Positions 1 through 44,014 of a stretch of DNA of 44,014 nucleotides are shown here, piece by piece. The stretch covers positions 1-44,014 of IMG/VR virus record IMGVR_UViG_3300035698_004334; one strand, 5' to 3'. Made by a program: the position numbers and the translations under genes. The stretch comes from a virus. How positions within the stretch are numbered: position 1 is the first letter of the stretch; each line of letters starts with the position of its first letter. The notes below the pieces were generated by a model that was not told the origin of the DNA, did not search any database, and worked only from the letters and a program-made list of their open reading frames with translations.

Positions 1-166
1 AGGCGACCGGTGAGTCGAGTTCCGATAGCGGTGGCGCAATTGCTCTGGCGTCATTTCATCATAGTCCATGTCTAGAACATCTGTTCCGGTAGGAGGCGAC
101 CGGTGAGTCGAGTTCCGATAGCGGTGGCGCAATTGCTCTGGCGTCATTTCATCATCGTCCATGTCT
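1..166. repeat. 93-bp in-frame tandem direct repeat
   Basis: Bases 1-73 recur at 94-166 with a single mismatch (a/c at 63 and 156). The period is 93 bp, exactly 31 codons, so the frame of the overlapping gene is kept. The first copy touches the window edge, so the copy number is unknown and the array may continue outside. Confidence 0.9.
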
Positions 167-519
167 TCTTCATAACTTAGTTCATCTGCATGATCATCAG
201 GAATAGCTATTGCTTCGGTTTGTGTTAATTCGTCGACCGCTTCTTCGTCAGTAACCTCATTAAACCATATATCAAATTCTTGGCCGGTCTGTCTTTCAAT
301 TGAGCTCTTGACGTCTTCCCATGCGTCATACAGACCATCTAGCTTATGATCAATATAAAACGTAATTGGGTCAACTCCGTCGTTGAATAAATCTACAACA
401 TTATCGGTAAACTTCCTAGCTAATAAGTCAATTGACTGTTGTGAAATCCCATGTTCAACTAAACGATCAACATACGCGTCTTTACTAAGGTAGCTTTCAA
501 AAAGTTTGTTGCGTCTCAT
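1..519 (-). CDS. Acidic phage protein with 31-residue repeat (partial)
   Basis: The reading frame starts at the ATG at 519 (MRRNKLFESYLSKD) and runs off the left edge, so the C-terminus is missing. It is acidic in the middle and ends in a perfect-phase repeat (MTPEQLRHRYRNSTHRSP) encoded by a 93-bp direct repeat. It lies just after 520-948, which ends right beside its start, in a late-type cluster. I do not recognise the family; position and composition suggest a virion or prohead protein. Confidence 0.7.
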   Translation of the reverse strand, partial: MRRNKLFESYLSKDAYVDRLVEHGISQQSIDLLARKFTDNVVDLFNDGVDPITFYIDHKLDGLYDAWEDVKSSIERQTGQEFDIWFNEVTDEEAVDELTQTEAIAIPDDHADELSYEEDMDDDEMTPEQLRHRYRNSTHRSPPTGTDVLDMDYDEMTPEQLRHRYRNSTHRSP

Positions 520-948
520 TTAACTTCTCCTTCGTGTGGCACGTTGCGCCATTTGTGCGACACGTTGGTCGTCTTGTTCGCCCTGGTCTCCGAAATCTTC
601 GTCGCCCATTTCTAGATCAATTTCGTCATCTGGTGTTGGTTCATCAAAATCTTCTTCTGCTCCCAATTCTTCTGGTTCAGGAGTTGCTATGTCAGGCTGA
701 ATGTCAAGGGCAAATTCTATTTTCTCTTTTGAATAATTAGAAACTAATGCATTGATACCTGGATGAGACTTCATATATCTCTCAAAGCCATGGTAATCGA
801 GGTTAACATCAACATTCCTGAGCATGGTTAAGAATGCGTTAGTAGAAAGAACTGGAGCAGAATTGTTATCCTGCGCTTGCCTGATAAGTAGGTGTGCAGT
901 GCTTAATATAGCTTCAACTGGATTCTGCTCAAATTCAAATAATCGCAT
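520..948 (-). CDS. Hypothetical acidic protein
   Basis: A 142-residue protein with a strongly acidic second half (EELGAEEDFDEPTPDDEIDLE) ending in a basic tail (RATRRRS). It overlaps the upstream gene by 1 nt (TAATG), a sign of translational coupling, and sits in a run of three acidic proteins behind one late promoter at 1667-1674. The composition is like phage scaffold or prohead core proteins, but I see no diagnostic motif. Confidence 0.75.
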   Translation of the reverse strand: MRLFEFEQNPVEAILSTAHLLIRQAQDNNSAPVLSTNAFLTMLRNVDVNLDYHGFERYMKSHPGINALVSNYSKEKIEFALDIQPDIATPEPEELGAEEDFDEPTPDDEIDLEMGDEDFGDQGEQDDQRVAQMAQRATRRRS

Positions 949-1634
949 TAAATGTCTCTTTTTGCTCTGCCCAATGGTTCAATTGGCATCTCATCGCCCA
1001 TGTCGCCTTCGAGATCAGAAAATTCATCATCTCCTCCTAGATCCATTCCGGTGTCATCAAATTCTGGTTCATCACCAAGTCCGCCACTGTCAATGCTATC
1101 ACCTGCTAGTAAACGACTTGCTTGGTCTGCAGATTCTCTAGTTGAACGAATTACTTCTAGTGCCGTGTTAATAGCTTCTGTCATCATTTGATCAAATTGA
1201 GATGCTGTTGAATCATCAATTTCGTTCCTAACCGAATCAACCAAGGGAGGCAATTCTTCATTAACCATCTTACCAAGATCTTCGATCATTCCTTGAAATC
1301 TATCAACCATATCTTTAGAAGCCATTGTAACTTCTGCAGATCCTAATTCACTTTCTTTAATGACTTTCTTAACTTCGGCTTTAGGCGCGCCCTCGTTCAT
1401 AAACTTGTATAGAGATTCTCTCATAAGCTTCATTTCTAAATAGTCTTTGTTGTTAACTGCTTTTACGCCTAATGCTTTATCAAATCTCGAGATACTGATC
1501 GATACAGCTTCATGCAGTTTCTTAGCCTTATTTTCAGATAATCGACTAACGTCAATCTGGTGGCCAAATACTTTTTTTGAGAAAGCAGAAATTGCTCTGC
1601 TATCCGGTTCTGGGGTTAAATCATTCAGATTCAT
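948..1634 (-). CDS. Hypothetical protein, scaffold-like composition
   Basis: A 228-residue protein. The N-terminal two thirds look helical; the C-terminus is Gly/Asp rich (GDDEFSDLEGDMGDE) and ends in a short basic tail (GRAKRDI). It is the first gene after the late promoter TATAAATA at 1667-1674, so it is expected to be expressed late with 520-948 and the partial gene. A long helix followed by an acidic tail is typical of scaffold or core proteins; this is inference from composition only. Confidence 0.75.
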   Translation of the reverse strand: MNLNDLTPEPDSRAISAFSKKVFGHQIDVSRLSENKAKKLHEAVSISISRFDKALGVKAVNNKDYLEMKLMRESLYKFMNEGAPKAEVKKVIKESELGSAEVTMASKDMVDRFQGMIEDLGKMVNEELPPLVDSVRNEIDDSTASQFDQMMTEAINTALEVIRSTRESADQASRLLAGDSIDSGGLGDEPEFDDTGMDLGGDDEFSDLEGDMGDEMPIEPLGRAKRDI

Positions 1635-1666
1635 TTTATGATTCCTTTAGTTACGTTTTATCTTTG

Positions 1667-1674
1667 TATTTATA
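1667..1674 (-). promoter_or_regulatory. T4-type late promoter
   Basis: TATAAATA on the minus strand, the exact T4 late consensus, with 32 nt between it and the ATG at 1634. Confidence 0.75.
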
Positions 1675-2110
1675 CGATTTTAATGTTTTTTAAATGTTCG
1701 TCTAATTCGTACCGAAATTGTTGTAATAATGGCTTATCTCGGCTTAGTCTAGACAAAAACATCTTCTTCCTGGCTATAGGTATGTCATCAATTAGCTTAG
1801 TCATGTAGAAATTTACATCTTCTGTCAATTTACATATCTTTCGGTCGTGTAATTCGATTCTTTTAGCTTGTTGAAATTTCTTCTGCTCATACAATATCGC
1901 ATACCCAATAGCCGACCTCTTCATGAAAAATTGTTTCTGTCCAATACTCCACACTCCGTCTTTTTTTGAAACTCTTTGATTATTGACGTATACACAAGAC
2001 TCGGATATTTGTTTGATCCTAAACCTAAATTTCATATTTTTAAGAATATGACTAAATTGTTTAACTAGCTTCTGAGTTACGTCTATATTTGTAGCAGATT
2101 TTTCCTTCAA
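1670..2110 (-). CDS. Conserved hypothetical phage protein
   Basis: Up to 146 residues. The upstream end is uncertain: 2110 is a TTG preceded by AGGATGAGAG and gives a 50-nt overlap with the previous gene, whereas the internal ATG at 2035 has no visible ribosome binding site. The protein is basic and helical with no known catalytic motif. It sits in a run of small genes typical of marine T4-like phages. Confidence 0.6.
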   Translation of the reverse strand: MKEKSATNIDVTQKLVKQFSHILKNMKFRFRIKQISESCVYVNNQRVSKKDGVWSIGQKQFFMKRSAIGYAILYEQKKFQQAKRIELHDRKICKLTEDVNFYMTKLIDDIPIARKKMFLSRLSRDKPLLQQFRYELDEHLKNIKIV

Positions 2111-2282
2111 CTCTCATCCTATCGATAATTGATTTCTTAATTAATTGATTTGCGATTGTTGTTTCACGCTCTGATAAGTCTTCTTTTTTTGTGTAAGAAG
2201 AATTCTTAATCTTATAAGCAAGGGCTCGTTCTTCATTTGAAATCGTGACTAATAGCCCATTTTCGACCTCAATGATTTTCAT
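2061..2282 (-). CDS. Small conserved phage protein
   Basis: A 73-residue protein starting MKIIEVENGLLVTIS and containing an ERETTIANQL segment. From memory, similar short proteins with an N-terminal MKVIE-type strand and an ExxLAxxL helix occur in T4-like cyanophages. The function is unknown. Its ATG directly follows the stop of 2282-2716. Confidence 0.7.
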   Translation of the reverse strand: MKIIEVENGLLVTISNEERALAYKIKNSSYTKKEDLSERETTIANQLIKKSIIDRMRVEGKICYKYRRNSEAS

Positions 2283-2716
2283 TATTTACCAGAGCCCAAT
2301 TTAACTGTTGATCCTGGTCGTATTTGTTGCTTAGGTGATGTGCTGCCCACTGTGCCAGACGGTTCAATTGAAATCTCTTTTGTTATAGGATCTTGATCAA
2401 CGTCTACTTTATCCAAATCAATTTCAACACCGTCGCCCGCTGTTACTTTGTTTCCGATAACGCGACTAACCTTAAGCTCTGGGCCGCCTTCGGCCTCGTT
2501 TGTTTGTTTAGTTCGTTTGCTCTCGTACCGTGCTTTAATTGCTGCTCTAGTGGCACTATGTTTAGTAGCTTCAGTCCCGTTTGCAACAACCTCTGTAATC
2601 TGATCTGTGCTATGGCTAGTGTGGCCAACAGTCCAATCGTATCCATTGTCGTTGCGAAGATTTACACGATATGATAACCTTGTCTCACGATTTTCAAAAA
2701 GTTCTGAAATTCTCAT
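2282..2716 (-). CDS. Hypothetical protein
   Basis: A 144-residue hydrophilic protein starting MRISELFENRETRLSYRVNL. The N-terminus (RISELFE) resembles the start of many small phage proteins from marine myoviruses. The C-terminal half is low in hydrophobic residues and likely extended. It shares one base with the next gene. No function can be assigned. Confidence 0.7.
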   Translation of the reverse strand: MRISELFENRETRLSYRVNLRNDNGYDWTVGHTSHSTDQITEVVANGTEATKHSATRAAIKARYESKRTKQTNEAEGGPELKVSRVIGNKVTAGDGVEIDLDKVDVDQDPITKEISIEPSGTVGSTSPKQQIRPGSTVKLGSGK

Positions 2717-2721
2717 TGTAC

Positions 2722-3003
2722 TTATTTCCTATTCATAGCTTGAACTCGACGGCTAGCAGGATTACTGCGTTTTGTCTTTTTCGCTTTTCTGGCCATTTTA
2801 GGACCTTGTTTAGCTTTTGTTAACTTTAGACGAAGTCTTTTCTTCATGTCAGGTGGTGCAAAACATTGACTAGGTGAACTTACTACTCGGCCTTTACGGG
2901 CGCCACCTCCGCAGCGATATTTTCGAACCACTTTGTTGCCGCTTCTAGCCCAAGTTGCTCCTTCGGCTATATAATCTGGATCAATAATATCATTAATTAA
3001 CAA
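2722..3003 (-). CDS. Small basic conserved phage protein
   Basis: A 93-residue, very basic protein. A VVRKYRCGGGARKGRVVSSP segment is followed by two cysteines' worth of spacing and a Lys/Arg-rich tail (KKTKRSNPASRRV). I recall similar RKYRC...RKGR proteins in T4-like cyanophages, without known function. The charge suggests nucleic-acid binding, perhaps in the prohead. Confidence 0.7.
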   Translation of the reverse strand: MLINDIIDPDYIAEGATWARSGNKVVRKYRCGGGARKGRVVSSPSQCFAPPDMKKRLRLKLTKAKQGPKMARKAKKTKRSNPASRRVQAMNRK

Positions 3004-3004
3004 G

Positions 3005-3268
3005 TTAAACTTCTTTCTTTAATATCATATATGCTAGGGTTGCTATAACAGTTGCTAAAAATCCAATGATAGACAAACTCCATCTGAACATCTGTTTATT
3101 AAACGAAGCATCTTTTTCACGAATCATTGATTGGATTTCCATTAACATACCTTCAAATCCGGCTGTTTTAGAATCAACACTATCTAACTTTTCTTTTAAA
3201 ATACCATAACGAACATCACATAACTCTACGTGTGCTTCTAGATTCTCTGTTTCGATCTTTGTCGCCAT
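3005..3268 (-). CDS. Coiled-coil protein with C-terminal membrane anchor
   Basis: An 87-residue protein. Residues ~1-55 are a heptad-like helical region and ~63-83 a hydrophobic segment (SLSIIGFLATVIATLAYMIL) followed by KKEV. The topology resembles XhlA-type small membrane proteins of phages, often found near lysis or structural genes. It has its own late promoter GATAAATA at 3293-3300. Confidence 0.7.
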   Translation of the reverse strand: MATKIETENLEAHVELCDVRYGILKEKLDSVDSKTAGFEGMLMEIQSMIREKDASFNKQMFRWSLSIIGFLATVIATLAYMILKKEV

Positions 3269-3292
3269 TTATATCCTAATTTCTGTTAATAT

Positions 3293-3300
3293 TATTTATC
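3293..3300 (-). promoter_or_regulatory. Late promoter GATAAATA
   Basis: One mismatch from the T4 late consensus, 24 nt before the ATG at 3268 of the membrane-anchored coiled-coil gene. Confidence 0.65.
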
Positions 3301-3307
3301 ATAATCA

Positions 3308-3772
3308 TTAGATTCTGCAAATGAGCAGGTTTCGACCGAAATCAGATATGTCAAACATAGGAGTTTCGAAGCTAAACGTCTCATCTAATCCATCAATAAT
3401 CGGAACCTGGTGTATTACATTATAAAAAGCCTCGCCTTTTTCTCCGAGAACACCCTCAGATTCTACTCCAAATTCCCATGCCCAGAATTGTAAATTTTGA
3501 AAGATTATTTCTTCTAGATGATATTTCTCACCGAACATAGTGAAAAGCTCTTTCCTATCTTTAAAATGATCATGTATAGGCTTCATGGATTTCAATGTCA
3601 TGACATTTGGATCATTTCTAGATGATGGTTGTGCCAACATACTGATGCTTTGAACTAATGTATCGAAATTACGTTGTTGGTTTCGTTCTTTCCCGGTTCC
3701 GACGTAGACTCCGGTCTTAGTAATATCAACTAACGAAAGTATATACCAATACTCTGCAATATTATTCATCAT
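3308..3772 (-). CDS. Hypothetical protein
   Basis: A 154-residue soluble protein with aromatic-rich stretches (AEYWYILSLVDI; LQFWAWEFGVE). GAGGATCC upstream is a plausible ribosome binding site. It overlaps the end of the ParB-like gene upstream by 11 nt, so the two are probably co-translated. I do not recognise it. Confidence 0.65.
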   Translation of the reverse strand: MMNNIAEYWYILSLVDITKTGVYVGTGKERNQQRNFDTLVQSISMLAQPSSRNDPNVMTLKSMKPIHDHFKDRKELFTMFGEKYHLEEIIFQNLQFWAWEFGVESEGVLGEKGEAFYNVIHQVPIIDGLDETFSFETPMFDISDFGRNLLICRI

Positions 3773-4187
3773 GGATTGGATCCTCTTCTCTTAAATAAAT
3801 GCCTAATTCAATTAGCTGATTACTAGTGTCAAAACATATGCAATCACATGTACTGTACCCTAGGTGCTGCAATGCCAACCGGCGGTTTGTTCCCATTTTT
3901 AATGCCCAAATCATTCCGTCTTCATTGATCACTGGTGGGTTAATATAGTCCCAAGCTGGAGTTTCTCCACGCCAACTAGCAAACTTTTGGTTCCACCATT
4001 CTGCAGACACTTTATAATACAACAATGGATACCAAAGACTCGAATTTTCTATCTTTGGTAAATCTCTTTCTTTCCAACGTTCGTCATGATGAAAATTCAT
4101 AGGAGATAACCTGTTTAATTCCACAGAATGTATTCCGTTATGTTCTTGCCAAATAGAATTCATGTGCATGTTATTAGTTATCGCCAT
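3762..4187 (-). CDS. ParB/sulfiredoxin-like fold protein (putative)
   Basis: A 141-residue protein. The segment WALKMGTNRRLALQHLGYST matches the ParB-type nucleotide-binding signature (G-N/H-R-R-L-x-A-x-x-x-L-G-Y) followed by a strand ending in CICFD. Known family members bind CTP or act as nucleases; here only the core box is visible, so any activity is uncertain. A perfect hairpin (4191-4217) lies directly upstream and I see no clear ribosome binding site. Confidence 0.55.
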   Translation of the reverse strand: MAITNNMHMNSIWQEHNGIHSVELNRLSPMNFHHDERWKERDLPKIENSSLWYPLLYYKVSAEWWNQKFASWRGETPAWDYINPPVINEDGMIWALKMGTNRRLALQHLGYSTCDCICFDTSNQLIELGIYLREEDPIHDE

Positions 4188-4190
4188 GAG

Positions 4191-4217
4191 AAAAGGGACA
4201 ATTAAATTGTCCCTTTT
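4191..4217. terminator. Bidirectional hairpin terminator
   Basis: Perfect 13-bp palindrome AAAAGGGACAATT / AATTGTCCCTTTT with one central base, flanked by A and T runs on both strands. It lies between 4254-4673 and 3762-4187. Confidence 0.8.
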
Positions 4218-4253
4218 CGTTAGTCATACAATACTAGTTGATTGGTTAGTTTA

Positions 4254-4673
4254 TTAAACTAATTCAAAACCAGGATCGGTTACAGTAGTTCCGCTGACAT
4301 CAACAGTGTTGGCACCAACTGTTGTACCAAGTGCCTGTAGAGCAGTCTGTAGAGTTGCTGCTGTCCATGCGCCGGCTGGATAAACTGCTAGAGAGATCTG
4401 CCCGGATGTATCGCCTTCAACCTGATACATTTCAACATTACCCTTTGTCTGTACAGTAATCAAGATCTTTTCAATCGACTCACCAACGTCTAGTTCGTTG
4501 CGGATATCAGCAACGTCACCGGATACGTCCTTAACAATAACTTTTAGAAAGTCAAGCTGTGGACCGTTAACAATTACTGCTTCGTCTGCAGAGATCGCTC
4601 CGCTTCCTGCGATACTACGATCGTGATTAACAACACCAAAAGAACCACCATGTACTCGTGTTAGTTCTGCCAT
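4254..4673 (-). CDS. Putative virion protein
   Basis: A 139-residue, Gly/Ala/Thr/Val-rich beta-type protein starting MAELTRVHGGSFG and ending VDVSGTTVTDPGFELV. It has its own late promoter (4715-4722) and its own terminator (4191-4217), so it forms a single-gene late unit, as expected for an abundant structural or decoration protein. Family unknown to me. Confidence 0.7.
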   Translation of the reverse strand: MAELTRVHGGSFGVVNHDRSIAGSGAISADEAVIVNGPQLDFLKVIVKDVSGDVADIRNELDVGESIEKILITVQTKGNVEMYQVEGDTSGQISLAVYPAGAWTAATLQTALQALGTTVGANTVDVSGTTVTDPGFELV

Positions 4674-4714
4674 TTTATATTCTCCTTAAAATGTTCGCTT
4701 TGCGAACTTACCTT

Positions 4715-4722
4715 TATTTATC
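4715..4722 (-). promoter_or_regulatory. Late promoter GATAAATA
   Basis: GATAAATA 41 nt before the ATG at 4673. Together with the hairpin at 4191-4217 it delimits a monocistronic late transcript. Confidence 0.65.
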
Positions 4723-4725
4723 ATC

Positions 4726-5397
4726 TTATCCAAATTTTCGCCCAAAAGCATATCCCGCGGCGCCTGCGGCCGCGGCAATTGCTGTTCCTATTACCGCTTT
4801 TTTGCCGATACTCGATTTCTGCGATGCCTTTGGTCCTACAGTAGCTACATAATCTTTAAAAATATCACTTCGGAATTGCTGTTTTTTCCGAAATGTAAGA
4901 ATCATCCTGGCTGAGATTCTTTTTCGTTCTGACTTTGAAGTTGTTCCGTAGTCTGCTAATAATCTTCGAGCATTCCTCAGAAAAGAATTATTGATCCGTA
5001 AGTTTTTTTGCATACGAAATAGAACAGCCCGATCATCAGCTACATCAATTCTCTTGTTAACAATGTTTCGCAAATATCGCTTAAACCTAAATTCATCAAA
5101 TGTTAACGATCCAGAATTCTTTACTTTATCTGCGTATTGCTCTGGGTTCATTAGGATTGCGGCAAGATTATGCATGTCGGTCGCGCCTGGACGAATACGG
5201 CTGAAGTCTAAATGCCTAAGAGTCTCTTTTGCATAATTAGATGCTAATCCCGGATTTTCATATTTCATTTGTTGTAATAACAAGACATGCTCGAAAAACT
5301 TTTCGCCAATGTCGAACTCGGTTGTGCCTTTAATATCATTCTTTTGACGAATGAATCTTGCCTCTGAAATCTCTACTTTTATAAAATCGAATGCCAT
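4726..5397 (-). CDS. Hypothetical protein with Gly/Ala-rich C-terminal hydrophobic segment
   Basis: A 223-residue protein: a mostly helical, basic body and a C-terminal segment (AVIGTAIAAAAGAAGYAFG) of glycine-zipper type that may insert in membranes, ending RKFG. The ATG lies exactly 5 nt after the late box GATAAATA (5403-5410), so the transcript should start at the A of the start codon. No family recognised. Confidence 0.7.
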   Translation of the reverse strand: MAFDFIKVEISEARFIRQKNDIKGTTEFDIGEKFFEHVLLLQQMKYENPGLASNYAKETLRHLDFSRIRPGATDMHNLAAILMNPEQYADKVKNSGSLTFDEFRFKRYLRNIVNKRIDVADDRAVLFRMQKNLRINNSFLRNARRLLADYGTTSKSERKRISARMILTFRKKQQFRSDIFKDYVATVGPKASQKSSIGKKAVIGTAIAAAAGAAGYAFGRKFG

Positions 5398-5402
5398 GCA
5401 AC

Positions 5403-5410
5403 TATTTATC
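5403..5410 (-). promoter_or_regulatory. Late promoter predicted to give a leaderless mRNA
   Basis: GATAAATA-GTTGC-ATG. In T4 the late box spans about -13 to -6, which puts +1 on the A of the start codon at 5397. Confidence 0.6.
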
Positions 5411-5425
5411 TGAATTGCACAACAA

Positions 5426-5458
5426 AGATGAGGAACAATTTTTCATTGTTCCTCATCT
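5426..5458. terminator. 14-bp hairpin
   Basis: AGATGAGGAACAAT and ATTGTTCCTCATCT pair perfectly around a 5-nt loop. There is no long T run on either strand. It is placed to end the short early transcript that starts near 5723. Confidence 0.65.
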
Positions 5459-5477
5459 CTTGCGTTGCATTGCGTCA

Positions 5478-5504
5478 CGTTAGGTATCAATCTAATACCT
5501 AACG
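5478..5504. repeat. 10-bp inverted repeat
   Basis: CGTTAGGTAT and ATACCTAACG around a 7-nt loop, just upstream (in minus-strand order) of the hairpin at 5426-5458. Confidence 0.65.
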
Positions 5505-5510
5505 GCGCTG

Positions 5511-5729
5511 TTGGTTACTTAAATATCCTCTGTTTATTTTGCTATATTAAATTATAAAACTGTTTAGCCGGAGTCTCGGATGCGGTTCATTTCAGCATAC
5601 CTCCTTAGGAGTTAACGATCTAATTTCGATGTAGTTATTTAAATCTAGTCTGTCTTAGTAAAGTTTCAAAAGTTACTTCGGGGGGTCACGCATCTGTTTA
5701 TTTCCTTACACTTCGTTAACAACAATTGC
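5511..5729 (-). ncRNA. Short early transcript with two mini-ORFs (putative)
   Basis: This stretch has no normal gene. Downstream of the sigma70-type promoter at 5730-5757 lie TAAGGAAATAAACAG-ATG followed by a 6-codon ORF (MRDPPK), then TAAGGAGGTATGCTGAA-ATG followed by an 8-codon ORF (MNRIRDSG). Two hairpins follow. Two good ribosome binding sites serving tiny peptides suggest a regulatory RNA or leader-type peptides. The sequence TTATAAAACTGTTTA (5542-5556) also occurs at 22990-23006. Confidence 0.4.
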
Positions 5730-5757
5730 ATAATAACATATCTGCAGGACGAGTCAA
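5730..5757 (-). promoter_or_regulatory. Early sigma70-type promoter
   Basis: TTGACT (5757-5752), 16 nt, TATTAT (5735-5730) on the minus strand, directly after the end of 5766-6998. Confidence 0.65.
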
Positions 5758-5765
5758 CCAAAAGA

Positions 5766-6998
5766 TTACTCTGATTTCCACTTTTTTTCTGCAAGAAAGT
5801 TTTCTCTGCTAAAACTCGATCTATCTACTAACTTAACTTGATCATGAACTCTATAATTGACTACATACCCTTCAATTAGATTGTTTTCTGAATATATTAG
5901 TCTATTGTGTTTTCCAGCAGATATTAAGTCGCTTCTGTGAAGTTCATTCATTACAGTCTCTTTAAAGGCAATAATGTTGGAGTAAAAATCTAAGAAATTT
6001 ATTAACTCTATGTACCGGTGACGCAATATGTAAGTAAATATTGCTTGTGTGTGACGACGACGTACTACCGCGGGCGCAACAACAGATTGGTCCGACAAAT
6101 TAGAAATCTCTTTGTTTATTTTATCATTTGCATAAACCATAAAATCATCGAAGAATTTTATGTTCTTAACAACTTGTGGCAATCCGTTCTTAATACGATG
6201 ATTGATGTATTGAGAGAAGAGCGGGTGTTGTATTAACTCAGAAACTCTAGACAATACTAAGTCTGAGGTAGTACTTAATGAAGAACTTATATTCGTTAAG
6301 ATTTCTGATTGTGTAGATTGGCCCGGGCCATCGTCATCAATTAATACTTCAACGTGTGGAAATACTATAAGAGTTTTTCCAAACAGTTTAGATGATTTGT
6401 TCCATGGACATCCTGCATGTCGGTATGAATCATCTTTATACCTATAGGCGGTGTGTACTACGATTCCGACTTCACTCTTGCTCACCAACGTATGCAATCC
6501 TGATATAGGAGGGACTATGTAATTTATTAAATTTGGGCAAAATGAAAAACTGTTGTCGGAGAGTGTAACTATGTCGCCTGGGCCATATAAAAAGTCAGCT
6601 TGGTATAGGATCTGGGACTGGTCCTGGTAATCATGCTCTTCCCATAAGACCTGCAAATTCACAAAGGCACATATTAACTTTTTCTTAAGAGTTGGTGGCA
6701 ATGGACTATTTGAGATTTCTTCAACTGAGTTATAATACACCGGTGTTTTGTTGAAAATGCTCTTAGTGGCAATTATAAACCTCGACTCATAACGGCCAAA
6801 TATGAAGGACGGGGCTCCGTCCCATTTAGATGTAATATCTATAGAATTATTTCGAAGAATAATATTAGATAACTGTAGATCCCGGCATCTATCTAGAACA
6901 TAAGATAGTGATTTGATATTATATGATAAAATAAGGTCTTCAAGATGATCAATGTGATCTACTTTTTTATCTATTAGTGGGCCTTGGGGAGAATTCAT
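5766..6998 (-). CDS. KWDG-motif nucleotidyltransferase-like phage protein
   Basis: About 410 residues from the ATG at 6998 (MNSPQGPLIDKKVDH), chosen because the longer frame runs far into the upstream gene. The segment SKWDGAPSFIFGR matches motif I (KxDG) of the ATP-dependent DNA/RNA ligase superfamily, where the Lys accepts AMP; ATKSIFNKTP follows. From memory, related proteins with KxDGAP...GTKSVFNK occur in T4-like marine phages (DUF6267-like) without tested activity. The C-terminal half is unassigned. Start overlaps 6967-7239 by 32 nt. Confidence 0.7.
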   Translation of the reverse strand: MNSPQGPLIDKKVDHIDHLEDLILSYNIKSLSYVLDRCRDLQLSNIILRNNSIDITSKWDGAPSFIFGRYESRFIIATKSIFNKTPVYYNSVEEISNSPLPPTLKKKLICAFVNLQVLWEEHDYQDQSQILYQADFLYGPGDIVTLSDNSFSFCPNLINYIVPPISGLHTLVSKSEVGIVVHTAYRYKDDSYRHAGCPWNKSSKLFGKTLIVFPHVEVLIDDDGPGQSTQSEILTNISSSLSTTSDLVLSRVSELIQHPLFSQYINHRIKNGLPQVVKNIKFFDDFMVYANDKINKEISNLSDQSVVAPAVVRRRHTQAIFTYILRHRYIELINFLDFYSNIIAFKETVMNELHRSDLISAGKHNRLIYSENNLIEGYVVNYRVHDQVKLVDRSSFSRENFLAEKKWKSE

Positions 6999-7239
6999 CT
7001 TTTTCAGCTCTTTTGATACCACGAGTAAACTTAGCACTATCTTGATGACGAATGCTATTAATTATCCTACGTTCCAAATCTCCTGCTATCTCTTCGGAGA
7101 ATTGATCTCGAATCTCATTAATCAAGTTAATCGCACTAGATATAAGGTTCTCACCACGTGCTTCTATAACATGTTTTCTATCGTTTGCAACTGCAATAGA
7201 ATTCAATTCTGATAAAATACTTCTAGTGTGTTTCTTCAT
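6967..7239 (-). CDS. Small conserved T4-like phage protein
   Basis: A 90-residue helical protein (MKKHTRSILSELNSI ... RRIINSIRHQDSAKFTRGIKR). From memory, proteins of the same layout (KxTRSILEEL ... NSIRGQDPSKFKRGI) are common in T4-like cyanophages; the function is unknown. It has a late promoter at 7259-7266. Confidence 0.75.
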   Translation of the reverse strand: MKKHTRSILSELNSIAVANDRKHVIEARGENLISSAINLINEIRDQFSEEIAGDLERRIINSIRHQDSAKFTRGIKRAEKDEFSPRPTNR

Positions 7240-7258
7240 TCTGCCTCTTCCTTACTGT

Positions 7259-7273
7259 TATTTATCGTTAAAT
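7259..7273. promoter_or_regulatory. Divergent late promoter pair
   Basis: TATTTATCGTTAAATA is nearly palindromic. The minus strand reads GATAAATA toward 6967-7239 and the plus strand reads GTTAAATA toward the lipase gene at 7291. Confidence 0.5.
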
Positions 7274-7290
7274 AACAGTAGGAGGGTTTT

Positions 7291-8019
7291 ATGCGAGATA
7301 CTCGAGAACTAAGAACATCAGCTTTATATTACGCTATTCTGAGTGATCTTTCCTATAACAATCTTGATCTTATTAACCAAGATGAGAATGTTGCTAACCT
7401 TAAGAAGATCACTCTTATCGAACGAAAACATTCTCAATGCGTTGTTTTCGTTGGCGAAAAATCAATCGTGTTCTCTTTTCGTGGCACAGAAAGTCTTGCA
7501 GACGTAAAATCCGACATGATGTTTCGATTAATTAGAACAAGAAAATACGGAAGAGTACACCAAGGATTCATGCATGAACTAGATACGCTATGGTCTGCTA
7601 TTGTCCCTTATATTAACCAGCATCTTAACAAGAAGATATATTTCTGTGGTCACAGCCTAGGTGGTGCTATAGCCTTGTTGGCGGCGACGCGAGTGCCGCA
7701 CTTACTACCAGAGGTCTATACGTATGGTGCCCCGCGTGTTGGAAATAAGGTATGGGTCATACATCATCGATCAATAATACACCATAGGTTTAGAAATAAC
7801 AATGATTTAATCCCTCTCTTACCGTTTTGGTTTTTGGGATACAGACACCATGGTCAATTGCATTACATTAGTTATCATGGGTCTTTCAAAAGAATAACAC
7901 AATGGCAAAGAATAATAGACCAGGTCAGAGGTGTATTCAAGGCCTGGTCTAAATTCCAATTATTCGATAGTATATACGATCATAGAATTTCCGAGTACAT
8001 TCGCAAATTAAGCATTTAG
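7291..8019 (+). CDS. Class 3 lipase-like alpha/beta hydrolase
   Basis: A 242-residue protein with the lipase-3 layout: an SFRGTES strand-turn, HQGFM, the nucleophile elbow GHSLGG (Ser near residue 128), YGAPRVGN, NNDLIP (catalytic Asp) and a late His near YISYHG. No signal peptide is visible, so it would act in the host cell or in the virion. AGGAGG lies 7 nt before the ATG. It is one of only two plus-strand genes and its stop overlaps the end of the helicase gene. Possible roles are lysis or envelope lipid hydrolysis. Confidence 0.85.
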   Translation: MRDTRELRTSALYYAILSDLSYNNLDLINQDENVANLKKITLIERKHSQCVVFVGEKSIVFSFRGTESLADVKSDMMFRLIRTRKYGRVHQGFMHELDTLWSAIVPYINQHLNKKIYFCGHSLGGAIALLAATRVPHLLPEVYTYGAPRVGNKVWVIHHRSIIHHRFRNNNDLIPLLPFWFLGYRHHGQLHYISYHGSFKRITQWQRIIDQVRGVFKAWSKFQLFDSIYDHRISEYIRKLSI

Positions 8020-9401
8020 ACTTTCTTGAGGTCAGCTAACATGTTTCTCAGACGACTGCTTTGAACATTGCCGTTTACCTTTGATTCTTCTGTTGGCTTA
8101 GATGACGAACTATTGATTTGGTTAACAATGCCAGATTCTGAGGCAACTGAAGATAATGTTTCACCATCTGGATTATCATCATCATTTGTAATCCGTAATG
8201 TATCAACGTCAAACTTCAAATTAATCTTCTGTCCAATGCCACTTGAACTCCTCGTCTTCATAAGCTGCAATTGATAATTGCCGCGCTCTCTCATTGCCCG
8301 GCTAGTGAAAATACCAAAGACGTTGTCTGCTGTATTGATCTTGCTTATGCCACCACTAATATGAGAATGGTCAAATTCAACTTCTTCAACAGCCGAGCGA
8401 TTCAGCTGTGATGCGGTCGAAAAAATACAGTTCAATTCTTTGGCTAGGTTTCTAAGCTCTTCACTTACATATTTGTCCTTAACAAACAAGTTTTCTGCAG
8501 ACACTTTAACCGAGACTGGCATGATCAAATCTAGATAATCGATCAACAAAAAATCGATCTTCTTTCCGGTCACGATCTGTAGTTCTTTCAGATACGAACG
8601 AACATCGTTAACCGTGCTCTGTGCTGGTAGGTATTTGATTTGCAAACTACCAGAATTCTTTCCGGCCATTGTAACTTCTAACTCTACAGTGTCTAATTCT
8701 TTGAAAATCTTATACGACGGGACACCAGACACCATGCTATCAATTCTCATGCATGATAAATCTTCACTAAGTTCTAATGTTATATAGACCCCGTTCTTCC
8801 CTTGTTGCGCCCAATTCACAGCTAGGTTTTGTAAGAATAAACTCTTACCACTGCCGGAACCACCACAGAATATTACAAGTTCTCCTCGATTAAATCCGCC
8901 AAATAACTTCTTGTCTAAGTTTGCCCACCCCGTTGATACCTGTCCGTTGTTGTCCTTAATCCCCAGCAATCTCGCTCTAGGATTCTCAAAATAGTCTGTT
9001 CCTAGGTCTCTAGTTAAACTAATGTGTACCGCGTCTTTAATTAATTTCTCAACTGGATCATAATTCCCATTTTCAATCATGTCTGCTGCTAATAGGATTG
9101 CTCGTTCTAGTTCACTTTTCTTAGTAAAGGATTCGAATTCATCAAAGAACCATTCTGTATGATGTTCGTTCATATCTGGAATCTTTTTCAAATCTATGTT
9201 AGTTGTTGCAGAAATCTGTTCATATGTAGGCATTGTTTGATATTGGCTGCAATGGTCTGCAATAAATTTTGCGCATGGAATAAGACTCCTGTCAAAATTC
9301 TCAGGATTAAAGATATTTTGAACCCTGACAAAATTTGTTGCGTCATCGAGCATCATCTCTAAAAACAATCGTTGCACGTCTGCTGTATAATTAGTTGTCA
9401 T
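8016..9401 (-). CDS. Replicative DnaB-type helicase, T4 gp41-like
   Basis: A 461-residue protein with a RecA-type core: Walker A GGSGSGKS near residue 181, Walker B LLIDYLDL near 285, and a later HISGG / SRAMRERGNYQL region typical of DnaB-like helicases. The N-terminal ~100 residues form the helical domain. It unwinds the fork together with the primase encoded just upstream (9410-10375). AAGGA precedes the ATG. The ~50-residue C-terminal Ser/Asn-rich tail is variable in the family. Confidence 0.9.
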   Translation of the reverse strand: MTTNYTADVQRLFLEMMLDDATNFVRVQNIFNPENFDRSLIPCAKFIADHCSQYQTMPTYEQISATTNIDLKKIPDMNEHHTEWFFDEFESFTKKSELERAILLAADMIENGNYDPVEKLIKDAVHISLTRDLGTDYFENPRARLLGIKDNNGQVSTGWANLDKKLFGGFNRGELVIFCGGSGSGKSLFLQNLAVNWAQQGKNGVYITLELSEDLSCMRIDSMVSGVPSYKIFKELDTVELEVTMAGKNSGSLQIKYLPAQSTVNDVRSYLKELQIVTGKKIDFLLIDYLDLIMPVSVKVSAENLFVKDKYVSEELRNLAKELNCIFSTASQLNRSAVEEVEFDHSHISGGISKINTADNVFGIFTSRAMRERGNYQLQLMKTRSSSGIGQKINLKFDVDTLRITNDDDNPDGETLSSVASESGIVNQINSSSSKPTEESKVNGNVQSSRLRNMLADLKKV

Positions 9402-9409
9402 GTATTTCC

Positions 9410-10375
9410 TTATTTGTATTTCTTGCGTAAGATATTAATCTTCAATCGGTTATTATGTTTAGCCCGTAAAATACTGTATAAAGTGAACAGTTTGCCATAC
9501 TTTATTACAGCATCATTTACATCCTTAACATCATCTTCCCATTCTGGAAATGATACGCTATAACCTGTTTCTAATGCACGATCTATTAATGTCTGGCCTG
9601 CTATTCCTCGATCCGGGACTAATATAATTTCTCTATCAAGTGTATCAATCAATTGAACTTGATTATCGTTAAGTTCGTTTCCTAGAGAAGCGATGCCGTT
9701 AATGCATATTGCGTCTAGTGGGCCTTCTGTAAGTATGGCGAATTTAGCTTTTGGTTCTTGCAAGTCTACGCCATACACGTATCCCGGACTCGAATCCATT
9801 TTGTATTTGGGCGTAATGTTGTTGTCGACAGCTCTTGCCGTGTACCCAACAATATTATCCTGCCATGTAAACGGAATAACTATTCTTCTTCTCATATGGA
9901 AAAATCTTTGATTGCTCCAAAATACTTTGTTTAATGGCAAATGTCGTTGTGCAGCATATTCCTGAATTTCATCAGGGGCGTCTGGAATTACAAAGACCTC
10001 ATTAGGCAATTCTTTTTTTGGAAAGTCTGGAACATATACCTCATCATATCCGTCATCTTCTAATTCAACAGAATCTTTAAGACGCAATGCTTCTAGTATC
10101 AATATTCGACAAACATTCTCGTCAATCCCAAGCCATTCAAGAAATTTTCTAAATGTGAAATTTATTGTTCTGCCCGGTCGCCAACTAGCTTTGAATTTAC
10201 AATTAAAACACGAGTAACTTATTCGATGATTGTCAATAATAATCCCGGCTCGGCCACGTTTGTCAGCACCTTCACCACGATGATGGCAACAAACTGCATT
10301 AAATGAGATCCAGCCTGATGGAGTCTTTCTATGCTTAGGGAGATGTTCCAGTACTTTGTCAATTATCTGACTCAT
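9410..10375 (-). CDS. DnaG-type primase, T4 gp61-like
   Basis: A 321-residue protein. The N-terminal zinc-binding site is CCHH (residues ~29-32) plus CFNCKF (~56-61); the TOPRIM catalytic box is AILTEGPLDAIC near residue 212, with a DRGIAG acidic site after it. It makes RNA primers for the helicase-primase complex; the helicase follows 8 nt downstream. TATAAT at ~10386 with TTGCTT 18 nt further upstream could serve as an early promoter. Confidence 0.88.
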   Translation of the reverse strand: MSQIIDKVLEHLPKHRKTPSGWISFNAVCCHHRGEGADKRGRAGIIIDNHRISYSCFNCKFKASWRPGRTINFTFRKFLEWLGIDENVCRILILEALRLKDSVELEDDGYDEVYVPDFPKKELPNEVFVIPDAPDEIQEYAAQRHLPLNKVFWSNQRFFHMRRRIVIPFTWQDNIVGYTARAVDNNITPKYKMDSSPGYVYGVDLQEPKAKFAILTEGPLDAICINGIASLGNELNDNQVQLIDTLDREIILVPDRGIAGQTLIDRALETGYSVSFPEWEDDVKDVNDAVIKYGKLFTLYSILRAKHNNRLKINILRKKYK

Positions 10376-10416
10376 ATATTATTATAACGCACTAGTCGAA
10401 GTAAAAGCAAAATCTT

Positions 10417-11094
10417 TTAAGGTCGATACACCACTTTACTGATTCCGTTACTGCTTCGTACAAATCTTACGGCTGCGAATACTCCGTTCCAGTTAACAAC
10501 ATCGTCATCAGTCTGGCTTGTATAAGTAACCGTCTTAATAGTATGGTAGTCATCGTCTTGAATGCCTTGTATTATCGGACTTAGGCTTGCTTGAATCATG
10601 AGAGTGCCAGTAAATGATGATCCAAATGAAACTTGTGCTGTATGTAATGCTGAATTTCTATTAACATTCATGTTGATATAATTTGTATTTCCTATATCAC
10701 CAGCGCCAAAGTTCTCAGTAACGCTAGGCACAAAGGTAGGATAAACACCATCTACAACTTGCATAGTCCCGGCGGCGCCATAGTTATCATCAACATATCC
10801 CGGATTAATAACACCTTCTCCGTCGGTGACTTTGAAACTATATGTGTAATAATTCGCTGATAGATCAACTAAATCACTGTCAGTTAACCGAAGAGTAGCA
10901 GCGCCTGTAGTAGGATCTAGATCTATTAATGATTTCTGCAGATATGTGGTTCCGTTATCCTTATCAGTTAAAATAAAACTGATAGTTTTATCTAAAATAC
11001 TGACCTTTTTCTGATCTCTATTTTTAAACTGTACACGAAGATCCTGATCAATGCCGCGATAAACCTTTATATTGGGCGTGTAAAACATGGTCAT
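10417..11094 (-). CDS. Virion-like beta-sandwich protein
   Basis: About 225 residues from the ATG at 11094 (MTMFYTPN), preceded by AAGGATATC; the longer frame to 11196 overlaps the plus-strand gene and looks non-coding. The N-terminal ~110 residues (IKVYRGIDQDLRVQFKNRD ... ATLRLTDSDL) resemble beta domains of phage baseplate or fibre adaptors. The C-terminus is rich in Asn/Thr/Ser strands. It is a structural candidate embedded in the replication block; family not identified. Confidence 0.65.
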   Translation of the reverse strand: MTMFYTPNIKVYRGIDQDLRVQFKNRDQKKVSILDKTISFILTDKDNGTTYLQKSLIDLDPTTGAATLRLTDSDLVDLSANYYTYSFKVTDGEGVINPGYVDDNYGAAGTMQVVDGVYPTFVPSVTENFGAGDIGNTNYINMNVNRNSALHTAQVSFGSSFTGTLMIQASLSPIIQGIQDDDYHTIKTVTYTSQTDDDVVNWNGVFAAVRFVRSSNGISKVVYRP

Positions 11095-11143
11095 GGTATT
11101 TGATATCCTTGTATCGACTGTAATAACCTCTAGTATTTGATTG

Positions 11144-11151
11144 TATAAATA
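11144..11151 (+). promoter_or_regulatory. Plus-strand late promoter
   Basis: TATAAATA, the exact consensus, 37 nt upstream of the plus-strand ATG at 11189. Confidence 0.65.
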
Positions 11152-11188
11152 GGTAGTAAGAGTAGTCATATGAGTATTTATTAAACAA

Positions 11189-11563
11189 ATGAACAAAGTA
11201 TCAAACGAAGCATTCGAGAAATATCCTTTCCTTAGTCTAGTAGTCTACGGCGGAAATGAATATGTAGGGATCGTCCAGAACTATGACGATGCTATATTAA
11301 GCATGTACGATTTCGACAAACTTAGGAATGTAGACCAAAAAACAACATTCTTGTCATTAGGGGAGACTTGGTGGTGGGAATCTAATCGACAGATTCCAAT
11401 TAACCTATTCCTAAAACATGATTGGACTCAGTTTGGGTTTACGCTAGTGAGCATGAACATTAAAGACTGTGAAATTGCTCATGGCCCGAAAGTTAGCATA
11501 CAAGATCTAGCAAAGAAACGAACAAAAAGAAGAAACATACAACTCGTCAAAAAAATTAAATAG
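11189..11563 (+). CDS. Conserved T4-like phage protein
   Basis: A 124-residue protein (MNKVSNEAFEKYPFLSLV ... TWWWESNRQIPINLFLKHDW). From memory, this EYVGIVQNYD...WWWESNRQIPIN pattern is well conserved in T4-like cyanophages, so the gene is real; the function is unknown. It is on the plus strand behind TATAAATA and faces the convergent paralogue array. Confidence 0.8.
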   Translation: MNKVSNEAFEKYPFLSLVVYGGNEYVGIVQNYDDAILSMYDFDKLRNVDQKTTFLSLGETWWWESNRQIPINLFLKHDWTQFGFTLVSMNIKDCEIAHGPKVSIQDLAKKRTKRRNIQLVKKIK

Positions 11564-11566
11564 TTC

Positions 11567-11833
11567 TTAAAGAGGTCGAACGATCTCCGCATATGTTTGA
11601 TTGCCACCATTCCAATCAAGTTCTCCGACGACTCTAGGCTCGTTCATTATTTGAATTTGACCCAAATTATGATTTTTTGCCTGCTCGCGGTCTGTAATAT
11701 ATCCAAAACAAAGAAGACAGAATATAGCTTCATCGAGAGTGTTAGCCGAAATTATGCGAAGTCCATGTACAGGGGTAAAAAAACTAAACGGCGATCTGCA
11801 AGAACCTAAATTATTCATCTTCATATATTCCAT
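11567..11833 (-). CDS. Tandem paralogue family, copy 1 (most divergent)
   Basis: Up to 88 residues. It keeps the two family blocks: SANTLDEAIFCLLCFGYITD in the centre and VVGELDW near the C-terminus. The start is uncertain (ATG at 11833, 11824 or 11818), all within the end of copy 2. It is the last gene of the array, facing the plus-strand gene that ends at 11563. Function unknown. Confidence 0.6.
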   Translation of the reverse strand: MEYMKMNNLGSCRSPFSFFTPVHGLRIISANTLDEAIFCLLCFGYITDREQAKNHNLGQIQIMNEPRVVGELDWNGGNQTYAEIVRPL

Positions 11834-12104
11834 TTATTTCATGTACGGCGCCCGGCAATGTTAGTCTCCATTCGTTGCTCCATGTTAATTGCCCACGTAA
11901 CCCTGGAAACAGCCTAAGTATTATATGATTATACCACGTTACCGCTCTAGCGACACGAGAAATATGATTTTGTTTTAGGATACATTTGTTGACTATAGCA
12001 TAAAAGATCGCTTCTGCAGAACTACTTGCTATAAACATATACCTTCTTTTTCTACCTTTAGACGTTGTCGCATATACAAAATATACAACACGTTCTGCAT
12101 TCAT
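11811..12104 (-). CDS. Tandem paralogue family, copy 2
   Basis: About 97 residues from the ATG at 12104, which overlaps the stop of copy 3 (ATGA) and follows GGAGG; a TTG-led extension to 12119 is less likely. Family blocks: IASSSAEAIFYAIVNKCI and LRGQLTWSNEWRL. The C-terminus is extended and acidic (GIYEDE). Confidence 0.7.
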   Translation of the reverse strand: MNAERVVYFVYATTSKGRKRRYMFIASSSAEAIFYAIVNKCILKQNHISRVARAVTWYNHIILRLFPGLRGQLTWSNEWRLTLPGAVHEINGIYEDE

Positions 12105-12388
12105 GTTAATAACCTCCAAGTGTGTTGCCTAGAGTCACGAACAACTATGCCTATCGCACTTCTGTTCTTATAATTATAGCCACATTCAGCCGCAATAAGT
12201 CTATTAACTGATGCCCATGTGTGGTTGTTTGGATAAGACATATTTCGAATATGTTCTCTGTTTCTTAGAGTCCCATACGCCATGACATAAAAAACTGCTT
12301 CATCGCGACTGTTTGCAATAACTCTTGTCCAGGTTGAAGTCCGTTTGTCGAATATTCGATAGACTCCTTTTACTTCAATTGCCTGCAT
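12101..12388 (-). CDS. Tandem paralogue family, copy 3
   Basis: A 95-residue protein with a clear family layout: N-terminal strand pair (VKGVYRIFDKRTSTWTRV), central block IANSRDEAVFYVMAYGTLRN-RE, and C-terminal IGIVVRD...HTWRLL. GGAAAG lies upstream of the ATG. It is one of the best-conserved copies. Confidence 0.75.
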   Translation of the reverse strand: MQAIEVKGVYRIFDKRTSTWTRVIANSRDEAVFYVMAYGTLRNREHIRNMSYPNNHTWASVNRLIAAECGYNYKNRSAIGIVVRDSRQHTWRLLT

Positions 12389-12396
12389 AAACCCAA

Positions 12397-12657
12397 TTAC
12401 TTTCCTATAAATTCATTGATTGGTATAACGGTCCATTTAGTAGAGTCATAATAATGTATTACAACCCCGACCAACAGAGGATCATCTTGACGAGCAATTG
12501 AATCTATAGTTGGAAAAATGCTGGTATATTCAACGTCTCTTCTATTTGTAATATGCCCACATAATATTGCATAATACATAGCTTCAATATGACTATTTGT
12601 TAAATATAGGTGAGATCCAGTCCTACATGCAAAATAGTACACGCCTCTTTTATTCAT
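12397..12657 (-). CDS. Tandem paralogue family, copy 4
   Basis: An 86-residue protein: MNKRGVYYFACRTG, then TNSHIEAMYYAILCGHITNR, then LVGVVIHYYDSTKWTVIP. The start overlaps the stop of copy 5 (ATGA) and is preceded by GGGAGAG, so the frame is firm. Confidence 0.75.
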   Translation of the reverse strand: MNKRGVYYFACRTGSHLYLTNSHIEAMYYAILCGHITNRRDVEYTSIFPTIDSIARQDDPLLVGVVIHYYDSTKWTVIPINEFIGK

Positions 12658-12986
12658 TTATTTCTCTCCCGACGTAATGGGATAGTGCCTGGCGAGACGA
12701 TGGCCCATCTATCATGATATGTTGGTCTTTTAACACTCTTTCTAACAAGCCGACCAACAGCATCAGGTGCCGGGTGTTGATCGAGTATTTGTTTGTGTAT
12801 TCTTGTCCACGGAGTAAGATTTGGTCCAGAAGTTATATCCTCTATGTTTGGACTAGCTGTAATAAAATTACATACCAAGGCATAAAAAATTGCTTCGTCT
12901 TGGGTATATGCTAAGAATCTAGCTAGAGATCGATATCTATTGTGAAGTGCTGGTCTATAGATTGTGAATATTCTTTTATCCTTCAT
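12654..12986 (-). CDS. Tandem paralogue family, copy 5
   Basis: About 110 residues from the ATG at 12986, which overlaps the end of copy 6 (ATGA) with GGAGG upstream. Family blocks: LAYTQDEAIFYALVCNFITA and AVGRLVRKSV...RWAIVSP, with an extra C-terminal PLRRERNK tail. Confidence 0.72.
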   Translation of the reverse strand: MKDKRIFTIYRPALHNRYRSLARFLAYTQDEAIFYALVCNFITASPNIEDITSGPNLTPWTRIHKQILDQHPAPDAVGRLVRKSVKRPTYHDRWAIVSPGTIPLRRERNK

Positions 12987-13279
12987 GAGTCTAATAACCT
13001 CCACTTCTTATGGATGCCATTAAAATATGATCCTATTATTCCAACGTTTTCTTTGCCTGGAATCATATCTAAAATATTTTCCGGCGTGATAACAGATCGG
13101 CTCCACCTGCGCGAACCGTTCAATACTGTAATATCAATAATCTCTTTTCTATTAGTAACACGCCCAGCTATCAACAAGTAAAAAATGGCTTCTTCTCTAT
13201 TCCTGGCTATGACTCTGTGCCAAGTCCGTATTGATGGGCTGTAAGACCTACGAACAAGATATATCTTACGGTGTCTCAT
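12983..13279 (-). CDS. Tandem paralogue family, copy 6
   Basis: A 98-residue protein that best matches the consensus: RKIYLVRRSYS, TWHRVIARNREEAIFYLLIA-GRVTNRKEI, and VGIIGSYFNG...KKWRLLD. It overlaps the end of copy 7 by 14 nt. Confidence 0.75.
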   Translation of the reverse strand: MRHRKIYLVRRSYSPSIRTWHRVIARNREEAIFYLLIAGRVTNRKEIIDITVLNGSRRWSRSVITPENILDMIPGKENVGIIGSYFNGIHKKWRLLDS

Positions 13280-13607
13280 GTTTCAATGCCCATTTCGCTA
13301 CGCCAATACTATTATACGCTAGATCTAATATTCCAACTCTTTCTTCTCCGGGAATATCCGTTGTAATATTTCCTATATTAGCAATGATATGATTAACACT
13401 TGAGTCTGCCCCTGTCGTAACAACTGATAGTTTTTCTCTATTTTTAATATAGCCATGTATTAATGCATAGAATATAGCTTCTCTTTTATGCCTAGCTAAA
13501 ACTCTAAGACAATAAACAGATGGATTATTTATAATGTATAGTTTACGCTCAGTCATGTTTTTGTCGACCAATGGGCAAAAGATAAAAGTATACTTCTTCG
13601 TCCCCAT
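13266..13607 (-). CDS. Tandem paralogue family, copy 7
   Basis: A 113-residue frame. The family match begins at the internal Met (MTERKLYIIN, ATG at 13556), but AGGA lies upstream of the longer start at 13607 and nothing upstream of 13556, so the longer start is kept. Blocks: VLARHKREAIFYALIHGYIK-NRE and RVGILDLAYN...AKWALK. Confidence 0.68.
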   Translation of the reverse strand: MGTKKYTFIFCPLVDKNMTERKLYIINNPSVYCLRVLARHKREAIFYALIHGYIKNREKLSVVTTGADSSVNHIIANIGNITTDIPGEERVGILDLAYNSIGVAKWALKHETP

Positions 13608-13609
13608 CC

Positions 13610-13879
13610 TTAATTATGTCCTATATGCCATTCGTTGAATCGACTGTATGTCAGTGGACCAACATGATTCGGATTCGGATATTTGTCTGTAATCATTTCA
13701 ATGAAGTCATAATTGTATATGCTTGCATCTATAATCGTATAAGGCTTTTTTATATAGCTAGAAGCCAAAGCATAGAACAAGGCTTCGTCTGGATGATTCG
13801 CTATAACAAAAGTCGAACACTGATTTCGATCTTTAATTATATATAGTAAACGGATATCTGTCATTGATTTATTTGCCAT
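13610..13879 (-). CDS. Tandem paralogue family, copy 8
   Basis: An 89-residue protein: LLYIIKDRNQCSTF, VIANHPDEALFYALASSYIK, and HVGPLTYSRFNEWHI. It starts 3 nt after the TAG of copy 9 and in the same frame, and I see no ribosome binding site, so it may depend on coupling to copy 9. Confidence 0.7.
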   Translation of the reverse strand: MANKSMTDIRLLYIIKDRNQCSTFVIANHPDEALFYALASSYIKKPYTIIDASIYNYDFIEMITDKYPNPNHVGPLTYSRFNEWHIGHN

Positions 13880-13882
13880 GTT

Positions 13883-14212
13883 CTAAATGTGTGATTTTCT
13901 GATGGCACGATATTCTATCGGCGTTACTAGTTCGCCATGCATGGTTCCTTGCTTAGATTTATGCCAATAAAAAACGGGCATTCCGACTCTAGAAATGTCA
14001 GATTTAATTGATTGATGAAGCCTCTCAAACATGATATGATCTAGCTTGCAAGATATAAGTTGTTTTTTATTGGTTATAAGCTTAGCCTGATATAACATAA
14101 AAACTGCTTCTTCTCGACTATTTGCAATCACGTAATGCTTTCTTGCTCCTCTATGAATCCGCCGAAGCCTGACCCTTGCCACATATTTATTAGTCATGCA
14201 CTGTTTTCCCAT
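13883..14212 (-). CDS. Tandem paralogue family, copy 9
   Basis: A 109-residue protein with a basic N-terminus (RVRLRRIHRGARKHY), the block VIANSREEAVFMLYQAKLIT-NKK and a shorter C-terminal block (RVGMPVFYW). It ends in TAG, rare in this window. The alternative start at 14197 (MTNKY) is possible. Confidence 0.7.
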   Translation of the reverse strand: MGKQCMTNKYVARVRLRRIHRGARKHYVIANSREEAVFMLYQAKLITNKKQLISCKLDHIMFERLHQSIKSDISRVGMPVFYWHKSKQGTMHGELVTPIEYRAIRKSHI

Positions 14213-14218
14213 CGCATC

Positions 14219-14430
14219 TTATTCTATAATTCTTCCTATCTTACTTGTATCTTGTGGATCGGCAATAAAGTAAGATAGGAACCTAAAGTCTGTGCCAGTT
14301 TTAAGCAGCCCAGCACATAACATGTAAAATATTGCTTGGTTTAGACTTTCTGCGATCACATAAACTGAATGCGGATCTGGGTTCGCCTTCGATTTCTGTC
14401 CGGTATCAGATGTCTATATATGCCTCGCAT
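14219..14430 (-). pseudogene. Tandem paralogue family, copy 10, frameshifted
   Basis: Starting at the ATG at 14430 the frame reads MRGIYRHLIPDRN, like the N-termini of copies 3 and 4, then stops. The family core VYVIAESLNQAIFYMLCAGL continues in another frame to the TAA at 14219-14221, ending KIGRIIE where other copies have xVGxL and a further 10-15 residues. So it has both a frameshift and a C-terminal truncation. It is the promoter-proximal copy. Confidence 0.7.
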
Positions 14431-14463
14431 GAAACTACCATATTCCTGTCTATTATATAATTC

Positions 14464-14492
14464 ATTATTGCATATACGAGGTTAGTTGTCAA
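14464..14492 (-). promoter_or_regulatory. Strong early promoter of the paralogue array
   Basis: TTGACA (14492-14487), 17 nt, AATAAT (14469-14464). It overlaps the 3' end of 14482-15063 and points into the paralogue array, which has no other clear promoter. Confidence 0.7.
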
Positions 14493-15063
14493 GCCTATCT
14501 TCTACTTCTTCTAGAAGGTTAATGTGAACGGCGACCAATGCTGCGTAACTAATGCTATGGCTCTTTTTATAAAAATAACTACCATCTTCTGGATCTTGCC
14601 ATACAGTTTCTGCAATTTCTTTCCATGGACGATGTTGCAGATGTTTCTTAGCCGGACGGATGACTGACAAAAACATAGCCATTCTAGGAATTGAATCTGG
14701 CTTCATGCTATGCAACAAAGAATGATAATTTCCAACATGAGACACTTGTTTACAAAACTCAGGATCTTGCCATAATCGTTGCCAATTAGGGTCTTTCTTC
14801 ATGAGATTGTTTAGATGTGTCTCACTTCGTACATGTTGATAGATAGAGACATTTAACAAATCAAGTTTCATATATCCCAAATCTTCTGCCTTCTTGTAAT
14901 CAAGTGTCGCAAGTCCGTCGTGTCCCGTTGGAACCTTTGAAAAATAAACGCCGGTGTTATGTGCGTTGCCATTTTGAAGCTTGGCACTAATGCCAGGTAT
15001 ATGACTGAGTATGCTGCTACGATCTGCAAAGTCTATATCAATGTCAAAATTTACTTTGGTCAT
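14482..15063 (-). CDS. DNA polymerase III alpha (DnaE)-derived protein
   Basis: A 193-residue protein. HNTGVYFSKVPTGHDGLATL then DYKKAEDLGYMKLDLLNVS mirrors the DnaE palm/finger segment (HAAGV ... QYDMxxxExxGLLKMDFLGL), and FYKKSHSISYAALVAVHINL mirrors FNKSHSAAYALISYQTAWL. The PHP domain and catalytic acidic triad are missing, so it should not polymerise. Similar short proteins are known to me from T4-like cyanophages. AGGAATTT precedes the ATG. Confidence 0.7.
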   Translation of the reverse strand: MTKVNFDIDIDFADRSSILSHIPGISAKLQNGNAHNTGVYFSKVPTGHDGLATLDYKKAEDLGYMKLDLLNVSIYQHVRSETHLNNLMKKDPNWQRLWQDPEFCKQVSHVGNYHSLLHSMKPDSIPRMAMFLSVIRPAKKHLQHRPWKEIAETVWQDPEDGSYFYKKSHSISYAALVAVHINLLEEVEDRLDN

Positions 15064-15064
15064 A

Positions 15065-15799
15065 TTAAATTCCTGCTTGTGTTAAAACGTCTTTAACCCA
15101 TACCGTGTCTGCATCCAATGCCTTAAACAATTGTTGCCAATATGTTGGGTCGATAAATTCGAATATAAATGAAACTTGTTCTTCAGATAGATTCTCTAAA
15201 AATGTAATGCCAGATTGTGTATTATATATCACCCACGGAGATATTCGACCATTGGTAATATCGCGAACAATATGATTCGGACTAGCACACACCAAATAAT
15301 GATTGAACGGTTTCTCTTTCTCAAGTCCCCATTTGTCCATTGTTAGGATACTTCTTTCGATTGCATCCTTTACATGTTCTTGTTTGATGTGTATCTTCAA
15401 GAAGTCTTCATAAGTTTGATCTTTGCACCAATGATCAAGTTTCTTGTTGTTCTTTATTAAGTAATCTATAAATCCTTTTGAGTTGATAGCTTTAATACCT
15501 AAAAGATGATTACCAAATTTTACAAAGGCTTTGTAATAAGGAGTTTTCGAAAACTCCTCGTATGACATAGGTTTGTTTCCAGACTGGGTTAATTCATAAA
15601 ACCTAATCCAAGCATTAAACCCTATTCGTGTCCCCGGGAAATCTTTTTGTTGGTGCCGTCGCTTTGGTTCACACAGATGACTTAATAGGGTACTTTCTTT
15701 TCTGTATCCTTTATTACAGAATTTGCAGATAAAATCCTTGTCGGGTTCTATTCTTTCTGCAAGTGCATCCTGTATTATCTTTCCCAATTCTGAACTCAT
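15065..15799 (-). CDS. Conserved zinc-finger phage protein of the replication block
   Basis: A 244-residue protein. The N-terminus carries one zinc site: CKFC (near residue 25), then HLCEPKRRH about 15 residues on (C2HC/H type). The rest is helical with KFGNHLLGIKAIN, LDHWC and ISPWVIYNTQSG. From memory, T4-like cyanophages have a homologue at the same place beside gp62; its function is not known to me. The start overlaps the stop of gp62 (ATGA). Confidence 0.72.
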   Translation of the reverse strand: MSSELGKIIQDALAERIEPDKDFICKFCNKGYRKESTLLSHLCEPKRRHQQKDFPGTRIGFNAWIRFYELTQSGNKPMSYEEFSKTPYYKAFVKFGNHLLGIKAINSKGFIDYLIKNNKKLDHWCKDQTYEDFLKIHIKQEHVKDAIERSILTMDKWGLEKEKPFNHYLVCASPNHIVRDITNGRISPWVIYNTQSGITFLENLSEEQVSFIFEFIDPTYWQQLFKALDADTVWVKDVLTQAGI

Positions 15800-16245
15800 T
15801 TCTTTGTTTGGTCAATTCCATGTTCTGCCAACATACTGTTGATCTCTTTATCAGATAGCATTCCTGCCATTACTTCAAGGTCATCGATCTTATCAAACGG
15901 ATACAATTTTTCTAATATCCTAACACGTTTCTCTAGTCCAGACTTGACCTTCTTTAACGGGCTAATCCAACTATGTCGTTGTGCACCCATGCCTGGCGAG
16001 ATCGAACAGAGAGACTTCCATACTAGATCAGGGTGTTTTGCTATCTCAAAATAGCTCACGTTGATCTTTTGATTTGCAGCCATCAAATAATATTGGGCCA
16101 ACATTCCATTTGCTTGTATTGAACTAATATAACGCGGAAGTAAGAATAATTTTACTTCTTTTTGTTCTTCTGTAGTCAATCTACTATAAAAACCGTAATC
16201 TTTATTGTCGATTGCTGCCAATACTCTATTAAGACCCACTGTCAT
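15796..16245 (-). CDS. Clamp-loader small subunit, T4 gp62-like
   Basis: A 149-residue protein. LRTxxFYxxLTxEEQKE-type start, FLLPRYISSIQANGMLAQYY, LVWKSLCSISPGMGAQRHSW and LEKLYPFDKIDDLEVM match the layout I know for gp62 of T4-like phages. With gp44 (not in this window) it loads the sliding clamp. It overlaps 16229-16528 upstream by 17 nt. Confidence 0.78.
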   Translation of the reverse strand: MTVGLNRVLAAIDNKDYGFYSRLTTEEQKEVKLFLLPRYISSIQANGMLAQYYLMAANQKINVSYFEIAKHPDLVWKSLCSISPGMGAQRHSWISPLKKVKSGLEKRVRILEKLYPFDKIDDLEVMAGMLSDKEINSMLAEHGIDQTKK

Positions 16246-16528
16246 CTATTATATCCTCTATGTATTTTAGCATGAATAAGTCTGCAGTTGCAAGATCAAC
16301 AAACTCAATAGTTAGTATTCTATCATTTCCAAAGTATTGATTGCGGACTTCATCAATAACCTGTCCATATGTTTCACCTGCATCATCAAGTCCTCGTAAG
16401 AATAATAGGACAGAAGATAACACCTTATAGTTAAGAGCCTGTCGACTATATCCTTGTCGTTGCAATACTATTTCAAATTTCCGAAAGTCAATTTTTCTTA
16501 TAAGATGACTATATTTGTCGGCTACCAT
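16229..16528 (-). CDS. Hypothetical protein of the replication block
   Basis: A 99-residue helical, acidic protein (MVADKYSHLIRKIDF ... LKYIEDIIDDSGS). It overlaps both neighbours (7 nt with 16522-17022, 17 nt with gp62), so it belongs to the replication operon. No family recognised. Confidence 0.65.
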   Translation of the reverse strand: MVADKYSHLIRKIDFRKFEIVLQRQGYSRQALNYKVLSSVLLFLRGLDDAGETYGQVIDEVRNQYFGNDRILTIEFVDLATADLFMLKYIEDIIDDSGS

Positions 16529-17022
16529 GCTTTTGTAATATCAACAATCTCAGTTTGTCTATTAATCTCTTTTGCACAATATATGCATCGAGGTTTCTCG
16601 CCTACGTCTATCGGGATCGCTAGCATCTGTCCTTGTTTTAATTTAGGAAAGAACCATGTTACATCGTTATACAAATCAGCTATCTTCACGTCAAGGTAAC
16701 TATCAGTAAAGCTAGACAATGGGTTGAATTCAAATGCTTTAAATCCTCTATCATTTAAGCTTGATAAATTTAACATCTCTAGGTCGCCAGCATCCGGCTC
16801 TCCTATTAGGATCTTCCAATCAATAGGCAATCGAATAATCTGGCCAGCAACATCTAACACAATAGCTGGTGAATTGAAACTTTCCAAGAAGATAAGTGGA
16901 ATGAAGAAATAGTCTGGATTCTTTGGATCGCTGTTATCTAACACTGCAAAACGAAGATCCTCAACTTCGTCGGGCACCTCGTTCATTTCAAAACTTTCGT
17001 TCTCAAGTCTAAGTATTCTCAT
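16522..17022 (-). CDS. Conserved phage protein with C-terminal CxxC
   Basis: A 166-residue protein. The central part (FTDSYLDVKIADLYNDVTWF then FPKLKQGQMLAIPI) is a pattern I associate with conserved hypotheticals of marine T4-like phages; RCIYC near residue 146 is a half zinc site. GGAGAAGG precedes the ATG, which overlaps the TGA of the gene before it. Function unknown. Confidence 0.7.
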   Translation of the reverse strand: MRILRLENESFEMNEVPDEVEDLRFAVLDNSDPKNPDYFFIPLIFLESFNSPAIVLDVAGQIIRLPIDWKILIGEPDAGDLEMLNLSSLNDRGFKAFEFNPLSSFTDSYLDVKIADLYNDVTWFFPKLKQGQMLAIPIDVGEKPRCIYCAKEINRQTEIVDITKAW

Positions 17023-17507
17023 TCTTCACCTTCTCCTTTGTCATACATATCTAATACGAATTGATATTGTTCGTATGCCTCTTGTACTGTGGCATATTTT
17101 GCTCGAAGCCGGTCTTCTCGGCTCTTTGTTTGCACCTTATCGAGTAATTGTTTTGCAACATGAATGTCAAATGTTGTACGGTCCTCGCCTCGATGTTTCC
17201 GCCGTTCATCATAAGAATATTCGCGCATCGATTCAAACATATCATCTCTGTATTTCATAGAAAACAAAGCCTCCACAGGAACATATATGTTTACTGTTTC
17301 TATTGCATGAAGTGTTTGATTAGATTTATAGTCGTGCCTCGCTAACGGATCTAAACGATATTCAGAAGTCGATACATTCCTTGTTATATATCGGTATTTG
17401 CGTGGATTGCTATCGTCAATCGCCATTTGGTTCCTGTTGCAGAATGCCAGGATCTCTCTTTTTTCTGAGAGCGGCAAGTTACTTAAGGTAACAGTGTCTA
17501 CGGTCAT
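17019..17507 (-). CDS. Hypothetical protein downstream of uvsW
   Basis: A 162-residue charged protein (residues ~15-75 beta-like, ~95-160 helical, ending DKGEGEE). It starts within 2 nt of the uvsW stop; the ribosome binding site GGAAATAAA is provided by the end of uvsW. No motif recognised. Confidence 0.7.
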   Translation of the reverse strand: MTVDTVTLSNLPLSEKREILAFCNRNQMAIDDSNPRKYRYITRNVSTSEYRLDPLARHDYKSNQTLHAIETVNIYVPVEALFSMKYRDDMFESMREYSYDERRKHRGEDRTTFDIHVAKQLLDKVQTKSREDRLRAKYATVQEAYEQYQFVLDMYDKGEGEE

Positions 17508-17508
17508 T

Positions 17509-18999
17509 TTATTTCCAATCTATTTTTTCTATGGTAAATTCGTAGTTTGCTTCTTTGTAGAATTTCTTTCTTGATGTTAGATGACGCTTCGAATATTTTG
17601 AATCACTAGTGACGTCCCAAATATTCACAAAGTCTTTATCGCCTCCTTTTCGCAATCCACGTCCGATGCTCTGTATAACACGAACGAAACTTTTCCCAGG
17701 TTCAATAAGGATAATATGATGCAAGTCCACAATGTTAATTCCTACTGCCGCCACACCGTACGTCGCAACAATTTTCTTATTGCGTACCCCTTTGAATTTC
17801 TCGTATTCTGCTAGCCGTGTTTTGTCTTTTGTGCTGCCATTAACAAATACAACATCTTGCAAGCTGTCGTCAGCTGATTGTAACTCATTCAAACAATCAA
17901 CAAGGTGTTCTCCTGTTGCAATACGATCAACTAATATCAAAGTGTTCCCGACTGCGGAAATTTCTGATATCTTCTTAGCTATATGATCAAGTCTATCTGT
18001 GTTAGTAACTAGGTATTTGAGTTCTTCTGCATATGAATTGTATTTCACATGGTCTCGAAACTGTAATATGTTAATATGACAATCTGATAAGATCCCCATA
18101 TCTTGCAATTCCTTTGCTTTAAGTTGATTTGTTACCGGACCAATACTGCATTCTATACTAACGCGGGCAAAATCTTCTTTAGGTATTGTTCCTGTAAATC
18201 CCCACCTCAATGGAATCTTTGCAAACGGCCCTGTTAACAACTGTTTTAGCGCGGCTGCTTTTGCAGCATGGGCCTCGTCAATTATTACAGTCACTACCCC
18301 ATCGATAAATTCTTCCATAGGAATTAACGCTTCTTTATCTCGGGTCTTCTTCTGCAATAAGTTTAGACTCTGCCATGTACATATTGTATGCTGATGTCCA
18401 AATTCTTTTCGAGTTCCGTAGAATACGCCTACGTCTAGATCTAAATTAACATAATCTTCTTCAGTTTGCATAACCAATGATTTACTAGGTACAACAATGA
18501 GACTCCTGCCATATGCCTCAGTTAGCTTACTTAATGCAGCGGTAATAATTGTCTTACCAGCGCCCGTTGCGACCGATTGCAAGCTTTGTGGGTTTTCAAA
18601 GAATTCATTAATAACTTCGACTTGATAGTCTCGCAGTACAATTGGTTCGCCCGCATGTAAATGCCCAACTGGCCATGTTGATGTTGAGAAAACATTCGCG
18701 TCAATAGCAGGTAATGAGAAATCAACTTTGTAGTTGCGTTGATCGTCGACTTCTATTTCGTATTGAGAATTGATTAGGTCCGGAAGAATATCTGGCAATA
18801 GATTAATGAAGCTAGTTCCGCCAACTTGAAAAAATGAGACTTTGCCGTCCCATCGTCCTAATCGGACTGCTGGTGTATATCTTGCGCCAGGTATCTCAAA
18901 TTGAAACTTGTTACTTAGTTGTTTCCTTGTTACTAAGTCTAGTCCTTCTATTTTACAGTTAACTTCGTCTTTGATATGGATAATTGCTTTTTTTGTCAT
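17509..18999 (-). CDS. uvsW: UvsW-like superfamily 2 DNA/RNA helicase
   Basis: A 496-residue protein. Residues ~1-100 form the N-terminal UvsW domain (PGARYTPAVRLGRWDGKVSF). Then come Walker A SVATGAGKTI near 143, DEAH box VIIDEAHAAK near 239, motif III GFTGTIP, and the second RecA domain with motif VI QSIGRGLRKG near 443. In T4, UvsW resolves R-loops and forked structures and helps switch to recombination-driven replication. It heads a replication operon with 17019-17507 downstream. Confidence 0.9.
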   Translation of the reverse strand: MTKKAIIHIKDEVNCKIEGLDLVTRKQLSNKFQFEIPGARYTPAVRLGRWDGKVSFFQVGGTSFINLLPDILPDLINSQYEIEVDDQRNYKVDFSLPAIDANVFSTSTWPVGHLHAGEPIVLRDYQVEVINEFFENPQSLQSVATGAGKTIITAALSKLTEAYGRSLIVVPSKSLVMQTEEDYVNLDLDVGVFYGTRKEFGHQHTICTWQSLNLLQKKTRDKEALIPMEEFIDGVVTVIIDEAHAAKAAALKQLLTGPFAKIPLRWGFTGTIPKEDFARVSIECSIGPVTNQLKAKELQDMGILSDCHINILQFRDHVKYNSYAEELKYLVTNTDRLDHIAKKISEISAVGNTLILVDRIATGEHLVDCLNELQSADDSLQDVVFVNGSTKDKTRLAEYEKFKGVRNKKIVATYGVAAVGINIVDLHHIILIEPGKSFVRVIQSIGRGLRKGGDKDFVNIWDVTSDSKYSKRHLTSRKKFYKEANYEFTIEKIDWK

Positions 19000-19066
19000 A
19001 TAACTCTAAGTATTTAAGATGTCTCTTTAAGTAAAGAAACATGTATTACTTGTATTATACAACAGA

Positions 19067-19101
19067 AAAAGGTCACAGAGCAAATTGCGCTGTGACCTTT
19101 T
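19067..19101. terminator. Bidirectional hairpin terminator
   Basis: AAAAGGTCACAG and CTGTGACCTTTT form a 12-bp stem around 11 nt, with A/T runs on both sides. It separates 19140-19472 from the uvsW operon. Confidence 0.8.
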
Positions 19102-19139
19102 CATGAATTAATGTAGTTAGGTGGTAATTTCTACCTTTG

Positions 19140-19472
19140 TTATTTGTCTCTGGTTAGGTACTTATTGAACTCGGCTATGTTTTCGATTGAGACATATACA
19201 TGGTCAACAGTTTCATCGTTTTGCATCACACCTAGAATCTTCTTGGCCGAGCGTACCCCAGAATTATATCTTAAAGCACCGTACTTCATAGATGATTTAC
19301 CTAGAGGCTTTCCGAAAAAGAATCGAACCAAAAGAGATTCTTTATAATATGCTTCGAGGTCTTCTCGATCCTTCTCTTTGTATGCTACTAGATCCTCTTC
19401 GTACTGTGCCTTTACTCGGTTGCAAAGATCAATAATCTCAGGCCGTGGAATTTTTACATATCCAATATTCAT
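19140..19472 (-). CDS. Hypothetical protein
   Basis: A 110-residue protein, helical and charged in the first half (NRVKAQYEEDLVAYKEKDRE) with a basic middle (FFFGKPLGKSSMKYGALRYN). It is followed by the terminator at 19067-19101. AGGTGAAAAT-ATG gives a ribosome binding site. No family recognised. Confidence 0.7.
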   Translation of the reverse strand: MNIGYVKIPRPEIIDLCNRVKAQYEEDLVAYKEKDREDLEAYYKESLLVRFFFGKPLGKSSMKYGALRYNSGVRSAKKILGVMQNDETVDHVYVSIENIAEFNKYLTRDK

Positions 19473-19476
19473 ATTT

Positions 19477-19627
19477 TCACCTTAAATAAGTGTCCCAGGC
19501 ATCAAGGACATAAATCGGAACTTCAGTGTGGCCGGTGAATTTGAAATGAGCGTGCAAGCGTATATTTTTCTACCACTTTCTCACAAAGCTTGGCTACATC
19601 AGCATAATTCATACTTACGGTATTCAT
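19477..19627 (-). pseudogene. Small gene with a single-base frameshift
   Basis: The frame opens at the ATG at 19627 (MNTVSMNYADVAKLCEK), with AAGGA 9 nt upstream, and reads KYTLARSFQ before a stop. From about 19560 another frame continues (HAHFKFTGHTEVPIYVLDAW) to the TGA at 19477, 4 nt before the ribosome binding site of the next gene. The span is 151 nt, one base more than 50 codons, so deletion of one base restores a ~49-residue protein. Either a pseudogene, a programmed shift or a sequencing error. Confidence 0.5.
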
Positions 19628-19628
19628 G

Positions 19629-20678
19629 TTATCGTGTCCTTTTACAAACGGTCATATCGGCCATCCGCTGCCAATTTCCCGGGTTAATAGCAGCCAATTG
19701 TGCAATCTTGACCGCGCAACGAATGCTCATCTCGCGCAAGTCGTCCTTCCGATCTCCCATGTAGTCCAGGATTTCCTGCTGCTGGTCGTCGTTTATCTTA
19801 AAGCCGGAGAACAATTCACCAGTCCCCGCGACTTGCTTAATACGCAGGTGCTTGTCGCGCATCGTGTCAAGCGTCAAGTCAACGTAATGACACCGCGACT
19901 GCAATGCTGCAAGGTGTGCCCGCAAATTAGCACTACGGATTCGATCAAAATTGATATTAGTAATGAAGCAAACACCGCCCTCAAACTCAAATGACGTCGG
20001 AGTATCACCTAGTGCGGTGCTGTTCGAAGCCCAATTGACCGTCCGTCGGTCGCTAGTGTCGAGTGCAGCCTTTAGCAAATTAATCGACCGATCGTCAAGC
20101 AACACGCTATCACAATCATCAAACAACATGATCTGGCCTTGGGCTCGATGAGCATATAGCATCTTGTAAAGTTCGACTGGTGACACATGTCCCTTAACTT
20201 CTTGGAACGACGAGCCGCGGCCGCCAATTGCGCCCATGTCAGTTTCCTTAAGGGCCTGATGAGCTCCATGGCTCTTGCCGACGCCAGGCGGACCAACAAC
20301 AATCATACCAGTGATCAAGGATTGACCGAGCGCATGGACAACGTCGCGATAGAGGTCAAAACGTTCGCCAATCTCTTTCATGCGTTCTTCTTCGGGCTTC
20401 GAGTCGTTATCGAAGCGTTCAGGTACCACTGTATCATTAACAGCGTCGTTTGAGTCGACGGTTGGCATCAGTTCAAATACCTGTTCCGGGCCAGTGACCT
20501 TTACGCGGATCTTGGAATAGTTATGCTCAATTGGCCAATCGTTAGCCAGTGCATATCCTCTGCCATCAACCGTGACATAGTTTCCTTTGGCGCCTTCTTT
20601 GAGGCTCTGTACCAAAGGAAAGGTTGAGTTCGTGATTTCAAAATTACGATATGTACCACACATAATCATAACATCCAT
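19629..20678 (-). CDS. AAA+ ATPase (MoxR/CbbQ-like)
   Basis: About 349 residues from the ATG at 20678, chosen because AGGAG lies 9 nt upstream. Walker A VVGPPGVGKSHG near residue 128, Walker B IMLFDDCDS near 183, then a sensor-1 region VCFITNINFD. The N-terminal ~110 residues are unassigned. MoxR/CbbQ-type ATPases usually remodel partner proteins; the partner here is not evident. The gene is visibly richer in G+C than its neighbours, suggesting separate acquisition. Confidence 0.82.
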   Translation of the reverse strand: MDVMIMCGTYRNFEITNSTFPLVQSLKEGAKGNYVTVDGRGYALANDWPIEHNYSKIRVKVTGPEQVFELMPTVDSNDAVNDTVVPERFDNDSKPEEERMKEIGERFDLYRDVVHALGQSLITGMIVVGPPGVGKSHGAHQALKETDMGAIGGRGSSFQEVKGHVSPVELYKMLYAHRAQGQIMLFDDCDSVLLDDRSINLLKAALDTSDRRTVNWASNSTALGDTPTSFEFEGGVCFITNINFDRIRSANLRAHLAALQSRCHYVDLTLDTMRDKHLRIKQVAGTGELFSGFKINDDQQQEILDYMGDRKDDLREMSIRCAVKIAQLAAINPGNWQRMADMTVCKRTR

Positions 20679-20773
20679 GTCGCGTCTCTCCTGTTTGTTT
20701 GCAATGTCCAGCATTATAGCAATACTAGATGAAGACGTATAGTGATTAATTTAGAAATCACACAATATTATGA

Positions 20774-21235
20774 TTAATTATATTTCAATACAAAATACGC
20801 ATGTTCTGAACTACTGGAACCATGTTTATTAATGATTCTTTGTTCAACCTCTTCTTTAGAAACATGTACTCCAAGAAGAAACCAGATTTTTGTGCCGTCG
20901 ACTTTAGTAATTGCGGGGCCGTCTGATCGATGCAACACCCCGAATTTCATCCATGCATCACCCGCAGGAGATATATATGCTGGTCCATTCCAACGGTGTA
21001 TTAATCCAAATATTGACCATATTTTTACACCTTGTTCTTCATTTAGAAAAGAGGCGCCGTTATTACCATTATTAATCGCAAAGACAGTCCTATAGTCACA
21101 GGTACCATCATGGCCGATTCTGGTTGGACTTCCTCGGCCTGCACTTCTCGTCTTGAATCCAAATGTTCGCCAGGTCTGATCTCCTTTTTTATTAACATAA
21201 GGAGACTTTCCTATAAGTTTGAATAAAAAAGACAT
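20774..21235 (-). CDS. HRxDGPA-repeat protein
   Basis: About 153 residues from the ATG at 21235, which shares a base with the TGA before it. It contains two degenerate copies of the repeat (LIHRWNGPAYISPAGDAWM and VLHRSDGPAITKVDGTKIW). It is a relative of 43532-43996 at the other end of the window. Such short strand-turn repeats resemble MORN/YwqK-like repeats; the role in phages is unknown. Confidence 0.72.
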   Translation of the reverse strand: MSFLFKLIGKSPYVNKKGDQTWRTFGFKTRSAGRGSPTRIGHDGTCDYRTVFAINNGNNGASFLNEEQGVKIWSIFGLIHRWNGPAYISPAGDAWMKFGVLHRSDGPAITKVDGTKIWFLLGVHVSKEEVEQRIINKHGSSSSEHAYFVLKYN

Positions 21236-21444
21236 CAATTATTTTCTATATCTTTCAATAAAATTTCAATTCCATTAATTGTTGAATTTAGATGAGACAG
21301 TGCTATGTTTAGGATTATATCGACTGATGGTCCGCGACCAGAAATTATTGATTGCCGTGCCACATCAATTGCATCAATCCCATGACCACTAATTGCCTGC
21401 AGCTCTATTAATCGAGCAACATATTCTCGTTCTTGATCAGTCAT
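21235..21444 (-). CDS. Small helical protein
   Basis: A 69-residue protein from the ATG at 21444 (MTDQEREYVARLIELQ); the longer frame runs into tRNA-Leu and is spurious. AGGTTAGGAAAG gives a ribosome binding site. It is co-transcribed with tRNA-Leu(UAA) upstream and 20774-21235 downstream. Confidence 0.65.
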   Translation of the reverse strand: MTDQEREYVARLIELQAISGHGIDAIDVARQSIISGRGPSVDIILNIALSHLNSTINGIEILLKDIENN

Positions 21445-21481
21445 TATCTTTCCTAACCTATTAAAATAATCTATGGAAAAA

Positions 21482-21568
21482 TGGTGCGGGCGGAGGGACT
21501 CGAACCCCCAAGAGCTCACGCTCAACAGATTTTAAGTCTGCCGTGTAGACCTATTCCACCACGCCCGC
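21482..21568 (-). tRNA. tRNA-Leu(UAA)
   Basis: Class II cloverleaf with acceptor GCGGGCG/CGCCCGC, anticodon loop CTTAAAA, long variable arm and encoded CCA. It is the first tRNA of the large region and sits directly behind the promoter at 21616-21644. Confidence 0.95.
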
Positions 21569-21615
21569 ATACCTTTTTAATTAACTTCTTCATTCTCTTA
21601 GTTAATGCTTGTTGT

Positions 21616-21644
21616 ATATTACTAGAATTGCCATAAGCTGTCAA
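21616..21644 (-). promoter_or_regulatory. Early promoter before tRNA-Leu(UAA)
   Basis: TTGACA, 17 nt, TAATAT; predicted start about 40 nt before the tRNA. Confidence 0.65.
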
Positions 21645-21648
21645 CATC

Positions 21649-21849
21649 TTAATTGTTAGTGTCTTCGATAGATTCCAACACGCGACGTGCTATGTGTCTG
21701 TTAAATACTTTCTGCTCTGGACTACAGCATTGCCATGCTCGCTCTAAATCGAATCCATTAGGATGCGTATGACCAGACTCTGGGTACTGGTCATACGCGG
21801 CCCAATATGCGGCTTTTGCAGCCTGTTCTATTTGTTGATCAGTTATCAT
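21649..21849 (-). CDS. Small hypothetical protein
   Basis: A 66-residue protein from the ATG at 21849 (MITDQQIEQAAKAAYWAAYD), overlapping the HNH gene stop as ATGA. The alternating small and aromatic residues are common in short phage proteins of unknown function. The early promoter at 21616-21644 overlaps its 3' end. Confidence 0.68.
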   Translation of the reverse strand: MITDQQIEQAAKAAYWAAYDQYPESGHTHPNGFDLERAWQCCSPEQKVFNRHIARRVLESIEDTNN

Positions 21850-22400
21850 TGTATGTTGATCGGAGCATGCCAATCACCTAGATAATCGACCCAAGCCTTA
21901 TCCGGAACACTGATTGGGAACTTCTTTCTTTCTGCTAGCAATTCCCAGTAAGTCGGAACATAAACCTTAACCTTAGGTTTCCAGATACCTGATGCAGTTT
22001 GCGAACCTTTTCGTTGATTACACGAGCCGCAGCTTGAAACTGTATTGTCCCACGTTAGCGTACCACCTCGCACCTTTGGACGAACATGATCATATGTAAG
22101 TTCAGAGAGTGTAATTGGTCGCTCACAATATGCACAGAGACCATGGTCTCGATAATACAGACTTTCCTTACGCAGTGTCACCGTTTCTTTGATCTTCATT
22201 CCGGTGTTTCTTGCAATAATACTCGGCCATCTCATCTCAAGTGTAGGAGTCTTAATCATTCGATCATACTCTGCTACAACATAACAGGTCTCTCCAACAA
22301 TTCTGGTCACTGCATCTTCTGCAGGGATTGAATGAAGTGGAAATACTGATATTGGCATATAATTTGCATTTAGGACTAGTGTTCTCAACCCGGTACTCAT
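21846..22400 (-). CDS. HNH endonuclease
   Basis: A 184-residue protein with a complete HNH site: CAYC (near 91), YDHVRPKVRGGTLTWDN, then SCGSCNQRKG. Paired CxxC zinc knuckles flank the DH...N residues, as in McrA-type and phage HNH nucleases. A T4-type role in DNA processing or homing is possible. AGGAGAAAAAA-ATG is a strong ribosome binding site, preceded by a 2-codon mini-ORF (GTG AGC TAG). Confidence 0.85.
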   Translation of the reverse strand: MSTGLRTLVLNANYMPISVFPLHSIPAEDAVTRIVGETCYVVAEYDRMIKTPTLEMRWPSIIARNTGMKIKETVTLRKESLYYRDHGLCAYCERPITLSELTYDHVRPKVRGGTLTWDNTVSSCGSCNQRKGSQTASGIWKPKVKVYVPTYWELLAERKKFPISVPDKAWVDYLGDWHAPINIQ

Positions 22401-22473
22401 TTTTTTCTCCTAGCTCACGGTTTTCTCCTGGTTATTTTTATTTATTGTATCAACCTTATTGTTAATGTTCGTA

Positions 22474-22501
22474 ATTATAGCATAGATTCACAGATATGCA
22501 A
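22474..22501 (-). promoter_or_regulatory. Early promoter of the HNH gene
   Basis: TTGCAT, 16 nt, TATAAT on the minus strand, ending 74 nt before the HNH ATG; AATAAATA near 22445 may add late transcription. Confidence 0.6.
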
Positions 22502-22523
22502 ACGAAAATGTTGTTAAGATATT

Positions 22524-22566
22524 AAAAGAGTACACAACATATTTCTAGTTAGTTGTGTACTCTTTT
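22524..22566. terminator. Bidirectional hairpin terminator
   Basis: AAAAGAGTACACAAC and GTTGTGTACTCTTTT form a perfect 15-bp stem with a 13-nt loop, between 22582-22830 and the HNH gene. Confidence 0.8.
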
Positions 22567-22581
22567 CAACGTATGATTTTG

Positions 22582-22830
22582 TTAATCTACTATAAACTCG
22601 GCGTTGATTTTTGTAATGTCATATGGGGTAATATCGCCATCCCATGCAAAAACAGTATCTGCTTCTTCTCGAGTCTCAACTAATTGGCCACGTGCCTGTG
22701 CATGAACCATAAACAAGTCGTGCAGTGCTAGCTTATTATCGCGAGCTAGGAAGAATTCTAACTTCTCCTGCAGGTTAGCAGCATGAGTCTCGGTTGCTGC
22801 TGACACCCATTTCATCATCAGTGCGGACAT
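22582..22830 (-). CDS. Small hypothetical protein
   Basis: An 82-residue protein from the ATG at 22830 with GGAG 9 nt upstream (MSALMMKWVSAATETHAANL). Mostly helical. It ends before the terminator at 22524-22566. No family recognised. Confidence 0.65.
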   Translation of the reverse strand: MSALMMKWVSAATETHAANLQEKLEFFLARDNKLALHDLFMVHAQARGQLVETREEADTVFAWDGDITPYDITKINAEFIVD

Positions 22831-22885
22831 CAACTATAACTCCGTTGAGTTTAGAAACTGCCCATTTCATTGTTAGATGATTCAT
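22775..22885 (-). CDS. Possible short overlapping ORF
   Basis: A 36-codon frame (MNHLTMKWAVSKLNGVIV...) that overlaps the start of 22582-22830 out of phase; AAGGCG lies upstream. It shares the MKW motif with the overlapping protein. Coding status is uncertain. Confidence 0.3.
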   Translation of the reverse strand: MNHLTMKWAVSKLNGVIVDVRTDDEMGVSSNRDSCC

Positions 22886-22904
22886 CTTATAGTCGCCTTT
22901 GTTG

Positions 22905-22975
22905 GTTAGTGCAGGAAAGTTAAAAAGTTAATTACGTTCAAAAATGTTAAGAAGGAAACTCTTTTATGGCCTGCG
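22905..22975 (+). ncRNA. Structured RNA element, copy 1
   Basis: Outer stem GCAGG/CCTGC, middle stem TAAAA...AGTT with AACT...TTTTA, inner hairpin ACGTT-CAAA-AATGT, and an unpaired AGAAGGAA. Copy 2 keeps every stem with different bases. On the plus strand AAGGAA plus ATGG would form a start site enclosed in the stem. The strand is my best guess. Confidence 0.5.
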
Positions 22976-22977
22976 TT

Positions 22978-23064
22978 GTTAGTGTAGGTAAGTTATAAAA
23001 CTGTTTAAAACGGGGTTGTAGCCCGTGCTCGATTCTAGAAGGAAGTTTTATTATGGCCTACGTG
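22978..23064 (+). ncRNA. Structured RNA element, copy 2
   Basis: Outer stem GTAGG/CCTAC, middle stem ATAAAACT/AGTTTTAT, inner hairpin ACGGG-GTTGTAG-CCCGT, and unpaired AGAAGGAA and TTATGG shared with copy 1. It starts with the same GTTAGTG as copy 1. The ATG enclosed by the stem opens only a 4-codon ORF. Confidence 0.5.
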
Positions 23065-23122
23065 TAATGTACGATATTCTTTATTTGCTGTCAACAACAA
23101 ATTGGCGTCTTTCTGCCTTCTG

Positions 23123-23338
23123 TTAGTCAACTCTGCTAGACATAATGAGGTTATTTATCTCATTCTCAACCTGTCGCAGTTCGTGCAGGATATTCTCGGT
23201 ATTATCTGCTGCATTTGCTAATTGTTTACGGAGAGATTCTATCTCTTCAACTGCGGATTTAAAAAGAGCTTCGTGTGAATAAATCTTTTGTACGTCATCA
23301 CCAATTTGTGATTTCATTTTCTCAACGATGTCATCCAT
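23123..23338 (-). CDS. Small coiled-coil protein
   Basis: A 71-residue protein from the ATG at 23338 (MDDIVEKMKSQIGDDV), with AAGGTGGA upstream; the longer frame enters the non-coding region. Residues ~25-65 form a Leu/Glu/Asn coiled coil. Confidence 0.68.
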   Translation of the reverse strand: MDDIVEKMKSQIGDDVQKIYSHEALFKSAVEEIESLRKQLANAADNTENILHELRQVENEINNLIMSSRVD

Positions 23339-23344
23339 TTTTAT

Positions 23345-24277
23345 TTCCACCTTGTAAAAATTCAAAGTATACAGTGAGATTACCTGTAAATAACGAGAGC
23401 CTTTAGACCGTACCCAAATCCTTGCGAGATTAGTTAATCTGTTATCCACTAAGCGCATATTATTGTTACCTAGTATCCCTCAATGCTGCCTTAGTTAAAG
23501 TCTGGCGTGTCACTTGTCGTATAACGTTATTCGTCTCTCTATCATTCGTCTGTCTTTTATAACAGTTAGGCTTCGCTAAAAGCTTACGAGATCTGTCAAA
23601 ACAAACACTATCAGCTTGCGGCCTTTAGTGCAGTTGATTCTCCTAAGAGTCAACTATTAAGCATCTTTCGCGTTACACCGAGGTAGTCTTTGCTTTTATC
23701 AATAATAGGAATTGAACCTATGTACGACTGAACCTAAATCAGTTGCCCAAACCAACGTGGGCAATATTGCAACCATACCATAACGTGCTACCTCTGTCGC
23801 AACATATCTTGTTAGATACATCATACAACACGTCACCTGTCTTTCGTCTTGCGGACTAATCAACCTTTCTTCACGATTCTGGATTTATCCTTCCTCGTTT
23901 GAAATGATACTTTGCCTTTTCTTGCGACAGATCAGACTCATATCTACTCATTAAGTTTTAGCATTCTGTGTCTAGCATGTAATTGACTAGGTTTGCGGCC
24001 TATTTAACCTCACCGATTGGCTCTGGTCACTATCCTTTCGGATCATTTACTACACTTTACTGCCTACTGCTATTCTACTAACAGGATATTACTACGGACG
24101 TAAATCCGGCAATACCTACCTTGAGCTTGTATAGATGAACCATTTCTGGCGCTGGGTTGTATGGAAATCACCAGCTTTGGGTCAGTCACCTAACTTATTC
24201 TATTGACGCTATACCGCCAATTCTTATATTTCCTTATTCCTTTGTTAGCAAGCTCGCCTTGTTTGTTTGCTCACTGT
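23345..24277 (-). ncRNA. Long structured non-coding RNA candidate (GOLLD/ROOL-like?)
   Basis: About 930 nt without a credible gene, starting at a strong sigma70-type promoter. It contains many short stems closed by GNRA tetraloops (ATCC-GAAA-GGAT near 24035; GCAA loops near 23610, 23860, 23930 and 23435) and longer hairpins (AGTTGA..TCAACT near 23640). A tRNA-Leu-like element (23697-23771) lies between GAGGTAG (near 23790) and CTACCTC (near 23675), which would close a stem around it. Giant RNAs such as GOLLD and ROOL are known near phage tRNAs, sometimes with internal tRNAs; assignment to either is inference. Confidence 0.5.
23697..23771 (-). tRNA. Degenerate tRNA-Leu(UAG)-like element inside the long RNA
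   Basis: The D arm GCCC...GGGC, the anticodon arm ACTGA-TTTAGGT-TCAGT (anticodon UAG) and the T arm ATAGG-TTCAATT-CCTAT are intact. The acceptor stem pairs at only 5 of 7 positions, the variable loop is 5 nt although Leu tRNAs normally have a long arm, and there is no CCA. A good tRNA-Leu(UAG) exists at 32457, so this copy is probably structural. Confidence 0.5.
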
Positions 24278-24283
24278 TTCATT

Positions 24284-24312
24284 AGTATATGATAACTTAG
24301 CTTGCAGGTCAA
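24284..24312 (-). promoter_or_regulatory. Early promoter of the long RNA
   Basis: TTGACC, 17 nt, TATACT on the minus strand, at the upstream edge of the gene-free region. Confidence 0.65.
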
Positions 24313-24340
24313 TTACTTTCTTTGAAAAGTTAATTTTTTC

Positions 24341-24616
24341 TCAGGTAGCAAATTTCAATGTTGCAAGAAAATGGTCATCAGTATTTCTAAAAATAATTCC
24401 GGTCGGAACAAACATATACTCGCCGCCACAATTCTCCATCAACCAATTTAAGATCATGGCTGCTTTTTCCGGTGATTGCAGCATTATCCGTTCCATCTTC
24501 ACTAAATGGCTTCCTTTTGGAAATTCATCATTTAGGTCTGAAATCATCCAATCCATGGATTGATACAACTGGTTGATGAATTCACGCTGTAATACAATGT
24601 TCGTCGGGTCATTCAT
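24341..24616 (-). CDS. Hypothetical protein
   Basis: A 91-residue protein from the ATG at 24616 (MNDPTNIVLQREFINQLYQS); the longer frame reads through tRNA-Gly. It is helical with a C-terminal beta segment (EYMFVPTGIIFRN). It lies between tRNA-Gly(GCC) and the promoter of the long RNA. Confidence 0.65.
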   Translation of the reverse strand: MNDPTNIVLQREFINQLYQSMDWMISDLNDEFPKGSHLVKMERIMLQSPEKAAMILNWLMENCGGEYMFVPTGIIFRNTDDHFLATLKFAT

Positions 24617-24636
24617 TTTATACTTCTCTTGTAAAT

Positions 24637-24709
24637 GGAGCAGATAGTGAGAATCGAACTCACCTCCTTTGATTGGCAACCAAAAATAATACCAATATAC
24701 TATATCTGC
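24637..24709 (-). tRNA. tRNA-Gly(GCC)
   Basis: Acceptor GCAGATA/TATCTGC, anticodon loop TTGCCAA, T loop TTCGATT, U73 as expected for Gly, and encoded CCA. Confidence 0.9.
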
Positions 24710-24722
24710 ATGTTAATTAACG

Positions 24723-25283
24723 TTAGAGGAACCAGCTGGCAATGCTATCGAGAATGGTTTTCTTAGGTTGATCAAATGGATCCACTTTCTTCTTAGGCTT
24801 AGGTAGGGCCACTTTCATCTTCGGCGGAGTCGGTGTCTTCTTAGGCGGAGCCGGGCGATCTACGGAGATGTATTCGCTAATCTTGTCGAATAAGTATTCT
24901 TCTGCATGGTCTGATCCATGCAGCTCGACTCGCAAGGCATCCTCGCCGTCGAACACTTCAGGATCATTGATAACTTCATATTGTAACAGGCTAATATCAC
25001 TAGGATGGTTAGCTATATACTGCAAAAGCCAAAAATGTATTTGTACCGAGTCTTGGTTTTGCAATCGTGTATTTAGATAGAACCCATACCTGTTAGTTAA
25101 TGTATTCATCTTGTTTGGACGATACAATATCTTTTGGTTACCCTTGTCTTGAAATAACGCATCTTTTATTTTTACGTCTCGGTCACGGGCATATTGCTTT
25201 GCCTCTGCTACAGTATGCAGAATCATATCCGGATCAGTCTCGTCAAAGATGTCGAGCATCAAATTTTTAAATCGAGTATCCAT
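24723..25283 (-). CDS. Hypothetical protein with Pro/Lys linker
   Basis: A 186-residue protein: a folded domain (~1-135) followed by a Pro/Lys-rich linker (PAPPKKTPTPPKMK) and a hydrophobic end (TILDSIASWFL). TTGACG, 17 nt, TAAATT upstream could be an early promoter. No family recognised. Confidence 0.7.
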   Translation of the reverse strand: MDTRFKNLMLDIFDETDPDMILHTVAEAKQYARDRDVKIKDALFQDKGNQKILYRPNKMNTLTNRYGFYLNTRLQNQDSVQIHFWLLQYIANHPSDISLLQYEVINDPEVFDGEDALRVELHGSDHAEEYLFDKISEYISVDRPAPPKKTPTPPKMKVALPKPKKKVDPFDQPKKTILDSIASWFL

Positions 25284-25320
25284 TTGTCTAATTTACTATC
25301 TTGTATGGTCCGCGTCAAGC

Positions 25321-25653
25321 TTAAATTTTAATTGATATGAGGTCAAAGATATGACTCGTTTTGGTAAACGTAACTGCAAATCGCGATGCCTTAAACGAAA
25401 GTCGTATTAAATCTAACTTAGCGTCATTTAGATATCTAGGCACAGAAAATTCGCTAATGTTATTCCTTTCGCAGTGCATATGATAATACAATCCTTTGGC
25501 CAATAAAAATTCTACTGGGCTGCTGGAAAAATGATAGATTGTTGACTTATTGTCTTGTCGTCCAAAATCTATAACTTCATCCGGGGCGACGCTAAAATCA
25601 AATGATTCAACAGCGACATCAAGCTGTCGCACATACTCCTGTAAATAACTCAT
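25321..25653 (-). CDS. Hypothetical protein
   Basis: A 110-residue protein (MSYLQEYVRQLDVAVESFDF) between tRNA-Leu(CAA) and 24723-25283. AAAGGTAACGC-ATG provides the ribosome binding site. No motif recognised. Confidence 0.65.
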   Translation of the reverse strand: MSYLQEYVRQLDVAVESFDFSVAPDEVIDFGRQDNKSTIYHFSSSPVEFLLAKGLYYHMHCERNNISEFSVPRYLNDAKLDLIRLSFKASRFAVTFTKTSHIFDLISIKI

Positions 25654-25675
25654 GCGTTACCTTTATACCTGTAAT

Positions 25676-25753
25676 TGGTGAGAAACCTCGGACTCGAACC
25701 GAGAAACTCGATATTTTGAGTATCGAAGGTATACCAATTCCCGTCAGTCTCTC
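25676..25753 (-). tRNA. tRNA-Leu(CAA) with short variable loop
   Basis: Acceptor GAGAGAC/GTTTCTC, anticodon arm CGATA-CTCAAAA-TATCG, T arm CTCGG-TTCGAGT-CCGAG and encoded CCA. The D region is Leu-like (AATTGGTATA) but the variable loop is only 5 nt (AGTTT), which is unusual for Leu. Confidence 0.8.
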
Positions 25754-25827
25754 TTTCTAAACATTGAAAGGTTATATTCGTTACCGTTTATTTCTACTAA
25801 TTTTCGCATCTTACTTATCTCAAAAAC

Positions 25828-25904
25828 TGGCCTGCTCGGTAGGATTCGAACCTACGACCTAGTGCTTAGAAGGCACTTGCTCTGTCCAGCTGAGCTACGA
25901 GCAG
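25828..25904 (-). tRNA. tRNA-Arg(UCU)
   Basis: Acceptor CTGCTCG/CGAGCAG, D arm GCTC/GAGC, anticodon loop CTTCTAA, standard T arm and encoded CCA. Confidence 0.95.
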
Positions 25905-25910
25905 ATAATT

Positions 25911-26249
25911 TTAATGTTCGGTCCGGCCATCCGGATCATGCCTTTTCAAAAATGATCCAATCGGGTCATCTACATAGTTATCAGTAGCTTCCTCGTCTTC
26001 ATCTCGAAAAATTCCATGGGCTTCGGCCTCTTCATCAGTCAATCGTTCTGACTTAGATAGCAAGTCGGCCATGTCATCAACAGAATCAAAAAACTCACCA
26101 ATTTGATCAATTAATTCCTGTTTTTCAGCTTCGGTCATATCAGTTTCATTAATTGACTGAAAGAAACTATCTGCAAAGATGATTGCAGGGACGTCACTGT
26201 TGTTGTCGTTGTTGTCGTCATCGTTGTCGCTGTTATCATTGTCGTTCAT
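25911..26249 (-). CDS. Small very acidic protein
   Basis: A 112-residue protein from the ATG at 26249, with AGGAG 7 nt upstream. The N-terminus is an Asp/Asn low-complexity tract; the middle (TEAEKQELIDQIGEFFDSVD) is helical. Net charge is strongly negative, as in DNA-mimic proteins, but that role is only a guess. It is flanked by tRNA-Arg(UCU) and tRNA-Thr(GGU). Confidence 0.65.
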   Translation of the reverse strand: MNDNDNSDNDDDNNDNNSDVPAIIFADSFFQSINETDMTEAEKQELIDQIGEFFDSVDDMADLLSKSERLTDEEAEAHGIFRDEDEEATDNYVDDPIGSFLKRHDPDGRTEH

Positions 26250-26262
26250 TGTCATGCTCCTG

Positions 26263-26337
26263 TGGTGCCGCTACTAGGAATCGAACCTAGGAATCATCTT
26301 TACCAAAGATGTATGTTACCATTATCATCATAGCGGC
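26263..26337 (-). tRNA. tRNA-Thr(GGU)
   Basis: Acceptor GCCGCTA/TAGCGGC, anticodon arm CATCT-TTGGTAA-AGATG, T loop TTCGATT, encoded CCA. Confidence 0.9.
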
Positions 26338-26354
26338 TCTTGTTACGTGCCTAG

Positions 26355-26384
26355 ATTATAGCATATAAACCTTGCTAATTGCAA
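26355..26384 (-). promoter_or_regulatory. Early promoter inside the tRNA region
   Basis: TTGCAA, 18 nt, TATAAT, upstream of tRNA-Thr(GGU). Confidence 0.6.
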
Positions 26385-26399
26385 GACTTTAATTAAGCT

Positions 26400-26479
26400 T
26401 GGTCCCGGCAGTTGGACTTGAACCAACTAAAAGACCCACCTTATGAGAGTGGCGCGTGAACCAGTTTCGCCTCACCGGG
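26400..26479 (-). tRNA. tRNA with CAU anticodon (elongator Met or Ile2)
   Basis: Acceptor CCCGGTG/TGCCGGG, anticodon arm CCACT-CTCATAA-GGTGG, encoded CCA. Whether C34 is modified to lysidine (Ile) cannot be read from sequence. Confidence 0.85.
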
Positions 26480-26501
26480 TTGTATTGCAGTAAGACCTTG
26501 C

Positions 26502-26693
26502 TTACCATTCTAGTTTATCACAGGTTAGATCTGGCCTTAACAAATAATGTTTCCTAGCCTTGTAAATAGAACATATAGCACGATATTCATTTGGTTTAAA
26601 ACAATATGCATAAGGATATCCGCTCTTATAATAGTAATAATCATAATCATCAAAATTATAATCTTCAGTTTTAGGCAGCTCTTGCCTTAACAC
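26502..26693 (-). CDS. Tyr-rich small protein, start uncertain
   Basis: From the GTG at 26693 the protein has 63 residues with a Tyr/Asp-rich part (NFDDYDYYYYKSGYPYAY). The same frame stays open upstream through plausible coding sequence (IRYIVPLEFATAFALALQGS) to an ATT at 26783 preceded by AAGGCGAG, just after the stop of 26793-27137. A 93-residue protein with an ATT start is therefore likely. Confidence 0.55.
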   Translation of the reverse strand: MLRQELPKTEDYNFDDYDYYYYKSGYPYAYCFKPNEYRAICSIYKARKHYLLRPDLTCDKLEW

Positions 26694-26792
26694 ATAACGT
26701 GTAAAAGAGGATCCCTGAAGGGCTAGTGCAAATGCTGTTGCAAACTCTAACGGTACTATATATCGTATCTTTGTTTCTTGAATATTCTCGCC

Positions 26793-27137
26793 TTATTCTC
26801 TTAGGTCCTCTAGTTGCTTGTCATACTGTTTCTTGCGTTCTTGTATTCTAGCTAACTGGTCTCTAAGAAGACGACGATGTTCTGGCGTAAGGTTAAGTTG
26901 TGTTAACTTTTCACGAATATCCAATTCTTCTTTGCCCAGCAAATAGTTTCGTTGGCCGATATAATCTTCTGATATCGTGATTAACGGCGTTAAATCATTG
27001 CTTAATACTACAGAAGGAAATCCTAATGATGTCCATCCTGCAATAATAGCTGCCGTAATACTTAGTGTGCTTGTTCCTATGCCTATCAAGATTGCGTACC
27101 TTTTTATAAAACTTCTTTGTGGTGTACTCTGTGCCAT
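26793..27137 (-). CDS. Membrane-anchored coiled-coil protein
   Basis: A 114-residue protein with an N-terminal membrane segment (AILIGIGTSTLSITAAIIAG, residues ~15-34) and a C-terminal charged coiled coil (residues ~68-114). The ATG is exactly 5 nt after CATAAATA (27143-27150), predicting a leaderless late mRNA. Possible spanin or membrane-tether role, not provable here. Confidence 0.7.
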   Translation of the reverse strand: MAQSTPQRSFIKRYAILIGIGTSTLSITAAIIAGWTSLGFPSVVLSNDLTPLITISEDYIGQRNYLLGKEELDIREKLTQLNLTPEHRRLLRDQLARIQERKKQYDKQLEDLRE

Positions 27138-27142
27138 GTTAG

Positions 27143-27150
27143 TATTTATG
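27143..27150 (-). promoter_or_regulatory. Late promoter predicted to give a leaderless mRNA
   Basis: CATAAATA-CTAAC-ATG, the same 5-nt spacing as at 5403 and 31503. Confidence 0.5.
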
Positions 27151-27151
27151 T

Positions 27152-27343
27152 TTACTTAATGATGAAGTTACACTCAGATAGCTCTTCCCGAAGAAGTTTA
27201 TCATCGGGGATCGTCTGAGGTATTCCGTACATTACATTTTGAATCACTCGTCTAGCAATTACTAAAGTCGAATCACCTAATCTCGACAGCGCAGATTCTG
27301 CAGCATGTTGATTTGGATTTTCAGTGTATCCATATATAATCAT
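27152..27343 (-). CDS. Small hypothetical protein
   Basis: A 63-residue protein (MIIYGYTENPNQHAAESALS) with a good AGGAGG-like site upstream (AAAGGAGGTTAAAG-ATG). No family recognised. Confidence 0.65.
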   Translation of the reverse strand: MIIYGYTENPNQHAAESALSRLGDSTLVIARRVIQNVMYGIPQTIPDDKLLREELSECNFIIK

Positions 27344-27365
27344 CTTTAACCTCCTTTCTTGTTAA

Positions 27366-27442
27366 TGGTGCGCTCTGGAGGACTCAAACCTCCGACCTAC
27401 GGATTAGGAATCCATCGCTCTATTCAGCTGAGCTAAGAGCGC
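27366..27442 (-). tRNA. tRNA-Arg(CCU)
   Basis: Acceptor GCGCTCT/AGAGCGC, D arm GCTC/GAGC, anticodon loop TTCCTAA, T loop TTTGAGT, encoded CCA. Confidence 0.95.
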
Positions 27443-27454
27443 GATAATTGTTTT

Positions 27455-27527
27455 TGGTGCCCCCGGGAAAAGTCGAATTTCCGTAAGCCGGCTTCGTAGA
27501 CCAGCCACCAGATCCGCTGGCGAGGGC
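27455..27527 (-). tRNA. tRNA-Arg(ACG) with short D arm
   Basis: Acceptor GCCCTCG/CGGGGGC, anticodon arm CTGGT-CTACGAA-GCCGG (A34, so inosine is needed to read CGC/CGA), T arm GGAAA-TTCGACT-TTTCC, encoded CCA. The D region (CCAG-CGGAT-CTGG) is about 3 nt shorter than normal. Confidence 0.8.
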
Positions 27528-27530
27528 ATA

Positions 27531-27629
27531 TTAATTGGGGGCTTGTTCTCCAAACAAGAACAGCCCAAGTATAAGACATAGGAACAGTAATAGTCCTAGG
27601 CTTGTGTAAAACTCAAAATCAAATTTCAT
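27531..27629 (-). CDS. 32-residue single-pass membrane peptide
   Basis: The ORF encodes MKFDFEFYTSLG then a Leu-rich membrane segment (LLLFLCLILGLFLFG) and EQAPN. TTGGAATCAG precedes the ATG. It fills the gap between tRNA-Arg(UCG) and tRNA-Arg(ACG). One of several tiny membrane peptides in the array. Confidence 0.6.
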   Translation of the reverse strand: MKFDFEFYTSLGLLLFLCLILGLFLFGEQAPN

Positions 27630-27645
27630 TTTCTGATTCCAAAAG

Positions 27646-27721
27646 TGGAGCCCCCGGAGGGATTCGAACCCCAACCCGCAGATTCGAAATCTGCTACTCT
27701 ATCCAGTTGAGCTACGAAGGC
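27646..27721 (-). tRNA. tRNA-Arg(UCG)
   Basis: Acceptor GCCTTCG/CGGGGGC, anticodon arm GCAGA-TTTCGAA-TCTGC, encoded CCA. The T stem has a weak outer pair. Confidence 0.9.
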
Positions 27722-27732
27722 ATTGTTGTTGT

Positions 27733-27906
27733 TTAATGTCGAGAACGATTGATAAGTTTTACACGGCCACACACTTTACATTTTTGTTTCCATGAAGACT
27801 TCCGGGCAACCGGAAACGAACTTGGATTCTCATACACATCAGCTTCGATCTTGTCGTAATCATCACCGAGTTCGTGTACACCTAAAAAGCACCAAAATTT
27901 TGTCAT
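27733..27906 (-). CDS. 57-residue protein with CxxC
   Basis: The ORF starts at 27906 (MTKFWCFLGVHELGDDYDK) with AGAGGTAGAG upstream and ends before tRNA-Arg(UCG). A CKVCGR half zinc site lies near residue 43 and a basic tail follows. No family recognised. Confidence 0.65.
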   Translation of the reverse strand: MTKFWCFLGVHELGDDYDKIEADVYENPSSFPVARKSSWKQKCKVCGRVKLINRSRH

Positions 27907-27937
27907 CTCTACCTCTAATCCTGTTCTTAGTAATTAG

Positions 27938-27977
27938 CAAAGGTGGTAGGATTCGAACCTACGACCTATAAAACAAT
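27938..27977 (-). pseudogene. 3' half of a split tRNA
   Basis: T arm GTAGG-TTCGAAT-CCTAC and acceptor strand CACCTTT, directly downstream of the CCA of tRNA-Trp. The D and anticodon arms are absent. A 5' half lies at 28672-28710, beyond the endonuclease; the two acceptor strands pair at 5 of 7 positions. Confidence 0.65.
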
Positions 27978-28051
27978 TGGCGAGGAAACAAGGAGTCAAA
28001 CCTTGGCCTTCAGTTTTGGAGACTGACGTGCTATCGTAACACTTTTTCCAC
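27978..28051 (-). tRNA. tRNA-Trp(CCA)
   Basis: Anticodon arm TCAGT-CTCCAAA-ACTGA, T loop TTTGACT, G73 and encoded CCA. The acceptor GTGGAAA/TTTCCTC has one T-T mismatch. Its first 21 nt overlap the last codons and the stop (TAG) of the homing endonuclease gene. Confidence 0.85.
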
Positions 28052-28642
28052 ATAATCCCAAGATAACTGTTTTTTATTCAGCAATAATATATTAACTTCA
28101 TGTTGCTCAGTCACCCATTCAATTTTTTGTTTATCTAGTTGTCTAACATAATCATTTTTTGGATCAAGATAAACATCGTAATCCATTAAATAAAAATCTG
28201 GATAATATCTTCTTTTTTGATTAGCGTCATCACAATATATAAGAGGTTCTGGTCTTATCCATTTTATATTATTTTTATCTAAATCAATAGCAAGTTCTAA
28301 TTCCCACGAAGATTCTAATAAATATCCGTTATAATGAGTTCTTTTAGATGCTGTATACCTATTTTTCATTTTTGTTGACATTATTTCAGATAATTTTTCT
28401 TTAGTTTCTTTCGAATGTTTTGATCCTTTTTTAAAACCTTTTTGTTTTTGTTTGCCTTTTTGAGACATTGATTGTTTCTTAACTCGCTCATCGGTGGCTG
28501 CTGTGAGTCCTTTGTTCCACGCAGTTTTCCCCGTCATTCCGTTTTTATATTTTCTATTAAGATTGCTCGGACAAGATCTTTCATGATTTTTATAGCTATT
28601 ATTATTTTTACATTCTTTATTACAATATTGACAAATAAGCAT
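28031..28642 (-). CDS. Homing endonuclease, NUMOD3 plus PD-(D/E)XK-type
   Basis: A 203-residue protein. N-terminal zinc finger (CQYCNKECKNNNSYKNH), then NUMOD3-like repeats (TAWNKGLTAATDERVKKQS and SKETKEKLSEIMSTKM), then a nuclease-like domain with WELELAIDLDKNNIKWIRPE, YYPDFYL and VYLDPKN (PD...D-x-K pattern). AGGAGATAAA-ATG and a late promoter precede it. It lies between the two halves of a broken tRNA and its 3' end is part of tRNA-Trp, so insertion into a tRNA locus is likely. Confidence 0.8.
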   Translation of the reverse strand: MLICQYCNKECKNNNSYKNHERSCPSNLNRKYKNGMTGKTAWNKGLTAATDERVKKQSMSQKGKQKQKGFKKGSKHSKETKEKLSEIMSTKMKNRYTASKRTHYNGYLLESSWELELAIDLDKNNIKWIRPEPLIYCDDANQKRRYYPDFYLMDYDVYLDPKNDYVRQLDKQKIEWVTEQHEVNILLLNKKQLSWDYVEKVLR

Positions 28643-28657
28643 TTTATCTCCTATGCT

Positions 28658-28665
28658 TATTTATC
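28658..28665 (-). promoter_or_regulatory. Late promoter of the homing endonuclease
   Basis: GATAAATA 15 nt before the ATG at 28642; T4 homing endonucleases are also often expressed late. Confidence 0.6.
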
Positions 28666-28671
28666 TTTTTC

Positions 28672-28710
28672 GTGTCAACACCGCTGCTCTGGCCTCTGAG
28701 CTACACCGAT
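28672..28710 (-). pseudogene. 5' half of a split tRNA
   Basis: Acceptor strand ATCGGTG, TA, D arm GCTC-AGAGGCCA-GAGC, A26 and the 5' side of the anticodon stem (GCGGT), then the sequence turns into the endonuclease promoter. The GAGCAGCGGT ending is like the region before the anticodon loop of many Trp tRNAs. Confidence 0.65.
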
Positions 28711-28725
28711 ATGTTTGTTAGTTTG

Positions 28726-28914
28726 TTAGTATAGTACGTCTTCATAGTCTATGTCAACCGTATTTTTCTCCGGCTTCCAATTTGATTGTGTATGACGAAG
28801 TGCTAAAAATTTTTCATGCTTTTCTACAACGCCCACCGGAGAACAAAGATGCTCTCGATTTGCCTTTACAAAGACTATATGATTCAATCCGTATTCTGCG
28901 CCGGCCGCGAGCAC
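28726..28914 (-). CDS. Hypothetical protein, in frame with the gene upstream
   Basis: 62 residues from a GTG at 28914 with AAGG 11 nt upstream. The same frame is open back to the TAG of 28939-29274, so readthrough would join the two. The start choice is therefore uncertain. Confidence 0.55.
   Translation of the reverse strand: MLAAGAEYGLNHIVFVKANREHLCSPVGVVEKHEKFLALRHTQSNWKPEKNTVDIDYEDVLY
28728..28757 (-). promoter_or_regulatory. Early promoter before the split tRNA
   Basis: TTGACA, 18 nt, TATACT, at the 3' end of 28726-28914, so a transcript would enter the tRNA 5' half 18 nt later. Confidence 0.6.
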
Positions 28915-28938
28915 CGTATGTGCTACCTTACTAACTGT

Positions 28939-29274
28939 CTATTGAACTTGGTCTACATAGACAGTGCCAATTGCACCGGCTTCTGCAAATGATTCTATAG
29001 TTGCAACCACCACTGGATCTAGTTTATTACATTTCTCGAGGTACAAAATAAGATCTTCTCGCGACTGGAAATTCCCAATACATCTTCCGTTCTTATCATG
29101 CAATTGGTTAGCAGCAAGAACCTCATCAATAAAACCTTCTAGTCCTAACAACGAATAGTCATTACCTCGATAGGAATATTCATTCGCGTCGACCATATAT
29201 TCGAACCTAGTCGGATGGCCATCCTTGGCCGCCTCGACCAATGTCATAAAGATCGCCATGTCAAACTTGTTCAT
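28939..29274 (-). CDS. Hypothetical protein ending in TAG
   Basis: A 111-residue protein (MNKFDMAIFMTLVEAAKDGH ... TVYVDQVQ). Helical; no motif recognised. The TAG is followed by 8 sense codons and the frame of 28726-28914. Confidence 0.68.
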   Translation of the reverse strand: MNKFDMAIFMTLVEAAKDGHPTRFEYMVDANEYSYRGNDYSLLGLEGFIDEVLAANQLHDKNGRCIGNFQSREDLILYLEKCNKLDPVVVATIESFAEAGAIGTVYVDQVQ

Positions 29275-29302
29275 ACCACGTACACCTCTGTGTAGTTAGA
29301 AA

Positions 29303-29389
29303 TGGTGCTGGAGACAGGATTCGAACCTGCGGGAGGATTGCCCTAACGGATTACAAAACCGCTGCCGTCGACCACTTGGCTACTCCAGC
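29303..29389 (-). tRNA. Class II tRNA with Thr anticodon (UGU), Ser-like body
   Basis: Acceptor GCTGGAG/CTCCAGC, anticodon loop TTTGTAA (UGU), A73, encoded CCA and a long variable arm (TAGGGCAATCCTCC). The 24 nt from U8 to the anticodon stem are identical to tRNA-Ser(GCU) at 41586. Thr tRNAs normally lack a long variable arm. Confidence 0.85.
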
Positions 29390-29403
29390 TAATTACTAAA
29401 ACA

Positions 29404-29431
29404 AGTATAGCATCGTGTGATGCTTAGTCAA
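29404..29431 (-). promoter_or_regulatory. Early promoter before the UGU tRNA
   Basis: TTGACT, 16 nt, TATACT, just inside the 3' end of 29424-30020. Confidence 0.6.
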
Positions 29432-30020
29432 TCATTCTTTCGAGTTTTCTAAATTTCATGTCCCATTCCTCTAGATTATTTAAGGTCTGTAACATGACTT
29501 GATGGCTGTAATCTTCAATTTTATTCAATACATCAATTCTAGAAACCGATTCTTTTACAGGTTTCTTTTCTTTGGGCGCAAGTAATTTGGGCGAAACTAC
29601 AAACGAAGATACCTTAGTAAAAGACTCTTGGATCTTTATCAATTCTTCTTCGGTTATTCCGGTTAATTCTTCAAGTTTCTCAATGTAACCTTCTGCATTG
29701 AACTCTGTTCTTGTTCGAGTTTCCCGTTTTCCCACTTTAAAAACTAATGACACAGTGTCAATTACACGAGTATAGACTTCGTCCGCGGCATCAAATATGT
29801 CGTCAACTGCATCTTTGGTGTCCTCTGATAATAGCAATTGTTCCTTGGCCAACATATCCTTGATTCGTTTAACTCTAGCAAATCTTCTACCAAGTGCTGT
29901 AAACTTAGCAGAACGGTGGCCTTTTAGAAATGCGGTTACAGAATCAATTACATCTGGTTCTGACTTCTTTTTTGGTTTCGCTACGTATGAAACGTCTGCG
30001 TCGTTCTTAATTCTTGGCAT
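29424..30020 (-). CDS. Hypothetical late protein
   Basis: A 198-residue, mostly helical, charged protein (MPRIKNDADVSYVAKPKKK). A late promoter (30046-30053) and AGGAG upstream suggest late expression and perhaps a virion role. No family recognised. Confidence 0.7.
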   Translation of the reverse strand: MPRIKNDADVSYVAKPKKKSEPDVIDSVTAFLKGHRSAKFTALGRRFARVKRIKDMLAKEQLLLSEDTKDAVDDIFDAADEVYTRVIDTVSLVFKVGKRETRTRTEFNAEGYIEKLEELTGITEEELIKIQESFTKVSSFVVSPKLLAPKEKKPVKESVSRIDVLNKIEDYSHQVMLQTLNNLEEWDMKFRKLERMID

Positions 30021-30045
30021 TTTGATATACTCCTATATATAAGAA

Positions 30046-30053
30046 TATTTATC
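30046..30053 (-). promoter_or_regulatory. Late promoter GATAAATA
   Basis: 25 nt before the ATG at 30020, followed by AGGAG. Confidence 0.6.
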
Positions 30054-30064
30054 AAATTGTAAAT

Positions 30065-30139
30065 TGGATGCCCCTCTAGGACTCGAACCTAGACATACCT
30101 GACTCAAAATCAGGCGCCCTACCATTAGGCGAAGGGGCA
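30065..30139 (-). tRNA. tRNA-Gln(UUG)
   Basis: Acceptor TGCCCCT/AGGGGCA (U1-A72 is typical of Gln), anticodon arm CCTGA-TTTTGAG-TCAGG, encoded CCA. Confidence 0.92.
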
Positions 30140-30153
30140 TTAAATTTACAATT

Positions 30154-30228
30154 TGGCTGTCTCGCCAGGACTCGAACCTGGATCTCATGATTCAGAGTCA
30201 CGCGATCTACCGATTAATCTACAAGACA
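30154..30228 (-). tRNA. tRNA-Gln(CUG)
   Basis: Acceptor TGTCTTG/CGAGACA with U1-A72, anticodon loop CTCTGAA, G73, encoded CCA. Confidence 0.92.
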
Positions 30229-30233
30229 AAAGA

Positions 30234-30312
30234 TGGTAAACGGGGAGGGAATTGAACCCTCGTCTGGGCGGTTTAAAAGACCGCTGGTATAGCCACCACT
30301 ACCGACCCGTCC
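30234..30312 (-). tRNA. tRNA-Lys(UUU)
   Basis: Acceptor GGACGGG/CCCGTTT, anticodon arm GCGGT-CTTTTAA-ACCGC, T loop TTCAATT, encoded CCA. Nearly identical to tRNA-Lys(CUU) at 31129, so the pair arose by duplication. Confidence 0.9.
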
Positions 30313-30324
30313 AAAATCTAAATA

Positions 30325-30621
30325 TTATTGGTCTTCGACTTTCATGCAGTTCGACCAGGTTACTGTTTTGTCAGTTGATACAGCAAGAGTCTCACGAAAG
30401 TTCTTTCGAAATTGCTTGCAATATTCTATTGTGGAAAACGTCCCGTTTGAGACTACTGCAATATCGCCTGGATTTCCTTCATTCCTCAATTTATAATCAA
30501 TACGCGAATGATCCCCGGAATCTAAAGATTCATGATTCGAAGGATTGATCAATGTTGGGGTCGTCGTCGGAAGGTCCGTTGTTGCTGTGCCGGCCAAAAT
30601 GACCAATAGATAAAATAGCAT
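30325..30621 (-). CDS. Small putative exported protein
   Basis: A 98-residue protein with a short hydrophobic N-terminus (MLFYLLVILAGTATT) that may be a signal peptide, and two cysteines (EYCKQ, SNCMK) that could form a disulfide. Function unknown. Confidence 0.65.
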   Translation of the reverse strand: MLFYLLVILAGTATTDLPTTTPTLINPSNHESLDSGDHSRIDYKLRNEGNPGDIAVVSNGTFSTIEYCKQFRKNFRETLAVSTDKTVTWSNCMKVEDQ

Positions 30622-30622
30622 G

Positions 30623-30853
30623 TTATTTAACTTTCTTTTTGTTCTTTTTTATAATAGGATTCTGTACTTCGTGTACCGTCCTAAGTGTTTTGAATTGCAT
30701 CGAAACTTGAATACGAACATCCTCTGGAGTTAGGTTATACACCCAAGCAATCGTGTCAAGGCCTTGAAAAGTAGCAAAATCTTTGTCGCCTTCGAGATAC
30801 TTGCGCATCATGTCTTCAGCAAGGATACCAGCAACCTCTACAAAGCGTTTCAT
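30623..30853 (-). CDS. Small hypothetical protein
   Basis: A 76-residue helical protein with a Lys-rich end (KKNKKKVK). TTGCTT, 17 nt, TACTAT near 30885 may be its early promoter. Confidence 0.66.
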   Translation of the reverse strand: MKRFVEVAGILAEDMMRKYLEGDKDFATFQGLDTIAWVYNLTPEDVRIQVSMQFKTLRTVHEVQNPIIKKNKKKVK

Positions 30854-30916
30854 GTTTTACCCTTCCAAGTTGTTATTACTTATATAGTACAACATCGTAG
30901 TAGGCAAAGCAAGAAA

Positions 30917-31108
30917 TTAATTCATAATTGGTATGTCGAGATCATATACTTCAACCCCATCACCGAGGAATTTCTCAAGGCGTTTCATATTTCGATCTCT
31001 AGAGGCTGCGGTATTGTATGCTTTACATTTAGTGTAAAAAACAGACCAATGCTCGCGATCACCGTTACAAGATGAGTCTGCCCAATAAAGCAAATAGGCC
31101 TTCTTCAT
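30917..31108 (-). CDS. Small hypothetical protein
   Basis: A 63-residue protein (MKKAYLLYWADSSCNGDREH) with AAAGAAGATAACT upstream. It lies between tRNA-Lys(CUU) and 30623-30853. No family recognised. Confidence 0.65.
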   Translation of the reverse strand: MKKAYLLYWADSSCNGDREHWSVFYTKCKAYNTAASRDRNMKRLEKFLGDGVEVYDLDIPIMN

Positions 31109-31128
31109 AGTTATCTTCTTTCGTGAAT

Positions 31129-31207
31129 TGGTGAACAGGGAGGGAATTGAACCCTCGTCTCGGCGGTTTAAGAGACCGCTGGTATAGCCACCACTACCGT
31201 CCTGTCC
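31129..31207 (-). tRNA. tRNA-Lys(CUU)
   Basis: Acceptor GGACAGG/CCTGTTC, anticodon arm GCGGT-CTCTTAA-ACCGC, encoded CCA. The paralogue is tRNA-Lys(UUU) at 30234. Confidence 0.9.
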
Positions 31208-31236
31208 ATATAATTAATGTTTGTTAGTCTGTAAAC

Positions 31237-31497
31237 TTACAGTAGCCACTTAATAACATCATGCCAATAAGTGCCTTTAGAGCTAGAATTCATCCATTCT
31301 TCAAACGTTTCTTCATCAATATTAGGAAGAATGTACGTCCGTTTACCTTTGATAGTTTTCATGTAAACTTCTTCATCTTCTGCGTTATAGTCTAGACTCT
31401 TAATCCAAGAACTAATAACAGAAGCTTCTGTTAACATATCAAACATATCACGCGTGGCAATGACAAAATTACTCTTGTCGAATTCATCTAATCTCAT
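31237..31497 (-). CDS. Small protein from a leaderless late promoter
   Basis: An 86-residue protein from the ATG at 31497 (MRLDEFDKSNFVIATRDM). GATAAATA (31503-31510) lies exactly 5 nt upstream, so the mRNA should begin with AUG. No family recognised. Confidence 0.68.
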   Translation of the reverse strand: MRLDEFDKSNFVIATRDMFDMLTEASVISSWIKSLDYNAEDEEVYMKTIKGKRTYILPNIDEETFEEWMNSSSKGTYWHDVIKWLL

Positions 31498-31502
31498 ACA
31501 GC

Positions 31503-31510
31503 TATTTATC
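31503..31510 (-). promoter_or_regulatory. Late promoter predicted to give a leaderless mRNA
   Basis: GATAAATA-GCTGT-ATG. It overlaps the stop codon of the gene upstream. Confidence 0.6.
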
Positions 31511-32030
31511 AACTATAGCTATTTTGATTTGTCCGCAGGTTAACAATGTTCTCAAGCGAATACGTGCGGATCACAACCTGTGTATCCTGCAGCCCACCCT
31601 GTCCAGTAACAGCCGTCTTGCCCGGAAATCCTTCGATCTGGGTCTGTTTGATAGCTTCGCCATCGAGCCGATATGTCGTCTTGCCGGCCTTAACGCTGAT
31701 CACCTCAAGGTACTGTTTGTCGTTGTGTTCAACAAACGGAGTACCTGCAATCCGATTCCCCCAAACGCGCTGGCCGAGGGTAAAGTTATCATCGGGCATG
31801 CCTGCATCCCGCAACCGGCGCTTAACCATGTTTTCGTAAGCGTTCGATTCCTTGTTCGCAAAGCACATAACAACGGCACCTTCTGTATGCTTGGTGACGC
31901 GGCCCTTCATAGGATTCTTCTTGCCTCCGGTCAAAGATACTACAGTCTTTGTATCCATTCCGACAAACGTTCCGCCGACAAGCCCCTTAAACACTTCCTG
32001 TGCAGTTTCATAATTCATCGCTTGTGCCAT
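31509..32030 (-). CDS. Hypothetical protein, G+C-rich
   Basis: A 173-residue protein (MAQAMNYETAQEVFKGLVGG). The beta-rich body (QRVWGNRIAGTPFVEHNDKQ) resembles the C-terminal part of 37374-37754, and both genes are richer in G+C than their neighbours, so they may share an origin. It has an early promoter at 32052-32080. Confidence 0.7.
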   Translation of the reverse strand: MAQAMNYETAQEVFKGLVGGTFVGMDTKTVVSLTGGKKNPMKGRVTKHTEGAVVMCFANKESNAYENMVKRRLRDAGMPDDNFTLGQRVWGNRIAGTPFVEHNDKQYLEVISVKAGKTTYRLDGEAIKQTQIEGFPGKTAVTGQGGLQDTQVVIRTYSLENIVNLRTNQNSYS

Positions 32031-32051
32031 CCTTCTTGCTAATTGAAGTAC

Positions 32052-32080
32052 AGTATACTAACGTTTTTCGGTAACGTCAA
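32052..32080 (-). promoter_or_regulatory. Early promoter
   Basis: TTGACG, 17 nt, TATACT before 31509-32030. Confidence 0.6.
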
Positions 32081-32085
32081 GTGGT

Positions 32086-32445
32086 TTATTTTTCGCGTTC
32101 AAGCTTATCAAGAATCATATCAATCGGCGTCTCAAATCCTGTGACCTCTTTAAGGTCTCGTTCGATGTCTTTGAGAAATTCTCGCATCGCCACACCAGTA
32201 AACGAAGTTAGACCGCCGGAGGCGGTAATACGTGCCTTCATAATTGCATCCAACAAGACTGCAACTTCTGATTCAAGAGCTACGATTCGATTAGCAGCTT
32301 CGTGTTGAATAGGCGGCGCTTCGAATTGTCGAAATCCAAATTCTGGTTTACTATTTTGAACATGAGGACCTATTGCATAACTGCCACGCAGTCGATCGGT
32401 CAATGTAGCTTCTCGTTCGGATTCTTCACTCATGACGTTATCCAT
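32086..32445 (-). CDS. Hypothetical protein
   Basis: Up to 119 residues; the ATG at 32433 (MSEESEREATL) is an alternative start with better spacing from AAGGA. The C-terminal half is helical (LKDIERDLKEVTGF). It begins 12 nt after tRNA-Leu(UAG). Confidence 0.65.
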   Translation of the reverse strand: MDNVMSEESEREATLTDRLRGSYAIGPHVQNSKPEFGFRQFEAPPIQHEAANRIVALESEVAVLLDAIMKARITASGGLTSFTGVAMREFLKDIERDLKEVTGFETPIDMILDKLEREK

Positions 32446-32456
32446 TCCTTAATTGT

Positions 32457-32541
32457 TGGTACGGGCGGAGGGACTCGAACCCCCACACCATAAGATACTA
32501 ACACCTAAAATTAGCGCGTCTACCAATTCCGCCACGCCCGC
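32457..32541 (-). tRNA. tRNA-Leu(UAG)
   Basis: Class II: acceptor GCGGGCG/CGCCCGT, D region GGAATTGGTAGAC, anticodon arm CTAAT-TTTAGGT-GTTAG, long variable arm and encoded CCA. Confidence 0.93.
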
Positions 32542-32548
32542 ACATTAC

Positions 32549-32791
32549 TTAAACACCATTCGAATTGAGCCACTTTCCGTCCTTCGTCAAATACTTCACA
32601 TCACTCTCTGTTTCGCGATAATGAGTTTCTGTCACCAAGGTAAACTTTTTCTCAATATCGTCATCTGTATAGAACTTCTTCCTGGGTCGTATCTTCGTCG
32701 AATGTCGGTAACCGACCACTTGGGTACTATCATATCGCGTTTTTACAAAGTAATAAAGCAACTGATTCTTATTTGATCGATAAATCTTCAT
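32549..32791 (-). CDS. Small basic protein
   Basis: An 80-residue protein (MKIYRSNKNQLLYYFVKTRY), beta-like and basic; AAAGGA lies 9 nt upstream. No family recognised. Confidence 0.66.
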   Translation of the reverse strand: MKIYRSNKNQLLYYFVKTRYDSTQVVGYRHSTKIRPRKKFYTDDDIEKKFTLVTETHYRETESDVKYLTKDGKWLNSNGV

Positions 32792-32874
32792 CGTGATGAT
32801 CCTTTCTTGTTACTCCATTATAGTAACATCTTATAAGAAAATCACAAGCATATAATTTATCTTATTTTAGAATT

Positions 32875-32948
32875 TGGAGTTTAGGGCCAGATTCAAACTG
32901 ACATAAATGGGGTTGCAACCCACCGCGTAATCATTCCGCCACCTAAAC
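32875..32948 (-). tRNA. tRNA-Cys(GCA)
   Basis: Acceptor GTTTAGG/CCTAAAC, anticodon arm GTGGG-TTGCAAC-CCCAT, U73 as expected for Cys, encoded CCA. Confidence 0.9.
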
Positions 32949-32954
32949 AAATAG

Positions 32955-33248
32955 TTATTTGTCCTCGCCAAGGAGTTCTTTTTCTAGAATCTCCGATGCT
33001 GCTCTTACAGATTCTTCTAATTCTTTAACAATCGATTCGTCAATTTCTGCAGAGATACGAGTCTTGTTATGCAATTCTACAACACCGGGTCCTTCGAGTT
33101 CATGCCATGCTCCATGAGCGCGGAAATTCCACTCCCAATCCATTTCTCCTACCAATCGAGGCGCAACACGTTGACCGTGTACTGTCCTGCTAGCAACAAA
33201 TTCAATGTCTTCTGAAATGCTATTTGTGCTGTAATCTATGATCTTCAT
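32955..33248 (-). CDS. Hypothetical protein
   Basis: A 97-residue protein (MKIIDYSTNSISEDIEFVAS), with WEWNFRAHGAWHELEG in the middle and a helical acidic C-terminus. AGGAATCG precedes the ATG. Function unknown. Confidence 0.66.
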   Translation of the reverse strand: MKIIDYSTNSISEDIEFVASRTVHGQRVAPRLVGEMDWEWNFRAHGAWHELEGPGVVELHNKTRISAEIDESIVKELEESVRAASEILEKELLGEDK

Positions 33249-33318
33249 TTTTAACGATTCCTATGGTTCCTGGGGGTATGACATTATTAATGTCAGAGCC
33301 TTCGAGTGATATCTCGAC

Positions 33319-33675
33319 CTAGTCTCCGTGTGCGACTTTCTTTCGTCGTCGCCGATTTCGTGCAATAGCGGCTGATCTAGGGTCTTGTTTGATTTTAGCA
33401 GTCTTTATTAAAGTTGCCTCAAAGACCGAAATCTTCGCATTTCTTTTCGCATTTGTTGACTCGTTAATAGATTTCTTAATCGCTTTGATTTCAAGGTCAA
33501 TTTCGGTACGAGTTTCCTTCGTTTCCTCATGCGTATAATCTTCTGTAGCGCCATCAAAATATGTTACCTTCAATAAAAATATTATCGCCTTTCTTATAAA
33601 AATTGAGGCATTCCACCTCATAGTAGGGTTTGGACCGTTCAAATCTGGCCGGGATTTCCTGTCGCCTCGCGGCAC
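33319..33675 (-). CDS. Small basic protein, start uncertain
   Basis: Up to 118 residues from a GTG at 33675; the ATG at 33621 (MRWNASIF) is an alternative and neither has a good ribosome binding site. The C-terminus is very basic (IARNRRRRKKVAHGD). It ends in TAG. Confidence 0.5.
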   Translation of the reverse strand: MPRGDRKSRPDLNGPNPTMRWNASIFIRKAIIFLLKVTYFDGATEDYTHEETKETRTEIDLEIKAIKKSINESTNAKRNAKISVFEATLIKTAKIKQDPRSAAIARNRRRRKKVAHGD

Positions 33676-33771
33676 AACTATATTTCAATGCTCACAGGTA
33701 TTGCTCTATATAGAAGCTTATTTTTCCACCTAACTATTGGATACGTATCTTGACCTACTTGTTGCTGATGC

Positions 33772-33813
33772 CGCGGTTCAAAGCCGCGGCCCCCAATGCA
33801 GGGGTTGTTGGTT
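33772..33813. other. Two adjacent GC-rich hairpins
   Basis: GCCGCGG-TTCAAA-GCCGCGGC-type stem followed by CCCC-CAATGCA-GGGG. The first loop looks like a T loop, but no matching acceptor, D or anticodon arms are found. The 33.68-33.86 kb gap holds no credible gene; it may contain decayed tRNA sequence (a CCA-like end TTATAACCA lies nearby). Confidence 0.4.
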
Positions 33814-33864
33814 ATAAGCTGGGATTCGGGTACGTTATCCTCAATTCATATTCTATTAAAAATT

Positions 33865-33941
33865 TGGTCCCCCGGGTCGGACTTGAACCGACAACCTATG
33901 ATTTATGAGATCATTGCTCTAACCAATTGAGCTACCGGGGA
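33865..33941 (-). tRNA. tRNA with CAU anticodon (Met or Ile2)
   Basis: Acceptor TCCCCGG/CCGGGGG, D arm GCTC/GAGC, anticodon arm ATGAT-CTCATAA-ATCAT, encoded CCA. One of three CAU tRNAs. Confidence 0.9.
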
Positions 33942-34063
33942 TTATTGTTATTCTGTATCTCTTTAATGCCTTCTTCTTTAACTATAACAAGCTTCAATGA
34001 GAATTGCAACCACTTCTGACGATCTCTTTCCGTTTCATATCCTTTACTTTGACATACAGATCT

Positions 34064-34258
34064 TCATTCAGGGAGGTCGAGTACTATCTTAGCATCATCT
34101 TCTTCTTGAAAAGCCAGGATCTTCTTTCGCATCGCCTGCTCGGCATGATAATCAGCTGCCACCTGCTGGCGCTCTGTTTCGGTGAGTTGGTTATACCGAC
34201 GAGTTTCATTAAACCGATTTTCTGTATAAAACGCTTCGTAATCCTGTTGCTTACTCAT
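34064..34258 (-). CDS. Small helical protein
   Basis: A 64-residue charged protein (MSKQQDYEAFYTENRFNETR). No family recognised. Confidence 0.6.
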   Translation of the reverse strand: MSKQQDYEAFYTENRFNETRRYNQLTETERQQVAADYHAEQAMRKKILAFQEEDDAKIVLDLPE

Positions 34259-34351
34259 ATGTTCGTCCCTCTGTCATGATAGTAAATCTGTTCTTAATGC
34301 CTTGTTCTGCAGCTTCTTCATTGCCCCTGGTTGCCCTAAATTGCTAAGATT

Positions 34352-34380
34352 ATAATAACAAGATTGAGTCTTAGTGTCAA
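34352..34380 (-). promoter_or_regulatory. Early promoter
   Basis: TTGACA, 17 nt, TATTAT, upstream of 34064-34258. Confidence 0.6.
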
Positions 34381-34387
34381 CCAGTTA

Positions 34388-34657
34388 TCAATCCCAATTC
34401 CAAACGTGCCCTAGGTATTTCTTCTCGTAGGACACAAAATCGTAATCTTCTATGTCTGCAAGCTGTTTTAACGCGGCTACACCGTGCTGCTCGTCTTTCC
34501 GACGCGCGCACCGCGTCTCTTCTTTAAGGTTCTTCTTGTACAGCCTCTCGCGAAAGGAATCGCTGTGGTATTCCCAGCCAGGCATTTCTGTTCGCCAACG
34601 GCGATTGAATCCAGACGCCGTCCGGTTAGCGTTTACACGCCTGTAAGTTCTGCTCAT
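34388..34657 (-). CDS. Small basic protein
   Basis: An 89-residue basic, aromatic protein (MSRTYRRVNANRTASGFNRR ... GHVWNWD). TTAGGAGAT lies upstream. It is likely nucleic-acid binding by charge; the family is unknown. Confidence 0.66.
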   Translation of the reverse strand: MSRTYRRVNANRTASGFNRRWRTEMPGWEYHSDSFRERLYKKNLKEETRCARRKDEQHGVAALKQLADIEDYDFVSYEKKYLGHVWNWD

Positions 34658-34732
34658 TTTTATCTCCTAAGGTTAAATTCCCTAAAAGATATCATATTCC
34701 ATGTAATGTCGCATAACTACTCTTTCTTGTTT

Positions 34733-34813
34733 TGGAGCGGGTAGGGAGAGTCGAACTCCGCCCTTTCGGATCAGATTGGAAATCTGGTGCACGCCCCTTA
34801 TGCAACTACCCGC
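34733..34813 (-). tRNA. tRNA-Gly(UCC) with enlarged variable region
   Basis: Acceptor GCGGGTA/TACCCGC, anticodon loop TTTCCAA, U73 as expected for Gly, encoded CCA. Between the anticodon and T stems is ~11 nt (TCCGAAAGGGC) that can form a short stem, and the D arm is TGCA/TGCA, both unlike normal Gly tRNAs. Confidence 0.8.
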
Positions 34814-34838
34814 AATTTGTTATTGTTTCGATGTCTGT

Positions 34839-34866
34839 ATAATAACAGATCTTATAGTTCTGTCAA
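34839..34866 (-). promoter_or_regulatory. Early promoter before tRNA-Gly(UCC)
   Basis: TTGACA, 16 nt, TATTAT. Confidence 0.6.
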
Positions 34867-34889
34867 CTAATTTGTTTATTTAATCGACC

Positions 34890-35204
34890 TTATGATTCAG
34901 GATCTGTATTCATCACATCCTGATCAAGCTTCTGCCAGCTTTCGCCGGTGGCCATCACGCAGGACACTCCGTTCGGCTGGGTGAGGATGATGCTCCAGGT
35001 CCTGCCTTCCTCACTGGTCAGCACTTCAATAAGGGAGCCGTTTACCGCGAGCCCTATTGATGTAGGGGATTCTCCGTATCTAGTGCCTAATTGGGATAGA
35101 AGTTCTGTGCGTTCCTTGCAAAGCCTTTTTGCTGTTGCAGGCGTTGCGGCCGTTAGTGTGAAAATAGTCGTTGCTGCAATCAATCCTGTGAGTCTCTTAA
35201 TCAT
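34890..35204 (-). CDS. Periplasmic protein of bacterial type
   Basis: A 104-residue protein with a clear signal peptide (MIKRLTGLIAATTIFTLTAA, cleavage near ATPATA-K). The mature part (LGTRYGESPTSIGLAVNGSL and WSIILTQPNGVSCVMATGES) resembles short periplasmic proteins I associate with alphaproteobacteria (LxxKYGExxxxxGL ... WTIxxTxPxGxxCxxAxGE). It has a consensus late promoter and AAGGAG. Probably host-derived. Confidence 0.75.
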   Translation of the reverse strand: MIKRLTGLIAATTIFTLTAATPATAKRLCKERTELLSQLGTRYGESPTSIGLAVNGSLIEVLTSEEGRTWSIILTQPNGVSCVMATGESWQKLDQDVMNTDPES

Positions 35205-35239
35205 AACTGTTAACTCCTTAAAAAGTTGTGCGTTTCAAC

Positions 35240-35247
35240 TATTTATA
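35240..35247 (-). promoter_or_regulatory. Late promoter TATAAATA
   Basis: Exact consensus, 35 nt before the ATG at 35204 of the periplasmic protein gene. Confidence 0.7.
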
Positions 35248-35284
35248 CAGTAACAGAATGATAAAGAGAAATCAAGTATATAAT

Positions 35285-35359
35285 TGGTACCCGAGGAGAA
35301 TTTCGCAATCCCAACCCTCTGCGTGTTAAGCAGATGCTCTCCTTTTGAGCTACTCGGGC
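35285..35359 (-). tRNA. tRNA-Val(AAC) with weak T arm
   Basis: Acceptor GCCCGAG/CTCGGGT, D arm GCTC/GAGC, anticodon arm TCTGC-TTAACAC-GCAGA, encoded CCA. The T loop (TGCGAAA) lacks the usual TTCRA and one T-stem pair is broken; A34 is unusual in bacteria outside Arg. Confidence 0.75.
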
Positions 35360-35401
35360 ATATATGGTAAAGATTTAGGTTACTACACCTAAATCTCAAA
35401 T

Positions 35402-35476
35402 TGGTCTCCCGACGGGGATTCGAACCCCGTTCCATAGATTGAAAATCTGCGTGTCCTTCCAGTAGACGACCGGGAG
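35402..35476 (-). tRNA. tRNA-Glu(UUC)
   Basis: Acceptor CTCCCGG/TCGGGAG, anticodon loop TTTTCAA, T arm CGGGG-TTCGAAT-CCCCG, encoded CCA. Confidence 0.92.
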
Positions 35477-35484
35477 TTAATAGT

Positions 35485-35560
35485 TGGTGGAGGCAATCAG
35501 AATCGAACTGATCAGGCTATCTCCGTGCAAGGGAAATCCGGGTACCCAAGCCCTGCCCCC
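35485..35560 (-). tRNA. tRNA-Ala(UGC)
   Basis: Acceptor GGGGGCA/TGCCTCC, anticodon arm TTTCC-CTTGCAC-GGAGA, encoded CCA. The acceptor carries a wobble pair as many Ala tRNAs do, though the usual G3-U70 should be checked. Confidence 0.88.
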
Positions 35561-35570
35561 AATTATTATA

Positions 35571-35717
35571 TTAGGTATCACTTTTTACAAATTTTGCAGA
35601 AACTGTGCCGTCTGCCCAACGCTTTAAGATGACCATGTTGTATTTAAAAACTCCATATTTTCGATGAGTCGAATTTAAATACGACATTGTCCCCGAATGA
35701 ATTTTGCCTTGTTCCAT
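35571..35717 (-). CDS. 48-residue hypothetical protein
   Basis: The ORF starts at 35717 (MEQGKIHSGTMSYLNSTHRK) with AAGGA 9 nt upstream and ends 10 nt before tRNA-Ala. The C-terminus is KRWADGTVSAKFVKSDT. A real gene by its ribosome binding site and composition; function unknown. Confidence 0.6.
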   Translation of the reverse strand: MEQGKIHSGTMSYLNSTHRKYGVFKYNMVILKRWADGTVSAKFVKSDT

Positions 35718-35733
35718 TCTTTCTTTCCTTCTT

Positions 35734-35775
35734 TGGTAGGCCCTGACGGATTCGAACCGATGGCCTCACAGTGTA
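35734..35775 (-). pseudogene. 3' half of a tRNA
   Basis: T arm ATCGG-TTCGAAT-CCGTC, acceptor strand AGGGCCT and CCA, lying immediately downstream of the CCA of tRNA-Val(UAC). D and anticodon arms are missing, and I found no matching 5' half nearby. Confidence 0.65.
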
Positions 35776-35850
35776 TGGTGCAGGATGAGAGATTCGAACT
35801 CCCGACCGTCTCCATGTAAAAGAGTCGCGCTACCACTGCGCCAATCCTGC
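35776..35850 (-). tRNA. tRNA-Val(UAC)
   Basis: Acceptor GCAGGAT/ATCCTGC, D arm GCGC/GCGC, anticodon loop TTTACAT, encoded CCA. Confidence 0.9.
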
Positions 35851-35858
35851 CTTATGTT

Positions 35859-35931
35859 TGGTACCGCAGAGGGGATTTGAGCCCCGTCGGCCAGATTGAG
35901 AATCTAGCGCTCTACATTAAGCTACTGCGAT
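35859..35931 (-). tRNA. tRNA-Glu(CUC)
   Basis: Acceptor ATCGCAG/CTGCGGT, anticodon arm CTAGA-TTCTCAA-TCTGG, encoded CCA. Its first base directly follows the stop codon of 35932-36264. Confidence 0.88.
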
Positions 35932-36264
35932 TTAGAGCGTTACAAGGTCAATTGCTATGAAGACATTACTCAAAGTCTCAACAATTTGAATACCGTTGTT
36001 ATACCCTAACGTATCAATCCCAAAGGTCCTAACACTTGTGATATCTTCTTGTGGAATCACAATACTATCAGTATAACCATTGGAATAAACTAAATAATCA
36101 TTCTTTGGTTTTCGTTTGTTGATCCTACGAAAATGATATGACTGGGTCCCATTGCGTCGGGTTGGACTTCGGTTTGCACCGAACCGCAACGTGATGTCAG
36201 CGTTAAGAGTTGGATAATTATCCAACTCTGCAGTCAGAAAATCTTTTATCTCTGCGGTATTCAT
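35932..36264 (-). CDS. Hypothetical protein
   Basis: A 110-residue beta-rich protein (MNTAEIKDFLTAELDNYPTL) whose start overlaps the TGA of the gene before it. It ends flush with tRNA-Glu(CUC). No family recognised. Confidence 0.68.
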   Translation of the reverse strand: MNTAEIKDFLTAELDNYPTLNADITLRFGANRSPTRRNGTQSYHFRRINKRKPKNDYLVYSNGYTDSIVIPQEDITSVRTFGIDTLGYNNGIQIVETLSNVFIAIDLVTL

Positions 36265-36743
36265 TTCTTTCCAGAACGCCTCTTGATGGTTACTTGTTCT
36301 TTCATGGAAGCGACGTATTCCGCGATCATCTCCATTGTTACCGTTTCATTATGTTTATCGAGCAACCACATCAAACCTTCGGTCCAACCGTTATTGTAAC
36401 CTCTTGCCTCACCGTCATTATAACCTTCTTCGTAGGCATCGTCACTTGACTGTTCTTCTTGTTCCACTGTGTCCTCTTTTTCTGTTTCTTCGGTCCAACT
36501 ATTTACAATCTCTATAGCGGCGTTCTTTGCATCGATAAAGTCGTCAAACCGATCGTCGTAATCAAACACCAAGTCGTGATCACAAGAAAGCATGACCGAC
36601 ATTTTCCATTTTCTGGGTCTGGTAGAGAAGGATAATTGTATAAACTTGGTTGCAGGTGGATTGGCCATCACGTCATATCGATCCAGCCCATTCCTAGCAA
36701 TTACATAACTGTTACCTGATGCAGGAAAAATGTTCTCAGCCAT
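36261..36743 (-). CDS. Hypothetical protein
   Basis: A 160-residue protein: N-terminal beta part (~1-75), acidic linker (EETEKEDTVEQEEQSSDDAY) and a Gly/Asn-rich turn (EGYNDGEARGYNNGW) before a helical basic end. It has an early promoter at 36777-36804. Confidence 0.68.
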   Translation of the reverse strand: MAENIFPASGNSYVIARNGLDRYDVMANPPATKFIQLSFSTRPRKWKMSVMLSCDHDLVFDYDDRFDDFIDAKNAAIEIVNSWTEETEKEDTVEQEEQSSDDAYEEGYNDGEARGYNNGWTEGLMWLLDKHNETVTMEMIAEYVASMKEQVTIKRRSGKK

Positions 36744-36776
36744 AATATGAGCCTTTCTATGCGTTAATGTCCTATT

Positions 36777-36804
36777 ATAATAACACCTTTGCAGAATCAG
36801 TCAA
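36777..36804 (-). promoter_or_regulatory. Early promoter
   Basis: TTGACT, 16 nt, TATTAT before 36261-36743. Confidence 0.6.
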
Positions 36805-36821
36805 TGACAGACTATCATGAA

Positions 36822-36896
36822 TTATACATAATAATCCAGAATATTGCCAGCTACGATAACAACAATTATCATTATCGCGAAATATTTAAGGTTCAT
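36822..36896 (-). CDS. 24-residue membrane peptide
   Basis: ORF MNLKYFAIMIIVVIVAGNIL followed by DYYV. It overlaps the end of 36886-37227 by 11 nt. The hydrophobic core spans a membrane. Small size makes it tentative. Confidence 0.5.
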   Translation of the reverse strand: MNLKYFAIMIIVVIVAGNILDYYV

Positions 36897-37227
36897 GACA
36901 ACTTCTTTCAGTTAAGTGAGATGCTACCCGTTTATAAATTTCATTCCCGGTTAGATACGGATTAAACGTCAACATATTTTCGAATTCTGCTATAATCTTG
37001 ATTGCCCGTGGATCAGTTGATACTGTTAACTGATCGCTCATCGTTTTATAAAATCCAGCTACATCCAATTTTGGAGTTTTAGCTATTATTAGAATCATGT
37101 TCAGTTTTGTAAGTTGTGAAAAGTTAGAAGAACAATTCACTTCCGTTGACAAGATTGCTGTCTCAGTTGTTGGTGTGATAATTGCAGGCTTGATGAGTAT
37201 GATACCTACAACCACAAGTATAATCAC
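36886..37227 (-). CDS. Membrane-anchored small protein, probable non-AUG start
   Basis: 113 residues from a GTG at 37227, which has no ribosome binding site at proper distance. The frame is open upstream to an ATA at 37266, 6 nt after AAAAGGAG, adding (I)ARLLGVLLLLKA and giving a complete N-terminal membrane segment. The outer part is soluble and helical. Confidence 0.6.
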   Translation of the reverse strand: MIILVVVGIILIKPAIITPTTETAILSTEVNCSSNFSQLTKLNMILIIAKTPKLDVAGFYKTMSDQLTVSTDPRAIKIIAEFENMLTFNPYLTGNEIYKRVASHLTERSCHEP

Positions 37228-37285
37228 CGCTTTAAGAAGTAGTAATACTCCTAGTAATCGTGCTATGATTTTCTCCTTTTTAAAA

Positions 37286-37362
37286 TGGTAGTCGCAGTTG
37301 GATTCGAACCAACGACCTCAGAGTTATCAGCTCTGTGCTCTACCGGGCTGAGCTATGCGACC
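37286..37362 (-). tRNA. tRNA-Ile(GAU)
   Basis: Acceptor GGTCGCA/TGCGACT, D arm GCTC/GAGC, anticodon arm CAGAG-CTGATAA-CTCTG, encoded CCA. Confidence 0.93.
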
Positions 37363-37373
37363 CTATTTTCTTG

Positions 37374-37754
37374 TTATGCCTTGCCCAGCTGGCTAGCAAC
37401 GAGGCTCTCCGGAACCTTAAACAGTTTGCCATTGCCCACTTCAACAATAAACGGAAACTTCGGCTTCCGGGAATGGTATTCGACAACTTTTCCCTGTTTG
37501 CCGTTATACAGTGTTACCGTCTTGTCGACAAATGCCGGGTAATACATCATCAAAGCCTGACGGCCCTGGGAAACTGGAACAACCTTGCCCTCAGCGGTAG
37601 TACTCAGCGTCGCAATCTTCAACTGAAAAGAAGCATTAAGAGCGGAAAACTTGCCGCTGCCAGTAACAATGTCGAGATTATGTTTCTCGCCGACTGCCTT
37701 CATCGCAGCATCAATGTCCCTACGAAGTGCCTTCATTGCGTTACGATCGATCAT
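37374..37754 (-). CDS. Hypothetical protein, G+C-rich
   Basis: A 126-residue protein (MIDRNAMKALRRDIDAAMKA) with a C-terminal beta domain (LYNGKQGKVVEYHSRKPKF). It may be related to 31509-32030. Higher G+C than the flanks. Early promoter at 37790-37818. Confidence 0.7.
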   Translation of the reverse strand: MIDRNAMKALRRDIDAAMKAVGEKHNLDIVTGSGKFSALNASFQLKIATLSTTAEGKVVPVSQGRQALMMYYPAFVDKTVTLYNGKQGKVVEYHSRKPKFPFIVEVGNGKLFKVPESLVASQLGKA

Positions 37755-37789
37755 TGTGCAAATCCCTTATTGCTGTTTAACTTGTCTGT

Positions 37790-37818
37790 ATATTACTTGG
37801 ATACCGACCAAGTGTCAA
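37790..37818 (-). promoter_or_regulatory. Early promoter
   Basis: TTGACA, 17 nt, TAATAT before 37374-37754. Confidence 0.6.
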
Positions 37819-37854
37819 CTGAAGATTTGGTAAAAATATTAGCTGGGACAGTAC

Positions 37855-37932
37855 TCATCCAAACGGAGTCGAACCGTTTTCACGCCTTGACGGCGCTATC
37901 TTCCGAGCCCTTTCCGGAAAAGGGTCAGCTAA
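37855..37932 (-). pseudogene. Degenerate tRNA-like sequence
   Basis: A good T arm (AACGG-TTCGACT-CCGTT) follows GC-rich stems (CCCTTTTCC-GGAAAGGG; CGCC-GTCAA-GGCG), but no acceptor stem closes, the anticodon loop lacks U33 and there is no CCA. Probably a decayed class II tRNA. Confidence 0.4.
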
Positions 37933-37940
37933 TTCTAAAT

Positions 37941-38017
37941 TGGTCAGGGAGGCAGGATTTGAACCTGCGATTTCTTCATTCCGAGTGAAGAGGATTACCA
38001 GACTTTCCCACTCCCTG
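37941..38017 (-). tRNA. tRNA-Pro(CGG)
   Basis: Acceptor CAGGGAG/CTCCCTG, anticodon arm CTTCA-CTCGGAA-TGAAG, encoded CCA. Its 5' half overlaps the 3' end of 37976-38209. Confidence 0.9.
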
Positions 38018-38209
38018 TTTTCTTTCTTGTAGGCTTTTTTCGTTAAAGTATTTGCGAGGATTGCCACACATCGCACAACTGCATATGGTTCTTATTCCCC
38101 TGTCTGCATACCATTTGGAATGAGTTTCGCTAGAAGACCTTTTAGCCTTCTGGTATAATTTTTTCCAAATGCGTTTCTTGTGGTGGATTCTTCCTGCTCT
38201 TATACTCAT
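37976..38209 (-). CDS. Small basic CxCxxC protein
   Basis: A 77-residue protein with CSCAMCGNPRK near residue 43, a pattern I recall from short phage and bacterial proteins of unknown function. The last 14 codons lie inside tRNA-Pro(CGG), so the natural C-terminus may have been replaced when the tRNA arrived. Confidence 0.65.
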   Translation of the reverse strand: MSIRAGRIHHKKRIWKKLYQKAKRSSSETHSKWYADRGIRTICSCAMCGNPRKYFNEKSLQERKQGVGKSGNPLHSE

Positions 38210-38230
38210 ACTTGCCTTTCTTTTAATAAT

Positions 38231-38926
38231 TCATAACTCTACGTGCGGAGTTGATAATTGCACAATCCTATCTAATCCTATTGCAATCTCAAACACTTTT
38301 GTATCATCTGAATAATCATCTGAATAATCATTTCGGATTGATAACGATGCAACCTCTCTCCATTCGTCGTCGACAAGAGCTTCGATATCAAGCGTAGATT
38401 CTGAATATCCCGGGAGTCTTTCACTGTGTACTAATCGCGTTTGTCTTCGGGTAATTCGTTCAATTTCAAGTTGCAAATCGGGTAATAGAATCGACCGATA
38501 ATCATTTTTTGTTGATATTGAATAAATGCATTGGAATTCTAATTGCCAAAATTCTAAAAACCTAAGTTTGTTAGCGGTTGCACCGTCGGATAATTCTCTT
38601 CTAAAAGATTTCCCGGATTGCCAAACACACAAAGGAAGCTTTGCTTTTGAATCAATTGCTGCTAAGTAACTCGATTTAGTAGTCTCTGGACGAAGCATTA
38701 ATGCTTCGTCAAATGCAATATGATTTGTAACAAATACATCTTTATCTGTATACGAATCCGAAACATACTTGGTCGGAATTAACAATGGGCCTTCTGTTCG
38801 CATAAATTGCCATGCCTTATTAGCCTCCGCAAGCTTCTTTTGGACGACATAGGACATTCTGGCAATGAACATTTCACGAAGATTTATTTCTTCTTCTGTC
38901 CAAAATCTGAGGCCTCCGGAGGCCAT
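38231..38926 (-). CDS. Glycyl-tRNA synthetase-like class II aaRS core
   Basis: A 231-residue protein. MLRPETTKSSY, then KLPLCVWQSGKSFRRELSDG (motif 2 with the ATP-binding FRRE), then LRFLEFWQLEFQCIYS, match GlyRS (LRPETAQG ... KLPFAAAQIGNSFRNE ... REFTMAEIEHF). Motif 3 is VFEIAIGLDRIVQL near the C-terminus (G-x-x-R Arg). The anticodon-binding domain of GlyRS is absent. It could charge tRNA, or act in another adenylation reaction. It lies in the middle of the phage tRNA region. Confidence 0.8.
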   Translation of the reverse strand: MASGGLRFWTEEEINLREMFIARMSYVVQKKLAEANKAWQFMRTEGPLLIPTKYVSDSYTDKDVFVTNHIAFDEALMLRPETTKSSYLAAIDSKAKLPLCVWQSGKSFRRELSDGATANKLRFLEFWQLEFQCIYSISTKNDYRSILLPDLQLEIERITRRQTRLVHSERLPGYSESTLDIEALVDDEWREVASLSIRNDYSDDYSDDTKVFEIAIGLDRIVQLSTPHVEL

Positions 38927-38962
38927 ACAATGCTTTACTCATTTTGTTTTCTTTCTAGTGTT

Positions 38963-39005
38963 TGGTGGGGCAGATGGATTCGAACCAACTCACCTTAAGG
39001 AATAG
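38963..39005 (-). pseudogene. 3' half of a tRNA
   Basis: T arm GTTGG-TTCGAAT-CCATC (one mismatch), acceptor strand CTGCCCC, A73 and CCA, directly downstream of the CCA of tRNA-Tyr. No 5' half is found nearby. Confidence 0.65.
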
Positions 39006-39090
39006 TGGTGCGCCGAGAAAGATTTGCACTCTCAAAGCTAATAAGCGACGGATTTACAGTCCGTGGGGTTCACTAATACCCAGCCGACGC
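39006..39090 (-). tRNA. tRNA-Tyr(GUA)
   Basis: Class II: acceptor GCGTCGG/TCGGCGC, anticodon arm ACGGA-CTGTAAA-TCCGT, long variable arm, encoded CCA. Confidence 0.9.
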
Positions 39091-39233
39091 AGAAGATTCT
39101 TAATGTTATTATTCAACTAACTTAACTTTGCTAACATGAAGAAACATTTCTCTCTAGTCTATCTAAAGTTTTCTGATTATACATTTCTTCAAATTTAGCT
39201 AGGCAACAAGCGAAATAACAACGTTTCTGTCAA

Positions 39234-39350
39234 CTATGGTAAGAACAAGTTGTAGTTGTAGTTGGATATATTGTTACCCGTCAAATTGTCTATTAGAGCA
39301 AATGCAGGATATACCTGTGTTATCGGCCCACTAGCTGTATTTGGTAGTTA
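39234..39350 (-). pseudogene. Possible fragment of a structural gene
   Basis: An open stretch without a start codon reads PNTASGPITQVYPAFALIDN then LTGNNISNYNYNLFLP and TAG. The composition is like phage fibre proteins. The rest of the 39.09-39.35 kb gap holds nothing else I can support. Confidence 0.3.
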
Positions 39351-39352
39351 AT

Positions 39353-39390
39353 TGGTCTAGGTAGTAAGATTTGAATCTTACTACAGGAAA
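39353..39390 (-). pseudogene. 3' half of a split tRNA-Pro
   Basis: T arm with ATTCAAAT loop, acceptor strand TACCTAG, A73 and CCA, directly downstream of the CCA of intact tRNA-Pro(UGG). Its acceptor strand pairs 7/7 with CTAGGTA of the 5' half at 39592-39632. Confidence 0.75.
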
Positions 39391-39470
39391 TGGTCGGGGA
39401 TGTAGGATTCAAACCTACGAAACCTCCCGCTCCCAAAGCGGGCGCTCTAATCAGACTGAGCTAATCCCCG
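39391..39470 (-). tRNA. tRNA-Pro(UGG)
   Basis: Acceptor CGGGGAT/ATCCCCG, D arm GCTC/GAGC, anticodon arm CCCGC-TTTGGGA-GCGGG, encoded CCA. It lies between the halves of a second tRNA-Pro(UGG). Confidence 0.95.
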
Positions 39471-39485
39471 TTAAACTTGTGATTA

Positions 39486-39602
39486 TTATATGTAATAATG
39501 ATCTAAAAAACTTGTCTTTGATGTTATACGTCTTCTCATTGTTTCGTGGCCTATTCCGTATGCTTCTGATGCAAAAGAAACTGCGTTTCCGTTCCAAAGC
39601 AA
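39486..39602 (-). pseudogene. Homing endonuclease remnant (NUMOD/IENR-like end)
   Basis: The frame read from a TTG at 39602 gives WNGNAVSFASEAYGIGHETM then RRRITSKTSFLDHYYI and TAA. The S-x-x-EA-x-G-I-x-x-x-T-x-RRI ... F-x-x-YYI pattern is that of the DNA-binding repeats at the C-terminus of homing endonucleases. It starts inside the 5' half of the split tRNA-Pro; the nuclease domain is gone. Confidence 0.55.
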
Positions 39603-39632
39603 GCACTCTTGACCAGACTGAGCTATACCTAG
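39592..39632 (-). pseudogene. 5' half of a split tRNA-Pro(UGG)
   Basis: Acceptor CTAGGTA, TA, D arm GCTC-...-GAGT, anticodon stem CTTGC and loop TTTGGAA (anticodon UGG), after which the sequence becomes the endonuclease remnant. The 3' half is at 39353-39390. Confidence 0.75.
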
Positions 39633-39646
39633 ATATATTTTTTTAA

Positions 39647-39690
39647 TCAATAGTGTCCCCCGGGGGTTATTGCACCCTAGCGTTTCAATG
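39647..39690 (-). pseudogene. Possible further tRNA 3' remnant
   Basis: GGG-TGCAATA-ACCC followed by CCGGGGG-A-CA resembles the T arm and acceptor end of the CAU tRNA at 33865; no 5' part is present. Confidence 0.3.
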
Positions 39691-39801
39691 ATTTGGGTAT
39701 GCTATTTTTCTCCATTCAGTTATTTGTTATAGTGTATTTCAAGCTTAACTATAACAGACAACTTGCAACTATGCAAGACGGGACATAAAATAAATTAATT
39801 G

Positions 39802-39872
39802 GTGGCAGCACACCATGGTTTCGGGTTTAGGTGATCGTTAAGCTATCCGAGCACCTTACCTGCGCCACGACT
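39802..39872 (-). pseudogene. Degenerate tRNA-like sequence
   Basis: It ends CTGCC-A-CCA and contains AGGTG/CACCT and GAT/ATC stems, but acceptor pairing is poor and neither T loop nor anticodon loop is standard. Confidence 0.3.
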
Positions 39873-39927
39873 TTACAGAAAATATCAACCGGTGTATTCC
39901 GTGTAACTGCCTTATTGTCTTTTTAAA

Positions 39928-40566
39928 TTAAAATACAGATGGATCAACTTTGTCTGGATCTATAGAATAATCCATATGTTTATCCTTGTTGAACCAATTA
40001 TAAAAAGGATCGATGATTACTACCTGGCTGCCACGGTTCATGAAGTTCTCGCCATGCATGTCTAGAAGATTACGATTCTGTTGGAACAATTCAAAGACTG
40101 ACTGTAGGTCAGTGTCTTCTGTTACGTAAGAAGGATCTTTTTGCCAGTTAGAATATTCTACGTAGAATGCAGCATTGGCCGCAGAAGGTGGACGACTAGA
40201 TGCGGTAGGGTCAAGCTTCTCTAACCTAATAGCGTATACCATAGGTGTGATCTTCACAACCTTTCCTTTAATCTTCGGGACGTATTTGTTTCCTTGGTTC
40301 TGCATACAAAACTTTATCCAACGTATGTATGCCGAGTCTTTCATAAAGACTTTTAACACATACGGATATTTGTCATTGCTAAACACAGATGCATATCTTC
40401 CTCTACTAACATGATTGAATCCATGTTTGGGAAGAACGTCGGTTAATACCCTCATCCATGAATTATCTCTAGTATCAACGCTAGTAACTTGTTTCGATAA
40501 TTCTTTTCGAACAGTTGTTAGATCTTCTGGATTCTTTAGTTCTAAGATGATATCGTTAATTTTCAT
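39928..40566 (-). CDS. Protein kinase-like phage protein
   Basis: A 212-residue protein. GRYASVFSNDKYPYVLKVFM has the glycine-loop and VAIK-type Lys; NLLDMHGENFMNRGSQVVII-DPF is like the catalytic loop (H-G-x-N) and the Mg-binding D of kinases and aminoglycoside phosphotransferases. From memory, similar short kinase-like proteins occur in T4-like marine phages. The catalytic Asp of HRD is replaced by Gly-Glu, so activity is uncertain. Confidence 0.7.
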   Translation of the reverse strand: MKINDIILELKNPEDLTTVRKELSKQVTSVDTRDNSWMRVLTDVLPKHGFNHVSRGRYASVFSNDKYPYVLKVFMKDSAYIRWIKFCMQNQGNKYVPKIKGKVVKITPMVYAIRLEKLDPTASSRPPSAANAAFYVEYSNWQKDPSYVTEDTDLQSVFELFQQNRNLLDMHGENFMNRGSQVVIIDPFYNWFNKDKHMDYSIDPDKVDPSVF

Positions 40567-40667
40567 TATGCGCCTTGTTATAGAAGTTGCTTGTCAACTA
40601 TGTGTATTTACCAAAAGAATAAAAACAAAAGGAAGAAAGATACACGTACTACAACAAGTCGCATAAT

Positions 40668-40757
40668 TGGAGGAAGGCGGGTGCAATCGAAGCCCAAGCT
40701 GTTACGCTCGCACGGTTTTCAAGACCGGCCCGGTGTCGCCTGTCCGGCTCACCTTCC
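40668..40757 (-). tRNA. tRNA-Ser(UGA)
   Basis: Class II: acceptor GGAAGGT/GCCTTCC, anticodon arm CCGGT-CTTGAAA-ACCGT, long variable arm, encoded CCA. Position 73 is U instead of the usual G of Ser tRNAs. Confidence 0.88.
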
Positions 40758-40782
40758 ATGTTTGTGTTGTTTGTTTAGAAAT

Positions 40783-40859
40783 TGGGGAGAATAGAGGGAT
40801 TCGAACCCTCTAGCACAAAATTCACAGTTTTGCCGCGCACCTCGTTGCGTTTACCCTCC
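40783..40859 (-). tRNA. tRNA-His(GUG)
   Basis: Acceptor GAGGGTA/TATTCTC with an encoded extra G at -1 opposite C73, both His hallmarks; anticodon arm CAAAA-CTGTGAA-TTTTG; encoded CCA. Confidence 0.93.
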
Positions 40860-40925
40860 ATATAATAATTGATCAGGAGCACTGATTTGATACAGTTCTC
40901 TGCGGTATTCACCGCTCGTGCTCAT
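40851..40925 (-). CDS. 24-residue peptide overlapping tRNA-His
   Basis: ORF MSTSGEYRRELYQISAPDQL then LYGG. CAGGAG lies 8 nt before the ATG, a near-ideal ribosome binding site. Its last 3 codons overlap the 5' end of tRNA-His. Short, so tentative. Confidence 0.45.
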   Translation of the reverse strand: MSTSGEYRRELYQISAPDQLLYGG

Positions 40926-40959
40926 TGCACCAACTCCTGTAAACTTGATTCTAGATAAA

Positions 40960-41035
40960 GGTTGCGGAGGTAGGAATTGCACCTACGTAGACAGATATAT
41001 GAGACCTGTTGGAGAAAACTAGCACCCTCCCCGCG
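40960..41035 (-). tRNA. Initiator-like tRNA-Met (CAU)
   Basis: It begins CGCGGGG and ends CTCCGCA-A-CC, giving the C1-A72 mismatch that marks bacterial initiator tRNA; anticodon arm CAGGT-CTCATAT-ATCTG. The three G-C pairs of the initiator anticodon stem are not kept, the T loop is TGCAATT, and the end reads ACCT instead of ACCA. Confidence 0.7.
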
Positions 41036-41052
41036 TTATTCTTTGTTAAATT

Positions 41053-41129
41053 TGGTGAACCCTGATGGATTTGAACCACCGACGCCCTCCTCTTCAGGGA
41101 AGCGCTCTACCAGACTGAGCTAAGGATTC
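41053..41129 (-). tRNA. tRNA-Phe(GAA)
   Basis: Acceptor GAATCCT/AGGGTTC, D arm GCTC/GAGC, anticodon arm CTTCC-CTGAAGA-GGAGG, encoded CCA. Confidence 0.92.
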
Positions 41130-41230
41130 AGTTATCTCCCGGAGGACTTGCCCCTGCCTCCTTCCTCGCCATCAACTACGCAAGTTGATGACAAGAGTAT
41201 TTCGTGGTTTAGCTACATAGGCTAAACAAA
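41130..41230 (-). other. Hairpin-rich spacer
   Basis: GTTTAGC-CTATGTA-GCTAAAC and CATCAAC-TTGCGTA-GTTGATG are perfect stems. The second has a 7-nt loop like an anticodon arm (GCG), but no acceptor or T arm fits. It may be a decayed tRNA. Confidence 0.35.
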
Positions 41231-41235
41231 ATGGC

Positions 41236-41312
41236 GGCTCGGATCGGAATCGAACCGACTTTGCTTGCGCGGCGCATCGACAATGCGCTGACCTCCCATT
41301 GGCCGACCGAGC
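41236..41312 (-). tRNA. Class II tRNA with Asp anticodon (GUC)
   Basis: Acceptor GGCTCGG/CCGAGCC, anticodon arm GCGCA-TTGTCGA-TGCGC (GUC), G73, encoded CCA. The variable region is 12 nt (CGCGCAAGCAAA) and the D region (CGGCCAATGGGAGGTC) is Ser-like, unlike normal Asp tRNAs. Confidence 0.82.
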
Positions 41313-41328
41313 CTTAAATTGTTGGGTA

Positions 41329-41420
41329 CGACTTATTCATCGAGGTTCTAGCCTCGATGGGGTGCTGGACGCCTAGGCCTACATGCACTTACTAGAATAA
41401 GTGAATATCTGCCTGCGTCA
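41329..41420. repeat. Two perfect hairpins
   Basis: CATCGAGG-CTAGAA-CCTCGATG and CACTTA-TTCTAG-TAAGTG. No ORF or tRNA fits. They could be terminators or processing sites downstream of the small membrane protein gene. Confidence 0.5.
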
Positions 41421-41432
41421 CCGAGATATATA

Positions 41433-41567
41433 TTAAAAAATTAGTATTGCAGCAACAATTGCTACTATAGCATATCCAAGGATTGATGCTCGGATATAAA
41501 ACTGACTTCCGTTGTTTCCAAAAGAATATGTTTCATTCGTAATATAACGCCATGCTGCCTTAATCAT
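41433..41567 (-). CDS. 44-residue membrane protein
   Basis: ORF starting at 41567 (MIKAAWRYITNETYSFGNNG) with a C-terminal membrane helix (LGYAIVAIVAAILIF). GAAAGAAAC lies upstream. It fills the gap after tRNA-Ser(GCU). Confidence 0.6.
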   Translation of the reverse strand: MIKAAWRYITNETYSFGNNGSQFYIRASILGYAIVAIVAAILIF

Positions 41568-41585
41568 TTTTGTTTCTTTCTTTAT

Positions 41586-41672
41586 TGGCGGATAGTGAAG
41601 GATTCGAACCTTCGAAGGTGTTACCCTTACGGATTAGCAATCCGCTGCCGTCGACCACTTGGCTAACTATCC
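41586..41672 (-). tRNA. tRNA-Ser(GCU)
   Basis: Class II: acceptor GGATAGT/ACTATCC, anticodon arm GCGGA-TTGCTAA-TCCGT, long variable arm, G73, encoded CCA. Shares 24 identical nt with the UGU tRNA at 29303. Confidence 0.95.
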
Positions 41673-41682
41673 GTATTTTGTT

Positions 41683-42228
41683 TTAGTTGCTATCCATCAT
41701 CTCTGAATTTTCAGTAAACCCGGCAGCAATCATCTTCTTTTTTGCTTCATCAAGTGTTAAATTTTCATCGATTTCGTAACAACTTTCCATCGTCTCAAAC
41801 GTAGCCACATCCGCGGGTGGATCTATATGGCTATGTTGATCCCACATATACCCTTCTCGATCGTAGTATTCCTTTGGAGTAAGATACATCAGTAATTCCG
41901 CGTCCACTAGGACTATAGCAAAGTAATAATCAGTTGGAGACACAAATGTAGAGATCATATCGCTAATCAAGTGTTCGCCTTCTTCTACTTCAAATTCATT
42001 CTTGTAATCATACCATGGCGTGTTAGGATCACCCCACGGTGCCTGATATGAAAATGTAACATTATTTCCTGCATCTACGTTAGCCAATACCGGAATATGA
42101 GGCGATGCAAAAACAACATCATCAATCTGGTTCCAAGTAAAATCAACAACTTCGTATTCTTCGTTTGCAAAAGATATAATGCCAGGAAAGGCTTTTTCAA
42201 ATTCGTTATTAATCCCTTGATTGTTCAT
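41683..42228 (-). CDS. Hypothetical acidic protein
   Basis: A 181-residue protein from the ATG at 42228 (MNNQGINNEFEKAFPGIISF), with AGAGGCAACA upstream. Aromatic, beta-rich middle (FSYQAPWGDPNTPWYDYKNE) and a helical C-terminus (LTLDEAKKKMIAAGF). No family recognised. Confidence 0.7.
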   Translation of the reverse strand: MNNQGINNEFEKAFPGIISFANEEYEVVDFTWNQIDDVVFASPHIPVLANVDAGNNVTFSYQAPWGDPNTPWYDYKNEFEVEEGEHLISDMISTFVSPTDYYFAIVLVDAELLMYLTPKEYYDREGYMWDQHSHIDPPADVATFETMESCYEIDENLTLDEAKKKMIAAGFTENSEMMDSN

Positions 42229-42304
42229 TGTTGCCTCTACCTTTGTTAAAATGGTATTATTTTGCACAAGATATGGATTTGTTGTAAATCCATATCTCCA
42301 AATT

Positions 42305-42380
42305 TGGCTGACTTACTAGGGCTCGAACCTAGGACCGTCTGGGTAACAACCAGATGCTCTACCAACTGAGCTATAAGCCA
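42305..42380 (-). tRNA. tRNA-Asn(GUU)
   Basis: Acceptor TGGCTTA/TAAGTCA, D arm GCTC/GAGC, anticodon arm TCTGG-TTGTTAC-CCAGA, G73, encoded CCA. Confidence 0.93.
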
Positions 42381-42399
42381 AAATTCTAGTAGTTGTCCG

Positions 42400-43082
42400 G
42401 GGAGTAGCCCGGTCCTTCTAAGAACGAGATCCTAGATATGCTTCAATGTACACCACCAACATGTTAACGTCTCCTGTCATCCAGAAGATATATGGAACCG
42501 TGTCCTAGAGTCGAACTAGGCATTGTCCGTACAGGGCTCGCCCCGGACTATTATTGATTCTAACCGCCCCACGGCAGTACTACACGGTATAAAACTCGTA
42601 AAACTTGTAAAACAACCCAACCTCTTTGTTTTACGTGTGCGTTTAGTCCTTCTTTACTAAACTCCTAAGATCTCTGCGACTTATGAACATTAATCCAATG
42701 TTCTGCGCCTAGTAAATTTGATGCCTATAAAGGCAAACTTAATGGTTGTTCGCTTTAGAAATAATCACGTACAGCCCCACACTCCGCCTACATGATGGTC
42801 TTCCTCGTTCTCTGAGTTAGATAAATCTAACTCCAACTGTTCGGTTGTTTTTGATACAGTGATGACCTTGCCATGATTGAAGAAAGTCAATCAACTTATA
42901 AATTAGTAACGGTTGTTTATTAGTGGCTTTATGTTCCCTCCGTCTTTTTAGGGTGCAACCACTGAGCAAAATTAACTTGCTCTATTAGATTTTACTAATT
43001 GCGTTACCACCGCAATGTTCATCCCTAACCCGCCCGTTTAGTTTTTAAAGTGGACTAGCAGCCTCGTTCCGCGTCCCACTGT
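42400..43082 (-). ncRNA. Long structured non-coding RNA candidate
   Basis: About 680 nt without a credible gene, starting at a strong promoter (43089-43117). Dense perfect hairpins: TTGCG/CGCAA near 43010, GAGCAA/TTGCTC near 42970, GAGTTAGA/TCTAACTC near 42826, GAACATT/AATGTTC near 42695, GTTTAGT/ACTAAAC near 42655. Near its 3' end is a tRNA-like structure with CCA (42493-42588). Same design as 23345-24277; a giant phage RNA is the best guess. Confidence 0.5.
42493..42588 (-). ncRNA. tRNA-like structure with CCA and long variable arm
   Basis: The acceptor ACCGTGT/ACACGGT pairs 7/7, followed by U73 and CCA; T arm CCTAG-TTCGACT-CTAGG; D-like hairpin ACTGCC/GGCGGT; long arm GTCCG-GGGCGAGCCC-...-CGGAC. 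The anticodon arm is degenerate with no clear U33, so no amino acid can be assigned. Confidence 0.55.
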
Positions 43083-43088
43083 GTATAC

Positions 43089-43117
43089 ATAGTAACAAGC
43101 TTTGTTCTCTATGTCAA
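43089..43117 (-). promoter_or_regulatory. Early promoter of the second long RNA
   Basis: TTGACA, 17 nt, TACTAT, pointing into the gene-free region. Confidence 0.65.
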
Positions 43118-43180
43118 CACCTTTTTTGCAACTTTGTTTTTTTAGGTTTGAGCGTCTGTTGCCTTGCTCAATGTTTCAAC

Positions 43181-43208
43181 ATATTAGCATCGTTATCATT
43201 GTCGTCAA
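43181..43208 (-). promoter_or_regulatory. Second early promoter upstream of the long RNA
   Basis: TTGACG, 16 nt, TAATAT; about 90 bp upstream of the first. Confidence 0.5.
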
Positions 43209-43221
43209 CCACAAAACAAAA

Positions 43222-43245
43222 AAATCCTCAGAATTTTTAAGTTCC
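43222..43245 (-). terminator. Probable terminator of 43286-43468
   Basis: Imperfect stem AAAATTC-TGA-GGATTTT followed by a T run on the minus strand, 40 nt after the stop codon. Confidence 0.5.
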
Positions 43246-43285
43246 AAGGAGTAAAGTTGTTTTTTTTAGAATGTGCTGTTACGTG

Positions 43286-43468
43286 TTAATCACGCCAACC
43301 TTCTTTAACTTTACTCCTCATAATGTGCATACCAGGATTCTGATTGCTCACATTTGATTCGACTTGACTAAAATCATAACGATCTTGCCATGCCTTATCA
43401 GAAATCGCAGATATGGTCCCTGTCGAAATTCTGGTCTCGCATTTTAATGATCGTGATATGAGTTGCAT
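43286..43468 (-). CDS. Small hypothetical protein
   Basis: A 60-residue protein (MQLISRSLKCETRISTGTIS) with AAGGAC upstream and a late promoter at 43506-43513. No family recognised. Confidence 0.65.
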   Translation of the reverse strand: MQLISRSLKCETRISTGTISAISDKAWQDRYDFSQVESNVSNQNPGMHIMRSKVKEGWRD

Positions 43469-43505
43469 GTTTGTCCTTTTATTTAACTATGATGTATTAT
43501 AGTTT

Positions 43506-43513
43506 TATTTATC
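43506..43513 (-). promoter_or_regulatory. Late promoter GATAAATA
   Basis: 37 nt before the ATG at 43468. Confidence 0.55.
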
Positions 43514-43531
43514 ATCTAAGTCTATATAGAA

Positions 43532-43996
43532 TTAATAAGTTTTGTCTTTAAAGAAGATTTTTTTGAATTCTTCTTCAGAAGCTCCGTATCGCATAACAAA
43601 CATAAATCGCTCATCTGGTCTATTAAAAAAAGCATAATTAATGAATGTAAAATAATCAAGTTCTTGTCCAGCAATTATCCAGTTAACTGATTTACTTCTC
43701 ATAGCAATATGCGCCGGGCCATCTAGTCTATGGAGAGTACCGTGGCAAAACCATGAATATGTCTGATCGATAATCCGGGCCGGGCCGTCTTCTCTGTGTT
43801 GTTTGTCATTTACCCACCATTGTTTGTCGCCATCTGCATGAATAATAGCCGGTCCGTCTTCTCTGTGAAGCTCGCCGTTTAGAAACCACTCCCTTGTGCC
43901 AGTTGAATAGATAACAGCCGGGCCATCTTCTCTATGGAATTGCCCATCTGAATTACGATATACACTTATGCCGTCAGCACCAATCTCTTTTGTCAT
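43532..43996 (-). CDS. HREDGPA-repeat protein
   Basis: A 154-residue protein with four tandem ~20-residue repeats (FHREDGPAVIY, LHREDGPAIIH, QHREDGPARII, LHRLDGPAHIA) and a unique C-terminus (AFFNRPDERFMFVMRYGASE). The repeats resemble MORN/YwqK-type strand-turn units. It is related to 20774-21235, and both have a similar EEExxxR...K-type end. Role unknown. Confidence 0.78.
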   Translation of the reverse strand: MTKEIGADGISVYRNSDGQFHREDGPAVIYSTGTREWFLNGELHREDGPAIIHADGDKQWWVNDKQHREDGPARIIDQTYSWFCHGTLHRLDGPAHIAMRSKSVNWIIAGQELDYFTFINYAFFNRPDERFMFVMRYGASEEEFKKIFFKDKTY

Positions 43997-44014
43997 ACCC
44001 TCAGCCCCACTTCA

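Follow-up and report, generated by a model that had tools for sequence, protein, structure and literature searches.

A phage tRNA-Pro(UGG) gene split around a second tRNA-Pro(UGG): a possible trace of a homing endonuclease element

A split tRNA-Pro gene and the tRNA-Pro inside it

The window, that is, the whole stretch of DNA analysed here (44,014 nucleotides), is a 44-kb phage fragment taken from IMG/VR record IMGVR_UViG_3300035698_004334. It carries about 30 tRNA genes, all on one strand. Two loci in it, termed here the Pro locus and the Trp locus, have every feature on the minus strand. The Pro locus consists of the following features, listed in the 5' to 3' order of that strand:

39592 to 39632, minus strand: broken tRNA-Pro(UGG), 5' half, which comprises acceptor, D-arm, the anticodon 5' strand, and the loop TTTGGAA
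39486 to 39593, minus strand: reading-frame remnant of 35 codons, NGNAVSFASEAYGIGHETMRRRITSKTSFLDHYYI and a stop codon, directly at the tRNA-Pro break, helix-turn-helix (HTH)-like
39391 to 39470, minus strand: intact tRNA-Pro(UGG), 59.0 bits, the proposed replacement copy
39353 to 39381, minus strand: 3' piece of the broken tRNA-Pro (T-stem GTAAG/CTTAC of 5 bp, 8-nt loop, acceptor TACCTAG, and ACCA)

The 5' half (39632-39592, CTAGGTATAGCTCAGTCTGGTCAAGAGTGCTTGCTTTGGAA) is divided into the segments CTAGGTA TA GCTC AGTCTGGTCAA GAGT G CTTGC TTTGGAA, and it scored 12.8 bits against the Rfam tRNA model over positions 1-35 as a 3'-truncated gene. The likeness to tRNA stops past position 38, the end of the anticodon loop, and this is the break point. 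The closest intact tRNA is the tRNA-Pro(UGG) of locus L129 (CTAGGTGTAGCTCAGTTTGGTCAGAGTGTTTGCTTTGGAAG..CACCTAGAC) among the 1,655 tRNAs of the fetched loci, a set in which tRNA-Pro genes of this kind are over-represented, having been fetched by a pattern scan. The Rfam score and the nearness to L129 bear out the first-pass annotation of this DNA, which had named the segment as half of a tRNA-Pro(UGG). An A at position 37 was considered as a mark of the break and dropped, as it is common in intact phage tRNA-Pro genes according to a pattern scan.

The same annotation placed the 3' half at 39353-39390, of which 39381-39353 is confirmed (T-arm, acceptor, and ACCA), while nothing recognisable as tRNA was found in 39390-39382. 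The acceptor strands (CTAGGTA/TACCTAG) pair 7/7 as claimed, and this is rare in shuffled sequence: acceptor plus NCCA occurred in 83 of 20,000 dinucleotide-preserving shuffles of the stretch, and in 1 of 20,000 when the T-arm was added. In the whole window, this is the single site at which an acceptor plus NCCA pairs with the broken half. The anticodon 3' strand (GCAAG) is missing from the locus, and the 3' piece on its own had no match to the tRNA model. The annotation had also held that the split would be refuted if the joined halves did not score as a tRNA; the joined pieces indeed drew no ARAGORN call at the default setting, through decay: they lack the anticodon 3' strand and have a T-loop of 8 nt. 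The pieces 39632-39592 and 39381-39353 are one split gene, and this gene is dead.

The tRNA-Pro(UGG) enclosed by the two pieces (39470-39391) is intact, as had been annotated, and its body and acceptor are unlike those of the broken tRNA-Pro. The broken and the enclosed tRNA have the same anticodon (UGG/UGG), again in agreement with the first reading.

The reading frame at the break

Between the break and the intact tRNA-Pro lies the 35-codon remnant, which had been described as NUMOD/IENR-like. This description was not upheld. No endonuclease match was obtained for the remnant in Pfam, PHROGs, PDB, or tblastn against phages, and the NUMOD1 and I-HmuI-NUMOD profiles run on this genome left it unmatched at E <= 10, 35 residues being little for profiles. 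NUMOD1 gave weak matches only across the 50 records behind the fetched loci. The best local likeness of the remnant was to a generic helix-turn-helix, and a single-sequence AlphaFold model yielded one long helix, which is uninformative. In the reading proposed below, a full-length endonuclease would be expected to share the tail of the remnant (...ETMRRRITSKTSFLDHYYI); neither two degenerate DNA patterns run on viral contigs nor one genome scan turned up such a full-length relative, which the annotation had suggested seeking. Relatives of T4 SegB were considered and rejected: SegB has a tail that does not resemble the remnant, and its search gave few relatives. Judging from its position, we propose that the remnant is the tail of a homing endonuclease.

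A full-length endonuclease at the Trp locus

The first reading compared the Pro locus with a second one in the same window, with the following features:

28678 to 28710, minus strand: orphan tRNA 5' half (ATCGGTGTAGCTCAGAGGCCAGAGCAGCGGTGT)
28031 to 28642, minus strand: full-length endonuclease of 203 aa, with a zinc-finger-like N-terminus and a G..E..Y.PDF..K core
27981 to 28051, minus strand: intact tRNA-Trp(CCA), 50.7 bits, with a 21-nt overlap with the stop codon end of the endonuclease
27939 to 27962, minus strand: orphan tRNA 3' piece (T-arm and CACCTTT, no CCA)

The order at the two loci does match: half, endonuclease, tRNA-Trp, and T-arm piece at the Trp locus. The 203-aa protein matches PHROG endonuclease families, and its core is conserved and presumably of the PD-(D/E)XK type. 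The CACCTTT of the 3' piece forms 5/7 pairs with ATCGGTG of the half. There are just two convincing orphan tRNA 5' halves in the window, one at the Pro locus and the other here, beside a real endonuclease.

Other features of the window

Several further features of the window were observed. A GOLLD RNA (23371-23836, minus strand; 152.4 bits, gathering score 150) encloses a tRNA-Leu (23772-23696). A tRNA-Arg(ACG)-like gene (GCCCTCG ... CGGGGGCACCA) was recognised by eye at about 27530-27453 (minus strand), with no ARAGORN call and none at the Rfam gathering score. A piece composed of a T-arm, an acceptor, and CCA (39006-38962, minus strand) lies right behind tRNA-Tyr (39090-39009), and a matching 5' half was not found. 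A 231-aa protein (38231-38926, minus strand) shows weak similarity to the class II aminoacyl-tRNA synthetase core (Pfam E 2.6e-5, which falls short of the curated cut-off), and it has 16 relatives in viral contigs, some of which adjoin tRNA genes. Beside the Pro locus, 39928-40566 (minus strand) encodes a protein matching a phage protein kinase PHROG (phrog_15752, E 1.9e-11), and no relatives of the 212-aa neighbour protein were found in viral contigs.

Relatives of the Trp-locus endonuclease

Seventeen loci were fetched with the Trp-locus protein, and an alignment of five of these identified 335 relatives in viral contigs, of which 80 were fetched; removal of near-identical proteins left 61 non-redundant endonucleases. 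The same alignment found 4 relatives in 84,980 species genomes, and the family is essentially viral. No evidence connecting the Pro-locus remnant with this family, the basis of the survey, was found. Control ORFs were chosen mechanically from the same loci.

An orphan tRNA 5' half, defined by all four D-stem pairs and U33 within 150 nt upstream, was found for 23 of the 61 endonucleases and for 5 of 264 control ORFs, although one of the 23 (L180) is not tRNA-like by eye. An intact tRNA starts at -45 to +15 of the stop codon in 35/59 endonucleases versus 30/276 controls. The Fisher p-value is about 1e-14 for each of these enrichments, and it is optimistic because some loci are related to one another. 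The orphan halves mostly end at the anticodon loop (..ACT, break, N). A T4-type late promoter (TATAAATA) was located near 23/61 endonuclease starts versus 13/299 controls. At several loci, TATAAATA occupies, as judged by eye, the loop of a hairpin pairing with the ribosome-binding site; PMC2988022 describes such a hairpin for T4 endonucleases, and regulation by a hairpin and a late promoter for segB.

The surveyed loci with a half are of more than one kind. In the first (kind A: L006, L196, L221, and L227), the half is followed by the endonuclease, an intact CAU tRNA, and a 3' piece that pairs 7/7 with the half; this piece begins at the variable loop or T-stem and, like its Pro-locus counterpart, is without the anticodon 3' strand. 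The second (kind B: L171, L211, and L234) has hybrid tRNAs, in which a new 5' half, derived from the 3' end of the endonuclease gene or the DNA just past it, is joined to the resident 3' half. In L171, TCCTTGA of the orphan half forms all 7/7 pairs with the 3' acceptor TCAAGGA, to which the new 5' half is a poor match. In the third (kind C: L176, L178, and the isolated phages AM101 and CkP1), the half, the endonuclease, and a 3' piece are present with no recognisable tRNA between them, and these four rule out a replacement tRNA at every insertion.

The type of the broken tRNA was taken from the best-matching tRNA of the orphan half, by which 10 loci could be typed, the others being ambiguous. 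The broken and the neighbouring tRNA were of the same type in 8 of the 10, tied in 1, and different in 1. A broken Asn(GUU) has an adjacent tRNA-Asn in L008 and L175 (L171 is the tie), and a broken CAU tRNA has a CAU tRNA adjacent or regenerated in L188, L208, L211, L221, L227, and L234. The mismatch is L192, where the broken half best matches Pro and the adjacent tRNA is Ile(UAU). Among all 35 adjacent tRNAs, 15 are CAU and 10 are Asn.

Some details of CAU loci may be recorded here. At several of them, TAG at tRNA positions 8-10 serves as the endonuclease stop codon. In the L006 cassette (about 3080-3182), the acceptor stem of the tRNA is extended to 15 bp (GTGCTTTGTGCGGCT / AGCCGCACAAAGCAC), and copies of CTTTGTGCG lie on either side of this tRNA.

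An occupied and an empty site in isolated phages

In Acinetobacter phage AM101, GGGCCTATAGCTCAGTTGGTTAGAGCAGTGGACTCAT is followed by the endonuclease and then by ATAATCCATTGGTCAC...TGGGCCCACCA; the endonuclease splits tRNA-Ile2(CAU), and the junction is inside the anticodon. At the same site, phage AB-Navy1 has one intact CAU tRNA (75.8 bits) within flanks that are 99.4% identical, so that an occupied and an empty allele of one site are seen in this pair (the left edge of the junction was read by eye from the sequences, with one mismatch there). Over 34 nt, the orphan half of L221 matches the 5' half of this intact AB-Navy1 tRNA without a difference. No intron family was found in AM101. The Pro locus itself yielded no empty allele.

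The endonuclease is also present in the E. coli T4-like phages F25 and IME341. In F25, it lies between tRNA-Ile2 and tRNA-Arg(UCU), the position of segB in T4, and its frame enters tRNA-Arg and ends in the anticodon loop. In AM101 (L281; 2128-2130, CA-TAA) and in Escherichia phage F25 (L280; 2161-2163, TTC-TAA), a tRNA anticodon loop forms the endonuclease stop codon.

Explanations of the Pro locus

Ordinary turnover of the tRNA array could have produced the Pro locus if another tRNA-Pro recombined with or was inserted into the tRNA-Pro gene, with no endonuclease involved and with a short frame present by chance. The roughly 30 tRNAs on one strand, the further degenerate tRNA pieces in the window (e.g., past tRNA-Tyr), and a remnant without any match all agree with this explanation. 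We nevertheless consider it rather unlikely, because the gene is broken in the anticodon loop, the insertion point of the endonuclease elements, because the order of half, frame, intact tRNA, and 3' piece is also theirs, and because the window has just two convincing orphan 5' halves, the non-Pro one of which adjoins a real endonuclease.

It would be surprising if the 3' piece were an unrelated hairpin (GTAGTAAGAT-TCAA-ATCTTACTAC), leaving the truncated 5' half as the only tRNA remnant. The piece alone is unmatched by the tRNA model and does form a perfect 10-bp stem, but the combination of a 7/7 acceptor, ACCA, and a T-arm came up in just one of the 20,000 shuffles and at no second site of the window, and the 3' end of the matching intact L129 tRNA-Pro is ACCTAGAC. 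We give practically no credence to an intron that contains another tRNA, from which the Pro pieces would be rejoined by splicing into one tRNA. While the fully paired acceptor strands and the retained CCA are in its favour, no cloverleaf is possible after splicing when the anticodon 3' strand is absent, and neither the Pro locus nor AM101 yielded an intron family. A self-splicing core with precisely rejoining exons was not found at the Pro locus.

A proposed element of an endonuclease and a replacement tRNA

The Pro locus holds a broken and an intact tRNA-Pro, and the same architecture with a full endonuclease occurs at many related loci, one of them with an empty-site counterpart. We think it likely that, at the Pro locus, a mobile homing endonuclease gene and the tRNA directly following it entered the anticodon loop of tRNA-Pro(UGG), and that the endonuclease has since been mostly deleted. 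Such an element would be composed of the endonuclease gene with a tRNA immediately after it, inserted into the anticodon loop of the phage tRNA-Pro(UGG). The endonuclease would cleave target tRNA genes that are still intact, and repair templated by the element-bearing genome would copy the element in. The target tRNA gene would thereby be broken, and the tRNA of the same type carried by the element would offset the loss; this tRNA need not contain the cleavage site. Later, the Pro locus would have lost nearly all of the endonuclease, with 35 codons left, and the broken tRNA its anticodon 3' strand. That the Pro-locus frame was an endonuclease, that the tRNA gene was cleaved, that homing took place, and that the loss was functionally made good is what we infer from this arrangement.

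The first-pass annotation had proposed a general element of an endonuclease and a replacement tRNA. The Trp-locus protein with its relatives and the comparison of AM101 with AB-Navy1 lend good support to such an element; its link to the remnant was not found, and replacement is not universal. The class is recognised because the Trp locus and its relatives have full-length endonucleases and because an empty site could be compared in isolated phages, and for the Pro locus the best reading is that of a decayed member of this class. The pattern recurs around a homing endonuclease gene, and this points to a selfish element by which a tRNA gene is broken and a spare is provided. On balance, we lean slightly toward the broader view that widespread mobile elements of phages attack tRNA anticodon loops and bring a resistant replacement tRNA, or a 5' half encoded within the coding sequence of the endonuclease, whose stop codon then lies inside the regenerated tRNA, and that they are one engine of the reshuffling of tRNA arrays.

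Such an element bears on why phages have large and changeable tRNA arrays. A tRNA-breaking element with a spare would explain, with no recourse to codon usage, how these arrays gain and replace tRNAs and collect debris. The link between SegB and tRNA in defence escape gives the topic currency. We found no report in the open-access literature of a split, hybrid, or truncated tRNA with a homing endonuclease in this arrangement.

Comparison with known systems

SegB of T4 and T6 is likewise a free-standing phage endonuclease beside tRNA genes; PMC13096335 reports that it cleaves inside DNA containing tRNAs and that its association with tRNAs is wide. In T4, tRNA-Arg begins within 5 nt after segB. 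SegB is, however, a GIY-YIG homing endonuclease and thus belongs to a different nuclease family from the Trp-locus endonuclease, and segB of T4 lies between two intact tRNAs, unlike the split-tRNA loci. The features of SegB described in excerpts of PMC13096335 and PMC2988022 include no split or replacement tRNA.

The likeness to integrase elements is in the insertion into a tRNA gene and the compensation for the part that is lost. Integrase elements regenerate the 3' end of the tRNA into which they insert, whereas the phage loci supply a 5' half or a whole tRNA. An unsystematic look noticed no integrase or att-like direct repeat at the Pro locus.

Group I introns in tRNA genes are located in the anticodon loop. 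Those with endonucleases share with the phage loci both this insertion position and an endonuclease gene inside a tRNA gene. They differ in that no intron was found in AM101 or at the Pro locus, and in that the broken tRNA is often without its anticodon 3' strand, which rules out splicing it back. Group I introns in tRNA genes are a subject of PMC3984707.

Mobile ORFs of fungal mitochondria (in atp6, atp9, cox2, and nad3) are endonuclease genes that insert into a gene and supply a foreign gene end, while the displaced native end stays downstream as a relic (PMC3630166). This is the same bargain as that of the phage tRNA element, a break together with a replacement. The fungal system concerns protein-coding mitochondrial genes, whereas the phage system concerns tRNA genes, to which a whole tRNA or a 5' half is brought.
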